Assembly (NCBI GenBank): GCA_903927345.1
Contig: CAIYMO010000049.1
Span: 1-64,000 of the forward strand
DNA length: 64,000 nucleotides
Source: an uncultured Armatimonadota bacterium
GTDB lineage: Bacteria; Armatimonadota; Fimbriimonadia; Fimbriimonadales; Fimbriimonadaceae
Direction: 5' to 3'
Positions within the stretch are counted from its first letter, which is position 1; each line of letters opens with the position of its first letter. The position numbers and the translations under genes were made by a program. Under the pieces are notes generated by a model. That model was not told the origin of the DNA, did no database searches, and worked only from the letters and a program-made list of their open reading frames with translations. This document shows, one piece after another, positions 1 through 64,000 of the stretch.

Positions 1-16
1 CCGCGTAGGGCACGGG

Positions 17-72
17 TCCCAAAGTCGGATGGAAGGCGTAGCAAACGCGGAGGCTTCCATCCGACTTTGGGA
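17..72. repeat. Perfect 19-bp inverted repeat (hairpin)
   Basis: The arms at 17-35 and 54-72 are perfect reverse complements, beginning TCCCAAAGTCGG on the left, with an 18-nt loop. No T-run follows on either strand, so it is not a standard intrinsic terminator. It could be a dispersed palindromic repeat or the 3' hairpin of a gene left of the window. Confidence 0.8.
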
Positions 73-124
73 GGGGATTGGCCTTGGGCTCGCGCGGAGG
101 TTGCACCCCAAAATTGCGGATAAT

Positions 125-994
125 ATGAACACGATGAAGCAACACGCACGAAGCCTGGTAGCCAGTCTCTGCGTGGGGTTACTACTGAATGCCCAAACGG
201 CGACTCCAGCCGTGCGACAAGACGAGCCAGTCTCTCCGTTCGTCACCTTGTCCCTCAGCGAGCTCTGCGGCGAAAAGTGGTCGACGGAATTCAAGTCCCT
301 TGCTCCAGAATCAAAGAACGAAACAATATCGCAAGTCCAGTCCAAACGAAAGACTGACCGTCGAGAGGCGCTTGTCCACCTCATCGGGCTACTCAGCCGA
401 GAACTAACTCGGAGCGAGCTGACGCGGTTGCTAACCATTGAGTGCGTGTTCCATGCTGACGAACGCGTCATCGAAGCCCTCGTCAAGGCGGGTGCGGTGC
501 CCGATGAAAACTGCTTTCAGATCATTTGCTTTAACAGAGAAGGGGGCTACCGGGCTCTGATCACTCTTTCACAGCAGCTTGATCTAACCTATGCAATCAC
601 TTCGCCAAGCTCGAATTTTGTCCAATACGCCGCCCTCCGGCATAACGTTGATGTCTTAAAACTCATGATTCAGCTCGGTGGCGATCCGTTCAGGAGATGC
701 AACCTCTATATCTCTGGTGGTTGCCTCGGCTCTGTGTTGAAAGGCGTTGATGCCGCCGAAGCTGCGGCGTATCTCGAGCACGCAGAGGTCGACGATGCTG
801 ACGAGGTCCTGGAATACCTGATCCAAAACTACTCCAACGATCCTCGATTCCCATCCCGCAAGAAACTCCTCACCATCGCAAAGGATCGCAAAAAGGTCAT
901 TGCCGACGAGGGCTGGCGCACTCGAGATACCTACGAATACTTCCTCGAGTGGTTGTCGAAAGTAGAATTCAAATCGCCAAACGGGAGTAAGTAG
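125..994 (+). CDS. Exported ankyrin-like hypothetical protein (289 aa)
   Basis: I chose the ATG at 125 (a second in-frame ATG lies at 134) because the downstream sequence reads as a signal peptide (KQHARSLVASLCVGLLLNAQTA). A longer open frame back to 29 would run through the 17-72 hairpin and is less likely. The mature part has helix-turn-helix stretches such as RVIEALVKAGAVPDE and NVDVLKLMIQLGGDP that look like degenerate ankyrin repeats, suggesting a protein-binding role outside the cytoplasm. No catalytic motif is visible. It ends at a TAG that is followed, in the same frame, by more coding-like sequence leading into the next gene, so the two may once have been one gene. Confidence 0.65.
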   Translation: MNTMKQHARSLVASLCVGLLLNAQTATPAVRQDEPVSPFVTLSLSELCGEKWSTEFKSLAPESKNETISQVQSKRKTDRREALVHLIGLLSRELTRSELTRLLTIECVFHADERVIEALVKAGAVPDENCFQIICFNREGGYRALITLSQQLDLTYAITSPSSNFVQYAALRHNVDVLKLMIQLGGDPFRRCNLYISGGCLGSVLKGVDAAEAAAYLEHAEVDDADEVLEYLIQNYSNDPRFPSRKKLLTIAKDRKKVIADEGWRTRDTYEYFLEWLSKVEFKSPNGSK

Positions 995-1075
995 ATCGAA
1001 CCAGAACCAACACCTATCGATACCGATTTCGAAGCAAGAGTCGCCAAAGTCGACGCCCTCGCCCGCGTCGTCCGA

Positions 1076-1489
1076 ATGAACCCGAACGACCGCTCAAGCC
1101 AGACCATCGGCGATGAATATGCGAGGCTCGGCGCCAGCGCTGGCGATAAAGGTTACTACGACCGCTGCCACCAACTACTCGACCTCGCCCACAAGTACGG
1201 AGCCGGCCAAACCCTCCGCCCCTGGCACCATATCGCCCGCGCCAACTGCTTCGGAATGCAAGCCCGCCTCGTCGAAGACCCCGGAAAGCGATCAGTCCTC
1301 CGCCAACTCGCCCGCTTACAATACAAAGAAGCCGCCCGAATCAATCCCGCCCTCCCTGAACCCCAACAAGGAGAGAAGTGGCTGGACGATGAAATCGAGC
1401 GCGACCTCGCCGACCAGCAAGCTGCAACCGAAGAGCAAGCCGAGCAAACCGAAGCTACCGTAGCCGAAACGACTGAAGACCCAACCTAA
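1076..1489 (+). CDS. TPR-like hypothetical protein (137 aa), same frame as the gene before it
   Basis: The product has helical segments resembling tetratricopeptide repeats (YYDRCHQLLDLAHKYG, then RPWHHIARANCFGMQARL) and an acidic, Gln/Glu-rich tail. I do not recognise a family. The ATG at 1076 has no clear ribosome binding site. The 27 codons between the TAG at 992-994 and this ATG are open and read as plausible protein (DFEARVAKVDALARVVR), in the same frame as the ankyrin-like gene. It may therefore be a separate gene with a misjudged start, or the 3' part of a gene interrupted by a nonsense codon. Confidence 0.5.
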   Translation: MNPNDRSSQTIGDEYARLGASAGDKGYYDRCHQLLDLAHKYGAGQTLRPWHHIARANCFGMQARLVEDPGKRSVLRQLARLQYKEAARINPALPEPQQGEKWLDDEIERDLADQQAATEEQAEQTEATVAETTEDPT

Positions 1490-1558
1490 GGCCTGATCAA
1501 TCCGGTCTTAACAAAACTACGAAACCAATTCAGCCAAAGATCCGTCTGTCTCTAACCA

Positions 1559-1957
1559 ATGAACAACAAACTAGCCCTGATCGGACTTCCCTTCCTCGTC
1601 GCCAGCGCGATCGCCGTTCAACACAAGGCCAACGCCTTCACAGACGCGCACGACGGAAAAGAGGTCACCGTGAAGGTCGGTCAACCGTTTTCCATTACGT
1701 TGCCCACCAACCCGACCACCGGCTACTCGCTCTACCTACTCTCCGACGGTCAAGAACCCTGGAAACTCGACAGCCGACTCTACAAAACCAGCCCGAGTCC
1801 CAAAGGCACCGTCGGCGTAGGCGGACACGAAACCTTCAAGTTCACCGCCACCAAAACCGGAACCAGCCTAGTCGCAATCGTCGCCGCCAGACCCTTCGAG
1901 CTGAAAGCAAACCTTAGAGCCTCCCAGCCATTCACGCTAAGAGTCAACGTCAAGTAA
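1559..1957 (+). CDS. Chagasin-family (I42) cysteine protease inhibitor
   Basis: A 132-aa exported protein. Residues 1-26 look like a signal peptide (LALIGLPFLVASAIA core). The mature part carries the three chagasin loop motifs in order: NPTTGY at 51-56, GVGGHETFKF around 90-99, and ARPFE near 112. In characterised I42 proteins these loops plug the active site of papain-like cysteine proteases. The encoded protein probably protects periplasmic or surface proteins. It lies between the TPR-like gene and a reverse-strand hydrolase and shows no clear operon partner. Confidence 0.85.
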   Translation: MNNKLALIGLPFLVASAIAVQHKANAFTDAHDGKEVTVKVGQPFSITLPTNPTTGYSLYLLSDGQEPWKLDSRLYKTSPSPKGTVGVGGHETFKFTATKTGTSLVAIVAARPFELKANLRASQPFTLRVNVK

Positions 1958-1959
1958 CT

Positions 1960-2673
1960 CTACCGGCCCGGGTCGCCCGTCGGCGGAGGTGCCAGATCAT
2001 CGCTCCGCCGACGACCCAAGGCTCGGGTCAATATCGGACGTAGCCCGTCCGCCCAAACCTGGTAGCCCGCCACCGAAGGATGTAACCCGTCCGGGAACAT
2101 CGACTTCATATCGGTGAACCCACGGTTCACATCGAGAAACGTCGCCTTAGACTGCCGAGCCACCCGCTGGTAGCGCTCATTGACGCTAGGCACCATAGCG
2201 CCGCTCGCATCGGTCCGAGGAAAGATCGCCGTCAAAACCAGCTTCGCCTTCGGAGCCTTCGAACGACACTCGCTCAGAATCGCGCCCACCCGCTGACCCA
2301 TAACATCAGCGGCATCCGACCGACCGACCATCGAAGGCAAATCATTAGTGCCGATCAAAACAACGATGACCTTAGGCTGAACGCCATCGAGCTCGCCATT
2401 GCGAACCCGCCAAAGCGCATTGAGAGTGGTATCACCACCCCACCCAAAGTCGCCCGCGTTCCAACCCCAAAAGTTGGACTTCCAATGAGAGTAGAGATTG
2501 GCGTACTGAGCATCCGAACAACCCCACCGCCGGGTGATCGAGTCGCCCAGAAAGTAGAGGTCAATCCGACCGGACTTCGCCTTAGCAAGCAACTGCTGAT
2601 GAGCCACCTGCGACTTCCGATCCAGTCGCTCCACCGCCTGAACCGGCGGTGGAACTTGCAAAGCGAAGATCAC
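1960..2673 (-). CDS. SGNH/GDSL-type esterase/lipase
   Basis: A 237-aa SGNH hydrolase. The GDS nucleophile block is FLGDSITRRWG, the Gly block is GWNAGDFGWGGDTT, the Asn block is GTNDLP, and the Asp/His block is DGLHPS, all in the usual order. The PAF-acetylhydrolase-like subgroup de-esterifies lipids or carbohydrates. The start is GTG, overlapping the TGA of the upstream 5'-nucleotidase gene (GTGA), which implies translational coupling. The N-terminus is short and hydrophobic, so export is possible but uncertain. Confidence 0.85.
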   Translation of the reverse strand: MIFALQVPPPVQAVERLDRKSQVAHQQLLAKAKSGRIDLYFLGDSITRRWGCSDAQYANLYSHWKSNFWGWNAGDFGWGGDTTLNALWRVRNGELDGVQPKVIVVLIGTNDLPSMVGRSDAADVMGQRVGAILSECRSKAPKAKLVLTAIFPRTDASGAMVPSVNERYQRVARQSKATFLDVNRGFTDMKSMFPDGLHPSVAGYQVWADGLRPILTRALGRRRSDDLAPPPTGDPGR

Positions 2674-4157
2674 TTCGAAACTCGAATCTCGTTCTGCTCG
2701 GGGATCGGTGAATTTGCCTTGAGGAACTCAACAAATGCATCCAGGTCGATCAAACCAGTATCGGTCTTCTTCGCATCCTTCAAGGTAGCCAAGCCATCTC
2801 CGCCACCCGCCATAAAGTTGTTCACAGTCACCTTATACAGCTTCGCCGGATCAATTGGCTCACCGCCAATCTTGATGTCGCGAACGCCGCCACCCGCCAA
2901 AGCAAAGGTGAATCCCTTAGAAGGAATCAAGTTGCCCTTGCTATCATTCAGCAACTTCGAGACCTGCTCGCCAGTCATCTCAGCAACAACCAAAGTGTTG
3001 CGGAAAGGACAAATCGCATTGGCCGCACCGTAAGTGATCTTGCCCGCCTCAAGGTTAGCTCGAACCCCACCCGGATTCATCAGCGCCGCAACCGCACCGA
3101 GCTTCTCAGTCGCCATGAGATAAGAATCAGCAACCAGGTAGCCAACCTTCGTTCGGTCGGTCAAAGCAACCGACGAGGTACCGACCTGAGTGTTACCCAT
3201 CGCCTCGATCGGCTTTCGGAACGCATCAACGAGTGCAGCAATTTCTGGATCTTCTGGAATCGATTGATCAACAACAATCGGGGTCGCCTCAGCAATCTTA
3301 GAAAGGCGTCCCGCCGCATCAAACTCCAGCTTGAGTTTGCCCATGACCTTTCCCCACTCCCAAGCCTGGAAGATCGGCACCGAAACTCCCTTGGAGTCTT
3401 TCACCAAAGTCGGGAAGCCACCCATCGCTGGTCGCCAACCATCCAGAGCCGGCGTGCCAAGAGGCGTATGGCTATGACCACCGATGATCAAGTCAACGTC
3501 GCGCAGACCCTTTGCCAGGAGCTGATCAAAGTCGTAGCCGATGTGGGACATAACAATGATCTTATTGACACCTTGCTTCGTCAACTGATCAACCGCAGTC
3601 TGAGTGCTTTCAATATGGGGACCAGCTTTCAGAGCAGTTCCCAAAGTTGTGAGGTTAGGAAGGTCATCGGTGATGACTCCAACGATCCCTACCTTCTGAC
3701 CACCAACGTTAATCACCGTGGACGGTTTGATCCAAGGCCGAAGGCTCGGGTAGGCAGTCATATCCAAGTTGCAACCGAGCAACGGGAACTTCGCGCGCTT
3801 GGCGTACTCAACGAGAGCAAGATCACCTCGATCAAACTCGTGGTTCCCAATGGTCTGCGCCTGATAGCCCAATGCATTGAGGATCGTGAGGTCAGCAAGA
3901 CCATCATAAAGATTAAAGTAAAGAGTTCCTTGGAACACATCGCCAGCGTTGAGCAAAAGAACGTTTTTCTCCTTCTGTCGCGTCTGCTTGATGATGGTCG
4001 CGTGGCGCGCATAACCACCGTAAGTCTTCCCTTTGATCGCCGTCGGCTCGATATGAGCATGAAGATCATTGGTATGGAGAACGGTGAGTGTTAAGGGTTT
4101 CTGAGCAACAGCGACGGTTGCCGACAAAAGTCCAAGCAGAATTGCGGTTGAGCGCAT
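2670..4157 (-). CDS. Periplasmic 5'-nucleotidase / UshA-type metallophosphatase
   Basis: A 495-aa protein with a signal peptide (MRSTAILLGLLSATVAVAQ). The N-terminal calcineurin-like metallophosphatase domain shows the metal ligands in HTNDLHAH (D31, H33), GDVFQGT (D73) and GNHEFD (N105, H106). The C-terminal half matches the 5'-nucleotidase substrate-binding domain (LVADSYLMATEKLGAVAALMNPGGVRANL). Family members hydrolyse extracellular nucleotides to nucleosides plus phosphate. It is transcribed leftwards with the SGNH hydrolase and diverges from the outer-membrane barrel gene across only about 36 bp. Confidence 0.9.
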   Translation of the reverse strand: MRSTAILLGLLSATVAVAQKPLTLTVLHTNDLHAHIEPTAIKGKTYGGYARHATIIKQTRQKEKNVLLLNAGDVFQGTLYFNLYDGLADLTILNALGYQAQTIGNHEFDRGDLALVEYAKRAKFPLLGCNLDMTAYPSLRPWIKPSTVINVGGQKVGIVGVITDDLPNLTTLGTALKAGPHIESTQTAVDQLTKQGVNKIIVMSHIGYDFDQLLAKGLRDVDLIIGGHSHTPLGTPALDGWRPAMGGFPTLVKDSKGVSVPIFQAWEWGKVMGKLKLEFDAAGRLSKIAEATPIVVDQSIPEDPEIAALVDAFRKPIEAMGNTQVGTSSVALTDRTKVGYLVADSYLMATEKLGAVAALMNPGGVRANLEAGKITYGAANAICPFRNTLVVAEMTGEQVSKLLNDSKGNLIPSKGFTFALAGGGVRDIKIGGEPIDPAKLYKVTVNNFMAGGGDGLATLKDAKKTDTGLIDLDAFVEFLKANSPIPEQNEIRVSK

Positions 4158-4193
4158 GCTCCTAGTGTATCCGAGGCGGGTAGAACCTTACGA

Positions 4194-4964
4194 ATGTTCA
4201 GGCGATTGTTCGGTCTTGGAATGTTGGCGTTATCGGGCTCGGCAATCGGGCAGGTCCAAGGCTGGTCAGGGCAGCTCAATCTAAACCTAAGCGCAACCCA
4301 GTCAACCCTCAACGCGTCCTCGGCATTCGTCAACTTACGAGCGGTGAACAAGTTGAAGATGGGCAACCAGCTTGAGTATTCACTCTTTTACGGACTGAGC
4401 AAACAGACAAACGCGACCACGGGGAATCTGGATACTACCGAGGATCGTTGGAGCATCGGCGCCCACTACGACACGCCTTCAAGCCGACGCAAATTTGGCT
4501 TCATCGACCAGCGATTCGACCGAAACGTCGTGGTCCAACTTGGCTCTCGCTCTGTAACCACAATTGGCTATGGCTACTTCGCCATCCGCACTGAAAACCC
4601 GTACAAGACGGGCCGTGTCGACACAGTTGGTGACGCCGAGTGGAAGATCACAGCAGGTTTGAGCTACCTCACAGAAACATATCTTAACGACCTAGGCTCG
4701 CGAAACGCACCCGGTTTGCAGTTTGCTTCATCTTTCCGAAAGGTTTTCAAGAAAGGTGTCTCTGTGAACCACTATGCTGAGTTCTACCCTGCCTTCGACC
4801 GGTTCGACGACTTCCTCGTGGTGAGCAACCTAAACGTCGGCATTCCGATCTCACAACGAATCTCTTTAGCGGTTGCCTGGATTGCAGATTACGACGCAAC
4901 GCCCGCACCGGGAGCCAGAAAGGACAACTCCCGCTATGCCCTCACTCTGGGCTACAGGTTTTAG
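4194..4964 (+). CDS. DUF481-like outer-membrane beta-barrel protein
   Basis: A 256-aa protein with a signal peptide (residues 1-20, ending SAIGQ). The rest is alternating amphipathic strands such as LEYSLFYGLSKQTN, RWSIGAHYDT and WKITAGLSYLTET. The C-terminus reads YALTLGYRF, ending in Phe as expected for BAM-inserted barrels. The pattern resembles the DUF481 (YdiY-like) family, whose function is unknown. Its presence argues for a two-membrane envelope. Confidence 0.75.
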   Translation: MFRRLFGLGMLALSGSAIGQVQGWSGQLNLNLSATQSTLNASSAFVNLRAVNKLKMGNQLEYSLFYGLSKQTNATTGNLDTTEDRWSIGAHYDTPSSRRKFGFIDQRFDRNVVVQLGSRSVTTIGYGYFAIRTENPYKTGRVDTVGDAEWKITAGLSYLTETYLNDLGSRNAPGLQFASSFRKVFKKGVSVNHYAEFYPAFDRFDDFLVVSNLNVGIPISQRISLAVAWIADYDATPAPGARKDNSRYALTLGYRF

Positions 4965-4968
4965 ACCC

Positions 4969-5505
4969 ATGGTCCCGCTCAGCAGCCCTCGGTTGATACT
5001 ACGAGCACTGCAAAACTCGGATGCCGAAGCTCTGTTGATGATGGATATGGATCCTAGAGTGACCGAGTTCTTGGGGCCAATGACGCCTTCGCTTGAAACA
5101 ACCCAGGAGTGGATTGCAAATTTGAATTCAACCTATCCCGAAGGGTTCAGCCGGGGGTTTTGGGCAGCCGAGCTTGATGGCGAGATTATCGGATGGTTTC
5201 ATCTCCGCCCCGCACGCGATACCGGAGAGACCGAACTCGGATACCGTCTTCGGCACAAGTTCTGGGGCATGGGCCTGGCAACAGAAGGCGCTAAGATTCT
5301 CATCGAACACGCGGCAGAGAGGGTGATCGCCCGAACGATGATCGGCAATACTCGCTCGAGGCGGGTGATGGAGAACGTGGGGATGCAACCCGTTCGAGAG
5401 TTTGAAGTTGCCGGAATCGGGGCGTGCATCGAATACGCCACAATTCCAGCACTCGAGAATCAGATTTTGCTTAGGGCGTCGTCTTCGACTTCGAATGTGC
5501 CGTAG
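4969..5505 (+). CDS. GNAT N-acetyltransferase, RimJ/RimL type
   Basis: The ATG at 4969 follows the barrel gene's stop by 4 bp; an in-frame extension further upstream is a shadow of that gene. The 178-aa product begins [18 protein letters not shown] and carries the acetyl-CoA region [27 protein letters not shown], followed by [16 protein letters not shown], the usual RimJ/RimL layout. The substrate is unknown. Its 3' end overlaps the convergent carB half-gene by 46 bp. Confidence 0.88.
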
Positions 5506-7112
5506 TAGTACGGCGTGTTCGATTCGAACTCTCCTGCGCAGGTGTCCACCATTTTAAAGACTGGCTGGACCTTCTGTCGTTCGATCTCCGCGGCGGCTCG
5601 CGAAGCGAACTCACCGTCTCCGTCCAGGAGGGAGCGAATCGAGGGCGACGAGAATCCTATCAGGAATGCTTCCGAAATCAGGGTCGCCAAATCCTCACCC
5701 GATTCGGATGCCTTGACGAGTCTTTGCTCGACCTCGACGAGCTTTTGAAGCTTTCGCAGGAACCACTTGTCCACCTTACAAATTTTGTTGACGCGATCAA
5801 GTGACCAGCCACGCCGAATGGCTTCGATGATCGCCCACATCCGGTCGTCCGTGGGCTGCTTAACGCTTGCTTCAAGGGTCTCGTCATCTTGGGCCTGATA
5901 CTTCTCGTGTCGAAGATCTTTCTGCTTGACTTCAAGTCCACGAATTGCCTTCATCATCGCGGCCTCAAAGGTTCGGTCGATCGCCATGACTTCTCCGGTC
6001 GCCTTCATCTGGGTGAACAGAGTGCGGTCTCCGGTTGCAAACTTGTCGAACGGGAATCGGGGAAGTTTCACCACGCAGTAGTCGAGCGCGGGTTCAAATG
6101 CGGCCTTCGTCGTGCCCGTGACCTGGTTGTCAATCTCGTCGAGAGTCTTTCCTACCGCAATCTTGGCGGCAACTCTCGCGATCGGATAGCCAGTCGCCTT
6201 CGATGCCAGCGCCGAGGAGCGGGAGACTCGCGGATTAACCTCAATAATGTAGTAATCAAAGGAGTGCGGATTGACGGCGAGCTGGACGTTGCATCCACCT
6301 TCAATACCAAGCGCTGAAATGATCTTCAGCGACGCCGTGCGGAGCATGTGATACTCAAGGTCGCTGAGCGTCTGAGAAGGTGCAACAACGATCGAGTCTC
6401 CGGTATGGACACCCATCGGGTCAAAATTCTCCATGTTACAAACCGTGATGACGGTGCCGTTGGAGTCACGCATGACTTCATACTCAACTTCCTTCCAGCC
6501 CAGAAGAGAGCGTTCGACCATGATCTGGCTTCGCATCGACAGTTTGAGCCCCTTGCGCCCTGTCTCCATCAGCTCTTCGCGAGTGTTGGCAATTCCGCCT
6601 CCAGTGCCGCCAAGCGTATAAGCGGGTCGGATGATGCATGGGTAAGGAACAACATCCAGGATGGCCTCAAGCTCAGCATCAGTTCCAACGATCCAAGACT
6701 CCGGAACGGGTTCCTTGATCTCTCTCATCAGGGAGCGGAAGGATTCGCGATCCTCGGCTTGCTTGATCGCACTTAGAGGGGTTCCCAGGACTTTGACGTT
6801 GTACTTTTCGAGAACGCCTGCATCTTCCAGCTGAGTCGCGAGGTTAAGTCCAGTTTGTCCGCCGAGAGTCGGCAACAGCGCATCAGGCCGTTCTCGTTCG
6901 ATAATTCGGGTGCAGAAGTCGAGCGTCATCGGCTCAATGTAAAGGGCATCCGCTACACCTGGATCCGTCATGATCGTGGCTGGGTTTGAGTTCAGAAGAA
7001 CGACCGAGTGGCCTTCTTCGCGGAGGCTTTTGCAAGCCTGGGTCCCTGCGTAATCAAACTCCGCTGCTTGACCGATCACGATTGGTCCGGAGCCGATAAC
7101 AAGGACTTTCAT
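5460..7112 (-). CDS. carB: Carbamoyl-phosphate synthase large subunit, N-terminal half only (split carB)
   Basis: The 550-aa product matches the first half of CarB. It has the N-terminal Rossmann-like start ([21 protein letters not shown]), the ATP-grasp glycine loop [12 protein letters not shown], the metal-binding [21 protein letters not shown], and then the oligomerisation domain ending [13 protein letters not shown]. Full-length CarB is about 1070 aa; the second ATP-grasp domain (carbamate phosphorylation) and the allosteric domain are absent. The TGA lies just at the inter-half linker, and the sequence beyond it contains no CarB-like reading frame. Split CarB is known in Aquifex and methanogens. 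The partner half must be elsewhere if the enzyme works. Confidence 0.92.
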
Positions 7113-7153
7113 TAAAACAGTAGTTTACCGAGCCACGTATCATGACAAGCAAC

Positions 7154-7188
7154 GAAATCCCGCTCGCATCGTTTGCAAGCGGGATTTC
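7154..7188 (-). terminator. Intrinsic terminator after the pseudopilin-lipoprotein unit
   Basis: An 11-bp perfect stem (GAAATCCCGCT at 7154-7164, partner at 7178-7188) with a 13-nt loop. It lies 17 bp past the lipoprotein stop on the reverse strand and is followed by a moderately T-rich stretch. It separates this unit from carB. Confidence 0.6.
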
Positions 7189-7204
7189 TTGTTCTTTTCG
7201 TGAA

Positions 7205-7408
7205 TTATCTTCCGGCTTCGCCGTCAGCAGACGGTGCGGCAGTGCCCGTATCACGAGTTCCACGGTGAGGACGTTGCTTCATCGCTTCTTCGTACGAAAG
7301 AGCGGGCTCGGACGATTTCATCGCAGCCGATCCATCGTTCTTTTCGGTTGATCCTGAACAACCAACTAAAGCGAAGGCGAGCACGCCAACTGCAAAAATC
7401 AGCCTCAC
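7205..7408 (-). CDS. Small lipoprotein coupled to the pseudopilin gene (67 aa)
   Basis: A 67-residue product with a classic lipoprotein signal: hydrophobic residues 3-16 and lipobox LVGC with Cys17. The remainder is polar and probably disordered (EEAMKQRPHRGTRDTG). Its ATG overlaps the pseudopilin stop in an ATGA, so the two are probably co-translated. The function is unknown. The coupling suggests an accessory role for the pseudopilin, for example at the inner or outer membrane. Confidence 0.7.
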   Translation of the reverse strand: MRLIFAVGVLAFALVGCSGSTEKNDGSAAMKSSEPALSYEEAMKQRPHRGTRDTGTAAPSADGEAGR

Positions 7409-8382
7409 GGTACGAAGCAGTCCTTTGCCATCGACGTATTTCCGAACCCGTAGTTGTATTCGCTATCAGGTCGGAAGAAGCTCTGATAGAAGAAACCGGT
7501 TGCTCCTGCGCGGCATCGTAGCGGATCAGCGAGGTATCCACCGCCAGCGGAGGTCTTCTGATACTCATATCCGATAGCGTTGTAGTTACCAGTGTTGAAA
7601 CCTTGCTCAGGTTGTTTGTAGAATTTCGCCGAAGTATCGGTTCGAGCGATGATCATTCCATCACCCGATGTCCACGTGGTGTCGTTCGCTTCGGCGAAGG
7701 TGAACTCATAGGTGTCTTGGCGGGAGCCAGCACCAAAAGCCGAGCCAGCCTGTGGAGGTCCCCCGGCATTGAAGCGGCAAACGGGAGCAGGAGTCGCGGC
7801 AGAACCCACGACGTTGCATCGAAGCAACGGGTTCGTATACGCCCAGCCCTTGTAACCTTCTTTTCCGTTACCCCACGCGATCAAAGGACATCGTGAAGAT
7901 GAGGCAACTGCAGTAGCCGAGTAGAGGCTCAGCAATCCGTTCATGGACGCACTGAGAGCCGGCATTCCTGCGACTGGCGTGAGTCCGCTTCCGGAATACG
8001 TGTTCGTGAACGGCGAGGAGTTCAGTTCGAAGTTCTTGGTATACGGTGCAGTCGAGTTCAACCAGTGCACACCGTCGGTTTGCGCGGTAGCTTGGAACGG
8101 TGGTCGACCAGCTGGGACTACCGCAAGCGTGTAGCCTCCTGCGGGGCCCATGATCATCGTTCCGGTGACTTGGTCGATTGCGTATGCAGACGGATAGTTA
8201 TCGTCTGCATCTGCGGTGTAAATCATCAGCGACGTCGCAGCTTGCTTAGTGTTGCTGAGCACTTGAGTTTTCTTCGCTGCGGCCTTTGCTTGCGCAAAGA
8301 CGGGGAATAGGATTGCGGCGAGAATCGCGATAATCGCGATGACCACCAGCAACTCGATCAGAGTAAATGCCTTGGTTTTCAT
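7405..8382 (-). CDS. DUF1559-type pseudopilin (prepilin N-terminal methylation domain)
   Basis: A 325-aa protein starting [18 protein letters not shown], with the class III prepilin cleavage site preceding FTLIE and Glu at position 5 of the mature protein, then the [19 protein letters not shown] helix. The C-terminal globular part carries the DUF1559-like GYEYQKTSAGG and DSEYNYGFGNTSMAKDC segments. Such proteins are processed by a prepilin peptidase and may form secretion pseudopili; the precise role here is unknown. A TATAGT-like -10 element lies about 70 bp upstream on the reverse strand. The leader also holds the 10-bp palindrome CGAATATTCG at 8408-8417. Confidence 0.88.
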   Translation of the reverse strand: MKTKAFTLIELLVVIAIIAILAAILFPVFAQAKAAAKKTQVLSNTKQAATSLMIYTADADDNYPSAYAIDQVTGTMIMGPAGGYTLAVVPAGRPPFQATAQTDGVHWLNSTAPYTKNFELNSSPFTNTYSGSGLTPVAGMPALSASMNGLLSLYSATAVASSSRCPLIAWGNGKEGYKGWAYTNPLLRCNVVGSAATPAPVCRFNAGGPPQAGSAFGAGSRQDTYEFTFAEANDTTWTSGDGMIIARTDTSAKFYKQPEQGFNTGNYNAIGYEYQKTSAGGGYLADPLRCRAGATGFFYQSFFRPDSEYNYGFGNTSMAKDCFVP

Positions 8383-8512
8383 TGGGATGCCTGTATGGTC
8401 CTAAGACCGAATATTCGCTGGGTCCCACAAAAGCAAGACTCACGCCTACTATACAGAGGAATTGCCAGGATATGTTCTCAAAATCTGAGTTTCTTTGAAG
8501 AATAGTTTAACG

Positions 8513-8857
8513 TTATCGAACGAAGTGAATTTCTACGATGCGGCTTCCATCCCAAAGAAGAAGCGAATCGAGGACAGGCTTACCTTTCGCGATTTCGCGA
8601 GCTTCTTCAAAAGTGACCCTTTTTGTCTCGCCACTGAGCATGCCGGGCACCGCCATATAGCCGATCGCGTCATCGACAGAGGGAAAGCACGAGAGACCAT
8701 TAACGGTCATTCCGTCGGGCGTGGTGGCATTGTTGCAGGCGTACTTCCCTTCTCCGACGGAGATCAAATAGATTTCGTTCGGGAAGTTGCTGATCGAATC
8801 CCACATCCCTTCCTCAAACGAGGAGATCAGGGGATTTTCTAAGAGCTCAATTGCCAT
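8513..8857 (-). CDS. Hypothetical protein overlapping the 3' end of carA (114 aa)
   Basis: I chose the ATG at 8857, giving MAIELLENPLISSFEEG; the frame further upstream only shadows carA. The start lies inside the last codons of carA (11-bp overlap), suggesting co-expression. The product is soluble and mixed alpha/beta, with TPDGMTVNGLSCFPSVDDAIGYMAVPGM and a tail LLLWDGSRIVEIHFVR. I recognise no family. Confidence 0.6.
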   Translation of the reverse strand: MAIELLENPLISSFEEGMWDSISNFPNEIYLISVGEGKYACNNATTPDGMTVNGLSCFPSVDDAIGYMAVPGMLSGETKRVTFEEAREIAKGKPVLDSLLLWDGSRIVEIHFVR

Positions 8858-9995
8858 TCCGGATCTTCTCCACGAAGCTAGCGAAGTAAGGACGGGAATC
8901 CCATGGTCCGGGTGCCGCTTCGGGGTGATACTGGATGCTCCAAGCATCGGCATCTGGAACGGACATTCCTTCCACAGTGCCGTCGTTAACGTTAATCTGG
9001 GTCACCTTGCCACGAGTTCCGTTAAGGCTGTTAGGTTCAATCGCGTAGCCGTGATTCTGGCTCGTGATCGTCACCTTTCCGGTCTCTAGATCTTTGACTG
9101 CGTGGTTAGATCCTCTGTGACCGTACTTGAGCTTAAACGTCTCGCCGCCAACTGCGTGACAGAGCATTTGGTTGCCAAGGCAAATGCCAAACATTGGTCG
9201 TCGACCAAGCAGGCTTCGAACAGTAGAGACAACTCCTTCGAGTCGCTTCGGGTCGCCAGGTCCAGGGCTGAGGAAAATTCCGTCGGGCTTCCAGCTCATG
9301 ACCTCTTCAGCAGTCGCAGTTGCGGGCAGGACGATTGGGCGACAGCCTGCTCGCCAGAATCGACGGAGGATGTTGAACTTCAGCCCGCAATCAAGGACAA
9401 CAAGTCTTGGGCGACCCGCTGGGTCTGGCTCGGCAACCGATTCTTTGCCTTCGGGGCCCCACTTGTAGGCACTACTGGTCGTAACTGAGAGAACGTAGTC
9501 TTGCTCGTCGTAACCCGCTGATTCAGCAAGCCGAGTTTTTCCAGCTGCAGGGTCATCGCAGATCACGCCCATCGTCACACCTGCACTTCGAATGTGCTTG
9601 GTGATCATCCTCGTGTCAAGACCTTGGATTCCGGCAACTCCTCTCTCCTTTAGCAAGGCGTCAATAGTCCGAGTTGAACGCCAGTTGGAGGGGTCTTCAC
9701 AAGCTTCGCGGACGATCAGTCCGCTGGGCTGGATTTTGTCTGACTCGAAGTCATCATCGTTGATGCCGTAGTTTCCGATCATCGGATACGTCAACATCAC
9801 CATTTGACCTGCGTAGCTGGGATCAGTGAGGATCTCTTGGTAGCCGGTCATTCCGGTATTGAAAACGACTTCTCCTATGCCGGGAACATCGGCACCAAGG
9901 GCCCGACCTTCGTAAACGGAGCCATCGCTAAGGAGCAGGAATCGCTTCAACCTAGAGTCGTAGAATACCCGTTCTTGCTGCTGGTTTGGGATCAA
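8847..9995 (-). CDS. carA: Carbamoyl-phosphate synthase small (glutaminase) subunit
   Basis: A 382-aa CarA of normal length. The N-terminal small-subunit domain shows YEGRALGADVPGIGEVVFNTGMTGYQEILTDPSY. The class I glutamine amidotransferase domain has the nucleophile Cys272 in FGICLGNQ, SQNHGYAIEP, and His357/Glu359 in QYHPEAAPGP. It hydrolyses glutamine and feeds ammonia to CarB for arginine and pyrimidine synthesis. The half-length carB lies on the same strand about 1.7 kb downstream, beyond a pseudopilin unit with its own terminator. Confidence 0.95.
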   Translation of the reverse strand: MIPNQQQERVFYDSRLKRFLLLSDGSVYEGRALGADVPGIGEVVFNTGMTGYQEILTDPSYAGQMVMLTYPMIGNYGINDDDFESDKIQPSGLIVREACEDPSNWRSTRTIDALLKERGVAGIQGLDTRMITKHIRSAGVTMGVICDDPAAGKTRLAESAGYDEQDYVLSVTTSSAYKWGPEGKESVAEPDPAGRPRLVVLDCGLKFNILRRFWRAGCRPIVLPATATAEEVMSWKPDGIFLSPGPGDPKRLEGVVSTVRSLLGRRPMFGICLGNQMLCHAVGGETFKLKYGHRGSNHAVKDLETGKVTITSQNHGYAIEPNSLNGTRGKVTQINVNDGTVEGMSVPDADAWSIQYHPEAAPGPWDSRPYFASFVEKIRNGN

Positions 9996-10059
9996 TCAAC
10001 GAAGTCTGTCATCGCAATATTCAATCGCCACGTCGGTATCGCGTGATATCTGTCCCAAT

Positions 10060-11847
10060 TTAGAGTACAGGTTCAATGCGGGCAGTGGCACCCTCGATCT
10101 CAACCGAATACTTTACGCCATCAATGATCATCGGGCTGATGCGCAGGCTTGTCCACTTAGGCGGCAGGCACGGCTTACAACTGAGCCACCAGCCTGATTT
10201 CAGTTGCTTCTTCCAGGATGCTCCTTTCAAGGGCTTCTCGTCAAACCTGAACCCGGCGAAGCCGTACAAGACGGTATTCAAACAACCCGCTGCGCCAGTG
10301 TAGAAGTACGTCCGCTCCGACGACCGCTTCTCGCTGAACATCATCTGAGGGCCCTTTACAAACGGCTCCCACGCCCGCTTCCAGGCATCGTAGGCTTTCT
10401 CCTTCTCCCCTAACCGAGCCCAGATCGTCGCGTGAATCGCATCGCTCATCGCTGGCCCATTCTTGCTCACCTTCCTCTCAAACCGCTCCATCATGGTTCT
10501 GGCTTGCTTTTCGGCCTCGGGGTACTGGAGGGGGAAGATCGACAGAACCGCCGCCGCCTGTTTGTAGCTTCGTTCCTTATCATCGTCGTAGGTTAGGAAC
10601 GACTTCTCATCTTTTGGTAGCTTAAACTTCGTGGGCCCTTCCCACTGGCGGCCGTTCATCGCCCATTGGGCGAGAAGGTTGGTGTAAAGATCATTGTCGC
10701 CAATATGGTTCTCGTCGGGAGACATGACGTCTTTGATTTCTCGTCCATGCGCCCCGGTTACTGATCTCTTCTCATAGAAGTTTCCAACCCCCACCGCAAC
10801 TCTTCCGACCTCAGCGGAACTCGAAATCCCCGCTTTTTCGCTCAAATTCAGCCCCCAGAGAACCGAACCGGATATGTGATGTTCCTTCACGCTTGACGCT
10901 CGGACGGTCTCTTTGCCGCTGACCGACGACTCCCACGGGAACATCATTCCGCTGTTCGGCTTCTTGAAGAACTCGGTGGCATTTTTCTTCGCTTGGGCCG
11001 CCCGATCCAAACGGTACTTGTTGATCTGCCGCACCGCCTCTGGCTGAAGGAAAAGCATCGATGGCAACACCCAAACATCCATGTCCCAAAACGTGTGGCC
11101 GAAATACAGTGAATTGTTCAATCCAAATGGTGCAAAGCCGTATTCTCGAACCGGGAGTTGAGGGCGGCTAGCGGCTCGGGCCAGGATGCTTGTGGTCCGT
11201 TCGACGAACGCCGCATCTGCCGGCGGACCGATCACCTTGATCGTAGAAATCACCGCACTCTTGATCTGAAGACTGGTCTTTGCAGAAGTCGCCAAGATGT
11301 CGGTGGCATACGGCAAGAGTCCCGATCGAAAATGAAACGTGTAACTGCGATCAGTCTCAGGATGCAGGCGATCAAATCCCTCTCCAGCAATGATCCTGAA
11401 ATCCTGCTTCACTGGAACAGGTTTCTGAACTCCAACAACTTCAACACTACAAACGTATCCCGTTGTCGGCGTTTCAATGCCCTCACCTGTCGTGATGATC
11501 ACTTTGAGATCGCCAGCCTCGTAGGAGGCCCGAATTTGATCCGAAGGAACAGTCGGCTCCACCGCCTCCTTCCAAGTGCTCACAGGAGGCAGCTTCACTG
11601 GCCAAAGAATCTTCACTCGACTCTGATGGACTTTTTCTTCGCCGCTGCTTTCAAAACCATCGGCGTAAACCAAATCAAAGCCGGTGTCCGAGAAGTTGGT
11701 CAGACGGTAGTCCGAGCCTTGCACCAACAGATCTCGCAAAACCGGTTGCGCCAACGGATTCTGAACAACTCTGGGTGCCCCACACCCCGTCAATAGAACC
11801 CCAAAAACTGCCAACCGCCAACCGCCAACCGCAAACCGCATCCTCAC
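10060..11847 (-). CDS. GH65-like glycoside hydrolase lipoprotein
   Basis: A 595-aa protein with a lipoprotein signal (AVFGVLLTGC, Cys22). The central region has the hallmarks of the GH65/ATHL1-like family: FGHTFWDMDVWVLPSML around 249-264, the MMFPWESSVSGKE substrate loop around 301-313, and SPDENHIGDNDLYTNLLAQW around 376-395, where Asp378 sits at the usual general-acid region. Relatives cleave or phosphorolyse alpha-glucosides such as trehalose-type disaccharides or glucosyl-galactose. The start overlaps the upstream 876-aa gene in an ATGA, so both are probably made together at the cell envelope. The exact substrate is unknown. Confidence 0.8.
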   Translation of the reverse strand: MRMRFAVGGWRLAVFGVLLTGCGAPRVVQNPLAQPVLRDLLVQGSDYRLTNFSDTGFDLVYADGFESSGEEKVHQSRVKILWPVKLPPVSTWKEAVEPTVPSDQIRASYEAGDLKVIITTGEGIETPTTGYVCSVEVVGVQKPVPVKQDFRIIAGEGFDRLHPETDRSYTFHFRSGLLPYATDILATSAKTSLQIKSAVISTIKVIGPPADAAFVERTTSILARAASRPQLPVREYGFAPFGLNNSLYFGHTFWDMDVWVLPSMLFLQPEAVRQINKYRLDRAAQAKKNATEFFKKPNSGMMFPWESSVSGKETVRASSVKEHHISGSVLWGLNLSEKAGISSSAEVGRVAVGVGNFYEKRSVTGAHGREIKDVMSPDENHIGDNDLYTNLLAQWAMNGRQWEGPTKFKLPKDEKSFLTYDDDKERSYKQAAAVLSIFPLQYPEAEKQARTMMERFERKVSKNGPAMSDAIHATIWARLGEKEKAYDAWKRAWEPFVKGPQMMFSEKRSSERTYFYTGAAGCLNTVLYGFAGFRFDEKPLKGASWKKQLKSGWWLSCKPCLPPKWTSLRISPMIIDGVKYSVEIEGATARIEPVL

Positions 11848-14474
11848 TGTCGCCCCAAGTCCACGCCTTTCGCCACCATCGAAACCAACGCATTCTGATC
11901 GTTGATCAGTTCCAGGACCCGCTGGCGATACCCTTCCGGAACCCGGCCGTTCAGGGTGTGAAGCGCTTTGATCCGAACCGCTGTTGAGGTCGAGTTCAGC
12001 CCAGAACCCGCCATTCGGAGCGACTCTGGAGTACCGACAAGACCCATCAACTCGACTCCAAGGAGCAACGAGCGCTCGTCTGTTCGGGCTAGGAGGGATT
12101 GGCCCAATGACATTCCTCGAGAGGACTTAGCTAAGAATCCCAATGCTGCTCGCCGAATGATGAAGTCCGGGTTCGTGAGTAGCGCCTCCATAGTCGGTGC
12201 CATCGAATCGTCGGCCAGTGCGGCCAAGGCGATCATCGCGTCCTCCGCAGTGATGGTATCGCCGCTCAGAACGATTCCCGAGATTTGATCAACAACCTCC
12301 TTTGCGCCGGCAGCTGCGGCATAGCGGATTGCCTCACGACGAGTAACGTCGTTTTTGAGTCCATCGGGAATCGAGTTCCGCAAATCGAGAATTTTTGCTA
12401 ACGTAGCGATTTGATAGATCGAGGCTTTTGCGAAAGGATTTGCCTTTCCAAACTGCTCCACCAGAGAAGCTCGAGCGGTCGCCTGATTCATAGCCAATGC
12501 GGCCGCAACCCGGATCATAGAACCAGGTGCAGTGCCGGCGAATTGCTGGCAGAATCGAACGAGCGCCGGTTCACCGATCTCTGCCAGCTTTCGCGCGGAA
12601 GGCGCCGAACGTGCACCACCCGAACGAACCTGCTCCCAAAGCGTATCGATTTCTTCGACCTTGGCGGTGACGGATCCTGGATTCACGGGAATAAAATCGC
12701 GTTGCTCACTCTCTTCAATTGAAAGGTTGGTTCCCATTGATCCAGACGAGGCGGCAGTTCCTGGAAGCGGTCCCTCAGCAAAGGCATCGTCTCCACCGAG
12801 GTTGATGAACAGCGCAATTCCGGGTCGGCCGTTGATGCTGACACCCACTCCAACAGGTCCAGCATATCGATCGGAGCCTGCCTCATCCATGAAGAGCGCC
12901 ACCGACCCTTCTTGGGCGAGCGCCGGTCGGCTATCGCGGGCGGCGTACAAGTCGTCACCCTCTCGATCGATCAAGATCGCAAGGGCCCGCTCGGTCGCAT
13001 TCGCATGACAAGAGCCTTTTCGGACGACGTAAGTATCGTCTCCAGTCAGGTCAAACTGAGCGGCCACTCCTTCTCCAGTCGCGGAGCCTTGCGATTGGGT
13101 CAGGGCGAGATAAGTGTCGTTGCCACCGCTGTCATAGATCGACCCGACTCCAAAACTTCTCGCCGAGCCTTGTGCATCGGTCCCGGCTTCATAGAGGTCG
13201 TCGCCATCGATATCGGTAAGGAGTCCGATCCCTCCCGGCATCAGGCCAGCATATCCTTGAGCTCGACAAATGAATCCGCCTGGATTCGTGCTGTCGGCGA
13301 CAAGACCTCCTGTACGATATCGGTCGTTTCCGCCGGTATTGACAAGCCATCCCGTACCTCCGAGCATCCCGGCGCCCTGCCCAAGATAGCCAAACTTAAG
13401 GGTATCTGAGCCCTTGCCAAGCACCAAAGCTCCGAAGCCGGCAATCCCAAATCCTTGGCCCAGAGAGCGGCTTTCGATTCGGCACTGCTGATCAACAACG
13501 GCAATTCCGACTCCGCCCGCTCCCGCGCCATAAGAAAGTGCCTTTCCGTACAAGTCCGGTCGAACACCAAGAAAGTGAGCAATGCCGACACCCAAGATTC
13601 CAGATCCTCCGGCTGCATCAACAAAATCGGCTTTTGTGTCGTTGCCAAAATCGATCAAAACCGATGCATAGCCGATTCCCGACCCGTATCGACCCTTGTA
13701 GCGGTTTCGTCCGCCGAGGTCAATGCAGAGGCCGGATGCGAGAGCTTTGTGTTCATCGTCACCCGAGCCACAGATTTCGACCGGAATTCCAGCGACGTAG
13801 AAAGACTCCGCGCCCTTCCATCCTGCCCGGGCCGCCTCCCGCAGAGTGGGGATCGCTGTCTGAGTAGCCGTAGCGAGTTCCTGAGCAGCCTCCCGAATAA
13901 TGGCCAGCTCGACTTTTGCGAGAGCCGATTCGAGGACCATAGAGGTCATGCGGGGCTTCGTAGCAAACTCAAATTTGATGTCGGTGCCCTGCGCAGCCCA
14001 GGCTGGGAGCGATTCGATGAGACCGCGCTTTTCCTCGGGCGAAAGCTTTTCGAGCGCCTTCCGAATCTTGCCGTTTGCGTATGAAATGGAACTCAGCAAA
14101 TCACCCACCACTCCTCGCAAGTTCTCGGGCAAGGTGGTGGTTGGTGGCAGAAGCACTTGTTCTGAGGCAACAAGCCCAGATACTGGGTCACCGTAGAGCG
14201 TCGTGAATGCCTGTTTTAGGAATGCCTTGAGGCTTGGATCTGTCCGCTCATGAAGTCCGAGCAGCGAATCGATTGCGCTCACAGGCTTTGCTAAGCAGTT
14301 CCCCACGATCGGAGGTGCAAATGGATATGCCCGGCTCTGGCGCGCGAAGCCCAAGTCTTCCTCGGACAAGACTGACACCTGCAAAGCCTGCGCAATCGCT
14401 TTACGTTCTCCTGGAGTCACTTGACCGAAAGAGGCACTCGCGAGCAACAAACCCAATACCGAAAACGCTTTCAC
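11844..14474 (-). CDS. Exported GxDxY-repeat and HEAT-repeat protein (876 aa)
   Basis: The signal peptide is MKAFSVLGLLLASASFGQ. Residues 20-240 are mostly helical. Residues about 250-570 carry Gly-rich strands ending in a G-[DNS]-D-x-[YF] motif: GSDTL 354, GNDRY 382, GDDLY 424, GNDTY 451, GDDTY 478, GDDLY 506, GSDRY 533 and GDDAF 561. In the later part the repeats are spaced 26-28 residues, consistent with a beta solenoid, perhaps binding calcium like RTX repeats. Residues about 640-876 look like HEAT repeats (NPDFIIRRAALGFLAK, STAVRIKALHTL). The function is unknown. Coupling to the GH65-like lipoprotein suggests joint work on a surface glycan. Confidence 0.75.
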   Translation of the reverse strand: MKAFSVLGLLLASASFGQVTPGERKAIAQALQVSVLSEEDLGFARQSRAYPFAPPIVGNCLAKPVSAIDSLLGLHERTDPSLKAFLKQAFTTLYGDPVSGLVASEQVLLPPTTTLPENLRGVVGDLLSSISYANGKIRKALEKLSPEEKRGLIESLPAWAAQGTDIKFEFATKPRMTSMVLESALAKVELAIIREAAQELATATQTAIPTLREAARAGWKGAESFYVAGIPVEICGSGDDEHKALASGLCIDLGGRNRYKGRYGSGIGYASVLIDFGNDTKADFVDAAGGSGILGVGIAHFLGVRPDLYGKALSYGAGAGGVGIAVVDQQCRIESRSLGQGFGIAGFGALVLGKGSDTLKFGYLGQGAGMLGGTGWLVNTGGNDRYRTGGLVADSTNPGGFICRAQGYAGLMPGGIGLLTDIDGDDLYEAGTDAQGSARSFGVGSIYDSGGNDTYLALTQSQGSATGEGVAAQFDLTGDDTYVVRKGSCHANATERALAILIDREGDDLYAARDSRPALAQEGSVALFMDEAGSDRYAGPVGVGVSINGRPGIALFINLGGDDAFAEGPLPGTAASSGSMGTNLSIEESEQRDFIPVNPGSVTAKVEEIDTLWEQVRSGGARSAPSARKLAEIGEPALVRFCQQFAGTAPGSMIRVAAALAMNQATARASLVEQFGKANPFAKASIYQIATLAKILDLRNSIPDGLKNDVTRREAIRYAAAAGAKEVVDQISGIVLSGDTITAEDAMIALAALADDSMAPTMEALLTNPDFIIRRAALGFLAKSSRGMSLGQSLLARTDERSLLLGVELMGLVGTPESLRMAGSGLNSTSTAVRIKALHTLNGRVPEGYRQRVLELINDQNALVSMVAKGVDLGRQ

Positions 14475-14542
14475 TACCCAGCATTTTAACGAGTACGGAC
14501 AAGCCGGTGACGTTTTCCAGAAATGAATCGTCAGATTCTTTC

Positions 14543-15679
14543 ATGGAGGCGGGCGTTAAGTATCGAACAATCGCGTCGATTTGCACTGTCATCGCGACAA
14601 TCTCCGCTCTTGGTCGGTGGCAAATTGGAGCAGTCGGAGCCGTCCCACCACCAAAGGCTAATCCAGCCACATCGGCTCCTACGATTGAGATTGTCCCCGC
14701 ACCAAAGCTCCCGGCACCAACTTTTCTTGAGTTTCAATCGGAGAGTCTGCCGACCGACGGGGGGCTCGACCTTGCGGACAACGGGGCAATCCTCCTCACC
14801 ACGATCCGGATCAACACTTTGGAGCGAAGGTATCGATACCTCTCACCGACCACTAAGCCGTTGGATGTTCGAGTCGTGGACCCAACCGAGCGATATTCTC
14901 TCTCCCAAAATGGTCGTCTGATCAAATTCCGGACGTCACAGCTCCCCCTCGGAACGCCGCGGCGCACACCATTTCGACTCTCACTCTCCGACCTCGTCTT
15001 CCGAAATTCCAATATCCTAGCCAGCGCCCGCCGCTTCTTTGCGGATGGAGCAACGCTCTCCTCCGACTTTGCAGACAAAAATTCAGTAAGCGTGCGAATT
15101 CTAAAGGATTCGAAACCCATTCGGACCCTCTACTCATCGAGAGAGCAGGTGGGAATTGCGGAAGTCGATGACGCCGAAACAGCTTGGATTTGGGAATCTC
15201 GACTCGCCGGGAAGGTAACCAGCTACCGCATATTCAAGGCAGATAGGATCAAAACTCAACCGATCCCTTTCCCGCCTACAAAAGGAACTCCGAAGCTAAT
15301 CACGACCACCAGGGGCCGGACCGTCTTCTCGGTTCGTGTCACCGAGCCAAGCTACCAGATCAAGGTTTATGAGCTTTTCGGAGGTGCATGGAACGAGCTA
15401 GCGCCACCACCGGGTTTCAAGAGCATGATTATTCAGCGCATTACTGACGACGGGCTGATGTTCGGCGGACTGCAGTCGCACGAGACCAATTTTGTCCCGG
15501 CTGTCTGGAAGGATGGGGTCGCCTACGACCTGCGTCGCCACCCTGATTGGCCCCTCGGTGGCGATCGATCCTATATTCAGGCAGTCAATCGCCGAGGCGA
15601 CCTCGTCATTGGCTCTCTGGCGGGTGGAACCGCTTCTGACGAGAGTTGTACAATGCTCCGAAGATTAGTCTCGAAGTAG
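14543..15679 (+). CDS. Exported hypothetical protein with HAF-like repeats (378 aa)
   Basis: I chose the ATG at 14543 because it opens with a plausible signal (YRTIASICTVIATISALG) and lies outside the divergent gene; the in-frame extension upstream to 14234 shadows that gene. The body is strand-rich with segments such as GGLDLADNGAILLTTI, ITDDGLMFGGLQSHETNFVPAVWKDG and AVNRRGDLVIGSLAGG, resembling 'HAF' extracellular repeats that describe beta-propeller-like folds. No enzyme motif is seen. It diverges from the GxDxY gene, and its 3' end overlaps trpS by 15 bp. Confidence 0.7.
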   Translation: MEAGVKYRTIASICTVIATISALGRWQIGAVGAVPPPKANPATSAPTIEIVPAPKLPAPTFLEFQSESLPTDGGLDLADNGAILLTTIRINTLERRYRYLSPTTKPLDVRVVDPTERYSLSQNGRLIKFRTSQLPLGTPRRTPFRLSLSDLVFRNSNILASARRFFADGATLSSDFADKNSVSVRILKDSKPIRTLYSSREQVGIAEVDDAETAWIWESRLAGKVTSYRIFKADRIKTQPIPFPPTKGTPKLITTTRGRTVFSVRVTEPSYQIKVYELFGGAWNELAPPPGFKSMIIQRITDDGLMFGGLQSHETNFVPAVWKDGVAYDLRRHPDWPLGGDRSYIQAVNRRGDLVIGSLAGGTASDESCTMLRRLVSK

Positions 15680-16666
15680 ACCCATCGCTGAGCGAACTTT
15701 GTCCATTGTTTCGCCGGCTACTTCTCGAGCCTTCTTAGCTCCTTCTTTCAGAATGTCTTGCACATCATCGTTCGTGAGGGCGTTTCTTCGTTCGCGGATC
15801 GGACGGAAGTATTCGTTGATTGCTTCAATACAAGCGGTCTTGTTCTGCATACAACCGCGCTCGCCTTTACGATCCTCATCCCATAGAGTCTGCCAATCGG
15901 GAGAGTAGATCTTGAGATATTGGCAAACGGCACACCCCTCGGGGATACCCGGATCTGTTTTTTTGATCTTGCTTGGCGTCGTGTATGCGCTCTTAACCTT
16001 TGCTGCTGTCTCGTCCTCTGTCTCACTCAAGAAGATGCAGTTGTCGTAGCTTTTGCTCATCTTCCGCATGTCAAGACCCGGAAGCTTCGCGCGGGTCTCA
16101 TCCTCAGGAATCAGATACTTGTAAGTCTCAAAGACATCGGTATTGAACAAGCGGTTAAAGCGCAACCCGATGTCATTTCCGATCTCAAGGTGCGGAGCCT
16201 GGTCTCTACCGACAGGAACTCCATAAGGGCGGTAAAGAAGAATGTCTGCAGTCTGCAAGACTGGGTAGCCAAGAAGTCCGTATGGCTCCCGCTCGACGCC
16301 TTCGATCTCATCTTTCTTTTCTTTGTAAGTCGGTGTGCGCTCCAGCCAACCAAGAGGAGTCACCATGCTGAACAGCACGTGGAGTTCAGCGTGCTCTTTC
16401 ACGTGGCTCTGAACAAAGATCGCAGACTTTGAGGGGTCGATTCCCGCCGCAACGTAGTCCTTTGTGATCTCAATCGTATTCTGGGCGAGGCTTTCGGTGT
16501 CGTCCAGCGTGGTCAGTGCGTGCCAGTCCGCAACCATGCAGAACATATCGTAACCTTCGTTCTGAAGGTTCACCCAGTTCCGAAGCGCACCCTCATAATT
16601 GCCCAAATGACCACCCCTAGGATTGGTAGGTCGCATTCCGCTCAGGATTCGCTTCGATGAACTCAC
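15665..16666 (-). CDS. trpS: Tryptophanyl-tRNA synthetase
   Basis: A 333-aa class I aminoacyl-tRNA synthetase. The HIGH-type motif is GHLGNY at 19-24, and KMSKS is at 202-206 (RKMSKSYDN). The middle has the expected LGYPVLQTADILLYRPYGVPVGRDQ. The start is GTG (gtgagttcatcg), chosen to give the usual short lead before RILSGMRPT. It charges tRNA-Trp. Cys245, Cys248, Cys272 and Cys279 form a cluster near the C-terminal domain that could bind metal or Fe-S, as known for Thermotoga TrpRS. It probably lies at the end of a lysA-M50-trpS transcription unit. Confidence 0.95.
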   Translation of the reverse strand: MSSSKRILSGMRPTNPRGGHLGNYEGALRNWVNLQNEGYDMFCMVADWHALTTLDDTESLAQNTIEITKDYVAAGIDPSKSAIFVQSHVKEHAELHVLFSMVTPLGWLERTPTYKEKKDEIEGVEREPYGLLGYPVLQTADILLYRPYGVPVGRDQAPHLEIGNDIGLRFNRLFNTDVFETYKYLIPEDETRAKLPGLDMRKMSKSYDNCIFLSETEDETAAKVKSAYTTPSKIKKTDPGIPEGCAVCQYLKIYSPDWQTLWDEDRKGERGCMQNKTACIEAINEYFRPIRERRNALTNDDVQDILKEGAKKAREVAGETMDKVRSAMGLLRD

Positions 16667-16727
16667 CCCAGGTTTATACCTTTAGAAGCTTATCGAAGGT
16701 AGCTGAACCTTGATTCCAAGGGTCGGC

Positions 16728-17411
16728 TTAGCTGCCGCCGAGGAGGAATCGGAGAGTCGGCCACATCGTATGCTCCATGTACCAAGTCAGAGGATTGAGT
16801 GGCCCTCTCGGGATCAAAACGATCGCGAGGAAGATGTACATTCCTGGACCATGGCAGAAGCGATACCACGCGTTTCGCTGAGGGGGAGGCATCATCTGCC
16901 CGACGAGCCAGTGACCATCCAACGGACCAAATGGGATCATGTTGAAGAAGAACATGCCCAGGTTCATGATGAGGGACATCGTGACCCAGTACGAGGCAAA
17001 TGCTTCTCCAGATTGAAGTGCCAGCCTTGGGTCCGCCAGCGATTCAAGATTCAACCCGACCAGGCCCGTACGAAGAAGAATTGCGTAAAAGACCGCCTGT
17101 CCCAGATTCGAAATGGGTCCCATGATGACGCTGATAAAGTGGTCCCAGCGTGGGTTTCGCATTCTCCCGACATTGACGATAACCGGCTTACCCCAGCCAA
17201 TGCCTGATCCTGTGGCGTTCGACAGAACCATCATGATCGTTCCGATGGGATCGAGGTGTGCGATCGGGTTAAGGGTTACGCGCCCCTGGGCACGCGGCGT
17301 CATGTCGCCGGCCATATCGGCAAACTTGGCGTGGCAGTATTCATGGAGTCCAACTGCGGGAATAAAGACTAACAACCGCAGTAGAGCGCCGAGAAAATCA
17401 AAATCCTGCAT
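16728..17411 (-). CDS. Site-2-protease-like M50 membrane metallopeptidase
   Basis: A 227-aa integral membrane protein. The zinc motif HEYCH (His23-His27) lies in the first membrane segment, followed by AKFADMAGDMTPRAQGRVTLNPIAHLDP. The third zinc ligand region is FFNMIPFGPLDGH. These are the S2P/M50 signatures of intramembrane proteases, often used in signalling or membrane-protein turnover. It begins 3 bp after lysA on the same strand and so is very likely co-transcribed with it. Confidence 0.9.
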   Translation of the reverse strand: MQDFDFLGALLRLLVFIPAVGLHEYCHAKFADMAGDMTPRAQGRVTLNPIAHLDPIGTIMMVLSNATGSGIGWGKPVIVNVGRMRNPRWDHFISVIMGPISNLGQAVFYAILLRTGLVGLNLESLADPRLALQSGEAFASYWVTMSLIMNLGMFFFNMIPFGPLDGHWLVGQMMPPPQRNAWYRFCHGPGMYIFLAIVLIPRGPLNPLTWYMEHTMWPTLRFLLGGS

Positions 17412-17414
17412 GAC

Positions 17415-18731
17415 TTACAGTCCTTCCGGAAGAATCTCTCGGGCGAACATCTCATCATACGTTTCAGGTCGCTGGATGAGTGCAAATTCCCCGTTCGTTC
17501 TTTGCAAAACTGTTGCGGGTCGCTGGAAGCGATTGTAGTTGCTCGCCATACTCGAGTTGTACGCACCGGTCGTGTACACCTGGATGAGATCGCCTGGCTC
17601 GGGCATTCGGGATAGCTCGACATTCTCAAAGAGCGTATCGGTTTCGCAGTGGCGTCCGGCAATCGTCACGACGGCACCCTCCGAGACATCTACCGTAAAC
17701 GACATTGCGCCAGGACCATCGGTTTGGTACTCCCACGCGGACTCTCGTAGGAGCTCAACTTGGTATTTCGCTCCGTACATGACCGGTCGAGGGTTATCGG
17801 CCAGCCCACCATTAACCGAAACATAGGTCTTATCCCCGGCAGACTTAACCACTCCGACACGGTAGAGAGTGACACCACACTCCGCGATCAGACTCCGACC
17901 TGGTTCCATACCAATCAGTGGCGCAATCTCAGCTTTTTTGAGGATGGGAACAAGTCGTCCCATCACCCGGTCAACATACTCCTCTATTGTCTCCGGGGAG
18001 TCAGAAGCGAGATACCGCACGCCTAATCCGCCTCCCACATTGAGGTAGTCAAGCTCAAGACCGTGCCAGGCTCTCATCTGGATAAGCCATTCGCCGAGGA
18101 GCTCAGCGGCATTTTCTTGCGCCTCTCCATCCATGAGCTGGGAACCGACATGGCAGTGGATGCCAACAATTTTGATACCGAGTGTTTGCGCATGGAGCAA
18201 CGCCTGCTCTGCGGCTCCATTTGAGAGGTTGAAGCCGAATTTTGTATCCGATTGCCCGGTCGAAATTTTTGCGTGGGTTTTGGGGTCCACACCTGGTGCG
18301 ACGCGAAGGACGAACTGCGTATCTCCCCTGGCGCACGTCGCGATCATATCGATCTCGCTAAGATGATCAATCATGATGTGACTGACGCCGGATTCTAAAG
18401 CAAAGGCCAGTTCGTCGATAGACTTATTGTTCCCGTGAAGGTGGCAATGACTCGCAGGCACTCCGGCTCGTAATGCCGCCTCCAATTCGCCTCGACTTGC
18501 GACATCAATCGTAGCTCCCGCCCGATCGGCAATTCTCAAGAGCGCGAGAGTTGAGTTAGCTTTACTCGCAAAGCTGACTTCGGTTCTTGGCCAATAGGCG
18601 CCAAGCGCAGCACGATAGCGTCCGATTCGATTCTGAAATCCAAGTTCATCGACCACGTAAACAGGCGAGCCAAATTGCGCAACAAGGGCAAATGCTTCGT
18701 CTGTCGCGAGGGAGAATCGAGGGTCGGACAC
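17415..18731 (-). CDS. lysA: Diaminopimelate decarboxylase
   Basis: A 438-aa fold-type III PLP enzyme. Lys57 in SFASKANSTLALLRI binds PLP. HLHGNNKS, HCHVGSQ, LNVGGGLGVRY and EPGRSLIAECG line the barrel, and GRHCETDTLFE provides the Cys from the other subunit. It makes lysine from meso-diaminopimelate, the last step of the pathway that asd (61 kb) enters. It heads a run with the M50 protease and trpS. A hypothetical membrane gene diverges upstream. Confidence 0.93.
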   Translation of the reverse strand: MSDPRFSLATDEAFALVAQFGSPVYVVDELGFQNRIGRYRAALGAYWPRTEVSFASKANSTLALLRIADRAGATIDVASRGELEAALRAGVPASHCHLHGNNKSIDELAFALESGVSHIMIDHLSEIDMIATCARGDTQFVLRVAPGVDPKTHAKISTGQSDTKFGFNLSNGAAEQALLHAQTLGIKIVGIHCHVGSQLMDGEAQENAAELLGEWLIQMRAWHGLELDYLNVGGGLGVRYLASDSPETIEEYVDRVMGRLVPILKKAEIAPLIGMEPGRSLIAECGVTLYRVGVVKSAGDKTYVSVNGGLADNPRPVMYGAKYQVELLRESAWEYQTDGPGAMSFTVDVSEGAVVTIAGRHCETDTLFENVELSRMPEPGDLIQVYTTGAYNSSMASNYNRFQRPATVLQRTNGEFALIQRPETYDEMFAREILPEGL

Positions 18732-18833
18732 AGCCTCAAGGGTACCTGGCGACCGGTGTTTAACCTCGTAAAACCAATGGAAGTCTGTCCGGAATTCCTA
18801 CGTCAGCTTAAATTGCAGTACAATTGAACCAGA

Positions 18834-19364
18834 GTGAGGTTCATTGGCCCCAAAAGTGACGCGATAAGGAACAGAGCTTCCATGTTTCGTTGTGCATTCC
18901 GTAGCCCGGCTAGCTGGCTATCCCTGCTGGTACGGAGCGGCATCCTTACACTTGGGCTTAGTTTCATCCTCCGATGGGCTCATCATGATGAGCACTGGAC
19001 CTACTCCAAATCCGTCCACGATGTCCTACTCAGTCCTATCTTAATCCTGTGCCTTCTGTGGTTCGGTGCGATCGGAAGAGCTGTTGAAGACCACCCGGCC
19101 AAACCGGCGGAGTTCATCCGAGCGTTGATTCACCAACTGCTTTCGGTTCCAGACAGCTTGGGCTTATGGTTTGTATTTGGTGCGGCACTTTACGGTGCCG
19201 GCGGCGAAGCGTACGGGACTCTCATCTTCCCGTTTGCCTGTTTCGCCTTCTGCTATAGGGTCTCGAGTTTCGAGACCGATCGAGTTTTGGCCAAACTCCC
19301 CAAGAGCGATTCAACGAGAGGGTATTCGCAGGTTCACCACGGATACCCTCCCCGCCACTGGTAA
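18834..19364 (+). CDS. Hypothetical membrane protein (176 aa)
   Basis: The GTG at 18834 is used here; an in-frame ATG at 18882 (MFRCAFRSPASW) is equally possible and neither has a strong ribosome binding site. Hydrophobic stretches include LSLLVRSGILTLGLSFILRW, LLSPILILCLLWFGAIG and TLIFPFACFAFCYRV, so it is probably a three-to-four-pass membrane protein. I recognise no family. It ends 3 bp before the convergent ahcY. Confidence 0.55.
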   Translation: MRFIGPKSDAIRNRASMFRCAFRSPASWLSLLVRSGILTLGLSFILRWAHHDEHWTYSKSVHDVLLSPILILCLLWFGAIGRAVEDHPAKPAEFIRALIHQLLSVPDSLGLWFVFGAALYGAGGEAYGTLIFPFACFAFCYRVSSFETDRVLAKLPKSDSTRGYSQVHHGYPPRHW

Positions 19365-19367
19365 ACC

Positions 19368-20783
19368 TTAGTAGCGGTAGGAATCCGGCTTGTACGGACC
19401 TTCCGGTGTCACGCCGATGTACGACGCCTGCGAAGGGGTCAACTCGGTGAGCTGGGCGCCAAGCTTCGCCAACTGGAGCCGCGCGACCTTTTCGTCAAGG
19501 TGCTTCGGAAGAACGTAAACGCCGGGCGCGTACTTGCCAAACTCGGCGAAGAGCTCGATCTGGGCCAGGACCTGGTTGGCGAACGACGAGGACATAACGT
19601 AGGACGGGTGTCCAGTTCCGCAGCCGAGGTTGATCAGTCGACCTTCAGCAAGGAGAATGATCCGCTTGCCATCGGGGAAGATAATGTGGTCAACCTGGGG
19701 CTTGATGTTTTCCCACGTGTACTGCTTAATTCCGGCGACGTCAATTTCGTTGTCGAAGTGACCGATGTTGCAAACAATCGCTTGGTCCTTCATCTTGAGC
19801 ATGTGCTCGTGGCGGATGATGTCCTTGTTTCCGGTGGCAGAGACAAAGATGTCTGCCTTGTCAGCGGCGTACTCCATGGTCACTACTCGGTAGCCTTCCA
19901 TTGCCGCTTGGAGAGCGCAGATCGGGTCACACTCGGTGATCCAGACCTGTGCGCTGAGGGCGCGGAGAGCCTGAGCCGAACCCTTGCCAACGTCGCCATA
20001 GCCACAGACCACTGCGACCTTGCCAGCGATCATCACGTCGGTTGCTCGCTTGATTCCATCAACCAGCGACTCTCGGCAACCGTAGAGGTTATCGAACTTC
20101 GACTTGGTCACAGAGTCGTTGACGTTAAAGCATGCGAACGGCAGTTTGCCTTCTGCGTGAAGTTTGTAAAGTCGCTTGACACCCGTGGTGGTCTCCTCGC
20201 TAACCCCCTTAATCTCAGCCTTGATGCGCGAATAGAAGGTGGGGTCGGTCTTGAGCTTTTCTCGGATTGAAGCGTAGAAGATAACTTCTTCTTCTGAGCC
20301 AGGGTTGTCAAGGACTGAAAGATCCTTCTCTGCTTCCGCGCCGATCAAAACGAGCATCGTGGCGTCACCACCGTCGTCGAGAATCATATTCGGGGTAGAG
20401 CCGTCCGCCCACTCCATGATTCGGTGGGTGTACTGCCAATACTCTTCGAGAGACTCACCCTTGTAGGCAAACACAGGAATGTTTGCAGCCGCGATCGCCG
20501 CAGCAGCATGGTCTTGGGTGCTGAAGATGTTGCAGCTCGCCCAGCGGACTTCTGCACCGAGGTCCACCAAGGTTTCGATAAGAACCGCGGTTTGGATCGT
20601 CATGTGGAGCGATCCGGCGATCTTTGCGCCCTTGAGTGGCTTCGATCCGGCGTACTCCTTTCGGATCTCCATCAGGCCGGGCATCTCGGTCTCGGCAATT
20701 GCGATCTCCTTGCGCCCGAAAGCGGCAAGGCCCAGATCGGCAACGTGGAAGTCAATTTTGAGGTCAGCAGGGGCTGTGTTCAT
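19368..20783 (-). CDS. ahcY: Adenosylhomocysteinase (SAH hydrolase)
   Basis: A 471-aa enzyme with the family's usual features: [25 protein letters not shown], the NAD-binding [15 protein letters not shown], the substrate-gating [13 protein letters not shown], and the C-terminal KPDSYRY that reaches into the partner subunit. It hydrolyses S-adenosylhomocysteine to adenosine and homocysteine, closing the methyl cycle. AAGGA just upstream of the ATG serves as ribosome binding site. The leader carries an SAH riboswitch and a terminator, so expression should rise when SAH accumulates. Confidence 0.97.
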
Positions 20784-20818
20784 TTGTTATCCTTTCCTTT
20801 GTTTGTCGGTCAGGAAAC

Positions 20819-20850
20819 AAAAAAGCCCATGACCAACTTCGATCATGAGC
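20819..20850 (-). terminator. Riboswitch-controlled intrinsic terminator upstream of ahcY
   Basis: On the reverse strand GCTCATGA and TCATGGGC pair (one G-U) across a 10-nt loop, followed by six T residues. The 5' arm overlaps the last four bases of the aptamer's pseudoknot strand GGCGCTC (20847-20853). A ligand-bound aptamer should therefore block terminator formation. Confidence 0.8.
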
Positions 20851-20906
20851 GCCGTTTATTCGCCGAGCCTCGCCACTCGAAAGTGACTGCAACGCCCCTC
20901 GGCTAC
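20846..20906 (-). ncRNA. SAH riboswitch aptamer
   Basis: Read on the reverse strand, the segment matches the SAH riboswitch layout. GCCGAG and CTCGGC form P1. GGGGCGTTGCAG precedes a second stem GTCACT/AGTGGC capped by TTCG. The conserved GAGGCTCGGC is followed by AAACGGCGCTCA, whose GGCGCTC can pair with GGGGCG as the pseudoknot. It lies about 60 bp upstream of ahcY, the gene this riboswitch class usually controls. The match is by eye; a covariance-model search would settle the borders. Confidence 0.88.
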
Positions 20907-20911
20907 TAACT

Positions 20912-20917
20912 ATTATG
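20912..20917 (-). promoter_or_regulatory. Probable -10 element of the ahcY riboswitch transcript
   Basis: CATAAT on the reverse strand lies 6 bp before the aptamer's first base, which would put transcription start almost exactly at the aptamer. No convincing -35 hexamer is seen. Confidence 0.35.
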
Positions 20918-21014
20918 GCGAGTGAAGCCGTAAAGTTGCGAAATTTCAATGAATTTTGAAAGGAACCTACTGCTACACTGCGCAGCAGCCCTGATCGCAG
21001 ATAAACTCGAACCC

Positions 21015-22793
21015 ATGACCGAACCACAGACTGGACTGCGACGACTATGGCAATACGCCGGCCCGCACCGCGCTCAAGTTTGGTTAGCGACGACTTACAC
21101 GACGCTCGGCAAGGTGATGGACGTCGTCCCTGAAGTGCTTATCGGCGCCGTTATCGACGTCATCGTCCGAGGCAAAGGGTCGTTTCTCGCCGTGCAGTTC
21201 GGCGTAGAAGACCGATGGCAGCAACTAGTTCTTCTGACCATTGCAAACGCACTCTGCTGGATCTTTGAATCTGTGTTCGGATATCTGAGTGCGGTCACCT
21301 GGCGAAATCTATCCCAAACCATCGAGCACGAGATGCGAGTTGGCCTATACAACCACGTTCAGAAGCTTGAGCTTGCCTGGTTTGAGGATACGACAAGCGG
21401 CGGGCTCATGAGCGTCATGAACGATGATATCAATCAGCTTGAGCGCTTTCTCGACGGCGGAGCGGCATCAATCATCACCGTGTTTTGGAACGTCGTCCTC
21501 GTCGGTGCTGTGTTCTTCGTCAGTTCTCCTCTGCTCACCCTTCTTGCATTCATACCGATCCCGCTCATAGTTTTCGGCTCTGTGAAGTACCAGAACAGCC
21601 TGAAGCCGCGGTATGCACGGGTGCGTGAGGCGGTCTCCGAAATGGGCTCGGTTCTCGGAACCAACCTTGGTGGAATCAGCACAATTAAGGCATTCACGTC
21701 AGAACTGCTCGAGTCTAAGCGTGTCGAGGCTGTATCTGCCGAGTATCGGGATGCAAACCGCGGTGCGATCAAGTATTCCGCCGGATTCGTACCGCTAATC
21801 CGAATGGTCATTCTCACCGGGTTCACCTGTACCCTCATCTTCGGGGGCTGGTTAGTGCTGAACGGAAAGATGGAGGTCGGAATCTATTCGGTGCTTGTGT
21901 TCATGACTCAAAGGTTGCTCTGGCCGATGACCGGGTTAGGTGACACGCTTGATCAATACCAACGGGCGATGGCGTCGACGAACCGCATTTTTGGACTCCT
22001 TAATACTGAGCCCAAGATGATCGAAGGTCAGCACGCCCTCCCAGCCCCGGTACTTGGCGATGTTCGGTTTGACAAAGTCTCCTTCGGCTACACCGACGAC
22101 AAGCTGATCCTGAAGGAGATCGATTTGCACGTCCCATCTGGCGAAACCCACGCAATTGTTGGGGCGACGGGTGCCGGTAAATCTACAGTTATCAGACTGC
22201 TTCTTCGTTTTTATGACACAGTCTCGGGAGAGGTATCCCTCGACGGAGTCAACATCAAGGACCTGAGCTACTCCAGCCTTCGAGGGGCATGTGGATACGT
22301 GAGCCAAGACGTATTCCTATTCCACGGCACCGTTCGTGAGAACATTCGGTACGGGCGCGAGCTTGCGACTGACCAAGAAATTGAGGACGCAGCCCGGCAG
22401 GCGGAAGCACACGACTTCATCTGCCAACTACCCGAGGGCTATGACACCGTCGTCGGTGAGCGTGGACAAAAGCTAAGTGGTGGTCAACGCCAACGAGTCT
22501 CGCTAGCCCGAGCCATTTTAAGGAATCCCGCTATCCTGGTTCTTGATGAAGCAACATCTGCCGTCGATAACGAAACCGAAGCGGCGATCCAGCGTTCACT
22601 AGCGCACGTCACAAAGGGACGAACTTCGCTCGTTATTGCGCACCGACTTTCGACCGTGCGTGACGCGGACCGGATTTGGGTTCTGGAAGACGGCCGAGTT
22701 ACTGAATCTGGGAAGCATGACGACCTGCTGAAGAATAATGGGCTCTATGCAGCACTTTGGCGAGTCCAAACCGGCGAAGTTTCATCGTTATAA
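21015..22793 (+). CDS. ABC exporter, fused permease-ATPase (MsbA/lipid-exporter type)
   Basis: The ATG at 21015 (MTEPQTGLRRLWQYAGPHR) gives a typical half-transporter start; an ATG at 20949 would add 22 uncharacteristic residues. The product is about 592 aa. Six membrane helices fill residues about 20-310. The nucleotide-binding domain has Walker A GATGAGKST near 383, signature LSGGQ near 487, Walker B ILVLDEATSAVD near 507 and the switch His in IAHRLST. Such homodimers export lipids, peptides or drugs. It diverges from the ahcY leader. Confidence 0.92.
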   Translation: MTEPQTGLRRLWQYAGPHRAQVWLATTYTTLGKVMDVVPEVLIGAVIDVIVRGKGSFLAVQFGVEDRWQQLVLLTIANALCWIFESVFGYLSAVTWRNLSQTIEHEMRVGLYNHVQKLELAWFEDTTSGGLMSVMNDDINQLERFLDGGAASIITVFWNVVLVGAVFFVSSPLLTLLAFIPIPLIVFGSVKYQNSLKPRYARVREAVSEMGSVLGTNLGGISTIKAFTSELLESKRVEAVSAEYRDANRGAIKYSAGFVPLIRMVILTGFTCTLIFGGWLVLNGKMEVGIYSVLVFMTQRLLWPMTGLGDTLDQYQRAMASTNRIFGLLNTEPKMIEGQHALPAPVLGDVRFDKVSFGYTDDKLILKEIDLHVPSGETHAIVGATGAGKSTVIRLLLRFYDTVSGEVSLDGVNIKDLSYSSLRGACGYVSQDVFLFHGTVRENIRYGRELATDQEIEDAARQAEAHDFICQLPEGYDTVVGERGQKLSGGQRQRVSLARAILRNPAILVLDEATSAVDNETEAAIQRSLAHVTKGRTSLVIAHRLSTVRDADRIWVLEDGRVTESGKHDDLLKNNGLYAALWRVQTGEVSSL

Positions 22794-22847
22794 CAAGTCA
22801 GTGAGTCTCATGATCCATTTGGGGGTCTTGAGACGTAGAATAAAGTT

Positions 22848-23714
22848 GTGAAACGCGTTCTTCTGTTTCTGGCCACCAACTTGCTGGTTGGGACGTTACT
22901 CTTTGTCGTAACATCCGCACTTGGCCTCCGAGGCTGGGCGGATGCCCGTGGCATCAACTACGGAATGCTGATGGTCAGCTCGCTGATCTATGGCTTCGTC
23001 GGAGCCTTCATCTCGTTGGGAATGTCACGGATCATTGCCAAGTGGATGATGCGAATCCACATCGTTTCGCCTACCGAATTCGGCCCTTACGGTCAGGTAG
23101 CCCGTGATGTCCAAGTACTCGCCGAACGAGCAGGCTTGCCCGCAACTCCTGAAGTCGGCATTTATGAAAGCGACGAAATGAACGCCTTCGCCACGGGTCC
23201 AACTCAGCGACGTTCGCTTGTTGCTGTTTCAACGGGGCTGCTCGCAAACATGCCTCCCGAAGAAGTTCGGGCAGTTCTCGCCCATGAGATCGCGCACATC
23301 AAGAATGGCGACATGGTTACGATGACCTTGTTGCAGGGAGTAATCAACTCGTTCGCAATCTTCCTTGCGCGTGTTATTGCCTGGGCCGCATCAAATGTCG
23401 TTGATTCGAAGTTATCGGGAATCGTGTACTTCGTCGTTAACATCGCGCTTCAGTTGCTCTTTACGTTCCTGGGTTCGTTCATCACCATGGCGTTCTCTCG
23501 AGCACGAGAGTTCCGCGCCGACGCTGGTGCTGCCGATCTGGTCGGAGCTGCGCCAATGGCATCTGCGCTTAACACTCTCAGGATGAAGTATCAACCGCTT
23601 GACCCTCAGAACGGTCTGCAAACTGCTAAGATCGCCGACAGCAAGGGTCTCTTCAAACTCCTTTCATCCCACCCACCCCTCGAAGATCGAATCGCCGCTC
23701 TTAAGAGCCGATGA
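22848..23714 (+). CDS. htpX: Membrane zinc metalloprotease HtpX
   Basis: A 288-aa M48 peptidase with a GTG start. Two N-terminal membrane helices (residues 3-25 and 38-65) precede the zinc site HEIAH (146-150). Two further helices follow, and the third ligand lies in FSRAREFRADAGAADL. HtpX degrades damaged inner-membrane proteins. Length and order are normal. Its TGA overlaps the next gene's ATG. Confidence 0.93.
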   Translation: MKRVLLFLATNLLVGTLLFVVTSALGLRGWADARGINYGMLMVSSLIYGFVGAFISLGMSRIIAKWMMRIHIVSPTEFGPYGQVARDVQVLAERAGLPATPEVGIYESDEMNAFATGPTQRRSLVAVSTGLLANMPPEEVRAVLAHEIAHIKNGDMVTMTLLQGVINSFAIFLARVIAWAASNVVDSKLSGIVYFVVNIALQLLFTFLGSFITMAFSRAREFRADAGAADLVGAAPMASALNTLRMKYQPLDPQNGLQTAKIADSKGLFKLLSSHPPLEDRIAALKSR

Positions 23715-23983
23715 TAAGGCAGCCCGGTCTGACGCGGGACGATGTCGAGAAGCTGAGCCGCGGCAAAGCTTCTCGATCCAAGACCGGGAGTCGCGGGGTT
23801 GGGCATCGGCTCACCGTTCGCGAAAGAGCACTTTTTGAGGCCGCGAAGAAGCAAGGATTTCTAAAAATCCCGGCTACTGGAATTCGCGAGAACGTTCGGA
23901 ACGTTTACGAAAAGTGGTGCGCCGTTACCGGCGAGACGGCGGTGATCCTCGAGCCTGAAGATCACTCGACCACACTCGATTAA
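23711..23983 (+). CDS. Small basic hypothetical protein coupled to htpX (90 aa)
   Basis: It starts within the htpX stop (ATGA), so translation is probably coupled. The first 40 residues are rich in Arg and Lys (LSRGKASRSKTGSRGVGHRLTVRERALFEAAKKQGF) and the tail is acidic. I recognise no family; nucleic-acid or membrane-surface binding would fit the charge but is only a guess. Confidence 0.65.
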   Translation: MIRQPGLTRDDVEKLSRGKASRSKTGSRGVGHRLTVRERALFEAAKKQGFLKIPATGIRENVRNVYEKWCAVTGETAVILEPEDHSTTLD

Positions 23984-24778
23984 CTACTGTGGCAAGGTTG
24001 GGATTTTAACCTTGCCTCTTAGAACTATCGCACCGTTCTGAACGCTTACCAACTCAGCTTTGACGGCGTCCAACAAGTCTAGGTCTTTGGCAAAGTCGAT
24101 CACCGGATTCAGCGTATCGATGAGTGCCTGCTTACTCGCCGAGTCAGGAACTTCATTGTTCATCGTGATCCGGCAATCTTCAAGCAACAAACGCCCGCCA
24201 TCAGTGCCAACACGAGCAAGAATATCAAAACTTGCATTGAGGATAAGAAACTGTCCGCGTCCCTTCACTCTCACTCGATCACCCTCGGGTTCCACGGTGA
24301 CGTCCTGAATCTCGGGGTACTTCTTGAGAATAAACGGGGCCAAATCCTTGATCAGAATCCGAACTTCACCCGGACCGATTCCGCTTCGAGAAAGGCGGAT
24401 TTGCCGTTTGCTCCGGGCCAAGGCGAAATCAAATCGACAGCTTGGAATGCTGGCCGAGAACGACTCGCAGTGCAAATCCCTAAGGTAGAAATCTGTAAGT
24501 TTGAGTTTCAATTCTTTTACAGTTCCCTTCTGGCTCCGATTGGGCTCCGTATAGAACGGCAAGCCTTCTGTCCGAAATTTGCTTGCTGAAATCGTGACAG
24601 TTCCGACTTCTCCGATGGCAGGGCTTAACAGGCCTGGATACGTCACGCTGATGGAAACTTGCTTCTCGTCCCCCTCCAGCTTTCCCGAGATTTCCCGAGC
24701 AGCATCTTTCTCAAATCCCTTGAGCGCCGTGCCGCCCAACAAAAAGAATCCGCCGATCAGCAACGGATTCATTGACAA
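23984..24778 (-). CDS. DUF2993 (LmeA-like) exported protein
   Basis: A 264-aa protein with a hydrophobic N-terminus (NPLLIGGFFLLGGTALKGF). The body has the LmeA/DUF2993 pattern: a KLEGDEKQVSISVTYPGLLSPAIGEVGTVTISASKF strand-turn stretch, then VKELKLKLTDFYLRDL and a GRGQFLILNASFDILARV segment. LmeA in mycobacteria takes part in lipoglycan maturation; here only lipid binding can be suggested. It is convergent with the basic htpX-linked gene (no gap) and diverges from the YgfZ-like gene by 25 bp. Confidence 0.75.
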   Translation of the reverse strand: MSMNPLLIGGFFLLGGTALKGFEKDAAREISGKLEGDEKQVSISVTYPGLLSPAIGEVGTVTISASKFRTEGLPFYTEPNRSQKGTVKELKLKLTDFYLRDLHCESFSASIPSCRFDFALARSKRQIRLSRSGIGPGEVRILIKDLAPFILKKYPEIQDVTVEPEGDRVRVKGRGQFLILNASFDILARVGTDGGRLLLEDCRITMNNEVPDSASKQALIDTLNPVIDFAKDLDLLDAVKAELVSVQNGAIVLRGKVKIPTLPQ

Positions 24779-24803
24779 CCTCGTGGCGTAGACTCTTTTA
24801 CAA

Positions 24804-25511
24804 ATGAGCGAAGCATGGGACGATTATAGGCGCCTTCTGGCTGGCGAAAGTGCTTTCATCCTACCGGGCTGGTCGGTCATCAAAATCTCTGGGTTGGACT
24901 GGCGCGAATGGCTGCAAGGACAAGTCACGAATGACGTCCGAAAGCTAACCGCTGAATCTCCACTGAGAGCCTGTATCTGCAAGCCCACTGGCCAACTCCT
25001 CAGCCTTGGTGAACTGCAGGCTAGAGGCGAAGATGTTCTATTCTTTGTTCCCTCGGCTACTGTCAGTGTTGTTCTCGAAAGAATCGAATCGATGGTAATT
25101 CTTGAGGATGTACTCGGCGAGCTGTTGCCCGATCGAGCAGCTTGGACCGCGAGTGGATTTGCCTTGGCGAACGGAGAATCTGAAGTCTGCGAAGACGGTT
25201 GGCGCTTGTTCTCACTCGAACGGAGGATGCCGAACTGGGACTACGACATTCAACCTAAAACTCTGCCGCCCGAGCTTGGTGCGATTATCGACGAGCGGTT
25301 TGTGAGTTACAACAAGGGCTGTTACACTGGCCAAGAAGTGCTACAACGGATCCACTCAAGAGGTCACACGAACCGAGCTTGGACAGTGGCCAAATCTGAT
25401 ACGGCCGAGGTTGTTCAGCCCGGCTTCGAGCAAACAAATTGCTTCCAACACCCAGATGGTCACTGGCTCGTTGCGGGTTATCAGCGGAACAACGTGCCAA
25501 CCGAGCCATAA
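24804..25511 (+). CDS. YgfZ/GcvT-type folate-binding protein
   Basis: A 235-aa protein of the YgfZ (IBA57-like) family. It shows DWREWLQGQVTNDVRKL near the N-terminus and the diagnostic KGCYTGQEVLQR motif near residue 171, whose Cys is needed in YgfZ. Such proteins use folate to help repair or assemble Fe-S enzymes. It is shorter than E. coli YgfZ (326 aa), lacking most of the C-terminal barrel. An HAD hydrolase gene follows 8 bp later. Confidence 0.85.
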   Translation: MSEAWDDYRRLLAGESAFILPGWSVIKISGLDWREWLQGQVTNDVRKLTAESPLRACICKPTGQLLSLGELQARGEDVLFFVPSATVSVVLERIESMVILEDVLGELLPDRAAWTASGFALANGESEVCEDGWRLFSLERRMPNWDYDIQPKTLPPELGAIIDERFVSYNKGCYTGQEVLQRIHSRGHTNRAWTVAKSDTAEVVQPGFEQTNCFQHPDGHWLVAGYQRNNVPTEP

Positions 25512-25519
25512 TGTAGGGA

Positions 25520-26299
25520 GTGAATCCCGCCGCAAAAGAACGCCTGTCGAAGGTCAAAGCGATCTATTTCGACCTCGACGACACCCTTTGTGGTTACTGG
25601 GATGCAAGCAAGAAGGGGCTCCGCGAGGCGTTCGAGCTGAATCCGATCCCCGGAGTATCCACTGACGATGCCATTGCAGCCTGGGGCGGTGCGTTCCAAG
25701 GGTTTAGCCGTGATCTAAAGAAGATTCCGGATCTTTATGACGCATACCTGACTTCGGGTGAACCGACGAGAACTCACCAGATGCGATTGACCCTAGAGGG
25801 TCTTGGCCAGCCGAGTGACGAGTTCGCGGCACGACTGAGCCAGGCTTACATGGAGCGACGAGACGCAAATCTGAAGCTATTCCCTGACGCAATTTCAGTT
25901 CTTGACACCCTGTCCCAGCGCTTCAAAATTGGATTGATCACCAACGGCCCTGCCGACATCCAAAACCAGGAGATCGATACTACGGGTATTCGCAACTATC
26001 TCCACGCAATCTTCATCGAAGGCGAACAGCGAGTTGGAAAGCCGGAGAAGATCGTCTTTGACCGAGCAGCAGCAGCCATGGAGTGCGACCCCGAGGGTCT
26101 GTTGATGGTAGGAAACTCGCTCCATCACGACATTCTGCCGGCGATTGATTTCGGCTGGGCAACGGTCTGGACTCACCGCGCGACCGACGTTCCTCCCAGT
26201 TCGAAGACGGGCAAACCAGAGCCGATCCCGACTGAAGGTCCACTGCCCGACCTGATCGTCAACCACCTCTCTGAAATCCTTCCGTACCTGGAGTTGTAA
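25520..26299 (+). CDS. HAD-family hydrolase
   Basis: A 259-aa product with a GTG start and TAGGGA just upstream. Motif I is YFDLDDTLCGY, motif II ITNGP, motif III Lys in GKPEKIVFD, and motif IV GNSLHHDILPAIDFG, the full haloacid-dehalogenase set with a helical cap. The subgroup resembles YjjG-like phosphatases; substrates are usually small phosphate esters. It shares one base with the start of the PAP2 gene (TAATG), suggesting a ygfZ-HAD-PAP2 operon. Confidence 0.87.
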   Translation: MNPAAKERLSKVKAIYFDLDDTLCGYWDASKKGLREAFELNPIPGVSTDDAIAAWGGAFQGFSRDLKKIPDLYDAYLTSGEPTRTHQMRLTLEGLGQPSDEFAARLSQAYMERRDANLKLFPDAISVLDTLSQRFKIGLITNGPADIQNQEIDTTGIRNYLHAIFIEGEQRVGKPEKIVFDRAAAAMECDPEGLLMVGNSLHHDILPAIDFGWATVWTHRATDVPPSSKTGKPEPIPTEGPLPDLIVNHLSEILPYLEL

Positions 26300-26859
26300 T
26301 GCGGCAAGAGATTGAACTGTTTCGCGCAATCCACCTCGGTGCGAAAAGTCCGATTCTTGATTCAGTCTCGCTTCTGTTCAGCTGGTCGGCTCTCGGCTGG
26401 TCCCCGCCCTTGATCGCGGTTCTACTGGCGTTTCATCCGAAAACTCGTACGTACACAGCACCGATCTTGCTGTCTTCGCTGCTGGGAGGGCTCATCCTCG
26501 TGCACGCGGTAAAGGATGCGATGCCCCGCCCTCGGCCAAGTAACTTAAGCTTCGCTCAACCGATGGAGGAGCACAAGCAGTCGAGTTTCCCTAGCGGACA
26601 CACGTCCCTGGCGTTCTGCACGGCAACCTCAGCACTCTGGGTCGCCCGACGCCGAGGGCACCGCTATGTAGGCGCGGTGATGCTCCCCTGGGCGGCGCTA
26701 GTGGGTTGGAGCAGGGTGTACAGAGGCGTGCACTGGCCGAGCGACGTCGTTGCTGGAGCATGCGTAGGCTTGCTCATGGGCTCACTCGTCGAATTAGCAC
26801 TCATGAAGTTCGGCGGCGGCGGCGAATCGCAAGAAGCGAACCGACAGCCAACGCAGTAA
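26299..26859 (+). CDS. PAP2-family membrane phosphatase
   Basis: A 186-aa multi-pass protein with the three acid-phosphatase motifs: KDAMPRPRP, PSGHTS and SRVYRGVHWPSD. These residues hydrolyse lipid phosphates such as undecaprenyl pyrophosphate or phosphatidic acid at the membrane surface. The last 59 bp overlap the convergent PEP-CTERM protease gene. Confidence 0.9.
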   Translation: MRQEIELFRAIHLGAKSPILDSVSLLFSWSALGWSPPLIAVLLAFHPKTRTYTAPILLSSLLGGLILVHAVKDAMPRPRPSNLSFAQPMEEHKQSSFPSGHTSLAFCTATSALWVARRRGHRYVGAVMLPWAALVGWSRVYRGVHWPSDVVAGACVGLLMGSLVELALMKFGGGGESQEANRQPTQ

Positions 26860-27613
26860 GGGTTCCCGGCTCGGGGACGACACTAGCTCCGTTCTGTACC
26901 AGCCAACCATTGTAGGCACTCAGGTCCGCGGCGCCTGAGGCAAAGAAGTTGTTTGGGTCGTTGCTGAATGTGAAGTTCGAATTGTAGGTTCCGAAGGTGC
27001 CAATCCAAGAATTGATTCCAACAAGCTGGGGGCGAGCGGAACCATCGTTGAGGAACCATCCGCCGCCAGAATCGCCTCCAACGAGAGCTCCCTGACCGTT
27101 CGATCGCAAAGGAGCGTAAAGCGAGTGAAGCTTAAGAACACCGGGTTCCTCAACGTAAACTTTGCCTTCAACGATCGCCGAGGCTTTTCTTCGTGTCCCA
27201 GCGCCGATGTAGATATCGTATCCTGTTCCGGCAAGGTTCACAGAACCCGATCCGCCAAAGCCGACCATTGTTACGCCCGTGTTGGCTGCAACGGAAGCAG
27301 TGTTGATCTGAGCATAGTTCGACAGGGTGATCGAACCAGTGTTGATCCGGAACAGTTTGAGGTCATCGGTCGGGTGCTCTCGGACAGTGCCGTTGATTGC
27401 CGAGAACGTACCGAGGCCCGGGAAGTTGACCGAAAGCCCACTGACGTGTTTTGCCGTCAAAATCAAATCTGGACCTACAAGTACAGCAGACGCCCCACCG
27501 AAGAATCCAACACATCCAAAGTCTGATGTGTGGGTATCTGTCGGAAGGCCTGGTGCAACAGACAACGAGGTAGCCGCAAAACCGAAAGCGATGAGCCCGG
27601 CAAAGTAACGCAT
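26801..27613 (-). CDS. PEP-CTERM trypsin-like serine protease
   Basis: A 270-aa exported protein. After a signal peptide (AGLIAFGFAATSLSVA) it shows the chymotrypsin-fold triad: His56 in TAKHVSG, Asp83 or Asp84 in PTDDLKLF, and Ser182 in GGDSGGG. The C-terminus is a PEP-CTERM sorting tag: VPEPGT, a hydrophobic helix, then RRRRR. Such tags are read by an exosortase in organisms making an exopolysaccharide coat; no exosortase gene is in this window. It overlaps the PAP2 gene tail to tail. Confidence 0.9.
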   Translation of the reverse strand: MRYFAGLIAFGFAATSLSVAPGLPTDTHTSDFGCVGFFGGASAVLVGPDLILTAKHVSGLSVNFPGLGTFSAINGTVREHPTDDLKLFRINTGSITLSNYAQINTASVAANTGVTMVGFGGSGSVNLAGTGYDIYIGAGTRRKASAIVEGKVYVEEPGVLKLHSLYAPLRSNGQGALVGGDSGGGWFLNDGSARPQLVGINSWIGTFGTYNSNFTFSNDPNNFFASGAADLSAYNGWLVQNGASVVPEPGTLTALAVGSLLAIRRRRRTS

Positions 27614-27659
27614 ACCCAGGTTTTAGCACATCTCGAACCTAAAGTAAACTGTTAGTTAC

Positions 27660-28694
27660 ATGCAGTTTCCGGGGTTTTCGGTTGGGGATGTTCGCGTTGA
27701 AACGCCCCTCGTCCTTGCTCCGATGGAAGACGTCACTTCTTTGCCGATGCGTCTCATCTGCAAGCGCATCGCAAACCCAGGTTTGGTCTTCACAGAATTC
27801 GTCTCAGCGATGGCGATCCACCACGGTGCAGTCAAGACGCTGAAGAAGATGCAGATCCACCCGCAAGAGCGACCGCTCACAATCCAGATCTTTGGTGCGG
27901 AGCCCGACGTGATGGCGGAAACGGCCAAGCTCTGTGAAGAGATGGGTGCGGACACCATTGATATCAACATGGGTTGCTGGGTTCCAAAGGTGTGCAAAAC
28001 CGGGTCTGGGGCAGCACTTCTTAAGGACCCCATTCTTGCCGAAAAAATCGTTCAATCCGTCGTTAAGGCTGTTTCGGTGCCGGTTTCAGTAAAGGTGCGA
28101 GCGGGTTGGGATTACTCCCTCTTTGCCGCCCCTGACCTCGCTCGACGGTTCCAGGATGCAGGGGTCAAGATGCTAACCCTTCATGCACGATTTGCGCGGC
28201 AGGGCTTTGAAGGGGAGGCTGATTGGGACCTGATCAAGCGACTTCGCGAGTCAGTCACCGTACCGCTCGTTGGAAACGGTGACGTCAAGACCCCCGAGGA
28301 CGCGGTCAAAATGATGCGGGAAACCGGATGCGACGGAGTCATGGTCGGTAGGGCGGCTATCTCGAACCCGTGGGGCCTGGCGCGCATCGCCGCTGCCCTC
28401 AGGGGTGAGCCGCTTCCACCGGAGCCGACCATCGAAGAACGTATCGAGATCGCCCTGCTCCATGCACGTCTTCAGGTGGCGTACCAACTTGAACTTTCCT
28501 CCTATGAAGAAGCGCTAGCTCACCCCGACCATGATCAGAACGAGGGTTGGGCGATCCGTTCTCTTCGCGGCCAACTCCCGATGTACATCAAAGGCGTTCC
28601 CGGAGCCGCTCAAATTAGAGCAGAGCTCTACCAAGCGAATACCGTCGCAGATGTCGAAAATGCGATGAAAAGCATCGTCACCCAAGCGCAATGA
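27660..28694 (+). CDS. dus: tRNA-dihydrouridine synthase (Dus)
   Basis: A 344-aa FMN-dependent TIM-barrel enzyme. It has LAPMEDVTSLPMR near 19-31, TEFVSA, the catalytic Cys106 in NMGCWVPKVCKTGSGAAL, SVKVRAGWD, and CDGVMVGRAAISNPWG at the FMN phosphate site. It reduces uridines in the tRNA D-loop and is closest in pattern to DusB. The usual NMGCP reads NMGCW here. The 3' end overlaps a convergent glycosyltransferase gene by 17 bp. Confidence 0.9.
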   Translation: MQFPGFSVGDVRVETPLVLAPMEDVTSLPMRLICKRIANPGLVFTEFVSAMAIHHGAVKTLKKMQIHPQERPLTIQIFGAEPDVMAETAKLCEEMGADTIDINMGCWVPKVCKTGSGAALLKDPILAEKIVQSVVKAVSVPVSVKVRAGWDYSLFAAPDLARRFQDAGVKMLTLHARFARQGFEGEADWDLIKRLRESVTVPLVGNGDVKTPEDAVKMMRETGCDGVMVGRAAISNPWGLARIAAALRGEPLPPEPTIEERIEIALLHARLQVAYQLELSSYEEALAHPDHDQNEGWAIRSLRGQLPMYIKGVPGAAQIRAELYQANTVADVENAMKSIVTQAQ

Positions 28695-29682
28695 AATCGC
28701 GAAGCATCCGTTCCGACTGCATCAACTCATAGTTGCGGATTTGCCGTGCCGCAGTTTCCGATACATGACGCCGAAACTGCGAATCTGTTTTGAGCCGAGC
28801 AGCGAGGGCACAAGCTCGTTCCAAGTCAAGAGGTGTGTCAACAGTTGTATCGGGATAAAGGTGTTGTGCGTGGTCGGTAGATGCAGTGGCAATCTGCGGC
28901 ATTCCGAGAGCAGCGCCATCCAAAACAAAGCGAGCCCAAGTATGCCGCGGGTCTAAATTGACCCAGAACGACATCTTTCCCGCTTGAGTATAGAACTCGG
29001 TCAGGGGAAGTTCAAAACGGTATTCAAGCCCATTCTCCCCGAGAGCCTCGCGTCTGATGTCCATATTGTGCCGTCGCAAACGCACACCGGTCTTCTTTGT
29101 TTTCAAAACGCTTTTCGGAGTACGCGCCATTCGTTCTGCATACACGACACCTCCTCCAACCGATTGGGCGACAATAGCCGAAGGTCCAGCGCCTGCCCTG
29201 GGAGCCACAAGCACCTCATCGTTCCTTGAGTCGAATGGAGTCTGGAAAGCTGAAACGTAATCAAGTGGGTATGGAATCCCAATATTCTCGACACGAGTGG
29301 ACGTTATGCTGCGCCAAAACGGGAGAGTATGGCGATTTATTGAGATAACAAGATTACTTGCATTCAATAAGTTCTGGATGGGCGCGATCTGTTCGAAATA
29401 ATCCTCAGCAGCGCCCTCAATTAACGTGATCCAAGTTTGATGAGGTTGCCTATGAGCCGCGAGCATGGTAAGGCTAGGAACCAGCCACGAACTCGAGTTT
29501 GCGATAACATAACGATAGGAGCCCAACTCATTGGCGCTTGGGTACGGTGGACCCGCGTAATCCCACTTAAGCACCTCCGCCCAAGCCTCAAGACAGTTCG
29601 TGTTCTTCCAAGGGAAGTCTGACGCACCACCGTTGAAGCGACCTTTTAGGGGTCCCAACAATATGCCCTCTGAGCGCCCCAT
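28678..29682 (-). CDS. GT-B-fold glycosyltransferase-like protein
   Basis: A 334-aa protein with an ATG at 29682. The C-terminal half resembles the sugar-nucleotide domain of GT-B enzymes: TWARFVLDGAALGMPQIATASTDHAQHLYP, then a helical tail FRRHVSETAARQIRNYEL. The N-terminal half begins LLGPLKGRFNGGASDFPWKNTNCLEAW and has no family that I can name. It overlaps the upstream glycosyltransferase by 95 bp in another frame, unusually long. It likely acts in surface polysaccharide synthesis. Confidence 0.65.
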   Translation of the reverse strand: MGRSEGILLGPLKGRFNGGASDFPWKNTNCLEAWAEVLKWDYAGPPYPSANELGSYRYVIANSSSWLVPSLTMLAAHRQPHQTWITLIEGAAEDYFEQIAPIQNLLNASNLVISINRHTLPFWRSITSTRVENIGIPYPLDYVSAFQTPFDSRNDEVLVAPRAGAGPSAIVAQSVGGGVVYAERMARTPKSVLKTKKTGVRLRRHNMDIRREALGENGLEYRFELPLTEFYTQAGKMSFWVNLDPRHTWARFVLDGAALGMPQIATASTDHAQHLYPDTTVDTPLDLERACALAARLKTDSQFRRHVSETAARQIRNYELMQSERMLRDFIALG

Positions 29683-30789
29683 CTGTGCGAAGGTTACCTT
29701 TCGCCCCGCTACCTTGCAAGCCCATTTTGTCGACTTGCTGATAGATACTCTTTAATCGCTTTGCCTGAACCTTCGTCTCGTGGACTTCCTCAACGTATTT
29801 ACGTCCCAACCGACCGAGCTCCAACCTTCGCTCGCGATCCGGCAGAAGTGAACTTATCGCTTCCGAAAGATCATCCAGCGACGCATTCAAATAGACTGCT
29901 GGCTCCCTCTCCCATAGGGGTGCGACATCTGGCCGACTGTACGAGATAACAGGCTTTCCCATTGCCATCGCTTCGATTGCGCCAACCGGTAAACCCTCAC
30001 CTAAAACGAAATTGTCAAGGAACAGGTCACACTTCGTGAGCCAACCTTTAACCTGTGTCCGAGTCAATCCCTCAAGACGCTGATATCGGAACTTCAAGCC
30101 GCCTTGGCGCAAGCCTTCCAAAGTTCTTTCGACTTGAGGAGTGCCTTTACAAACCTGTGCAGTTGTCATGTGAACTAGAAGCGGTTGTTCAGTTGCGGCA
30201 TTCGGAGCTGGTAGGGGAAATTCATCCAAGTCAATCCGGACTCGAACATCGTGAAATCTCTGTTTCCAACCCTCAATCAAGTTGCAATCTAGCTGCGGGT
30301 GGCTAAGTACGCTTCGAACCCCGAATTGCAGAAAGGACTCTTGGATGTTTCGTGAATGCTCCGCAGTTTCCTCCGGACACTCGTAACGTCCCGAGTTCCA
30401 GGCCTGGGCATAGTATGGGCTCAACCGCGAAACAACCGACGAATTGCGAATGTCGCCTCCAAGAAATTCAACAACCCCCTTCTTTCCCATCGGGCGGGCA
30501 ATTAGCAGATCGAGCGAGCTCCAAGCCGCGTAGCCGTTGTACCAATGGACCACATCAACGTCTCGGATGTAACGAATCGCTCGGGTAGCAGTTCGAACTT
30601 TTTGCCAATGTCGAGCGAGCCGTTTTTGCGAGGCTGTTCACGGATTACTTCACATAACTCGCTGTTGTTGCTCTGCGCCCAACTCCTCTCATAGACGAGT
30701 CCGAATGCGTCTTCGCCGATGAATCGCAACCCTTTTACGGTCGTATTGATCATTGAAGAAGTATTTGAAAGCAAATGCAACGAACGCAT
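29588..30789 (-). pseudogene. Glycosyltransferase family 4-like gene with a -1 frameshift
   Basis: The N-terminal part reads in one frame from the ATG at 30789 (MRSLHLLSNTSSMINTTVKG...ELCEVIREQPRKNGS). The rest reads in the -1 frame (KVRTATRAIRYIRDVDVVHWYNGY...) through to 29588. The open -1 frame begins after a stop near 30640, so the shift falls between about 30600 and 30640, most simply at an A5 run (C-AAA-AAG) at 30599-30603. The C-terminal domain has LGEGLPVGAIEAMAMGKPVISYSRPDVAPL, typical of GT4. It may be a sequencing error, a true mutation, or programmed frameshifting. Confidence 0.7.
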
Positions 30790-30833
30790 TCCAGTTGCAT
30801 CATACCAAGGGTATTTGCCAGACTCATCGATAC

Positions 30834-31790
30834 GTGCCTCTATCCATCATCCTTGTCGCGCATGGCAATGAGCCCATTCCACCCACAGGTTGGGGAGCTG
30901 TTGAGCAAGTTATATGGCAGTACGCGCTGCGGCTCCGAGCGCTCGGGCACGAAGTCACGATCGTCAACAAGCATCGTATTGCGGCCGTCTTAACAGTTAT
31001 GTGGCTCCGACTGAGCCAAAGAGTCGATATCATTCACTGCCACGCAGAAAAGCCAGTCAAGGCATTGTCAAGGATGAGAGGCGTTCTCCTCGTCTCCACA
31101 ACGCACAACCCACTCAATCCTTTGCAACTTGACCACTCAGAGTTAAAGGCACTAAAACGCTGTCAGTTTGCGCCGTACCACCTGATCCTGCGAGAAGATA
31201 TCCGAGCATTGATAAATAGCCGAAATCCAAATGCTCAATGCGCTGTACTTCCAAATGGAGTTGAAGTCCATGAGTTTAAAACCGTTGCGACGGGAAACGG
31301 AAAGGCCGCTTACGTCGGTCGCATTCAAGAGCGCAAACGGCAAGACGACTGCGCCATGATTCTCGATGGAAGCGGCTTAGAATGCGACTTCATTGGACCC
31401 AACTACGGCGAAATCGAACCTTCTGAAGCTCTGCAAAAATCGATGATCGGCGAGTGGGATCGAGCTACACTGCACATTCGCCTTTGCGAGTACTCCTGTC
31501 TGATTCTCCTCTCGAAGTCCGAGGGACAGCCGCTGGTCGTCGTTGAGGCACTTGCGGCGGGTCTACCCGTTGTCATTTCTCCCGCATGCACCGGAAACTT
31601 GGATCTCAACCAACCGTTTATCCATGTGGTCGAGAAGGATGAGGACTTGATACCGGCCGTGCGCAAGGCGATTTCTCAGCGAGAGGAGCTAACCACCCAG
31701 ATTCGCGCCTATGCGGAGCAGAACTTCGACTACGATTCTCTGGTCCAACGGTATGTCGCCCAGCTCGAAGCTTGGCGGGAAGTACAATAA
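30834..31790 (+). CDS. Glycosyltransferase family 4
   Basis: I prefer the GTG at 30834 (VPLSIILVAHGNEPIPPTGWGAVEQVIWQ), which gives the standard GT4 beginning; a TTG at 30753 would add 27 atypical residues and overlap the divergent gene. About 318 aa. The donor-site helix is LLSKSEGQPLVVVEALAAGLPVVISPACTGN, and KAAYVGRIQERKRQDD opens the second domain. It should transfer an unknown sugar to a surface glycan. Its stop abuts the proline dehydrogenase ribosome binding site. Confidence 0.85.
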   Translation: MPLSIILVAHGNEPIPPTGWGAVEQVIWQYALRLRALGHEVTIVNKHRIAAVLTVMWLRLSQRVDIIHCHAEKPVKALSRMRGVLLVSTTHNPLNPLQLDHSELKALKRCQFAPYHLILREDIRALINSRNPNAQCAVLPNGVEVHEFKTVATGNGKAAYVGRIQERKRQDDCAMILDGSGLECDFIGPNYGEIEPSEALQKSMIGEWDRATLHIRLCEYSCLILLSKSEGQPLVVVEALAAGLPVVISPACTGNLDLNQPFIHVVEKDEDLIPAVRKAISQREELTTQIRAYAEQNFDYDSLVQRYVAQLEAWREVQ

Positions 31791-31798
31791 GGGGAGCA

Positions 31799-32752
31799 AT
31801 GTCGCTCGGCCGCTCTCTCATCCTGAAGACCTCCGCCCTTAAGCCGGTCGAGTCGCTCGTTCGCAAGTCGTTCCTGTTCAAACCCCTCGTTACGCGCTTT
31901 ATCGCGGGCGACTCGCTTGAGGACGCGCTCAAGGCATCTGAAGATATCTTCCCGGGTGGACAGCGGATATCGCTCGACTATCTTGGTGAGAACACCCACT
32001 CGGAAGCCGAGGCGCTTGCTGCTTGCGAGACCTATCACAAGATGCTGAACCGCATCGATTCGGTCGGAAAAGTTACCGAGTGGAAGTCGAATCCAGTCGG
32101 CACCGAGCCTCTGAATATTTCGATCAAGCTCACTCAATGCGGCTTAGACCAAGGGACCGAGTTTGCAACCGAAAACTATCGCAAGGTCGTTGCGAGGGCC
32201 GCCGAACTCAACAACTTCGTGCGAATCGATATGGAAGCCAGCGACTATACGCAGCGCACCATCGACATCGTGACCTCAGTATTCCAAGAGTACAAGAACA
32301 CCGGAACTGTCTTGCAGTCCTACCTTCACCGAAACGATGACGACGTCGATCTGATGATTGAAAAGCAGATCCGTACGCGACTGGTCAAAGGTGCGTATCT
32401 CGAGCCAGCGTCCGTCGCCTTCCCGGAAAAGTCGAAAGTTGACGAGAAGTACGTCGAGCAGGCAAAGAGGCTTTTGAAGGGAGGATTCTATCCTGCTATT
32501 GCGTCACAAGATGAGGCAATTATCACCGAGCTGAAGAAATTTGTTGAAGCAGAAGGGATCGATAAGAAGTCGTTTGAGTTCCAAATGCTTCTTGGCATTC
32601 GACGAGACCTCCAGAATTCACTCGTGCAAGAGGGTTACAACGTTCGGGTTTACGTTCCGTTTGGCGATCAGTGGTACCCATATTTCACCCGACGGCTCGC
32701 TGAGCGACCTGCCAACGCTTTCTTCATTCTCAAGCAGATGTTCCGTAAATAA
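31799..32752 (+). CDS. Proline dehydrogenase
   Basis: A 317-aa stand-alone ProDH; the ATG at 31799 follows GGGGAG at 31791-31796. It has the FAD-barrel motifs SIKLTQCGLD, FVRIDMEASDYTQRT, VLQSYLHRNDDDV, RLVKGAYLEPASVAF and the C-terminal YVPFGDQWYPYFTRRLAERPAN. It oxidises proline to pyrroline-5-carboxylate with electrons passed to the respiratory chain. No P5C dehydrogenase is nearby. It interrupts a run of surface-sugar genes, starting 9 bp after one and 36 bp before galE. Confidence 0.93.
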   Translation: MSLGRSLILKTSALKPVESLVRKSFLFKPLVTRFIAGDSLEDALKASEDIFPGGQRISLDYLGENTHSEAEALAACETYHKMLNRIDSVGKVTEWKSNPVGTEPLNISIKLTQCGLDQGTEFATENYRKVVARAAELNNFVRIDMEASDYTQRTIDIVTSVFQEYKNTGTVLQSYLHRNDDDVDLMIEKQIRTRLVKGAYLEPASVAFPEKSKVDEKYVEQAKRLLKGGFYPAIASQDEAIITELKKFVEAEGIDKKSFEFQMLLGIRRDLQNSLVQEGYNVRVYVPFGDQWYPYFTRRLAERPANAFFILKQMFRK

Positions 32753-32788
32753 CTCGAAAGGAGAACCCCAGAAACCCATAATAAGGGA

Positions 32789-33778
32789 GTGTCTGGATCA
32801 GTTTTAGTTGTCGGCGGAGCAGGTTACATCGGTAGCCACACCTGCAAGGCTCTCAAGGCGGCAGGATTTGAGCCGGTTGTTGTCGATAACCTAAGCGAAG
32901 GGCATGACTGGGCGGTTAAGTTCGGCCCGCTCGAACGAGGGGAGGCTGGAGACACAGAGTTCATGACAAGTGTCATCCGGAAGTACAACCCCGTCGGACT
33001 CATCCACTTTGCGGCAAACGCTTATGTTGGCGAGTCGGTGAGTAATCCCCGCAAATACATCCAGAACAACGTCGTCGCGATGCACAACCTGCTCTCGGTG
33101 TGTATTGATGAGAATGTCAACAACGTCATCTTCTCTTCATCGTGCGCCACTTATGGAGTTCCACTTAGTGTCCCGCTGGATGAAACGCATCCGCAGAATC
33201 CTATCTCTCCCTACGGCGACAGCAAGTTGATCGGCGAGAAGATGCTGCACTGGTATTCAAACGCACACCCTCTCCGGTACGTCGCCCTGCGCTATTTCAA
33301 TGCAAGCGGCGCCGATGCAGAAGGTGAAATAGGAGAGGTCCACGACCCAGAGACTCACCTGATCCCCTTGGTTCTCCAGGCAGCCCTTGGCTCTCGTCCG
33401 GCGATCAATGTCTTCGGAACGGACTACCCTACTCCCGATGGCACTTGCCAGCGCGATTATATCCATGTGTCCGATCTTGGAACCGCTCACGTTGCCGCGC
33501 TTCGATACTTGATGGGCGGAGGCGCTAGCACTCAGATTAACCTGGGAAGCGGAAAGCCCTATTCGGTCAAAGAAGTAATCGATACGGCCGCCAAAGTTAC
33601 CGGACGTCAAGTGCCGACCGTTTATGGTCCACGTCGAGATGGCGATCCCCCTGGGCTCTACGCAAATCCGATCAAGGCAAAGGAAGTCCTTGGATGGGAA
33701 GCACAGCACAGCTCACTTGAGAACATTCTCGAGACCGCCTACCGTTGGGAATTGAAGCGCGCGGAGCTCGGAGTTTAG
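32789..33778 (+). CDS. galE: UDP-glucose 4-epimerase
   Basis: A 329-aa extended short-chain dehydrogenase with a GTG start. GGAGYIGSH at 9-17 binds NAD, Ser118 with Tyr142 and Lys146 (PYGDSK) form the catalytic triad, and CQRDYIHVSDLG binds UDP-sugar. It interconverts UDP-glucose and UDP-galactose, supplying donors to the neighbouring glycosyltransferases. AAGGGAG lies unusually close to the GTG, and no ATG is available. The next gene begins immediately after its stop. Confidence 0.92.
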   Translation: MSGSVLVVGGAGYIGSHTCKALKAAGFEPVVVDNLSEGHDWAVKFGPLERGEAGDTEFMTSVIRKYNPVGLIHFAANAYVGESVSNPRKYIQNNVVAMHNLLSVCIDENVNNVIFSSSCATYGVPLSVPLDETHPQNPISPYGDSKLIGEKMLHWYSNAHPLRYVALRYFNASGADAEGEIGEVHDPETHLIPLVLQAALGSRPAINVFGTDYPTPDGTCQRDYIHVSDLGTAHVAALRYLMGGGASTQINLGSGKPYSVKEVIDTAAKVTGRQVPTVYGPRRDGDPPGLYANPIKAKEVLGWEAQHSSLENILETAYRWELKRAELGV

Positions 33779-34996
33779 ATGCGAATCATCATCGTCAACG
33801 ATAACGCAGTGATCTCCGGAGGAGCGACAAAGTGCGCACTCCTGAGTGCCGAGCACCTTGCTGCGGCAGGTCACGAGGTCCACTACGTTCACGGTCTCGA
33901 CGGAGTCGATCCGTACTTCGCCGGACTCGGAACGATCCAATTCCACTCGCTAGGTCGACCCGATACTCCGATGACAATGCGGAAGCTGATCGACCTGTCG
34001 TATGTTGATGCCACCTATAACAAGGTCCGCGAGCTGATCGCTCTGGGGGACCCCAAACAGACCATCGTTCACTCTCACCTCTGGAAGACGGGCGTGTCAC
34101 CCAGTTTTGTGAATGCTGCACTTGATGGTGGCGCTCATCTGCTCTGCGCATTTCACGATTACCACGTAGCTTGCCCCGCGGGTCAGTTCTTCAACAACCA
34201 GACCCACGAGATCTGCACCTTAGAGCCAGGTTCTGCTAAGTGCCTCATGACGCACTGCACGCGCACGCGGACAATCTTGCCCAAATGGGTCGAGGTTTAT
34301 CGTTGGAGCGTTCAGCGCGGGCGCGCTGGATTGCCTACAAAGGTGAAGCACTTCGGCGTCTTTAGCCAGAAAAGCGTTGATGCCTTCGGCAAATACTTGC
34401 CGGAAGGGGCGCGGTTGCACATGATGCACTATCCAATTCAGGCTGAAGTAGCCCCGCGAGTTGATGTCACCAAGAACAAACGGTTTGTCTTCTCGGGACG
34501 CCTCTCCCTCGAGAAAGACCCGTCGATTCTGATCAAGGCCGCAGCAAAAATCGACGCCGAGCTGCGATTCCTGGGAGACGGTCCCCTCATGGATCAGCTC
34601 AAAGAGATGAACTACCCCAAGGCCAGCTTCGCAGGCTGGATCAAGGGCGACGAGATCCTCCGCGAGATGGAGCAGGCTCGGGCGATGGCGATCACTTCAA
34701 TTTGGTATGAAGTTAACCCCCTGGCGCCAATTGAGGCACTCGGAAAAGGGATTCCTGTCATCGCTAGCGATTGCACCTCTACGCTGTACGAAATTGAAGA
34801 GGGCGTTACTGGATTTGGGTTCAAACACCAAAATGAGGCGGACCTCGCCGAGAAGATGTCGTTGCTTCTCGATGATTCTACGGCAGACCGGATGAGCCGA
34901 GCGGCGTACGACCGTTTCTGGGCAAAACCGCCAACTCCTGAGAACCACGCGAAGCGACTTTTGGAAATCTACGAAGAGATTTTGTCGGAAGGCTAA
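33779..34996 (+). CDS. Glycosyltransferase family 4
   Basis: A 405-aa GT-B enzyme whose ATG directly follows the galE TAG, so the two are surely co-transcribed. It opens IIIVNDNAVISGGATKCALLSAEHLAAAGHEV, has AFHDYHVACPAGQFFN in the acceptor domain, VFSGRLSLEKDPSILIKAA at the domain junction, and WYEVNPLAPIEALGKGIPVIASD at the donor site. CPAGQ with clustered Cys residues (ICTLEPGSAKCLMTHC) resembles the group that carries a small Cys-rich insertion. The transferred sugar is unknown. Confidence 0.9.
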   Translation: MRIIIVNDNAVISGGATKCALLSAEHLAAAGHEVHYVHGLDGVDPYFAGLGTIQFHSLGRPDTPMTMRKLIDLSYVDATYNKVRELIALGDPKQTIVHSHLWKTGVSPSFVNAALDGGAHLLCAFHDYHVACPAGQFFNNQTHEICTLEPGSAKCLMTHCTRTRTILPKWVEVYRWSVQRGRAGLPTKVKHFGVFSQKSVDAFGKYLPEGARLHMMHYPIQAEVAPRVDVTKNKRFVFSGRLSLEKDPSILIKAAAKIDAELRFLGDGPLMDQLKEMNYPKASFAGWIKGDEILREMEQARAMAITSIWYEVNPLAPIEALGKGIPVIASDCTSTLYEIEEGVTGFGFKHQNEADLAEKMSLLLDDSTADRMSRAAYDRFWAKPPTPENHAKRLLEIYEEILSEG

Positions 34997-35029
34997 GCGC
35001 GTATCGAATCGGGCTAAAATGCCATTAGG

Positions 35030-37150
35030 ATGCTTGCTTCCCTGATCGCGCTAACCCTCCAATCAAACCTCGTGCGGGGCGAATTCGGAGTTCCGATTAT
35101 TCGCGCCGCAAATGTCGCGGATGCGATGGAATTGCAAGGATACGCGACCGCCCAAGATCGACTCTGGCAGATGGAAATGAGTCGGCGTGGTGCTCGGTCA
35201 AAGCTCGCCGAAGTTCTTGGAAGTGCATCTCTCACTGCCGATATTGAACAGGCAAAGCAGTTCTACACAGAAGCCGAACTCCGTGCCCAGTTTGTCCGCC
35301 TCCCCGTAGCAATGCAGGGGTGGTTCAAGGCTTACGCAAAGGGAGTAAATCGATTTGTTCAGGAGGGCCAACTTCCGTCCGAATATGCGGCCAACGGATT
35401 CCAACCCGCACCTTGGACAGAACTAGATTCCGTCGCCGTGACAATCAAACTGCTCCAGATCTTTGGACGGGGCGGCGCCGGCGAACTCCGAAACCTTGCG
35501 CTCTACAAGTTTCTTGAAGCACAGCCAAAGATCAAAGACCGAGCGCCCGACGTCTTCGGTGACTTCGCTTGGCAGAACGATGCGAATTCGGTGCCAACCT
35601 GCCCTGCTGAGGACGACCTCGTAAAGGTCAAGCCAACGTTCCCTCAACCTTCTCCAGAAATCACGAAAGCACACCTGGCTGCCCTGCCTCCTCTCGGAGT
35701 GTTCGAATTACTGCCCGGTGTTCGAGTCGTAAGCCTTGACGAATCAAAACGACGATCTCAGATCCTCAAAACTCCGTTCAAAAGCGGATCCTACTGTGTC
35801 GTGGTAGGAAAGAAGAAGTCGGCTACAGGTGGAGCGCTGTTGCTCAGTGGCCCCCAAATGGGGTTCACCGTTCCTTCGATCATCCATGAAGTTTCCCTAC
35901 ATGCGCCAGGGTTGGACGTCGCTGGCATGGCGGTCCCTGGTGTTCCGGGAGTCATGGTCGGGGCCACTCCGAACGCAGCATGGGGACTCACCACCGGGGT
36001 TGCCGATACGGAAGACATTTACTTACTGAACCTCAAGGACAAGGACCATTGGTCGGAGGGCCCGATTCGAAATGTCGCGTTCAACATCCCGGTCAAAGGT
36101 GGCGAGCCCAAGGTCATCGAGCGCCGAGATACCGACTACGGGCAGATCGTGTTTGAGGTTGGCGCAAAGAAAGTCGGCTTCGCGCGCAAGCGGGCTTACG
36201 AAGGTCGGGAACTCCAGTCGTACGAGGCGGTCGCTGGCCTGTGGACAGTCCAAGATCGCAAAGGATTTGAAAAATCGACCGCTCGCGCGACGATGAATTT
36301 CAACTGCTTCATTGCGCTCAAAAACGGCGACATTGGATGGAGATACCTTGGCGAGGTCCCCTCCCGCCCAAGTGGATTTGATCCCCGATTCCCGCTACCG
36401 CCAGTTCGGAAAGCTGAATGGGATGGGATGATTCCATTTGACCAGATGCCTCATGCCTGGAATCCAAAGCGCGGATATCTCGCCAACTGGAACAACAAGC
36501 CCGCCGCATGGTGGCCGAATCTGGACACACCAGCGTGGGGAGAAGCGTTCCGCAACCGCCTACTGCTCACTCATCTGGAAGAAAAAAAGCTCTCGCCCGA
36601 TTCGCTGCAAAAAGCCGTGGTCGGTATGGCAACGATGGCGGAGACTTATCCCGCATTTGCCACACTGCTCAAGGGAACGGTACTCGACAAATGGAATGGC
36701 TCATATCGAGATGACCCAAGAATGGGTCAAATTTTTGCAAAGTTCATTCCTGCGTTGCGAGAGGAGCTATTCCTTGGCGTCACCGGCAACCTCGGCTCGC
36801 CAGACAACTTTGCCCTCGTCGCACAGGCCGATGTTATGCTCCGCGCTCTGCGCGGTGAGACACGCTACGACTACCTACAGGGTCGCAAGTCAGGCGAGGT
36901 TATTGCTACTGCGCTCGACCGTGCGGTTGTTGCGGCGGGAGATGCTATCTTTACCCCGGCAACCCTTCCGGTACCTGCCAGCATCAAGCCCGTTCCGTGG
37001 CGAAACCGCGGCACGTACATCCAGATCGTCGAAGTCGGCAAGTCCGGCATGAACGTGGTGACGCCCGGTGTCGCTTCCTCAGGAGTTCACTCGTCCGATC
37101 AGGCAGACTTGGCACGAACATTTGGCTTCAAACCTATGGTGATCAAGTAA
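35030..37150 (+). CDS. Penicillin-acylase-family (S45) Ntn hydrolase
   Basis: A 706-aa precursor. It starts near a short hydrophobic leader (MLASLIALTLQS) and GEFGVPIIRA, followed by ATAQDRLWQMEMSRRGARSKLAEVLG, typical of the alpha chain. The autocatalytic site is KSGSYCVVVG, making Ser254 the N-terminal nucleophile of the beta chain; the usual SNNW reads SYCV here. LSGPQMGFTVPSIIHEVSLHAPGLDVAGMAVPGVPG and TPNAAWGLTTGVADTEDIY follow as in family members. Substrates in relatives are penicillins, cephalosporins or acyl-homoserine lactones; here unknown. Confidence 0.9.
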   Translation: MLASLIALTLQSNLVRGEFGVPIIRAANVADAMELQGYATAQDRLWQMEMSRRGARSKLAEVLGSASLTADIEQAKQFYTEAELRAQFVRLPVAMQGWFKAYAKGVNRFVQEGQLPSEYAANGFQPAPWTELDSVAVTIKLLQIFGRGGAGELRNLALYKFLEAQPKIKDRAPDVFGDFAWQNDANSVPTCPAEDDLVKVKPTFPQPSPEITKAHLAALPPLGVFELLPGVRVVSLDESKRRSQILKTPFKSGSYCVVVGKKKSATGGALLLSGPQMGFTVPSIIHEVSLHAPGLDVAGMAVPGVPGVMVGATPNAAWGLTTGVADTEDIYLLNLKDKDHWSEGPIRNVAFNIPVKGGEPKVIERRDTDYGQIVFEVGAKKVGFARKRAYEGRELQSYEAVAGLWTVQDRKGFEKSTARATMNFNCFIALKNGDIGWRYLGEVPSRPSGFDPRFPLPPVRKAEWDGMIPFDQMPHAWNPKRGYLANWNNKPAAWWPNLDTPAWGEAFRNRLLLTHLEEKKLSPDSLQKAVVGMATMAETYPAFATLLKGTVLDKWNGSYRDDPRMGQIFAKFIPALREELFLGVTGNLGSPDNFALVAQADVMLRALRGETRYDYLQGRKSGEVIATALDRAVVAAGDAIFTPATLPVPASIKPVPWRNRGTYIQIVEVGKSGMNVVTPGVASSGVHSSDQADLARTFGFKPMVIK

Positions 37151-37234
37151 GGATTAATCACTCAGAAGTTCACCCTCCGGAGCTTCGAAGCCAGTTGAGA
37201 TTTCGGCCGGCAAGGTATACTCTTCTCTTCCTGT

Positions 37235-37311
37235 GCTCCGGTCGTCTAGCGGTTCAGGACATCGCCCTCTCACGGCGAAGATCGCGGGTTCGAATCCCGT
37301 TCGGAGTACCA
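37235..37311 (+). tRNA. tRNA-Glu (anticodon CTC), CCA encoded
   Basis: A complete cloverleaf is visible. The acceptor arm is GCTCCGG/TCGGAGT with two G-U pairs, and the D arm begins CGTCTAG. The anticodon stem-loop is TCGCC-CTCTCAC-GGCGA with anticodon CTC, and the T arm is GCGGG-TTCGAAT-CCCGT. The discriminator A is followed by an encoded CCA. It reads GAG codons. No other tRNA lies beside it. Confidence 0.95.
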
Positions 37312-37444
37312 CTTCACTTTCCCGTTGGGTCCCTAAGCTAGCTTTCTTGGGTCGACTACTCTGACTTTGAGATTGCCGCAGTGCTTTCAATGTCTCTCCT
37401 CAGCAAGAGCAAAGTCAGTCTCCGCAGTGAGTATCCTCACAAAC

Positions 37445-38410
37445 ATGACTCCTCGAAGGAATCCGACCGTCGGACGACCATCTCGAAATCCATTCCAAAT
37501 TGGACGCACTGCATGGCTCGTCATTTCGATGCTCCTCAGCGCCCCCTCATCGACGGTACTCGCTTCGCCCCAAAGCAGTGACCTCCAGGCGTTAGTCGGC
37601 GAGTGGATTTATGTGGAGGACCAGACAGAAGGTCGAACCCTCGAGCAGATGGGTCCGCCAATGAGCTCCAAATTCTCGTTTGGTGCGGAGGGCGAAACAA
37701 TCATTTTAGAGAGTGGTCACGGCTCTGGACAGCGGAACGTCCGGGTGAAACTCGACGGAACGTTCACGGAACTCTTAGACTCGCAGACCAACAGAACAGT
37801 TCGCTACAAAGCAGCTTGGAAAGACTCTACATTAACGACTGAAACAGACTTCATTCGGATGCCCAATGCAGCTCCAGATGGTCTCATTCGAAGGGAGTTC
37901 CGGTTGGTCAAAGGCGGACTCGTTGTCCGTGTAACCACGCAATCAAATCCTTCAGGTTCGGTGGGCTTATACCGTCACCCTCAAGACATCGCGATGCCCA
38001 CACCCGTTAAGGCAACAATTCGTGACATGGCATGGCTCGCAGGAGCTTGGGTCGGAACCAGAAGCTCAGGCTCCGCGATAGAAGAGCGTTGGAGCCCAGC
38101 TAAGGGAGGCGCGATGCTTGGCACATCGCGTACGGTAAACCCCCGCGACCAGATGTCAGCCTTTGAGTACCTTCGCATAGTCGAGCGGGATGGTGGACTC
38201 GTTTATATCGCACAACCTGGGGGAGCCACTCCGACAGAGTTTGTGCTCAGCGAAGTATGTGCCACGCGAGCGGTCTTTGACAATCCGCGACATGACTATC
38301 CGAAGCGGATTGTGTACGAACTCTCCCCGGATGGTGGCCTATCGGCCACGATCGGGTTCATGAAGGGTGGGTCTCCGCGACGCTTCGACTTTACCCGTGA
38401 ACGTAATTAG
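37445..38410 (+). CDS. Exported two-domain protein with C-terminal DUF6265-like domain
   Basis: The ATG at 37445 gives a 321-aa protein with a hydrophobic export segment (TAWLVISMLLSAPSSTVLAS). Residues about 45-190 form a strand-rich domain beginning LVGEWIYVEDQTEGRTLEQ. The C-terminal 130 residues (WLAGAWVGTRSSGSAIEERWSPAKGGAMLGTSRTV, then FDNPRHDYPKRIVYEL) match the DUF6265 pattern, a lipocalin-like fold of unknown role. Two lipocalin-like domains in tandem are likely. Confidence 0.75.
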   Translation: MTPRRNPTVGRPSRNPFQIGRTAWLVISMLLSAPSSTVLASPQSSDLQALVGEWIYVEDQTEGRTLEQMGPPMSSKFSFGAEGETIILESGHGSGQRNVRVKLDGTFTELLDSQTNRTVRYKAAWKDSTLTTETDFIRMPNAAPDGLIRREFRLVKGGLVVRVTTQSNPSGSVGLYRHPQDIAMPTPVKATIRDMAWLAGAWVGTRSSGSAIEERWSPAKGGAMLGTSRTVNPRDQMSAFEYLRIVERDGGLVYIAQPGGATPTEFVLSEVCATRAVFDNPRHDYPKRIVYELSPDGGLSATIGFMKGGSPRRFDFTRERN

Positions 38411-38458
38411 TCGAGAATAGCCGCGGGCATCTCCTACCAACATTTGAAGGATACGCGA

Positions 38459-38953
38459 ATGGTTAACTTTGAGCTTAAACTAAGCCACGAGCCTTGGGGC
38501 ATTGTTCTCGAAGGAACTGTCGAGTTTGCCGAGGAGATACGATGCCTGTTGTTCGCATGGAACGGCAACGAGGTTGCTTGGGCAAAGTCTTCCCAACTTG
38601 AAAAGAGTGTTGATCTCTCACTTTGCTACTACCCAAGCCCGATTGGACGCGCGCAACTGATAACTCGAGTTGGAAGTGGCTGGTCAACCGAACTAATGCT
38701 TAAACAGCATCAACGTCCCACCTATGGAACAAGTTGCTCCGCTGAACCCAACCAAGTGTCAATCCTCTATCGCACGGAGGACCATGGCGTAGGACTGGTA
38801 GCGCTTTTGCCAGAGTGTACGCAGTCGCGCCGGAAGAAGCTGTGGCATATCCGCCCAGAGAGAGTGAGCGATGACTTACAGCTTTTTGTGCAGGCTTATG
38901 GTCGCTCCGGAGCCTTTACCGGCCACCCTTTTGCTCAAGCCAAACATCCTTGA
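38459..38953 (+). CDS. Hypothetical protein (164 aa)
   Basis: GAAGG at 38446-38450 and an ATG at 38459 (MVNFELKLSHEPWGIVLEG) decide the start. The product is soluble, strand-rich and has no signal peptide. LLFAWNGNEVAWAKSS and LQLFVQAYGRSGAFTGHPFA are its most distinctive stretches, but I recognise no family. The 3' end overlaps the convergent DUF1080 gene by 38 bp. Confidence 0.6.
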   Translation: MVNFELKLSHEPWGIVLEGTVEFAEEIRCLLFAWNGNEVAWAKSSQLEKSVDLSLCYYPSPIGRAQLITRVGSGWSTELMLKQHQRPTYGTSCSAEPNQVSILYRTEDHGVGLVALLPECTQSRRKKLWHIRPERVSDDLQLFVQAYGRSGAFTGHPFAQAKHP

Positions 38954-39491
38954 ACTCGACCACCATATCCATGCCACCGTGGAGCTGAAGGGCAACTCTG
39001 CCTTCTAGGCGTCCCTTCGGGTCGTCAATGTCCGTGATCGTTTTGCCGTTCAGCTTGACCGTATAGTGAGTGCCTATCGCACTCACGTCGAGGCGAGACC
39101 ATGCACCGGGCTTGAAACCAGACGTCGCGTGCAGAGCAGCGTCGGGCTTGAACACCCACCCGCGACCAGCCGTTTCCCAAATCCCTGCCACATCCTCGAT
39201 AGCGTCAATTTCGGCTTGCATCCCCTTCACCAGAGGCTGTTCGTTGATCTTCTCGGCACGGAAGTAAAAGCCACTGTTACCTCCGGCAATTTTGAATTGA
39301 AGGTGGGCAGTGAAGTCCTTGACTGGCTTCTCGTAAAGCAAGATTCCTTGGTCGTCGGCCTTGGAACACTCACCCTTGAGAACACCGCGGCTGACGGTCC
39401 ATTTCCCGCCACCAACAATTTCCCAACCGTTCAACGTTTTTCCGTCGAAAATTTTAGTGGCGCCAAGGACGAGAACGGTTGCTGCGATCAT
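38916..39491 (-). CDS. DUF1080 (3-keto-disaccharide hydrolase) domain protein
   Basis: A 191-aa exported protein: short signal (MIAATVLVLGATK), then KIFDGKTLNGWEIVGGGKWTVSRGVLKGE and GNSGFYFRAEKINEQPLVKGMQAEID, the hallmark of DUF1080. The C-terminus closes with GRVALQLHGGMDMVVEFKDVWL. This jelly-roll family includes enzymes that hydrolyse 3-keto-glycosides. It probably works on environmental or surface glycans, in line with the nearby GH35-like gene on the same strand. Confidence 0.87.
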   Translation of the reverse strand: MIAATVLVLGATKIFDGKTLNGWEIVGGGKWTVSRGVLKGECSKADDQGILLYEKPVKDFTAHLQFKIAGGNSGFYFRAEKINEQPLVKGMQAEIDAIEDVAGIWETAGRGWVFKPDAALHATSGFKPGAWSRLDVSAIGTHYTVKLNGKTITDIDDPKGRLEGRVALQLHGGMDMVVEFKDVWLEQKGGR

Positions 39492-39504
39492 GCCTCAGTT
39501 TGCC

Positions 39505-39807
39505 TTATCCGAGCGCAAAATTGATGCAGATCTTCGCCGCAATCTCGTCGCCGATCTGGAGATTCTCCGCTCGTTGAACCAAGAGCTTTACGGGGAGCAA
39601 AAAACGCCCATCCTTCGGGATGAGCGAAGTCTTGAACTCCGTAGCGCCGATGATCGCCATCACAGCAATGCAACCCCAGCCGTAAGACGCCTGCTTCGCC
39701 AAATCCTTAATCGCTAGCGAATCTTCGAATGGAATCGGTGCGAATACAAACGGAGCCGGACCTCTCCACTCGATCAAAGTCGCCTCAAAGCAAAACTCCA
39801 TGCTCAT
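39505..39807 (-). CDS. DUF1905 domain protein (100 aa)
   Basis: A 100-aa protein matching DUF1905: FEATLIEWRGPAPFVFAPIPFEDS, GWGCIAVMAIIGATEFKTSLIPKDGRFLLPVKLLVQRAENLQIGD. The family folds as a small barrel of unknown function. It shares one base with the upstream GH35-like gene, so it is translated from the same message. Confidence 0.8.
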   Translation of the reverse strand: MSMEFCFEATLIEWRGPAPFVFAPIPFEDSLAIKDLAKQASYGWGCIAVMAIIGATEFKTSLIPKDGRFLLPVKLLVQRAENLQIGDEIAAKICINFALG

Positions 39808-41372
39808 CAGTATCGATACAGCCTAAATCGCTGAGTCGTCCATGCGCCATCGTACAGGTGAATATGGCGCCCCTGGTGGGTTTGGTCGCCGTTCAACCAG
39901 CGTGCGCCAACCAATAAGCCATCCGCATATGAGCCGGCTTGGCAGGACTCGATCCCGATCCGGTGCTCTCCCTCCGCAGGTGCGAATGTGAGGACCGTCC
40001 CCTTTCCGAGAGCGACAAATTCTTCATCACCAAGTTGGAGGATCATCACCCCACCCAAAGGAGTTCCCAGGGGGGCCTCCCATCGGCCGTTCCCATGTGT
40101 TGGCAATGCAGTGATGCTGTTATCTCCGCCCACTGCCGCACGGTCAAACTTCGCGGTAAACACGATGCCTCCGAGTTCCACAGATTCAGCTTCAGCCTGC
40201 AGATTCCAATCAAAGTCAAGCCGAGGCGTCATCCCAACGATTGTTCCCTTCGCCCACCCTTCCACGACTAATGGAAACATGTTTTTCAGAGCGCAATACA
40301 GCTGCCCAAGGTCCTCTGCCTTTTCGTCCTTGAGGTCCTCAATCGCGAAAGGACAGGTTCCCATCGAACCCAGCGCGGCGATGGCGTGGAGTGCGTTTGC
40401 CGACATTCGAGCAGACGGCGCCATCTCGGGAATGAAAACTGCGTTGCCGGACCGGTTGTAGCGCTCTGCCCAATCAACGAAGTTCGGGAAATAGATATCA
40501 GGCGCCAAGAAGTCAAGCGAGGGCGCAAATTGTTGCCAAACCTCGAGCAAGTGCGGCAAGGGTCCACCACTTGGATACTGCCCCGGTTTGAATCCGGGCC
40601 GGATCAGCGCGGCATTGACGAACGTCGGGAGCGGATAGATCTCCTTCCCCGCTGCCGCAATCTCCTCGACAAACGTTGCGAACTGCCACGCAGTGAAGAC
40701 TTCTTCAGCTTCTGGAGTTTCGCGAACGTCCCGTCCGTCGTCGCTGAGTTTTAGCTGCTCAAGTTGACGCCCAAGGTCACCCATTTCGCTGGTCGGAGCG
40801 TCCCAGAGCGCTGCCGAGGCCGTAGAGTGATCCCGGGCTTCGGGGATCATCCCGATCTCATTCTCAATCTGCATCATCAGAACCGTCTGGGTTTTCCCAT
40901 CGAACTCGGCGAGCCACGTCATCAGGGCCAGATACGCTCGCTTGTCGGCTTCTAGAACCTCGCGGGACGAGGGACTGATGATCTCCTGAGGTGTCCCATC
41001 TGTGGTTAAGACTCTCGCAAACCGCTCTGAATCACGCTTCACCCAACTTGGCGCGTAGCAAGACATCGAGTTCTTCCAGGTACCAAACCAAAGCAGGACA
41101 AGCCGAAGTCCATGCTTTCGAGCGCCAAGAATGGCTCCTTCAACGAGCGTAAAGTCAAACTTTCCCTCTTCAGGTTCAAACAGGTCCCAGCAGACCGGGA
41201 CCAGGACCGTATTGAGGTTCATCGCAGCCAACTTCTCGTAGGCTCTGTCGAGGTCAGGGAGGTGGGACGCGGTTGAGTTTCCCAACTCTCCGCCTAAAAT
41301 CAAAAAGGGCTTTCCGTCAAGGATGAGTTGCCTCACGGAGCCTCTCTGTTCTATCTTGGGAATCTCGACCAT
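39807..41372 (-). CDS. GH35-like (beta-galactosidase / DUF5597) glycoside hydrolase
   Basis: A 521-aa protein of clan GH-A. It starts RQLILDGKPFLILGGELGNS, with LNTVLVPVCWDLFEPEEGKFDF defining the barrel entrance. QIENEIG around 168-174 carries the probable acid/base Glu, and FIPEMAPSAR around 318-327 the nucleophile Glu. The C-terminal third has strand-rich domains including a DUF5597-like part. There is no clear signal peptide, so cytosolic action on imported oligosaccharides is likely. It heads a reverse-strand run with DUF1905 and DUF1080. Confidence 0.87.
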   Translation of the reverse strand: MVEIPKIEQRGSVRQLILDGKPFLILGGELGNSTASHLPDLDRAYEKLAAMNLNTVLVPVCWDLFEPEEGKFDFTLVEGAILGARKHGLRLVLLWFGTWKNSMSCYAPSWVKRDSERFARVLTTDGTPQEIISPSSREVLEADKRAYLALMTWLAEFDGKTQTVLMMQIENEIGMIPEARDHSTASAALWDAPTSEMGDLGRQLEQLKLSDDGRDVRETPEAEEVFTAWQFATFVEEIAAAGKEIYPLPTFVNAALIRPGFKPGQYPSGGPLPHLLEVWQQFAPSLDFLAPDIYFPNFVDWAERYNRSGNAVFIPEMAPSARMSANALHAIAALGSMGTCPFAIEDLKDEKAEDLGQLYCALKNMFPLVVEGWAKGTIVGMTPRLDFDWNLQAEAESVELGGIVFTAKFDRAAVGGDNSITALPTHGNGRWEAPLGTPLGGVMILQLGDEEFVALGKGTVLTFAPAEGEHRIGIESCQAGSYADGLLVGARWLNGDQTHQGRHIHLYDGAWTTQRFRLYRY

Positions 41373-41470
41373 TAGATGACAACAGTTTAGCGGTTCGCGT
41401 TACAATTCGGAAACCAGTGAAACATCTCGGTGATATCAAATCTAAACGTCTGATCCATGTTTAGGGTTGG

Positions 41471-41677
41471 TTGTTTTTAGTTTTGGCGCTGATTGCCGAC
41501 GTGGGACTCCTCGTTCCGAACTTTTCTTGGCAGAACTTAGCACTGTTAGCGATTGCGATCTGGGCGGCGAGCCGGTGGTACTACTACCTGTTCTATGTGA
41601 TCGAACATTACGTTGACTCTGAATTCAAATTTGCCAGCGTAACGGCAGCGATACGCTACTTACTCAAACGTAAATAG
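41471..41677 (+). CDS. Small two-helix membrane protein (68 aa)
   Basis: A TTG start at 41471 follows AGGG. The nearby ATG at 41457 is in another frame and closes after seven codons. Hydrophobic segments FLVLALIADVGLLV and LALLAIAIWAASRWYYYLFYVI form two membrane helices, followed by a basic tail RYLLKRK. I recognise no family. It ends 14 bp before a DinB-like gene and may share its promoter. Confidence 0.5.
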   Translation: MFLVLALIADVGLLVPNFSWQNLALLAIAIWAASRWYYYLFYVIEHYVDSEFKFASVTAAIRYLLKRK

Positions 41678-41691
41678 CTGTAAAATGCGCC

Positions 41692-42174
41692 ATGCCCCTC
41701 ACCCAGCTTCTGTTGGACTCATGGAGTCGCAATTGCAAAATCTTGGATTCGGTTTGCACCCTTCTCACCGAGGAGAATAAAGCGCTCCGCCCATCGCCGT
41801 CCAGTTGGACACTTGATCGGCAACTGGCCCACGTTCATAACACTCGGACCTACTTTCTGTCGCAAATTGCACCTAATTTCGTGACGGGTTTTGATGAGAT
41901 CGCTGATGATTCCGACCTACCGTTAAGCGAGCTCAAAATGGCGCTCACCTCGAGCGGCGCTGCTCTCGCCTCTGGACTAGCAGCTGGGGGACCGATGCAG
42001 GGAGGATACGTCACTTATGAGAATCCTGTTCTTTTCGTCCAGCATATGATTTGGCACGAAGGCTGGCATGCAGGGCAAATCTTCCTGGCGCTTCGCGAAA
42101 ATGGTCAAGAGCCTGCAGAAGATTGGGAAGAGGCGAACGTCTGGGGCGTTTGGCGGACGGAGACTTGGGAGTAG
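41692..42174 (+). CDS. DinB-like family protein
   Basis: A 160-aa four-helix protein with the three-histidine metal site of the DinB/YfiT superfamily: HVHN near 49-52 and HEGWHAGQI near 123-131. Members include thiol-transferases (bacillithiol, mycothiol) and stress proteins; the substrate here is not evident. The DUF3500 gene starts 10 bp after it. Confidence 0.85.
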   Translation: MPLTQLLLDSWSRNCKILDSVCTLLTEENKALRPSPSSWTLDRQLAHVHNTRTYFLSQIAPNFVTGFDEIADDSDLPLSELKMALTSSGAALASGLAAGGPMQGGYVTYENPVLFVQHMIWHEGWHAGQIFLALRENGQEPAEDWEEANVWGVWRTETWE

Positions 42175-42184
42175 AATTGGCGAC

Positions 42185-43192
42185 ATGAAAGCCGTAGCCG
42201 CTGGACTGATTGCAATTGCTGTGATTGCCGCACTGCCAAAACAGACAGAGTCAGCTTCCGTCGTTGCGGCGAAGGCGTTTCTCGCCACACTGACACCCAC
42301 CCAAAAGGCGGCGACCCAAGTCGCGTTTGGTTCGGACCAGCGGTTCCAGTGGGCGTACGTGCCTCTTAACCGGAAGGGCATCTCCTGGGCAGAAATGAGC
42401 CCGGTCCAACGGTCTGCCGCTGAGAGACTTTTGCACTCCGTCCTAAGCAAGGAGGGCAAGGTAAAGGTGGAAGGAATTCGTCAGCTTGAGCTAGTCCTTC
42501 GCGAAATCGAGAAAAACAATATGGGTCGCGACCCAGAAAAGTATTGGTTTGCAGTTTACGGAGATCCTACTGCGTCCTCCAAGTGGGGATTCCGATATGA
42601 GGGGCACCATCAGTCGCTGACATTCGCCTTTGAAAAGGGTCTCGAGATATCCAGTACGCCTCAGTTCATGGGTTCAAATCCAGGAGTTGTACGTACAGGT
42701 CCGAAAGCGGGAACGGCGATCCTGAGCAAAGAACAAAACTTTGCCTTCGAGCTTGTCAGCTCCCTTAAATCTGAGCAACTTTCAAAGGCTCTGGTTTCCG
42801 CGGAGGCACCCTCCGACATTCTCACGGCGAACTCCATCCGTGCTTCGCTCAAGGACCACGTGGGGCTTTCAACATCTGAATTGGATGCTAAGCAACTTAG
42901 CGCACTGAAGACTTTGATGAAGGCGCACTCGGAGATTCAAACCAACAGTGAGCAAGCACGGAGACTCAAGCGAGCACTGAGTGACCCGCAAATTACGTTT
43001 GCCTGGATGGGATCAACCAAGCCCGGTGAAAAGCACTACTATCGAATCCAAGGCACTCGATTCTTGATCGAATTTGACAACACGCAGAACGACGCAAATC
43101 ACATCCACGCAGTGTGGAGAGATTTTGAGGAAGATTTTGGTGGTGACGCCCTCCTCGAGCACTACCAACGGGCTCATGCACCCGCTCGATAA
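42185..43192 (+). CDS. DUF3500 family protein
   Basis: The ATG at 42185 opens a signal peptide (MKAVAAGLIAIAVIAALPKQTESA); the frame reaches further upstream only by shadowing the DinB-like gene. The 335-aa product has KYWFAVYGDPTASSKWGFRYEGHHQSLTFAFEKG and GSNPGVVRTGPKAGTAILSKEQNFAFELVSSL, the DUF3500 signature, and ends FDNTQNDANHIHAVWRDFEEDFG. The function is unknown; the His-rich motifs suggest metal binding. Confidence 0.88.
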   Translation: MKAVAAGLIAIAVIAALPKQTESASVVAAKAFLATLTPTQKAATQVAFGSDQRFQWAYVPLNRKGISWAEMSPVQRSAAERLLHSVLSKEGKVKVEGIRQLELVLREIEKNNMGRDPEKYWFAVYGDPTASSKWGFRYEGHHQSLTFAFEKGLEISSTPQFMGSNPGVVRTGPKAGTAILSKEQNFAFELVSSLKSEQLSKALVSAEAPSDILTANSIRASLKDHVGLSTSELDAKQLSALKTLMKAHSEIQTNSEQARRLKRALSDPQITFAWMGSTKPGEKHYYRIQGTRFLIEFDNTQNDANHIHAVWRDFEEDFGGDALLEHYQRAHAPAR

Positions 43193-43838
43193 TCCAATGT
43201 ATGAGGCGCTCCGAACGGAGCACTCTCAATACGCAGTTACTTCTGGATCAGCAAAGCGCTTCCCAGCGGACATAGCTCCGTTCGGTGGCCTTCCCCCAGG
43301 AGGAGATCAAGATCTTCGCGAGCTGTATCATCCCGAAGAAACTGCAGTGATCCTCGGCATTGGCCCCGTGAGCATGCAAGGATGGGAAGTCCTTAAGACC
43401 TTTGAAGTCATTCAAATGACCCACTGCGCCGATAGTTCGTATTCCAAATATAATGGAGTCCAACTCCTATCCTATTCAGCGGTGTCAGACATGCTAAAGC
43501 TGACATCGTTAGTTTATCCCAGCTACTTCCGCAAAGAGACTGCATCGTTGGGTGAGTACTGCGGCATTTATTCGGAAAACGAACTTATTGCAATGGCGGG
43601 TATTCGCATGAAGATTCCAGGATTTGAAGAGATCAGCGCGATATGCACTCATCTCGACCACCGGGGAAAGGGCCTAGGCTCGGCAGTCACCAGCTTTATG
43701 ATTGAACGCATCCGAGCGCGAGGAAACACCCCGTTTCTCCATACGGAGTCAGACAACCCTGCGCAGCAGATGTATCGGAATGTCGGCTTTGAGCCAAGGG
43801 CAGTTCTGCCAGTCTGGGTTCTGCGCAGAACTGCCTAG
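43176..43838 (+). CDS. GNAT acetyltransferase (FR47-like)
   Basis: The start may be the ATG at 43176, overlapping the DUF3500 gene by 17 bp, or the in-frame ATG at 43197 just beyond it. The 220-aa product has the acetyl-CoA loop in ICTHLDHRGKGLGSAVTSFMIERIRARG and ends FLHTESDNPAQQMYRNVGFEPRAVLPVWVL, the FR47 subgroup pattern. The acetyl acceptor is unknown. Confidence 0.85.
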   Translation: MHPLDNPMYEALRTEHSQYAVTSGSAKRFPADIAPFGGLPPGGDQDLRELYHPEETAVILGIGPVSMQGWEVLKTFEVIQMTHCADSSYSKYNGVQLLSYSAVSDMLKLTSLVYPSYFRKETASLGEYCGIYSENELIAMAGIRMKIPGFEEISAICTHLDHRGKGLGSAVTSFMIERIRARGNTPFLHTESDNPAQQMYRNVGFEPRAVLPVWVLRRTA

Positions 43839-43844
43839 TGCGAC

Positions 43845-45188
43845 TTAGCGTTCCGAAATGGTTTCTCGGATCCACTTCAGCATCATATTGCCGAAGTTCA
43901 TGCTGAACTTCCCTTTGGTCCAGCCTTGCATCGATGCCTTTTCTGTCGGCCAATCGTGGAACAGGTGGTCAGAGTCCGGACATAGTTCAAACTTGCCCCA
44001 ACCAGGATGTGCGGCGTTGACGGCATCGGCGATCAACTTGTGGTCGGCGTCGTAGGTGACGTAGTCACTGACGCCGCGCACAGCCAGAACTCGACAGTTC
44101 GCCTTCACCCAGTACTTGGGAAAATTCGTATCATTCAGCTGCCTCCAGAATTCAAGTGTTTTCTGGTTGAAGTATCCGCCCGGGAAGAACGCGTCGGCGA
44201 GCTGCGCGAGTTGTGGGTGAGACTTTTTGACCTGAGCAACTGTCTTTCGTTCCAAAAACACCAGGGCAAGTAGACGCTCCGTAAGGCGCATCTCGTCGTC
44301 AGCGTTTTCGAATGTGTTTCCTGCAAGAAGACCCTGGTAGCGGACGGTGTCAAGAATGTATTCGAACCAAGTGCGCGAAGCTGTTCCGTAGGTGATAATT
44401 CCCTTCACTTGACTCTCGGCGGCGATCATGGGGCCAAACGCTCCGCCCATTGAGTGACCAAAAATGAAAATGTTCTTTTGGTCAACTCCGCCATGCTCTT
44501 TGATCTGCTTCAACGTTTGGCGGTAGATATCAAGTTCAGTTGTGTAGTCGAGGTCGGCGAAAGGTCCACCCTCGCTATCTCCCACACCGGGCTTTTCAAC
44601 CCGGAAGGTGACGAAGCCTTCTGATGCGAATTGATGAAGTAGTGGACCGTCGATCGTCTTGACATCACCCGTTGATGTCGAGAGGTTGAAGTCGTAAGAG
44701 ATCGGTGAGAAACCCTGGATGAAAAAGAACGCGGGATACTTACCTGGCTTCTTCGGACTGGTGATGATGGTTCGCATTCGCTTGCCGTTGCTCACGACAT
44801 GCGAGTAAGTCACATCGTAGAGGTCAGTCCCGGGGTCCTTCGGCCTCTCTACCATGTCGGCTTTCAACACGATCGTCTGGTCGCCGCGACGAACTTCGAA
44901 TGCAACTGTTTTATTAGAGGGAAGGTTGCGTGCCATCTCCCCTAGAGATTTCGCCGCAACTGGCTTCCCGTTGATCTTGGCGATAACATCCCCTTTCTGA
45001 AGGTTTGCCTTCTCTGCGGTGAGACCCGGAATGACGTCGACCACAGCTAGCCCGGTCCCTTCCGCGAGTTTGAGCTTGGTCGTTTGTTCCTTCGTCAACG
45101 GGCTGCTTGCGAGCCCTAATGCGCCCCGTCGTGGGAGCGGATCGTTCTGAAGGAAAGTGAGAAGAGCGAATGTTGTTACAGCAATCAT
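43845..45188 (-). CDS. PDZ-domain alpha/beta hydrolase, exported
   Basis: A 447-aa protein. After a short leader (MIAVTTFALLTFLQND), residues about 20-115 form a PDZ domain (GLAVVDVIPGLTAEKANLQKGDVIAKINGKPV). Residues about 120-447 form an alpha/beta hydrolase with the nucleophile Ser in FIFGHSMGGAFGP and the late His in DSDHLFHDWP. Similar proteins are peptidases or esterases of the envelope. Its start lies 9 bp from a perfect palindrome, and a PadR gene diverges from it, so PadR repression is likely. Confidence 0.87.
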   Translation of the reverse strand: MIAVTTFALLTFLQNDPLPRRGALGLASSPLTKEQTTKLKLAEGTGLAVVDVIPGLTAEKANLQKGDVIAKINGKPVAAKSLGEMARNLPSNKTVAFEVRRGDQTIVLKADMVERPKDPGTDLYDVTYSHVVSNGKRMRTIITSPKKPGKYPAFFFIQGFSPISYDFNLSTSTGDVKTIDGPLLHQFASEGFVTFRVEKPGVGDSEGGPFADLDYTTELDIYRQTLKQIKEHGGVDQKNIFIFGHSMGGAFGPMIAAESQVKGIITYGTASRTWFEYILDTVRYQGLLAGNTFENADDEMRLTERLLALVFLERKTVAQVKKSHPQLAQLADAFFPGGYFNQKTLEFWRQLNDTNFPKYWVKANCRVLAVRGVSDYVTYDADHKLIADAVNAAHPGWGKFELCPDSDHLFHDWPTEKASMQGWTKGKFSMNFGNMMLKWIRETISER

Positions 45189-45196
45189 GGCGTTCC

Positions 45197-45213
45197 TATT
45201 ACAATGTGTAATA
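45197..45213. promoter_or_regulatory. Probable PadR operator palindrome
   Basis: TATTACA-ATG-TGTAATA is a perfect 7-bp inverted repeat with 3-bp spacer, lying in the 83-bp space between the divergent hydrolase and padR genes, 9 bp from the hydrolase start. PadR regulators commonly bind AT-rich palindromes of this kind in their own intergenic region. Confidence 0.6.
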
Positions 45214-45271
45214 CAGTATACGCACGCCCGGGAGTTTCTTGGGTTAACTAATTGCGTAAAGAAAGGAGATC

Positions 45272-45862
45272 ATGCGAAAAGCTCGAAAACTATCGACAAT
45301 TGAGCTCATGCTCCTCGGGCTTTGTCATGAAAATGGGCCCTGTTCGACCTACATGCTGATGAAGCTTATGTCCCTTTCAGGTTCAAGTTTCTACAAATCT
45401 CGGGCTGGCACTGCTTACTCTGTGACCAAACGCCTTGTCACCGGAGGTTTCTTTGAGCAAGTTCCGCAAGGCGTTGGAGATCCCCACATCAAGATCACAG
45501 AGAAAGGAATCCAGGCGCTCAGAGAGTGGGTCACTCCTCCCATTTCTGCCCAAGATATCGCCCACTCTGCCGACTTGATCCGCCTGCGTTTCTACTTCAT
45601 CAGCGTTGTAGATGCAGAGGCACGTATTGCATTCATTGATGACTGTCTGGCTGGACTCAAGGAACGGCTTGGATTTGTTGAAGAGCGGATGCGGCTCAAC
45701 GCTGGGGATGGTCACTACTTCGCCACTCTAGCGGGGCTATCTTCGTTGATGGAAACGCGCGCAAGAATCGAATGGCTTGAGCACGTCCGCAAATGGGTCG
45801 TCAACCCTCCCGAAGATCAAGCGGCTTGGGTGGATATGATCCTAAAGGACGCCCCGTTTTAG
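45272..45862 (+). CDS. PadR-family transcriptional regulator
   Basis: A 196-aa protein with a strong ribosome binding site (AGAAAGGAGAT just before the ATG). The N-terminal winged helix is LSTIELMLLGLCHENGPCSTYMLMKLMS...TAYSVTKRLVTGGFFEQ, then the wing TEKGIQALREWVTPP. The C-terminal half is helical and should dimerise (AGLKERLGFVEERMRL). PadR proteins repress detoxification, transport or envelope genes. The divergent PDZ-hydrolase gene and the palindrome at 45197-45213 are its likely targets. Confidence 0.85.
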   Translation: MRKARKLSTIELMLLGLCHENGPCSTYMLMKLMSLSGSSFYKSRAGTAYSVTKRLVTGGFFEQVPQGVGDPHIKITEKGIQALREWVTPPISAQDIAHSADLIRLRFYFISVVDAEARIAFIDDCLAGLKERLGFVEERMRLNAGDGHYFATLAGLSSLMETRARIEWLEHVRKWVVNPPEDQAAWVDMILKDAPF

Positions 45863-46227
45863 CTGTTTCGAGTTAGCGAGTGGCGTAAGAGATCACGCAA
45901 GACATCCTCTGGAATTGGATTGTCCGGCGTGAACTGAATCGTGCCTTTACTGATTTTGTGATTGGGAAGACGGTTGGCGTAATCTTCGGCGATACCCCCA
46001 GGGAAAAAGGAGCAATGATTCTTGAACGCCGCAATATGAACGATGTTCTTACCGTTGATTTTGAACGTGGGAATTCCGTAAGAAATACACTCATCAGCGC
46101 TGATAAGCTCTTCCCGTATGAGTTCTCGAAGCTCGATCAGGGCCTCTTGGAAACGAGGGTTCTCGACGGTCTCCAGATACTTACTAACCGGGTTCAGGCG
46201 CCCTCCCAAAGGACGGTGTGAATCCAC
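45859..46227 (-). CDS. DUF1801 (YdhG-like) family protein
   Basis: A 122-aa protein with the DUF1801 pattern: RFQEALIELRELIREELISADECISYGIPTFKINGKNIVHIAAFKNHCSFFPGG, and a closing TPDNPIPEDVLRDLLRH. The fold resembles frataxin-like proteins and may act in iron handling or stress, but this is not shown. The start lies inside the preceding gene's end (34-bp overlap); a later start is possible. The 3' end shares 4 bp with padR. Confidence 0.85.
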   Translation of the reverse strand: MDSHRPLGGRLNPVSKYLETVENPRFQEALIELRELIREELISADECISYGIPTFKINGKNIVHIAAFKNHCSFFPGGIAEDYANRLPNHKISKGTIQFTPDNPIPEDVLRDLLRHSLTRNS

Positions 46228-46652
46228 CAGCGAGAGCCATCGAAGTAGAGCTGAAGAGAGTTCGTTCCCTTCTCGAATGGCTTTTTGTCTTCTACCAATT
46301 TTCGCGACTCGTAATCGCTGTGCACATTGACCAAATTCCCCGCGCGCTGCAGTCGACGTTTCGTCTCTTTTTCGAAGAAGCCATTCTTCTCAAGCCAGGG
46401 TCCAGAACGGGTGACGTAGTCCTCAGGTGTCATGACGACGCAAACCGTTTTGCCCTCTTTGTTCTTCACCAACGCAGAGAGAGTCGCCTTCGGACCAAAG
46501 AGTCCTCGGAATCGATCCCAATTTCGCTTCTCACCGGCAGGTCCTGAGATCACATGATAAAGAGCTTTGATAATCGAGTCTTCAGACTTTCCGTCCAGAT
46601 TTGCCGATGTCGGAGTCTGCAGGGCAAGCGCAGCGATGAGTTGAGTGAACAT
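46194..46652 (-). CDS. Exported NTF2-like hypothetical protein (152 aa)
   Basis: It starts with a short signal peptide (MFTQLIAALALQTPTSA). The body, ALYHVISGPAGEKRNWDRFRGLFGPKATLSALVKNKEG through SLQLYFDGSRWWIHTVLWEGA, follows the SnoaL/NTF2-like pattern of a conical barrel with a C-terminal WW strand. The ligand is unknown. It lies between the arylamine N-acetyltransferase and DUF1801 genes on one strand, probably as an operon. Confidence 0.7.
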   Translation of the reverse strand: MFTQLIAALALQTPTSANLDGKSEDSIIKALYHVISGPAGEKRNWDRFRGLFGPKATLSALVKNKEGKTVCVVMTPEDYVTRSGPWLEKNGFFEKETKRRLQRAGNLVNVHSDYESRKLVEDKKPFEKGTNSLQLYFDGSRWWIHTVLWEGA

Positions 46653-46664
46653 GTTTAAACTACT

Positions 46665-47489
46665 TTAGCTCGTTGGGAAGGGCATCTCGGTCGTCCCAAA
46701 CCGAGTTTCTGGGGGAAAACTAAGGTCAAACTGCACGCGCAAGATCTCTAGCAACTGCTGAGCTGATTGAATCGTGCTTGACGACATCACCTCTCCTCCC
46801 CGACGGGTTGTCAGTTGGTTATTCAGAATTCCAATGCGATCACCAGTGGGTAACGCCCGACTTGCCATCAAACTTTTCGCAAACTTTGCGTCTTTCGAAG
46901 TGCTGGTCCACCAGTTCGCGACCTGGCGATCAATCTCTGGCATTTCCTCACCAGTGAACTCGTAAACGTCCATCCAATGATCTCCCGAACGGATTTGATG
47001 GAAGAATCTGCCATCCTCTTCGACGATTCGACGTGTCTCGTGCCTCGTCGGCTGTTCAGCCCGGGAATGAAGTTGAATGATGCTTGTCAGCGAGGCACTT
47101 CCCACCCCTGCATCAAAAATCCACTCTTCTCCATCAAGCTTAACGCTCAAAAACAGGTGCGTCCTTGGGGGCAGAAAATCACGCTCGACACCAAGCCGAA
47201 CACGGCCCGAAAGCGGTGTGACGTCAAATCCGATCTGCGATAGAACTCCTAGCATCAAGCCATTCTGTTGAAAACAATATCCTCCTCGTTTGTTCGCGAC
47301 GAGTTGCTCCTCCAAGCTGGCAAGATCAAGCTTGATCGGCTTTCCGAGCAGGATGTCCAAATTCTCAAACGGGATCGAGCAAACGTGCCGAAGAGCAAGC
47401 TCATCCAGGACGGCAAACGTTGGCTCTAGCTTGCCTTTGAATCCAACGCGGTCGGCGTAAGCATCGAGATTAAGTTGATGAGACTGCAT
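46665..47489 (-). CDS. nat: Arylamine N-acetyltransferase
   Basis: I chose the ATG at 47489, giving the family-typical 274 aa; a TTG at 47531 would add 14 residues. The catalytic triad is visible: Cys72 in NKRGGYCFQQN, His111 in PPRTHLFLSV and Asp126 in IFDAGVG. The enzyme moves acetyl from acetyl-CoA to arylamines, hydrazines or, in biosynthesis, to an amino starter unit. It diverges from the MntR-like gene. Confidence 0.93.
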   Translation of the reverse strand: MQSHQLNLDAYADRVGFKGKLEPTFAVLDELALRHVCSIPFENLDILLGKPIKLDLASLEEQLVANKRGGYCFQQNGLMLGVLSQIGFDVTPLSGRVRLGVERDFLPPRTHLFLSVKLDGEEWIFDAGVGSASLTSIIQLHSRAEQPTRHETRRIVEEDGRFFHQIRSGDHWMDVYEFTGEEMPEIDRQVANWWTSTSKDAKFAKSLMASRALPTGDRIGILNNQLTTRRGGEVMSSSTIQSAQQLLEILRVQFDLSFPPETRFGTTEMPFPTS

Positions 47490-47551
47490 GTTTTGCTCTA
47501 TCCACGCAAATAGTTTGACCGCTGTCGCCAAAATATTGGGATAATCGAACA

Positions 47552-47983
47552 GTGACCGCGAACGCTTTTGAGAAGACGCGACGAGATCACTCGGACGAAA
47601 CCCTTGAGGATGTGACCGAGCTGATCTATCGGCTTTCGGGTGCCAATACGGACGCGACGGCGGAAGAGGTACAGGTTAGAACGGCCAAGCTCGTTGAGGC
47701 GCTTGGGGTGTCACAGCCGACCGTGACGAAGATGCTCAACCGCCTCGAGCGCGAGGGTGTCGTCCACATCCATCGCAGGCAATTTGTTCATCTGACCGAT
47801 CTCGGGCTCGAAATAGCCCGGAAATCGGCAGAGCGTCATGCAATGGTCGTTGCGTTTTTGAGATCGCTGGGCGTCAGCGAAGTCGTCGCCGAGCTCGATG
47901 CAGAGGGTATTGAACATCACCTCAGCCCGGAAACGATCGACTGCATTCGCGGCTATCTAGCAGTCTCGGGGAGTCGAGAATGA
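47552..47983 (+). CDS. mntR: DtxR/MntR-family metal-dependent regulator
   Basis: A 143-aa protein with a GTG start. The N-terminal winged helix is DVTELIYRLSGANTDATAEEVQVRTAKLVEALGVSQPTVTKMLNRLEREGVVHIHRRQFVHLTDLG. The metal/dimer domain has ERHAMVVAFLRSLGVS and DAEGIEHHLSPETID, as in the proteobacterial MntR group. There is no SH3-like third domain. It probably represses a Mn(II) importer in response to Mn(II); no such gene is in the window. Its stop overlaps the next start (ATGA). Confidence 0.88.
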   Translation: MTANAFEKTRRDHSDETLEDVTELIYRLSGANTDATAEEVQVRTAKLVEALGVSQPTVTKMLNRLEREGVVHIHRRQFVHLTDLGLEIARKSAERHAMVVAFLRSLGVSEVVAELDAEGIEHHLSPETIDCIRGYLAVSGSRE

Positions 47984-48165
47984 CCCCGCTACCGAAGCTC
48001 TCAGCCCCTGCCCAACGAGCGCTTGCTTCAGTCGGTATTCAGAGCATTGAGGATATTGCCAAGTTCACCAGAGAAGAGATACTGTCGTTGCACGGAGTCG
48101 GCAAGACGACGATTATCCCCCTCGACGAAGCACTCGGGCTAGCACAATTATCCTATAAGTCCTAA
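47980..48165 (+). CDS. Small helix-hairpin-helix protein (61 aa)
   Basis: This 61-aa protein begins in the ATGA overlap with mntR, so it is translationally coupled. Its sequence LSAPAQRALASVGIQSIEDIAKFTREEILSLHGVGKTTIIPLDEALG matches the HhH fold of RNA polymerase alpha C-terminal domains and similar DNA-binding proteins (LHGVGKTT hairpin). It may bind DNA, but the role is unknown. Confidence 0.75.
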   Translation: MTPLPKLSAPAQRALASVGIQSIEDIAKFTREEILSLHGVGKTTIIPLDEALGLAQLSYKS

Positions 48166-48183
48166 GGTCGGTATTCTTTTAAC

Positions 48184-48849
48184 GTGAACTTGCTCACGAA
48201 TAAAAAGCTACTGACAATCCCAATCGCCGTTGTTGCGTGCCTTGTTGGTCTTGCCATGAAGAGCAAGTTTGGAGGCGACTGGTACGAGTTCTTGGGATTC
48301 GTTACTGGCGTGGTGGGTGTCTACCTTGTCGCGATCGAGCATATTGCCAACTGGCCGATTGGGCTTGTCAACGTTGCCACCTACGGATACGTGTTTTACA
48401 ACAGCCGACTGTATGCGGACATGTCGCTCCAGGTCTTCTTCTTTGCGCTTGGCGTCATGGGCTGGTACGCGTGGTTACACGGCGGAAACAACAAGACGGA
48501 ACTGCAAATCACTTCGATCAAAAAGATCCAATGGTTGTGGCTGGTCCTCGCCTTGGTAATCGGGACCGCGATCTACTACCCTATCATCCACCACTTTAAC
48601 GGTGCGGCACCTTTTGTGGATTCCATGCTCACGGTCACCAGCATCCTGGCCCAATTGCTTCTCAATTTCAAACGGCTGGAGAACTGGATTCTCTGGATCT
48701 TCGTCGATATCGTTTATATCCCCCTTTACATTTCAAGGCAGTTGTATAGCACTGCGATTCTGTATGCAATCTTCCTAGTGATTGCAATTAGCGGACTCAT
48801 TTCTTGGCGCACGACCTATAAAGAACTGAACGCGGAATGCTCAGCGTAA
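48184..48849 (+). CDS. pnuC: Nicotinamide riboside transporter (PnuC family)
   Basis: A 221-aa, seven-helix membrane protein with a GTG start. It has the PnuC core WYEFLGFVTGVVGVYLVAIEHIANWPIGLVNVATYGYVFYNSRLYADMSLQVFFFALGVMGWYAW and the later LLNFKRLENWILWIFVDIVYIPLYIS. It imports nicotinamide riboside by facilitated diffusion, which the overlapping NadR kinase then traps. No NAD riboswitch is seen in the 18 bp upstream. Confidence 0.93.
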   Translation: MNLLTNKKLLTIPIAVVACLVGLAMKSKFGGDWYEFLGFVTGVVGVYLVAIEHIANWPIGLVNVATYGYVFYNSRLYADMSLQVFFFALGVMGWYAWLHGGNNKTELQITSIKKIQWLWLVLALVIGTAIYYPIIHHFNGAAPFVDSMLTVTSILAQLLLNFKRLENWILWIFVDIVYIPLYISRQLYSTAILYAIFLVIAISGLISWRTTYKELNAECSA

Positions 48850-49814
48850 TCATCGGCAAGTTTTATCCGCCTCATGTCGGCCATGGGTTCTTAATCGAGA
48901 CCGGGCTGGCCCATTGTGAAGAACTTGTCGTCATCGTCTGCGACCATCCTGATCAGGCCATTTCTGGCGCAAATCGGGCAAATTGGCTCCAACAACAGTT
49001 TCCTACAGCTAGGGTTGTTGTGACCCCCGACGACTTGCCAGATGCCCCGGTTCCATGGGCGGAGCGAACAATTGAGATATTGGGGAGATCTCCAGACATA
49101 GTCTTCACATCCGAGGAGTATGGACCCGGCTATGCGAACGCCATGGGGTGTCGTCATATCTCGGTAGACCAGGCTCGTAGCACGTTTCCAGTGTCCGCGA
49201 CGATGCTTCGGGAGGACCCGCTGTCGCGGCTCCACCTTCTTCTCCCAACTGTACGTCGTGATTTCGTCGTTCGCGTGGTGCTTATTGGTGTCGAATCGAC
49301 GGGGAAATCGACCATGGCTGAGGCGCTTGCGAATCGGCTTGAGACGCGCTGGGTACCTGAGTTTGGGCGTGAGTATTCTGGGGCCAAAACTGATTCTTGG
49401 AACACAGCGGACTTTGTTGTCATTGCCCAGAGGCAACAGGAGATGGAAAACTCTGCGGCTGAAGGCGCCAAGCGCGTCCTTATCTGCGATACAAATGCCG
49501 TTGCAACCAGCGTCTGGCATCGCCGATACATGGGTGTGTACTCGGAACAAGTCGACGCAATTGCCCAGCAAGATCGGGTGGACTTGTACCTTCTAACAAC
49601 GCCAGACTTTCCCTTCGTGCAGGATGGAACCCGGGATGGGGAGCACATTCGCCACGAAATGCACACCTGGTTTGAGGAACGCCTGAACAACCAAACTGCG
49701 CAGGTAGTAAGGCTCAAAGGAGACCACGAATCTCGGTTGCAGACTGCTTTGGATGCAATTGAATTAGTCTCTCAACAGAAAGCGGCTTCTTTGTTCACCA
49801 AGGCGAAGCGCTAA
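48837..49814 (+). CDS. nadR: Bifunctional NMN adenylyltransferase / nicotinamide riboside kinase
   Basis: A 325-aa two-domain enzyme. The nucleotidyltransferase half has GKFYPPHVGH (HxGH at 13-16) and the VSATMLRED motif at 119-127. The kinase half starts at about 145 with Walker A GVESTGKST (151-159). The product phosphorylates nicotinamide riboside and adenylates NMN to NAD. It lacks the N-terminal helix-turn-helix found in E. coli NadR, so it should be a pure enzyme. It overlaps pnuC by 13 bp. Confidence 0.93.
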   Translation: MLSVIIGKFYPPHVGHGFLIETGLAHCEELVVIVCDHPDQAISGANRANWLQQQFPTARVVVTPDDLPDAPVPWAERTIEILGRSPDIVFTSEEYGPGYANAMGCRHISVDQARSTFPVSATMLREDPLSRLHLLLPTVRRDFVVRVVLIGVESTGKSTMAEALANRLETRWVPEFGREYSGAKTDSWNTADFVVIAQRQQEMENSAAEGAKRVLICDTNAVATSVWHRRYMGVYSEQVDAIAQQDRVDLYLLTTPDFPFVQDGTRDGEHIRHEMHTWFEERLNNQTAQVVRLKGDHESRLQTALDAIELVSQQKAASLFTKAKR

Positions 49815-49833
49815 GCGAGAGGTATCTTGGGGC

Positions 49834-50877
49834 ATGGACCTTAGCGCTCACCACGGGAAAGGATTTAGCGCAGCAGAGCGCCAAAACGCCATCTGCCTTG
49901 ATGTGCTCGATGCCTGGTTCGATCCTTCCCCAGGAGTTGCAAAGGCTTACCTGACATCGCTTTCCTCGATCTCCCACAGTCCAGAGCTTGATTCCGAATC
50001 GCTAAGAAGTGCAATTGCCTACAAGAAACATTTACCGGAAACGTGCATCGGACTAGGTGCCGGATCGTCGGAAATCATTCACCGGGTGTTTGGCTCTCGG
50101 ATAGGAGCAACTGTACTTGTCCTCGACCCAACGTATTCCGAATACAGATTTGTCGCCTCTGCGAAAGGTGCCATCGTACGCTCCTTCGCCCTCGACCCTA
50201 ATCAGGGATTCCGAATCACGCTTCCTGCGCTAGTTGACGCAGCCAGGGGTTGTGACGATGTCGTCCTTGTCAATCCAAATAACCCCACCGGTAAATATTT
50301 GACCCGCGAAGAAATCTTGGGCATTCGAGAATCGCTTCCTGCAGGCTGCCGCCTTTGGATCGATGAGGCGTACGTGGATTACTGTCCGGCCCAAACCTCT
50401 GTTGAACAGGATGCATCTCGGGTCGAAAACTTGGTTGTGATTAAATCGCTCTCTAAAAGCTTTGGCCTAAGCGGGTTAAGGGTCGCGTATTGGGTCGGTG
50501 TTAATGCGTCTTCGGTCATAACTCCGCCTTGGGCGATCAGCCAGCCTGGGATAACTTGTGCCGTGGCAGCGCTTGAAGACGAGGAATACTACCGGCCACT
50601 TTGGACCGAAACGGTGCGTCGGGCCGAGGCATTTTCCGAGCAGCTCCGGAAATTCGGGTTCGAAACTTGGGCAGGTTCCCTAAACTCTGTCTTGCTACAA
50701 CTTCCCGATGGGATTCATGCCGAATCCTTCGCGCACAGGTTGCTGGAGAAGGGCTTAGTTCTGCGAACGCCCGAGGGGATGGGCGAGGTTTTGGACAACC
50801 GATTTTTGCGGATTAGTCTTCCGACGATCGCTCTTGAGCCACTCGTGACCGAGCGACTCAAGAGCGCCCTAAGCTAG
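49834..50877 (+). CDS. PLP-dependent aminotransferase (HisC/CobD-like)
   Basis: A 347-aa fold-type I enzyme. It has LGAGSSEIIHRVF for PLP phosphate, VNPNNPTGKYLT (147 onward), IDEAYVDY with Asp177 and the Schiff-base lysine Lys208 in SLSKSFGLSGLRVAYW. The layout fits histidinol-phosphate aminotransferase or threonine-phosphate decarboxylase; the sequence alone does not decide. It follows nadR by 19 bp, perhaps in one transcript. It ends 4 bp inside the convergent NTF2-like gene. Confidence 0.85.
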   Translation: MDLSAHHGKGFSAAERQNAICLDVLDAWFDPSPGVAKAYLTSLSSISHSPELDSESLRSAIAYKKHLPETCIGLGAGSSEIIHRVFGSRIGATVLVLDPTYSEYRFVASAKGAIVRSFALDPNQGFRITLPALVDAARGCDDVVLVNPNNPTGKYLTREEILGIRESLPAGCRLWIDEAYVDYCPAQTSVEQDASRVENLVVIKSLSKSFGLSGLRVAYWVGVNASSVITPPWAISQPGITCAVAALEDEEYYRPLWTETVRRAEAFSEQLRKFGFETWAGSLNSVLLQLPDGIHAESFAHRLLEKGLVLRTPEGMGEVLDNRFLRISLPTIALEPLVTERLKSALS

Positions 50878-51386
50878 CCTGCGCCGCCTGGGGTTGGAAT
50901 CTTCTTTCCGTCTTGCTTCATTTCCGAAGTCTTCCATTCCATAGAAGACATCTTCCAGGTCTTGCCTTCCTTGATGAATGACTCGACCGTGTTTCCACCA
51001 AAGCTCATCGTGTGCTTCTTCTTGTCGGGTCCGATCATTGTTCCTTCCATGAGGTTGCTGACCGTAGCTGTGGCCTTGTTGCCTTGCACCTGAGCGGTGA
51101 TGATTCGTGACTTGAACTTGGTGACCTTTTGGAACGTCTTGATCGACATTCCCATTTGATCAAACATCTGCTTCTTGGTCATCGTTTGACCGTTCTCGAT
51201 GTACTTGAAGTCCTTGGTGACGTACGTGTCAAGAAGTTTGCCGAATGCCTTGATGTCCTTCTTGAGCATCGCTGCTTCGTACTTCTTGGACTGTCGGTTG
51301 ACTTGGTTCCGGAAATCGTCTTCAGGCCCGGCAACGCACAAGGCAACTGCGAGCATGATCGCACCGGAGGTGATCAGTTTCTTCAT
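50874..51386 (-). CDS. Exported NTF2-like (DUF4440-type) protein
   Basis: A 170-aa protein with a signal peptide (MKKLITSGAIMLAVALCVAG). The rest, EAAMLKKDIKAFGKLLDTYVTKDFKYIENGQTMTKKQMFDQM through VESFIKEGKTWKMSSMEWK, fits the SnoaL/DUF4440 cone-shaped fold. It is Lys/Met-rich and ligand or activity is unknown. Its promoter region lies next to the sdpR-like gene and contains ACATCTGATGT. Confidence 0.75.
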   Translation of the reverse strand: MKKLITSGAIMLAVALCVAGPEDDFRNQVNRQSKKYEAAMLKKDIKAFGKLLDTYVTKDFKYIENGQTMTKKQMFDQMGMSIKTFQKVTKFKSRIITAQVQGNKATATVSNLMEGTMIGPDKKKHTMSFGGNTVESFIKEGKTWKMSSMEWKTSEMKQDGKKIPTPGGAG

Positions 51387-51405
51387 CCTAAAGATTATAT
51401 CAGTG

Positions 51406-51416
51406 ACATCTGATGT
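51406..51416. promoter_or_regulatory. Palindrome ACATC-T-GATGT near the NTF2-like gene start
   Basis: A perfect 5-bp inverted repeat with a one-base centre, set inside the wider ATCAG-TGACAT-CTGAT repeat. It shares the CATCT core with the operator before the sdpR-like gene, so the same ArsR repressor may bind both. Confidence 0.4.
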
Positions 51417-51468
51417 CCCACGCCAGATTTAAGTGATATGAGTCATCAGTCGCACAGATCGCGTATCA

Positions 51469-51484
51469 TTAGATGACCATCTAA
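51469..51484. promoter_or_regulatory. Probable ArsR/SdpR operator
   Basis: TTAGATG-AC-CATCTAA is a perfect 7-bp inverted repeat with a 2-bp centre, ending 5 bp before the ATG of the ArsR-family gene. A TATCAT -10-like element touches its left edge. Binding here would block transcription and the near-leaderless start, giving autorepression as in the Bacillus sdpRI operon. Confidence 0.65.
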
Positions 51485-51489
51485 ATAAG

Positions 51490-51774
51490 ATGTCTGAAGT
51501 TCTAAAAGCCCTGAGCGATCCGACTCGCCGTGAAATACTGTTCGCCCTGCGTGAGCAAGATCTCACCGCGGGTGAAATTGCCTCGCGATTCGAACAAACC
51601 GGCGCGACAATTAGTCACCACCTGAGCGTGTTGCGAGAATCTGACCTTGTTCGATCGCGCCGAAACGGTACCCAACTGATCTACTCGGCGAGCGTAACTG
51701 TCCTTGAAGACGCGATCGCCTCGCTTTTAGCACTCATTCCCGTGAAATCCAATGAAACTGAATCGAACTCTTAG
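51490..51774 (+). CDS. sdpR: ArsR-family repressor, SdpR-like
   Basis: A 94-aa winged-helix protein: VLKALSDPTRREILFALREQDLTAGEIASRFEQTGATISHHLSVLRESDLVRSRRNGTQLIYSASVTVLE. The lack of metal-binding Cys and the pairing with an SdpI-like gene (23-bp overlap) point to the SdpR subgroup, where the membrane partner sequesters the repressor. It probably represses its own operon through the palindrome just upstream. Confidence 0.87.
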   Translation: MSEVLKALSDPTRREILFALREQDLTAGEIASRFEQTGATISHHLSVLRESDLVRSRRNGTQLIYSASVTVLEDAIASLLALIPVKSNETESNS

Positions 51775-52405
51775 TATCGGTGGGGGCATTGTTCTCGCAA
51801 CATCTCTTTACTCCGCTTGGAAGTATGCGACGCTTCCAGACCAGATGCCGATGCACTTTAATGCGCGAGGAGAGGTTGACCGATACGGGTCCAAGCTGGA
51901 AGCGGTACTGTTCTGTCCGATCTTGATGGCGGTTCTACTCGCCGTCTTCGTCCTCATCCCTAGAATGCTTCCCGAGGGGAAAAAGATTGACCCGTTTCAG
52001 AAGGCTTGGGACACCGTGGTGATCACCGTAATGAGCTTTATGGCGTGCGTCCAGTTCATGATCCTCAACCCGGGAATGCTCGGTACCGGCACTGGGCAGG
52101 TTAGGTTCATGATGGCGGCGATGAGCATTCTGTTCATCATCCTCGGAAACATGATGGGCAAGACGGAGCGGAATTACGTCATGGGGATTCGAACCCCATG
52201 GACCCTCGAGTCTGACGAGGTCTGGCACAGAACGCATCGTCTTGGCGGTCAATTGATGGTGGGGGCAGGTGTTGTGTGTTTACCGTTGGCACTTTTGGGA
52301 GTCAACCTGCTCGTCCTCATCGCCATCATCATGGTGTCTTCTCTCTATCCCGTTTGGTACTCCTATGCTCTTTACAAGAAGCTATACCCAGGAGAGAAAT
52401 CGTGA
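51752..52405 (+). CDS. sdpI: SdpI-family membrane protein (DUF1648)
   Basis: A 217-aa integral membrane protein. The N-terminal DUF1648 motif is PDQMPMHFNARGEVDRYGSK, and the SdpI core is MGIRTPWTLESDEVWHRTHRLGGQLMVGAGV. Six membrane helices are likely. In Bacillus, SdpI protects against the SdpC toxin and senses it, holding SdpR at the membrane. No sdpC-like toxin gene is nearby, so the signal is unknown. It overlaps the DUF1990 gene 3' end by 24 bp. Confidence 0.9.
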   Translation: MKLNRTLSIGGGIVLATSLYSAWKYATLPDQMPMHFNARGEVDRYGSKLEAVLFCPILMAVLLAVFVLIPRMLPEGKKIDPFQKAWDTVVITVMSFMACVQFMILNPGMLGTGTGQVRFMMAAMSILFIILGNMMGKTERNYVMGIRTPWTLESDEVWHRTHRLGGQLMVGAGVVCLPLALLGVNLLVLIAIIMVSSLYPVWYSYALYKKLYPGEKS

Positions 52406-52939
52406 TATTGCGGCCTTCCGCGCTCTCTCTTGCATAAACCTGGCTATCGGAATTGCTAGCCAATAGAGCAGACTCTGGGGTCTCGCTTGGCACTTCACGT
52501 TCAGAGTCAATCCCTGGTCGGGATCGAACAGTAACGTAGCTTGCCACCAACCCTTGGCGAAGTGTTGCGTCGTCGTATAGTAACCAATCACGCACCGGCA
52601 ATCGGTTCGTTCCGCAACAGAGATCTCTGTCACAGTTCGCGTGCGATAGCCAAAAAGAAACGGCAGACGGGCGAGTTGCAGCACTCGATCTCCAGCCTTT
52701 AACTCCCTCCGTTCCTGCCGAAATCTGCCATCGAATGTGATGATCTCGTCTGGGTAGTAAGAGCCGTGCATCATCAAGTCAGCGATTCGGCGGAACAGAC
52801 CGCGCTCAGGATCGGTCCCCAATTGAATTGTTACGTCGTCCATGAATTCAACAATCGCCCGGTCCTTCAGCATGCTTGGATGGCCAGATACAAGGGGTTC
52901 ATGGAGCCACGAAAAGGTTTTTTCACTAGTTTCAATCAT
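52382..52939 (-). CDS. DUF1990-like protein
   Basis: A 185-aa protein resembling DUF1990: FRRIADLMMHGSYYPDEI, then RTDCRCVIGYYTTTQHFAKGWWQATLLFDPDQGLTLNVKCQARPQSLLYWLAIPIARFMQERARKAAISRFL. In the known family this forms a hotdog-like barrel of unknown function. It diverges across 29 AT-rich bp from a TIGR01777 epimerase gene, with which such genes often occur together. Confidence 0.7.
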   Translation of the reverse strand: MIETSEKTFSWLHEPLVSGHPSMLKDRAIVEFMDDVTIQLGTDPERGLFRRIADLMMHGSYYPDEIITFDGRFRQERRELKAGDRVLQLARLPFLFGYRTRTVTEISVAERTDCRCVIGYYTTTQHFAKGWWQATLLFDPDQGLTLNVKCQARPQSLLYWLAIPIARFMQERARKAAISRFLSWV

Positions 52940-52968
52940 TTCTGAAATATATATACCATAATTGAATT

Positions 52969-53889
52969 ATGAGGATATTGATCCCTGGAGGCAGTGGTCA
53001 CGTCGGGCAAATACTGGTCCCGTATCTGACTAGCTTGGGCCATGAGGTTCGCGTTCTTTCGCGGTCGGTCGAACCGATCTGGGATCCCGGAGATCCAGAC
53101 TCCGTGGTTCGACATCTTGACTGGGCCGAAGCAGTCGTCAACCTCGCCGGTCGGACGGTCAACTGTCGATACAATCCGAAGAACCTCTCCGAGATGCTTG
53201 AGAGCCGAGTACAGTCGGTAGAAACCATTTCTAAGGCACTGACTGACTGTGCGTATCCACCTCGCGTTTGGCTGCAAGCAAGCACGGCCACAATCTACTC
53301 CCACCGATACGATTCCCCGAACGATGAGGAGTCCGGCATCATTGATCCAACTGAGGGACCACCAAAGTGGAGAGCCTCAGAGCAAATCGCGTTGCAGTGG
53401 GAAGAAGCCTTGTTTCGCGAGTCCCTTCCGACCGTAAGACGGGTTGCACTTCGGTCAGCGATGACCATGTCCGCAACACCAGGTAGCGTTTTCGATGTCA
53501 TGGTCCGCCTTGCCAGGCGAGGGTTGCTTGGAACTTACGGTGATGGTCGCCAGTACGTCAGCTGGATTCACGAACGAGACTTTTGCCGCTCGGTCGAGTT
53601 CTTGCTCCAAGAGAACTCGGTTCAGGGAGCAGTGAACCTTTGCTCACCAAACCCTCTCCCCAATCGAGAGTTCAACAAGATCCTGCGACAAGCGGCCGGT
53701 GCGACGGTAGGACTTCCCTGTCCCAAGTGGGCGCTTGAAATGGGGGCTCTTGCGATGCAAACTGAAACCGAGTTAGTCCTCAAAAGTCGGCGCGTAGTTC
53801 CCCAGCGGCTCCTAGCCGAGGGCTTCACTTTTGAGTTTCCTCAGTGGAACGAAGCTTCCTCGGAGATCGCATCTCGATTAGTGCGGTAG
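52969..53889 (+). CDS. TIGR01777-family NAD(P)-dependent epimerase (YfcH-like)
   Basis: A 306-aa extended SDR. The nucleotide site is RILIPGGSGHVGQILVPYL (GxxGxxG), followed by DWAEAVVNLAGRTVNCRYNPKNLSEMLESRVQSVETI, the TIGR01777 hallmark, and later YVSWIHERDFCRSVEFLL and AVNLCSPNPLPNREF. Family members are linked to cell-division inhibition or dehydration reactions, but the substrate is unknown. The usual catalytic Tyr region reads TATIYSHRYD. Confidence 0.85.
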   Translation: MRILIPGGSGHVGQILVPYLTSLGHEVRVLSRSVEPIWDPGDPDSVVRHLDWAEAVVNLAGRTVNCRYNPKNLSEMLESRVQSVETISKALTDCAYPPRVWLQASTATIYSHRYDSPNDEESGIIDPTEGPPKWRASEQIALQWEEALFRESLPTVRRVALRSAMTMSATPGSVFDVMVRLARRGLLGTYGDGRQYVSWIHERDFCRSVEFLLQENSVQGAVNLCSPNPLPNREFNKILRQAAGATVGLPCPKWALEMGALAMQTETELVLKSRRVVPQRLLAEGFTFEFPQWNEASSEIASRLVR

Positions 53890-53917
53890 TTGGGATACCA
53901 TAGGCAAAGAGCCTGCT

Positions 53918-54274
53918 ATGCCGACCTTACGCATCACCCTGATTGATCCGCCGGAAGAATTTGCGCCTTACGGAAAGATTCACCACAAGATGCAACTCAA
54001 GAAGGGATTCTTGCAACCGGTTGAGCCAAATGTTTACGAGACGTCCTTCGAGCTAGTCGATGGTGTCCCCAAAGGGGAGATTGTCCACTATCATGGCGAT
54101 AAGCGTCGATTCATATACATTCAATGGCTGGGTTCGCACGGTCAGATGTTTCGTCGCATCAAGCTGCTCTTTGAACACTTTATGGATTCAGATGCGGAGC
54201 GGTATGAAGTCAGTATCGCCGGCACTATGAAGGATGGTTCGCCAGCCTGTTCAACGGCCAAGGTAATCCCGTAG
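53918..54274 (+). CDS. DUF5990-like hypothetical protein (118 aa)
   Basis: A 118-aa strand-rich protein, LRITLIDPPEEFAPYGKIHHKMQLKKGFLQP, then GDKRRFIYIQWLGSHGQMFRRIKLLFEHF. The RRFIYI..W.GS.GQ...RRIK pattern resembles DUF5990, of unknown function. It lies 28 bp after the epimerase gene and 9 bp before the zinc peptidase gene, probably in one transcript. Confidence 0.6.
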   Translation: MPTLRITLIDPPEEFAPYGKIHHKMQLKKGFLQPVEPNVYETSFELVDGVPKGEIVHYHGDKRRFIYIQWLGSHGQMFRRIKLLFEHFMDSDAERYEVSIAGTMKDGSPACSTAKVIP

Positions 54275-54283
54275 ACTATCGGT

Positions 54284-55132
54284 ATGCGTCTGGACGAAGT
54301 AGAGGAGAGTTCTAATGTCGAGGATCGGCGTGGATCCATTCCCAAAGGCGGGGCAATTGCCGGCGGTGGAATTGGTCTTTTGGTGATTGTCATCATCGTT
54401 TCTCTACTTGGAGGCGACCCTCAGCAGGTAATCGATGCATCTCGAACGATGCAGGCGGGGGCTCCGCAATCGAAAACCAGCGCTGCTCCGATCAACGACG
54501 AAGCAAAGATGTTCGTCTCCAAGATCCTTAAAGAGACCGAAGATGTTTGGACGGACATTTTCCGCGAGAATGGGATGACCTACCAAAAGCCGAATCTGGT
54601 CGTTTTTGCGGACCGAGTCGAGTCTGGGTGTGGAATTGCAGATGCCGGCGTTGGACCCTTTTACTGTCCTGCGGATAGCAAGGTCTATATTGATCCCACG
54701 TTTTACGAAACGATGGAGCGACAGCTAGGAGCAGGGGGAGATTTCGCTCAAGCCTACGTTGTTGCCCATGAAGTCGGACACCACGTTCAGAACTTACTCG
54801 GGACCGCGGCAAAGGTTGATTCGGCTCGGCGCCGAATGTCCGAAAAACAGTTCAACCAGATTTCGGTCCGGATGGAGCTGCAGGCCGATTTCTACGCAGG
54901 TGTTTGGGCTAAGCGAGCAAAGCGCTTAAAACTCGACCGGCAAGACATCGAAGAAGCGATGAACGCTGCAACCCAGATCGGAGACGATACGTTGCAACAG
55001 CGAGGTCAGGGATATGTTGAACCAGAGAAGTTCACGCATGGAACCTCAGCTCAGCGGGTTCGGTGGTTTATGAAGGGATATCAATCGGGCGACATCCGAG
55101 ACGGGGATACAATTAGTGCTCGGAGTCTGTGA
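54284..55132 (+). CDS. YpfJ-type neutral zinc metallopeptidase
   Basis: A 282-aa protein anchored by one N-terminal membrane helix (GGAIAGGGIGLLVIVIIVSLLGG). The mature domain shows DAGVGPFYCPADSKVYIDPTFYETM and the zinc site HEVGHHVQNLLG near residues 163-174, with RMELQADFYAGVWA giving the third ligand, as in YpfJ/zinicin-like peptidases. It probably acts in the periplasm. The substrate is unknown. Confidence 0.9.
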   Translation: MRLDEVEESSNVEDRRGSIPKGGAIAGGGIGLLVIVIIVSLLGGDPQQVIDASRTMQAGAPQSKTSAAPINDEAKMFVSKILKETEDVWTDIFRENGMTYQKPNLVVFADRVESGCGIADAGVGPFYCPADSKVYIDPTFYETMERQLGAGGDFAQAYVVAHEVGHHVQNLLGTAAKVDSARRRMSEKQFNQISVRMELQADFYAGVWAKRAKRLKLDRQDIEEAMNAATQIGDDTLQQRGQGYVEPEKFTHGTSAQRVRWFMKGYQSGDIRDGDTISARSL

Positions 55133-55166
55133 TTGGGATCACCCCATTCAAATGTCCCGCCACCCA

Positions 55167-56159
55167 CTACTCCCGATCAACTGCATCTGTCGAAGAGTTA
55201 GGCCTTAATGCGGAATAATGCCGGCGAAGCCTGAGCCATCGGTAGACGTACACAGCGAAAAAGCCCGCACAACCATATAACAAGAGGTCGGCCCAAAGCG
55301 GAAGCCTTGGGGTGAACGTGAGGTAGGCGTCACCCTTCGCATCGGACGGAAATGGAAGGCTATCCCAAACGGTTAACTCAGTTGCCTCACCCAAATCGTC
55401 GAAGCTGACTTGAAGATCTCTTGCAAGCTGGAACCGGGATTCTTTCGAGACGGGCACGTTCCAATCTGAAGAACCGAGACTCTTTTGCAAGACTGAAGCA
55501 GAGGCAATTCCATCGGCCAAAACCATAACTCGAAGTCGACTACTCTCTTCCGACCTATTTGAGGAAGGCACAAAATAGGGGAAAAATGGAGTGCTCGTCT
55601 TGAACGACATCCGAATTGGCGACAACTCAGAGTTCTTTTCCTCAACCTTCAATTTGAAGGCGGTGAGATACCATCGCCGTTTGAGATAATAGTTCGCCCA
55701 TGACTCGATATCGGTGGACGCTTTGTAGCCGTGCTCGCGTAGGTATCGGGTGAGATCGGACGAGTTCGTGGACCGGAGGGTTGTGGCTTCGTACTGCCCG
55801 AGGTCGACAACCTGAGCAATTTCAACAGAAGCATCGGCTGCCGGAGCTGCTTCGGCAGACGCAGATGCACAGCCTATTTCTAGCCTAAACGGTTGAGGGC
55901 GAAGCGCCTCAAGGTGGTAAAAAGCGTTCTGATTGGCTAACGCGAGGTTTGGGATGGAAGGGCTTGGGGCGATGAACCCAATATCCTTCCCTTCTGCCTT
56001 GAAGCTAGCACTTCTTATGAAGTGCTCCGTTTGAGTTTTTGAGTTCCAGATGACAATATCCTCCTGACCCAAAAACTTGACTTGACCAGATCCCACTCCG
56101 CAGCATGCCCAACTTTGGTAGGCCGCAAACAGGGCTAAAGTCGTCCAGAGGCGCTTCAT
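55167..56159 (-). CDS. DUF2330 family exported protein
   Basis: A 330-aa protein with a signal peptide (MKRLWTTLALFAAYQSWA), then CCGVGSGQVKFLGQEDIVIWNSKTQTEHFI, the DUF2330 opening. A C-terminal membrane helix (LWADLLLYGCAGFFAVYVYRWL) follows a long strand-rich domain, giving a single-pass envelope protein. The function is unknown. It diverges from the SBP5 lipoprotein gene by 35 bp. Confidence 0.85.
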   Translation of the reverse strand: MKRLWTTLALFAAYQSWACCGVGSGQVKFLGQEDIVIWNSKTQTEHFIRSASFKAEGKDIGFIAPSPSIPNLALANQNAFYHLEALRPQPFRLEIGCASASAEAAPAADASVEIAQVVDLGQYEATTLRSTNSSDLTRYLREHGYKASTDIESWANYYLKRRWYLTAFKLKVEEKNSELSPIRMSFKTSTPFFPYFVPSSNRSEESSRLRVMVLADGIASASVLQKSLGSSDWNVPVSKESRFQLARDLQVSFDDLGEATELTVWDSLPFPSDAKGDAYLTFTPRLPLWADLLLYGCAGFFAVYVYRWLRLRRHYSALRPNSSTDAVDRE

Positions 56160-56194
56160 GGTGGGAAGTTTAGCAGGGTTGGTAAGCTCTGTAA

Positions 56195-57580
56195 ATGCGT
56201 TCGTGGTTGCTCGTCGGAATTTTGCTCGCTGGGTGTAGCGGAGGGTTTAGCGAGAGAGGAAATCGGCAGGCGAGCGAGTACCGATGGCTTCTGCGCTACG
56301 ATGTCAAAACTCTTGACCCAGCGGCGATTAACGACTGGACAACAGGAGAGGTACTGCACTACCTCTATCCAACTGTCGGCGAACTCTGTGACATCTCCGC
56401 CTCCGACGACAATAAGTCGTATACGTTAACGGTTAAGAACACGTATTTCAGCGGTGATGCCAAGCAGGAGGTGGGTGCCGTGGACATTGCGCACACGCTT
56501 GAGAGGTGCATGAAGCCCGAAGTACAGAGCGGCCTTGCCAGCCTCTTCGTAACGGAGATCGAAGGCGCTGAGGCGTTCGCTAGTGGAAAATCGGAGCACA
56601 TCTCTGGGATTTCAATAAGCGGAAACCAAGTGACACTCTCGCTCACAAAGCCGGACACTGTCTTTGCAGACAAATTGAAGAGCCGATCCTTGGGTGTTGT
56701 CAACCACAAACTAACCAAGCTGAACGAGCCAATAAAGGACTGGAAGCCAGGCTACGGAGCAAGCCGCTTCTCCCTCAAGTCGTTTGTTCCCGGCACAGAA
56801 TGGGTCGTCGATAATGGTGCAGAATCGATCAAGTTTCAGTTCGTCGGCGACTCGGCATCTCGGAAAACTCAATTCGATGTCGACAAAGCAGACCAAGCAA
56901 TGTTTGCTGCGCACGAGATTCCTGTCGTCAAGGGTCACTCGATGCTCACCAAGGGCGGCCCGACGACCTTGGTTTACCTTCAGTTCAATCAGAAGATTGC
57001 ACCTTTCAACGATCGGGCGAACCGCCTGGCAATCGTCTCGAACCTCGAGACCGGTGGCCTGGGAAACATTTTGGACAACAAAGTCGACCCTCCGGCTGGA
57101 TTTGGCACACTGAGCAGCCTTGGAAAAAGCGTGACCGGATTCAAAGCCACCCAACCCAAGCCGTTCGAATTTGATCTTGTCTACGCGGACATTGGACACT
57201 CAAACCCCGTTGTTGAGGTGATCATCACCCAGCTGCGGAAACTGGGGATCAAGGCGAGCGCAAAGCCTATGACGTCGGGTGGGCTCATCGCCGCCAACAA
57301 CCGAGGTGAGCTTCCGTGCCTCTTTACAGGCTGGCAACCTGATTTCCCAGGGCCGCTCAATACGGTTCCCTATCTGTTCCACAGCAAGAGCCCGGAGAAC
57401 CATTCAGGATTCGCTGATCCTCAGGTCGATCAGTACATCGATCTGGCCCAGGCCGGAACCGACCCCGATACAAACATCGCACGAGCCCTCGATCTGATTC
57501 ACCAGAACATCCCCGGAGTGCCGTTGTATGTTCAACGTGACTTAGTTTTGAAGCGCCGTGAGCCGCCATCCCCGCTCTAG
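56195..57580 (+). CDS. Solute-binding lipoprotein of an SBP5 (peptide/nickel) ABC transporter
   Basis: A 461-aa lipoprotein (LLVGILLAGC, Cys14). The mature part begins YRWLLRYDVKTLDPAAINDWTTGEVLHYLYPTVGELCD and carries the SBP5 pattern AVDIAHTLERCM, GYGASRFSLKSFVPGTEWVV and LVYLQFNQKIAPFNDRANRLAIVSNLE. It is shorter than most (about 500-550 aa). No permease or ATPase genes follow, so its transporter must be encoded elsewhere or it serves as a sensor. Confidence 0.87.
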   Translation: MRSWLLVGILLAGCSGGFSERGNRQASEYRWLLRYDVKTLDPAAINDWTTGEVLHYLYPTVGELCDISASDDNKSYTLTVKNTYFSGDAKQEVGAVDIAHTLERCMKPEVQSGLASLFVTEIEGAEAFASGKSEHISGISISGNQVTLSLTKPDTVFADKLKSRSLGVVNHKLTKLNEPIKDWKPGYGASRFSLKSFVPGTEWVVDNGAESIKFQFVGDSASRKTQFDVDKADQAMFAAHEIPVVKGHSMLTKGGPTTLVYLQFNQKIAPFNDRANRLAIVSNLETGGLGNILDNKVDPPAGFGTLSSLGKSVTGFKATQPKPFEFDLVYADIGHSNPVVEVIITQLRKLGIKASAKPMTSGGLIAANNRGELPCLFTGWQPDFPGPLNTVPYLFHSKSPENHSGFADPQVDQYIDLAQAGTDPDTNIARALDLIHQNIPGVPLYVQRDLVLKRREPPSPL

Positions 57581-57684
57581 TTAGTCGACTGACGATGCGG
57601 TTGTGATGAAACCCGTGCAATTCTGTCGAAGCTGAGGCGCCTCGCAGAGTAGCGTCAAATCATCATCAGAATTGACAAATGATA

Positions 57685-57704
57685 GGTGGGGCGTCAAACC
57701 CACC
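57685..57704 (+). other. Hairpin just before the pseudopilin start
   Basis: GGTGGG and CCCACC pair across an 8-nt loop, ending 8 bp before the ATG at 57713. The only Shine-Dalgarno-like bases (AGGTGGGG) lie inside the stem. It may limit translation, but the stem is short. Confidence 0.3.
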
Positions 57705-57712
57705 ATCTTTGT

Positions 57713-58531
57713 ATGCGACGGGCTTTTACTCTCATCGAACTTCTGGTTGTCATCGCGATCATCGCGATTCTGGCTGCGATTTTGTTCCCCGTCTTCTCGC
57801 AAGCAAAGCTCGCGGCTAAGAAGACCTCGAGCATCAGCAATATGAAGCAGATCGCTCTCGGGACTCAGCTTTATATCGGCGACGCGGATGACGTATTACC
57901 TCCACTCCGCTGGTACAACCCTGCCGACCTCTCCATTCCAAGCACCTACGGCTTCTACTTTTATCCCGTACTTCTGCAGCCTTACACGAAGAACACCGAG
58001 TTGTTCCTTGACCCGAACGATAAGGGAGATGACTCAGCTATGCGATTCTCTGCCTGCCCTGCTGCGGCTCGGTTCGACAAGTCTGGATGTGCCTACTGGT
58101 ATCTCACCGGAGCGTTTCCAAGCTACGGATTCAACCGGAAATATCTCAACACTGCAACTACCGGTGCGTTCGGTGCACTCTCCTACTCAGGTGTCTCAGC
58201 CACGTCGCTAGCCGCCCCGGCCGAAACGGTCATCTTTGCCGAAGCAACCGGTAAGGACCTAGTTTCACCCGGGCAGCCGATCGTCCGACAGCCTGTGGGT
58301 TACCACCGTGTAGACGCTCCCTCGTTCTGGCTCCCAGCCGCCTCGGCAGACCCAGCCGCGATAGGAATCGATGCTCGCACCCAGGGCCAGCTCTGGGGGC
58401 GCTACGACCCGAAGAAGGTTATCGTCAACTGGCTCGATGGTCACACGAAATTCGTCCCGATCAACTCTTTGGTCGGTCAGGGTACGACGGTCGCAGAGCG
58501 CGACCGATTCTGGAACGGACTGGGCAACTAA
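57713..58531 (+). CDS. DUF1559-type pseudopilin (second copy)
   Basis: The ATG at 57713 gives [20 protein letters not shown] and [19 protein letters not shown], nearly identical to the first 36 residues of the pseudopilin at 7405-8382; an upstream in-frame start would add nine odd residues. The 272-aa product has the DUF1559-like [15 protein letters not shown] and a closing [14 protein letters not shown] segment. It has no lipoprotein partner and is followed at once by a terminator, so it stands alone. Confidence 0.88.
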
Positions 58532-58533
58532 AC

Positions 58534-58577
58534 AAAAAAAGAACGCCCGAGCGCAATTCGTGCTCGGGCGGTTTTTT
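58534..58577. terminator. Bidirectional intrinsic terminator
   Basis: CGCCCGAGC (58544-58552) pairs with GCTCGGGCG (58562-58570). The stem is flanked by seven A before it (T-run on the reverse strand) and six T after it. It serves both the pseudopilin gene and the convergent OB-fold gene. Confidence 0.88.
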
Positions 58578-58593
58578 GTCTTTGGAAGAAGAC

Positions 58594-58980
58594 TTACTTG
58601 CTAAGAATCTTCAGCTTCGGAGTTTCGCCTTTCTTTCCACCGACGGTCACTTGGTTCTTCACCGAGAAATCCTCGTTGATTTTGTGCTCCTTCTCAAACT
58701 TCCCTTCGACTTCAACTTTGTCGCCGTCTTTGGGAGCCTTGTCGAGCTTGCCTCGACCGTAAATCGAGATCTTTTCATTTCCGTCCTTAAGGTCGAAGAC
58801 GTAGTAGTCGTTGCCTGCCTTGCTTGTTTTGGCTTTGAACTTGTCAACAGTTCCGGTGACTTTGACGGTCTTCTTATCAAAGCTTTCTGGCTTCTTAACT
58901 AAGTCGGCTACTTTAGCAACGTCAGCTGCGAATGCCACCACGACAAGGCCAGCGAGGATCAGAGAGAGTGTTCGTTTCAT
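58594..58980 (-). CDS. Exported OB-fold protein (tRNA_anti-like, 128 aa)
   Basis: The ATG at 58980 opens a signal peptide (MKRTLSLILAGLVVVAFA); the longer frame to 59040 only shadows apt. The mature domain VADLVKKPESFDKKTVKVTGTVDKFKAKTSKAGNDYYVFDLKDGNEKISIYGRGKLDKAPKDGDKVEVEGKF follows the OB-fold pattern. It is Lys-rich. Similar exported OB domains bind sugars or nucleic acid; the role here is unknown. It lies 4 bp after apt. Confidence 0.8.
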   Translation of the reverse strand: MKRTLSLILAGLVVVAFAADVAKVADLVKKPESFDKKTVKVTGTVDKFKAKTSKAGNDYYVFDLKDGNEKISIYGRGKLDKAPKDGDKVEVEGKFEKEHKINEDFSVKNQVTVGGKKGETPKLKILSK

Positions 58981-58984
58981 AGTC

Positions 58985-59506
58985 TTAGAATTCCAGTAGG
59001 GCGTGAACTGATTTTTCGCCCAGAGCCTTCTTTCCATCAAGGAAAGTCAAATCGATCATAAAGCCAAAGCCTGCGACCTCACCACCGAGACGCTCAACGA
59101 GTCGTTGCGCAGCTGCGGCGGTTCCACCGGTTGCCAAAAGATCGTCGACAATGTACGCCTTTTGTCCGGGCTGAATTGCGTCGGTGTGCATCTCGACCGT
59201 GTTCGTTCCGTATTCAAGCGAATACTCTTCGGTAATTCGCTCATAAGGAAGCTTGCCAAGTTTTCGAACCATAGCGAAAGGAAGCTTCGCCTGGAGCGCG
59301 ATCGGCGTGCCGAAGACAAATCCGCGGCTTTCGATGCCGACGATGACATCGGCTCCGCTTGCCAGGGCTTTTTCGGTCATCAGGTCGATGACTTGTTGGA
59401 ATGCCGCCGGGTCTTCGAGGACCGGAGTGATGTCTTTGAATAGGATTCCTGGTTTAGGAAAATCGGGTACATCGCGGATAAGCGACGCGGCGAGGAGCTC
59501 AGCCAT
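58985..59506 (-). CDS. apt: Adenine phosphoribosyltransferase
   Basis: A 173-aa enzyme of normal length: RDVPDFPKPGILFKDITPVL at the N-terminus, GIESRGFVFG, the long loop KLPYERITEEYSLEYGTNTVEMH and the PRPP motif IVDDLLATGGTAAA. It makes AMP from adenine and PRPP, a purine salvage step that also recovers adenine from the methyl cycle. It diverges from the YedK-like gene by 27 bp. Confidence 0.95.
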   Translation of the reverse strand: MAELLAASLIRDVPDFPKPGILFKDITPVLEDPAAFQQVIDLMTEKALASGADVIVGIESRGFVFGTPIALQAKLPFAMVRKLGKLPYERITEEYSLEYGTNTVEMHTDAIQPGQKAYIVDDLLATGGTAAAAQRLVERLGGEVAGFGFMIDLTFLDGKKALGEKSVHALLEF

Positions 59507-59533
59507 TTCTAGGTTAGAATACCTGGTAGCTCA

Positions 59534-60175
59534 ATGTGCTCGGTTTACTACGCCAACCTCACCGCCGAGAAGCTCCAACGTGAGCTTCCTTTTTCGGTTC
59601 TTGAAGGTTACTCTCTACAGCAAAACCGAGGCATTCTTCGACCAACGGACTGGGTCGATGCCATCTGCCAGCAGGGCGTGCTTCAGCCGATGCGCTGGGG
59701 GTTTTCTCCCTCGTGGAGCCAGGAAGACTGGAAGGCAAAGCTGATCAACATTCGAGCCGAGACGGCGGCAGAAAAGCCAATGTTTAAGGCGGCCTTCCGC
59801 GGCCGAGGGGCTGTACTCCCCGTTAGTGGGTACTTCGAGTGGACCGATGAGCTCGTTGAAGTTCCTTCCGAACAAGGCAACTTGTTCGATGAGGGCCGGC
59901 CAACGAAAGTGCTGCAGAAAAAGCACGCACTAGTTCTTCGAGGTCACGACCCCTTCTTCTTCCCTGCGTTGTTTGAGGACTATCTGGACCCAAACGGATC
60001 TGAAATTCGAACAGTCGGAATCATGACTTGCGAGCCCAATGGGTTCACACGTCGGTTCCACAACCGGATGCCCGTCGTGCTGACGGGTCGCCAAGCTTCT
60101 GAGTGGCTCCGATTTGGGCCTTCTGGGTTACTCAGTCCACCGCCATACGCAGCGATGGACGCATTCGCGGTCTAG
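59534..60175 (+). CDS. yedK: SOS-response-associated (YedK/HMCES) abasic-site protein
   Basis: A 213-aa SRAP protein. Cys2 (MCSVYY) would form the thiazolidine link to abasic sites in single-stranded DNA. QPMRWGFSPSW, the asparagine in NIRAET, the glutamate in GYFEW and the histidine in FHNRMPVVL complete the active site. It shields abasic DNA from breaks. No LexA box is obvious upstream. Confidence 0.92.
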   Translation: MCSVYYANLTAEKLQRELPFSVLEGYSLQQNRGILRPTDWVDAICQQGVLQPMRWGFSPSWSQEDWKAKLINIRAETAAEKPMFKAAFRGRGAVLPVSGYFEWTDELVEVPSEQGNLFDEGRPTKVLQKKHALVLRGHDPFFFPALFEDYLDPNGSEIRTVGIMTCEPNGFTRRFHNRMPVVLTGRQASEWLRFGPSGLLSPPPYAAMDAFAV

Positions 60176-61221
60176 CTTGTCATCGCCTTGATCGAGGCCT
60201 GTTGGGCGAGCCTTCCGGCTATTTCCTTGAGCGCATCCGCCTGGGCTGATTGTGGGTACGCAACCACAGCCGGGATTCCTTGATCGCCCGCTTGAGAGAC
60301 TTGGGGATCAAACGGCACCGAGCCGAGGTATGGAACTTTGAGCTGGTTTGCGAGGTCTTCGCCGGATAAACCCGAGAACATTCTCGTCTCGGCACCAGTG
60401 ACAGGATCAACCAGAACGCCCATGTTCTCAACGACTCCAAGAATCGGCGAGTTAAGTCGTTTGAACAGTTGCACTGCCTTTCCAGCGATGTTGGCGGCTA
60501 CGTTGTGCGGTGTCGATACAATCACGACCCCGGTCAATGGGACGAGCTGAGCAAGTGACATCGGTGCATCGCCGGTTCCGGGAGGCAAATCGACAAGGAG
60601 GTAATCAAGCGTCCCCCAGTTGACGTCCGCAAGAAGCTGTCGGACTGTCCCAGCCACCATTGGACCGCGCCAAAGGACCGCCTGGTCGTCGTCGAGAAGG
60701 TAGCCAATTGACATCGTATGAACGCCAAATCGGAACACCGGAACGATTTTTTGTCCCTCGGTAAATGGCTTCTCGTTCTGGGCACCAAGAAGGAGGGGCA
60801 CCGAAGGACCATAAACATCAGCGTCCAAAATGCCAACTCGAGCTCCCTTCTGGGCCAATGCGACGGCGAGGTTGACGGTTACCGTGCTCTTTCCGACTCC
60901 TCCCTTTCCTGAGGCGATCGCGATGACGTTAGCCACGTCGGGCAGTAAATCTTCGGCTTCGGAGGGACGAGAGCGAACCGTCGCAGTCATCTCGATCTGG
61001 ACAGATGTAACTCCCTCAATCCCTTGAACTGCGGCTTCTGCCTGTGCTTTGAGTTCTTCTTTAACCGGGCAAGCGGGAGTGGTCAGGTTAATCGTGAAGG
61101 AGACCTGTCCTCCTTCGATCACGACATCCCTGACGAATCCGAGGGTGACAATATCGCGATGGAGGTCGGGGTCCATGACGACCTTGAGGGCATCAAGGAC
61201 TAGGCTCTCGGTTAGGGGCAT
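60172..61221 (-). CDS. mrp: Mrp/ApbC-type Fe-S carrier ATPase
   Basis: The ATG at 61221 (MPLTESLVLDALKVVMDPDL) gives the normal 349 aa; the frame extends to 61770 only by shadowing asd. The N-terminal MIP18/DUF59 domain has DIVTLGFVRDVVIEGG and TPACP. The ATPase has deviant Walker A GKGGVGKS (105-112), DADVYGPS, and LLVDLPPGTGD. Mrp proteins carry Fe-S clusters to target enzymes. The CxxC pair usually seen after VVENM is missing here (VVENMGVLVDPVTGAE), so cluster binding may differ. Confidence 0.92.
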   Translation of the reverse strand: MPLTESLVLDALKVVMDPDLHRDIVTLGFVRDVVIEGGQVSFTINLTTPACPVKEELKAQAEAAVQGIEGVTSVQIEMTATVRSRPSEAEDLLPDVANVIAIASGKGGVGKSTVTVNLAVALAQKGARVGILDADVYGPSVPLLLGAQNEKPFTEGQKIVPVFRFGVHTMSIGYLLDDDQAVLWRGPMVAGTVRQLLADVNWGTLDYLLVDLPPGTGDAPMSLAQLVPLTGVVIVSTPHNVAANIAGKAVQLFKRLNSPILGVVENMGVLVDPVTGAETRMFSGLSGEDLANQLKVPYLGSVPFDPQVSQAGDQGIPAVVAYPQSAQADALKEIAGRLAQQASIKAMTS

Positions 61222-61312
61222 TCTTTCAAGAGTACCTGTGTCGGGCCAGTTCGGGGGCGTGCAGCCGAGCTTGAACCTCTGATATGGCTCAACTATCGGG
61301 TACACACTAGGA

Positions 61313-62320
61313 GTGTCTTTAACAGTTGCCATTGTTGGCGCAACAGGTGCCGTCGGGGGCGAGTTCCTCCAACTCTTCTCAGAAAGAAACTTCCCAGTCA
61401 GCGAGCTACGACTGCTCGCATCTAAAAACTCTGTCGGGAAGACGTTGAACTTCGGAGGAAACCCTGTCAGTGTTGAAGAAGCGACAACGACCAGCTTCGA
61501 GGGCATTGACGTTGCCTTCTTCTCCGCAGGTGCTACTCGGTCACGAGAGCTGATTCCAGCGGCATTGGCGGCCGGTGCGCTGGTCATCGATAACTCAAGC
61601 GCCTTCCGAATGGACTCAGAGGTTCCGCTATTGGTTCCTGAAGTGAACCCAGAAGCGTTCGGTCCATCAAACAGACTGATCAGCGTTCCCAACTGTACAG
61701 CCATCCTTCTTTGCGTCGCGATTAACTCGCTTCGCACTCTTGGAAAAATGGAGAGGCTCATCGTAAGCACCTACCAAAGCGCAAGTGGTGGCGGAGCGGC
61801 GATGATGCATCAACTTCAAGAGGAAACGCGTGCTTACTTGGCAGGGACCGCGCTCCCCGCAAGCAAGCTCAATCACCAATACGCATTCAACCTGTTCAGC
61901 CATAACACGGCAATTGGCGCTGATGGCTACAACGAGGAAGAAGCCAAGGTCATAGAAGAGACGAGAAAGATTCTGGGAATGCCAGAGCTCAAGATCAATG
62001 TCACTTGCGTCCGGGTTCCGGTCCTCCGAGCGCACACAGAAACGGTCACCATCGAGTTTGAGGGTCCAGCCCCTTCGGTGGAAGCCGCCCGTGAAGTGCT
62101 CAGCCAAGCCGCTGGCGTTCGCCTCGTGGACAACCGTGAAGAGAACCGCTTCCCCACCCCACTCGACGCGAGTGGGCAAGGTGACGTCCTCGTGGGACGC
62201 GTACGGCAGGATGTTTCCAATCCAAATGCGCTGAGCTTGATGCTGGCCGGGGATCAGCTCTTGAAGGGCGCCGCGCTGAACGCGGTTCAGATTGCGGAGT
62301 TCGCGCTTAAACTAGCTTAA
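61313..62320 (+). CDS. asd: Aspartate-semialdehyde dehydrogenase
   Basis: A 335-aa enzyme with a GTG start. VAIVGATGAVGGEFLQLF binds NADP, Cys128 in SVPNCTAILL is the nucleophile, and QSASGGGAAMMHQL with the histidine of VPVLRAHTETV complete the active site. It makes aspartate semialdehyde, the branch point to lysine (see lysA), diaminopimelate, threonine and methionine. It diverges from mrp across 91 bp, and a terminator follows. Confidence 0.95.
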   Translation: MSLTVAIVGATGAVGGEFLQLFSERNFPVSELRLLASKNSVGKTLNFGGNPVSVEEATTTSFEGIDVAFFSAGATRSRELIPAALAAGALVIDNSSAFRMDSEVPLLVPEVNPEAFGPSNRLISVPNCTAILLCVAINSLRTLGKMERLIVSTYQSASGGGAAMMHQLQEETRAYLAGTALPASKLNHQYAFNLFSHNTAIGADGYNEEEAKVIEETRKILGMPELKINVTCVRVPVLRAHTETVTIEFEGPAPSVEAAREVLSQAAGVRLVDNREENRFPTPLDASGQGDVLVGRVRQDVSNPNALSLMLAGDQLLKGAALNAVQIAEFALKLA

Positions 62321-62325
62321 GAAAG

Positions 62326-62366
62326 TAAAAAAGAGTGGGCGACCAACTGGTTGCCCACTCTTTTTG
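62326..62366. terminator. Bidirectional intrinsic terminator between asd and the TolB-like gene
   Basis: AAGAGTGGGC (62331-62340) pairs with GCCCACTCTT (62353-62362), with an inner ACCA/TGGT pairing in the loop, an A-run before it and T-run after it. It ends both convergent transcripts. Confidence 0.88.
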
Positions 62367-62379
62367 CTTGTGGAGGCTC

Positions 62380-63567
62380 TTATCGTCGGAGCTTTCGTTT
62401 TCCGAAGGTGAAGTGGAATGGCTGTCCGCCAACCATTCGGCCTTGCGAGTTCGTGAAGTAGGTTGAAATACCGATTCCAGTACTGCCGACCAGCTTAAGA
62501 ACTCCGGTTCCGTCAGCGTTCATAACGTAGACTCCCGAGTCGGTATCGCTTCCCGTGAAGTTGATGTAGGAGACTTTAGATTCGCCTTCGTTAACTCCAA
62601 ATCCGCTCTCAAAGACAGCATCGGTCGTTGTTACCTGAGCAGTTACACCACCTGGATATGTAACAGTAAAGAGCTCAGTTTGGGTACCGCTTCCTCCGCT
62701 AACTGGCTGCTGGCTCGAGAAGTAAACCTTGGTTGCTGCGCGGTTCCAGCTTGGGGTGAAGGTCTCGGTATTCAACGTCGTCAGGGCAGTCTTTCCTGCT
62801 CCGGTTAAGTAGTTGACCGTGTAGAGGTCGGAGCTGGTTCCCGAAGGATTGTCCTTGCTGTAGACCACGGTTCGATTCGCCGAATCTGGGCAGACTGAGA
62901 AGTCACCACCATTATCAAGAATCGTTTCAGTTCCACCAGCGGCGGGCACCACGAAGAGCTTGTAGTTTGCGTCTCCTGTTCGCACGGCGCTGAACAGGAC
63001 GTATTGTCCGTCAGGGCTGAACTGGACGTCAAGAACATCTTCGAATACCGTGGTGGTGAGCTGAGTGGACGTAGCGGGGTTAAGCGCCGAGTTTCCACGA
63101 TACAGCTTCATCGACGGGATCGTCGCTGAATCAAAATTCACGAAGGCAAACTGGTTTGCAGTGTTCGGGTTTGCAGCAACGGCTTTGATGGTGTCGCCGT
63201 TGAAGGATGCAAGAACAGTCTCGTTTGAGCCGTCTTCTTTAATCGACTTCAAGAAGACGCCACTTCCGTCAAAACGGGTGAACAGGATCGCATTAGGGGG
63301 AAGCGATCCCAAGGTTCCGCCGCTGGTCGAACCTGTCGTAGCGGTTGTCGAAGTTGTTGAGGTCGTCGACGTTGTTGACGTGGTGGACGTCGTCGACGTC
63401 GTCGAAGTCGTGGACGTTGTCGCAGTTGTAGAGGTCGTTGCCGTCGTCGAGGTCGTAGCAGTTGAAGAGGTTGTTGAACCACCCCCGCCACCTCCACCAC
63501 ACGCGATCAAAACTGCCGAGCCAGCTACTGCCGAAATTGCTACCAAATTAAATCTGCGCTTCATCAC
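62380..63567 (-). CDS. TolB-like beta-propeller lipoprotein with Thr/Ser-rich linker
   Basis: A 395-aa lipoprotein: signal ISAVAGSAVLIAC, Cys23, then seven Gly. Residues about 31-84 are almost only Thr and Ser with scattered Ala in a TTS-type repeat, likely a surface tether or glycosylation site. The remaining part has PD40/TolB propeller blades: VQFSPDGQYVLFSAVRTGDANYKLFVV, RTVVYSKDNPSGTSSDLYTVN and SYINFTGSDTDSGVYVMNADGTG. It probably displays a propeller on the cell surface; the ligand is unknown. MMK gives two close start choices. Confidence 0.82.
   Translation of the reverse strand: MMKRRFNLVAISAVAGSAVLIACGGGGGGGSTTSSTATTSTTATTSTTATTSTTSTTSTTSTTSTTSTTSTTSTTATTGSTSGGTLGSLPPNAILFTRFDGSGVFLKSIKEDGSNETVLASFNGDTIKAVAANPNTANQFAFVNFDSATIPSMKLYRGNSALNPATSTQLTTTVFEDVLDVQFSPDGQYVLFSAVRTGDANYKLFVVPAAGGTETILDNGGDFSVCPDSANRTVVYSKDNPSGTSSDLYTVNYLTGAGKTALTTLNTETFTPSWNRAATKVYFSSQQPVSGGSGTQTELFTVTYPGGVTAQVTTTDAVFESGFGVNEGESKVSYINFTGSDTDSGVYVMNADGTGVLKLVGSTGIGISTYFTNSQGRMVGGQPFHFTFGKRKLRR
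63330..63477 (-). repeat. Low-complexity Thr/Ser-coding tract
   Basis: Imperfect 9-bp units (GTCGACGTT-like on the plus strand) encode the TTS-rich linker of the TolB-like lipoprotein. Unit length is a multiple of three, so copy-number change would alter linker length without a frameshift. Confidence 0.75.
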
Positions 63568-63608
63568 AAAGAACGCCCCTAAAAGCCGTAGGGCTACTTT
63601 ACAGCATT

Positions 63609-64000
63609 TCAGGCATCTTTTGCTAATTTAGGTGCGACTATTTGACCGTAAAGTTCGGGTCGGCGAGACTCGAGGATTGTGGTCTCATGCTTGCCTGGCA
63701 CGGTGACGTTTCTTTTGTTTCGGGCGACGCTCAGATCGAGTTCTGCGACCAATACGGTTTCCTCAGCCCCGGGGGCGCCATCAAGGACCTGACCGCTCGG
63801 CGAAATGATCTTGCTCTTGCCGATGAAGGCGTACCCATTCTCTGATCCGACCCGATTAGCTGTGATCACAAACACCTTGTTTTCCACTGCTCTTGCGATG
63901 CAAAGGTTGTCGGCGGAGATATCAGCACCGGTCGGCCAGTTAGTGGGCAGAGCGATAATGTCGGCCCCTTTGAGCCCGAGAGATCGGGCTGCTTCCGGGT
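63609..64000 (-). CDS. Carbon-nitrogen hydrolase (nitrilase family), partial
   Basis: The gene runs off the right edge; only the C-terminal 130 residues are visible. Reading from the edge, PEAARSLGLKGADIIALPTNWPTGADISADNLCIARAVENKVFVITANRVGSENGYAFIGKSKIISPSGQVL follows the nitrilase-superfamily pattern just after the catalytic Cys, which lies outside. EAARSLGLKGADIIALPTNW is the most diagnostic part. Family members hydrolyse nitriles or amides, such as N-carbamoyl compounds; the exact substrate cannot be named. Confidence 0.88.
   Translation of the reverse strand, partial: PEAARSLGLKGADIIALPTNWPTGADISADNLCIARAVENKVFVITANRVGSENGYAFIGKSKIISPSGQVLDGAPGAEETVLVAELDLSVARNKRNVTVPGKHETTILESRRPELYGQIVAPKLAKDA

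Follow-up and report, generated by a model that had tools for sequence, protein, structure and literature searches.

The S-adenosylhomocysteine (SAH) hydrolase gene ahcY in a stretch of DNA from an uncultured Armatimonadota bacterium (64,000 nucleotides, here called the window) is preceded by a short structured leader, which raises the question of whether SAH itself controls the gene and, if so, at what level of expression. The core target of SAH riboswitches is ahcY, a gene that laboratory E. coli does not have (PMC4239095), and the class is reported to prefer SAH over SAM by 1000-fold (PMC7367207). SAH riboswitches have been placed in the beta/gamma-proteobacteria and Mycobacteriaceae, and horizontal transfer has been suggested (PMC3766115). 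Our literature search, which did not reach the primary SAH-riboswitch literature, returned no mention of riboswitches together with Armatimonadetes or Fimbriimonas.

An SAH aptamer lies directly upstream of ahcY

A cmscan search matched the Rfam SAH model RF01057 on the minus strand at 20904-20840, over the full length of the model (positions 1-78), with a score of 49.6 bits against a cut-off of 37 and an E value of 3.8e-6 for the whole 64-kb window. The original prediction had assigned the element to the SAH class by eye and had set a covariance search with the SAH model beforehand as a test; the score bears out the assignment, and the interval that had been marked, 20819-20906, correctly bounds the aptamer plus the U-tract. 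The RF01057 search found no second strong SAH element in the same genome, the next match scoring 19.5 bits, under the cut-off. The SAM/SAH riboswitch RF01727 had no match within the 64-kb window; that class resembles the SAH riboswitch in having a related ligand and in using a pseudoknot, but it has a different fold, lies before metK in Rhodobacterales and switches translation off (PMC7367207; PMC2864571).

The Rfam alignment defines the helices of the aptamer, all on the minus strand. P1 is formed by GCCGAG (20898-20903) and CUCGGC (20862-20867), and P2 is the hairpin GUCACU-UUCG-AGUGGC (20872-20887). The pseudoknot P4 joins GGGCGU (20892-20897) to the complementary strand GCGCUC (20847-20852). 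From its 5' end the leader consists of CATAAT, AGTTAGT, the aptamer from 20904, a hairpin, six U residues, a ribosome-binding region and the ahcY ATG at 20783. As had been proposed, the next gene on this strand is ahcY (20783-19368), which stands alone at the locus. It encodes a 471-residue SAH hydrolase of the beta/gamma-proteobacterial type, for which the best PDB match is the adenosylhomocysteinase 3d64 (E 2.7e-232). The protein is 99% identical to AhcY of Fimbriimonas sp. D15.bin.35, and the genome is close to Fimbriimonas. Membership of the RF01057 family makes SAH the expected ligand of the window aptamer.

The pseudoknot strand is also the foot of a terminator-like hairpin

An independent pattern scan identified a putative intrinsic terminator at 20850-20825 on the minus strand, consisting of 11 pairs and a loop of 4, followed by TTTTTT. 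The 5' arm GCUCAUGAUCG (20840-20850) pairs with the 3' arm UGGUCAUGGGC (20825-20835), and the U6 tract occupies 20819-20824. Calculated without pseudoknot or ligand, the folding energy of this hairpin is -13.9 kcal/mol compared to a mean of -4.0 for shuffled sequences (z = -5.2), and the remainder has only -4.3 kcal/mol when the foot pairs are removed. From these features the hairpin and its U6 tract would be expected to terminate transcription in vivo.

The two structures compete for the same bases. GCUC at 20847-20850 makes up the 3' end of the pseudoknot strand GCGCUC and at the same time the foot of the terminator 5' arm, exactly as the original prediction had it. The overlap in the window comprises four pairs only and is shorter than in most relatives, where all of GGCGCUC pairs with the bases just ahead of the U-tract, and the window terminator ranks with the weakest of the 64 discussed below. 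The downstream partner of the P4 strand is the terminator arm at 20835-20825; the purine-rich ribosome-binding region AAGGAAAGGA (20790-20799) is outside both aptamer and terminator.

Both pairings are conserved and covary in Armatimonadota

RF01057 matches were obtained in 70 of 291 Armatimonadota genomes. One match (G267) was rejected, having a score of 29.9 bits (below the cut-off) and no terminator-like leader, with the genome's AhcY on another contig. The 69 accepted loci come from f1, which is the family of the window, from another family, f10, and in a single case from a genome of a third family. This last element (L147 in G054), the sole riboswitch outside f1 and f10, comes from a genome that is 73% complete, where it shares a 3.7-kb contig with a truncated, 84%-identical AhcY; it represents either a transfer or a mis-binned contig. 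At one locus (L163 in G163) the downstream ahcY is interrupted and continues in a second frame, through a frameshift or an assembly error.

The mechanism of the original prediction, in which bound SAH holds the pseudoknot strand, the terminator is kept from forming and ahcY is turned on, implies that both of the mutually exclusive pairings should recur on one strand in other genomes. They do recur, and each of the two covaries. In 64 of the 69 loci a U-tracted hairpin starts inside the P4 strand, compared to 3.5% of controls in which the sequence downstream had been shuffled. Across these 64 loci 383 of 384 cells of the P4 pseudoknot are paired, and the exchanges seen there include A-U to G-U and G-C; the shared GCUC is paired in the terminator in 64/64 at each position. 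In the upper stem of the terminator the sequence varies freely, yet 367 of 384 cells are paired; under permutation the mean was 242 and the highest value 274. The permutation swapped partners among genomes and does not remove relatedness, but the occurrence of G-C, A-U, C-G and U-A at a single position goes beyond relatedness. P1 covaries in the set of 69 loci. In one genome (G134) GCGCUC has become GCGCCC, with a matching G on the pseudoknot side as well as on the terminator side.

The terminator is absent in five loci. Three of these (G016, G128 and G133) have a hairpin that lacks a good U-tract. In the other two (L188 in G031 and L189 in G006) there is no terminator and only a few bases separate the P4 strand from the ribosome-binding site; the output of these two loci may therefore be translational.

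The transcript probably begins with the aptamer

The original prediction also held that a -10 box sets the transcript start at the first base of the aptamer. The -10-like hexamer CATAAT (20912-20917, minus strand) has no preceding TG, and because the pattern scan found no sigma-70 -35 element for it the promoter claim is weak from the window alone; 37% of shuffled sequences contain a -10-like hexamer by chance. What does stand is the spacing. In 59 of the 69 Armatimonadota genomes the distance from the end of a -10-like hexamer to the aptamer's GAGG is 9-13 nt; in 35 genomes the hexamer is preceded by TGn, as in extended -10 promoters. This conserved spacing indicates that the transcript most probably starts at the first bases of P1, at about 20905-20904.

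If transcription starts at 20904, the RNA contains all of P4 at +58 and the full terminator stem at +80, and the U-tract ends at +86. The most recent RNA is partly covered by the polymerase, so the P4 strand would be exposed only shortly before the stop decision, and control is likely to be exerted through the rate of folding.

Proteobacterial leaders carry the same aptamer with a different hairpin

For comparison we used a set of 62 proteobacterial SAH leaders. The elements of the two groups share P1, P2 and the P4 pseudoknot, their position before ahcY, and a P4 strand in common with a competing downstream hairpin. They differ in the nature of that hairpin, which is an intrinsic terminator in the window and mostly has no U-tract in proteobacteria, where the P4 strand is often paired downstream too. 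By a loose rule, a hairpin with a U-tract starting in the P4 strand is found in only 3 of the 62 proteobacterial leaders (L215, L222 and L061). The hairpins of L215 and L222 extend into the beginning of the coding region and are thus more likely start-site hairpins, whereas L061 may be a terminator. Many of the proteobacterial hairpins cover the Shine-Dalgarno sequence or the start codon; L218 (CUCAUACUUUUU...GAGGAGUAUGAG-ac-AUG) and Undibacterium (CUCACGUU...GGCGUGAG) are examples, and this arrangement suggests translational control in these leaders. The Armatimonadota form thus appears to combine the same aptamer with a transcriptional in place of a translational output. The gene context also differs, in that ahcY is alone in the window whereas the proteobacterial operons often include metF (PMC4239095). 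Within the proteobacterial set, one riboswitch (L235 in G417) precedes a gene whose start resembles metH (methionine synthase) and not ahcY, and one genome (G298) has two SAH riboswitches above the cut-off (L202 and L205).

A model for control of ahcY by SAH

The sequence data show a match to the aptamer, two pairings that exclude each other and that are jointly conserved, with covariation, in 64 relatives, and a conserved -10 spacing. We put the probability that the leader is a cis-acting SAH riboswitch that switches ahcY on by antitermination at about 0.85. According to this model, the aptamer would start at the transcript 5' end or within a base or two of it. When SAH is absent, 20850-20840 would pair with 20835-20825 to form the intrinsic terminator, and transcription would end at U6 before ahcY. 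When SAH is present, the P4 pseudoknot (20897-20892 with 20852-20847) would be held, which would remove the four terminator foot pairs adjoining the U-tract, so that the polymerase would read on, SAH hydrolase would be made and SAH would be cleared. The direction of control, with SAH turning ahcY on, is deduced from the overlap between P4 and the terminator. As in other transcription-antitermination (ON) riboswitches, the ligand-bound aptamer is predicted to withhold one arm of an intrinsic terminator; unlike ON riboswitches in general, the window element has no separate antiterminator helix, and the pseudoknot strand of the aptamer itself is the competitor. Using the pseudoknot strand of the aptamer as the terminator foot makes for a compact and testable design.

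Two other readings of the leader were weighed against antitermination. SAH might turn ahcY on mainly through translation, the hairpin and U6 being incidental; the translational appearance of the proteobacterial leaders and the two Armatimonadota loci that may be translational would fit this possibility, but a U-tract is kept directly after the hairpin in 64 of 69 loci, and the ribosome-binding region of the window is about 20 nt past the U-tract and belongs to neither structure. We consider a mainly translational mode very improbable. The aptamer might alternatively be SAH-like in shape with a ligand preference that has changed in this lineage. The aptamers of the window and of two very close genomes (G015 and G018; loci L157 and L159) have a G directly before AGGCUC, where nearly all other loci have C or U (CC/TC/CU, compared to CG in the window), and an effect of this C-to-G junction change on ligand binding is possible. 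A changed preference nevertheless has to be reconciled with a score well over the cut-off, with an otherwise intact conserved core, and with the observation that the gene after the riboswitch is always ahcY wherever it can be read in Armatimonadota; we regard it, too, as very improbable.

Origin of the gene and its riboswitch

Several AhcY types occur in Armatimonadota. The riboswitch was found in all 68 genomes that have an AhcY of the window type (approximately 72-100% identical to that of the window) and in 0 of 194 genomes with other AhcYs; in one additional genome (G008) it is near a contig end, and no AhcY was found in the genome. Three genomes of the window's own genus contain a distant AhcY type and no riboswitch. 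A genome scan showed that the closest AhcYs outside the phylum, mainly from beta/gamma-proteobacteria and Geobacteraceae, are 73-80% identical, compared to 61-67% or under 50% between the riboswitch-linked AhcYs and the others of the phylum. Among the 19 nearest of these outside AhcYs that we checked, 17 have the riboswitch; the two that do not are Geobacteraceae. A Prochlorococcus single-cell record (L082; AG-409-P01) has a 74%-identical AhcY of the proteobacterial type and no riboswitch. Because the riboswitch occurs in Armatimonadota only with the beta/gamma-proteobacterial type of AhcY, gene and switch probably arrived together, and joint arrival by horizontal transfer is the best reading of the distribution.

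A careful tree placed the riboswitch-bearing Armatimonadota AhcYs inside the beta/gamma-proteobacterial set with support of 100/97. Families f1 and f10 fall apart in this tree, and for this reason we speak of entry once or twice: two entries are preferred over one (lnL difference 14.4), although with few phyla sampled a single entry is not rejected by the AU test (p = 0.27). Vertical inheritance within Armatimonadota, with loss or replacement of ahcY and riboswitch in most families and no contribution from beta/gamma-proteobacteria, would be compatible with AU tests that, again with few phyla sampled, do not reject a single clade of Proteobacteria (p 0.145) or a single clade of all full-type Armatimonadota AhcYs (p 0.114). 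It is at odds with the position of the riboswitch-bearing AhcYs in the tree, with the bootstrap trees, none of which keeps the Proteobacteria together, with the higher identity to proteobacterial AhcYs than to others of the phylum, and with the difference in AhcY type among genomes of the window's own genus. We therefore regard vertical inheritance as unlikely. Somewhat better than even, in our estimate, are the chances that ahcY and its riboswitch came from proteobacteria, once or twice, and that the strand was then rewired in the new hosts from a translational to a transcription-terminating output. If true, this would be an example from nature of a transferred riboswitch whose expression platform has been replaced.

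The riboswitch class is known. Its terminator platform is a variant specific to this lineage; it is conserved in two Armatimonadota families and goes with an ahcY that looks transferred. These loci extend the SAH class to Armatimonadota, beyond the beta/gamma-proteobacteria and Mycobacteriaceae of the surveys, and the 69 loci set against the 62 proteobacterial ones provide a data set on the change of output between translation and transcription with the aptamer unchanged, possibly after transfer between phyla. Elsewhere in the window, the minus-strand gene at 26801-27613 encodes a trypsin-like secreted protein, the end of which resembles a PEP-CTERM sorting signal (VPEPGTLTALAVGSLLAIRRRRR).
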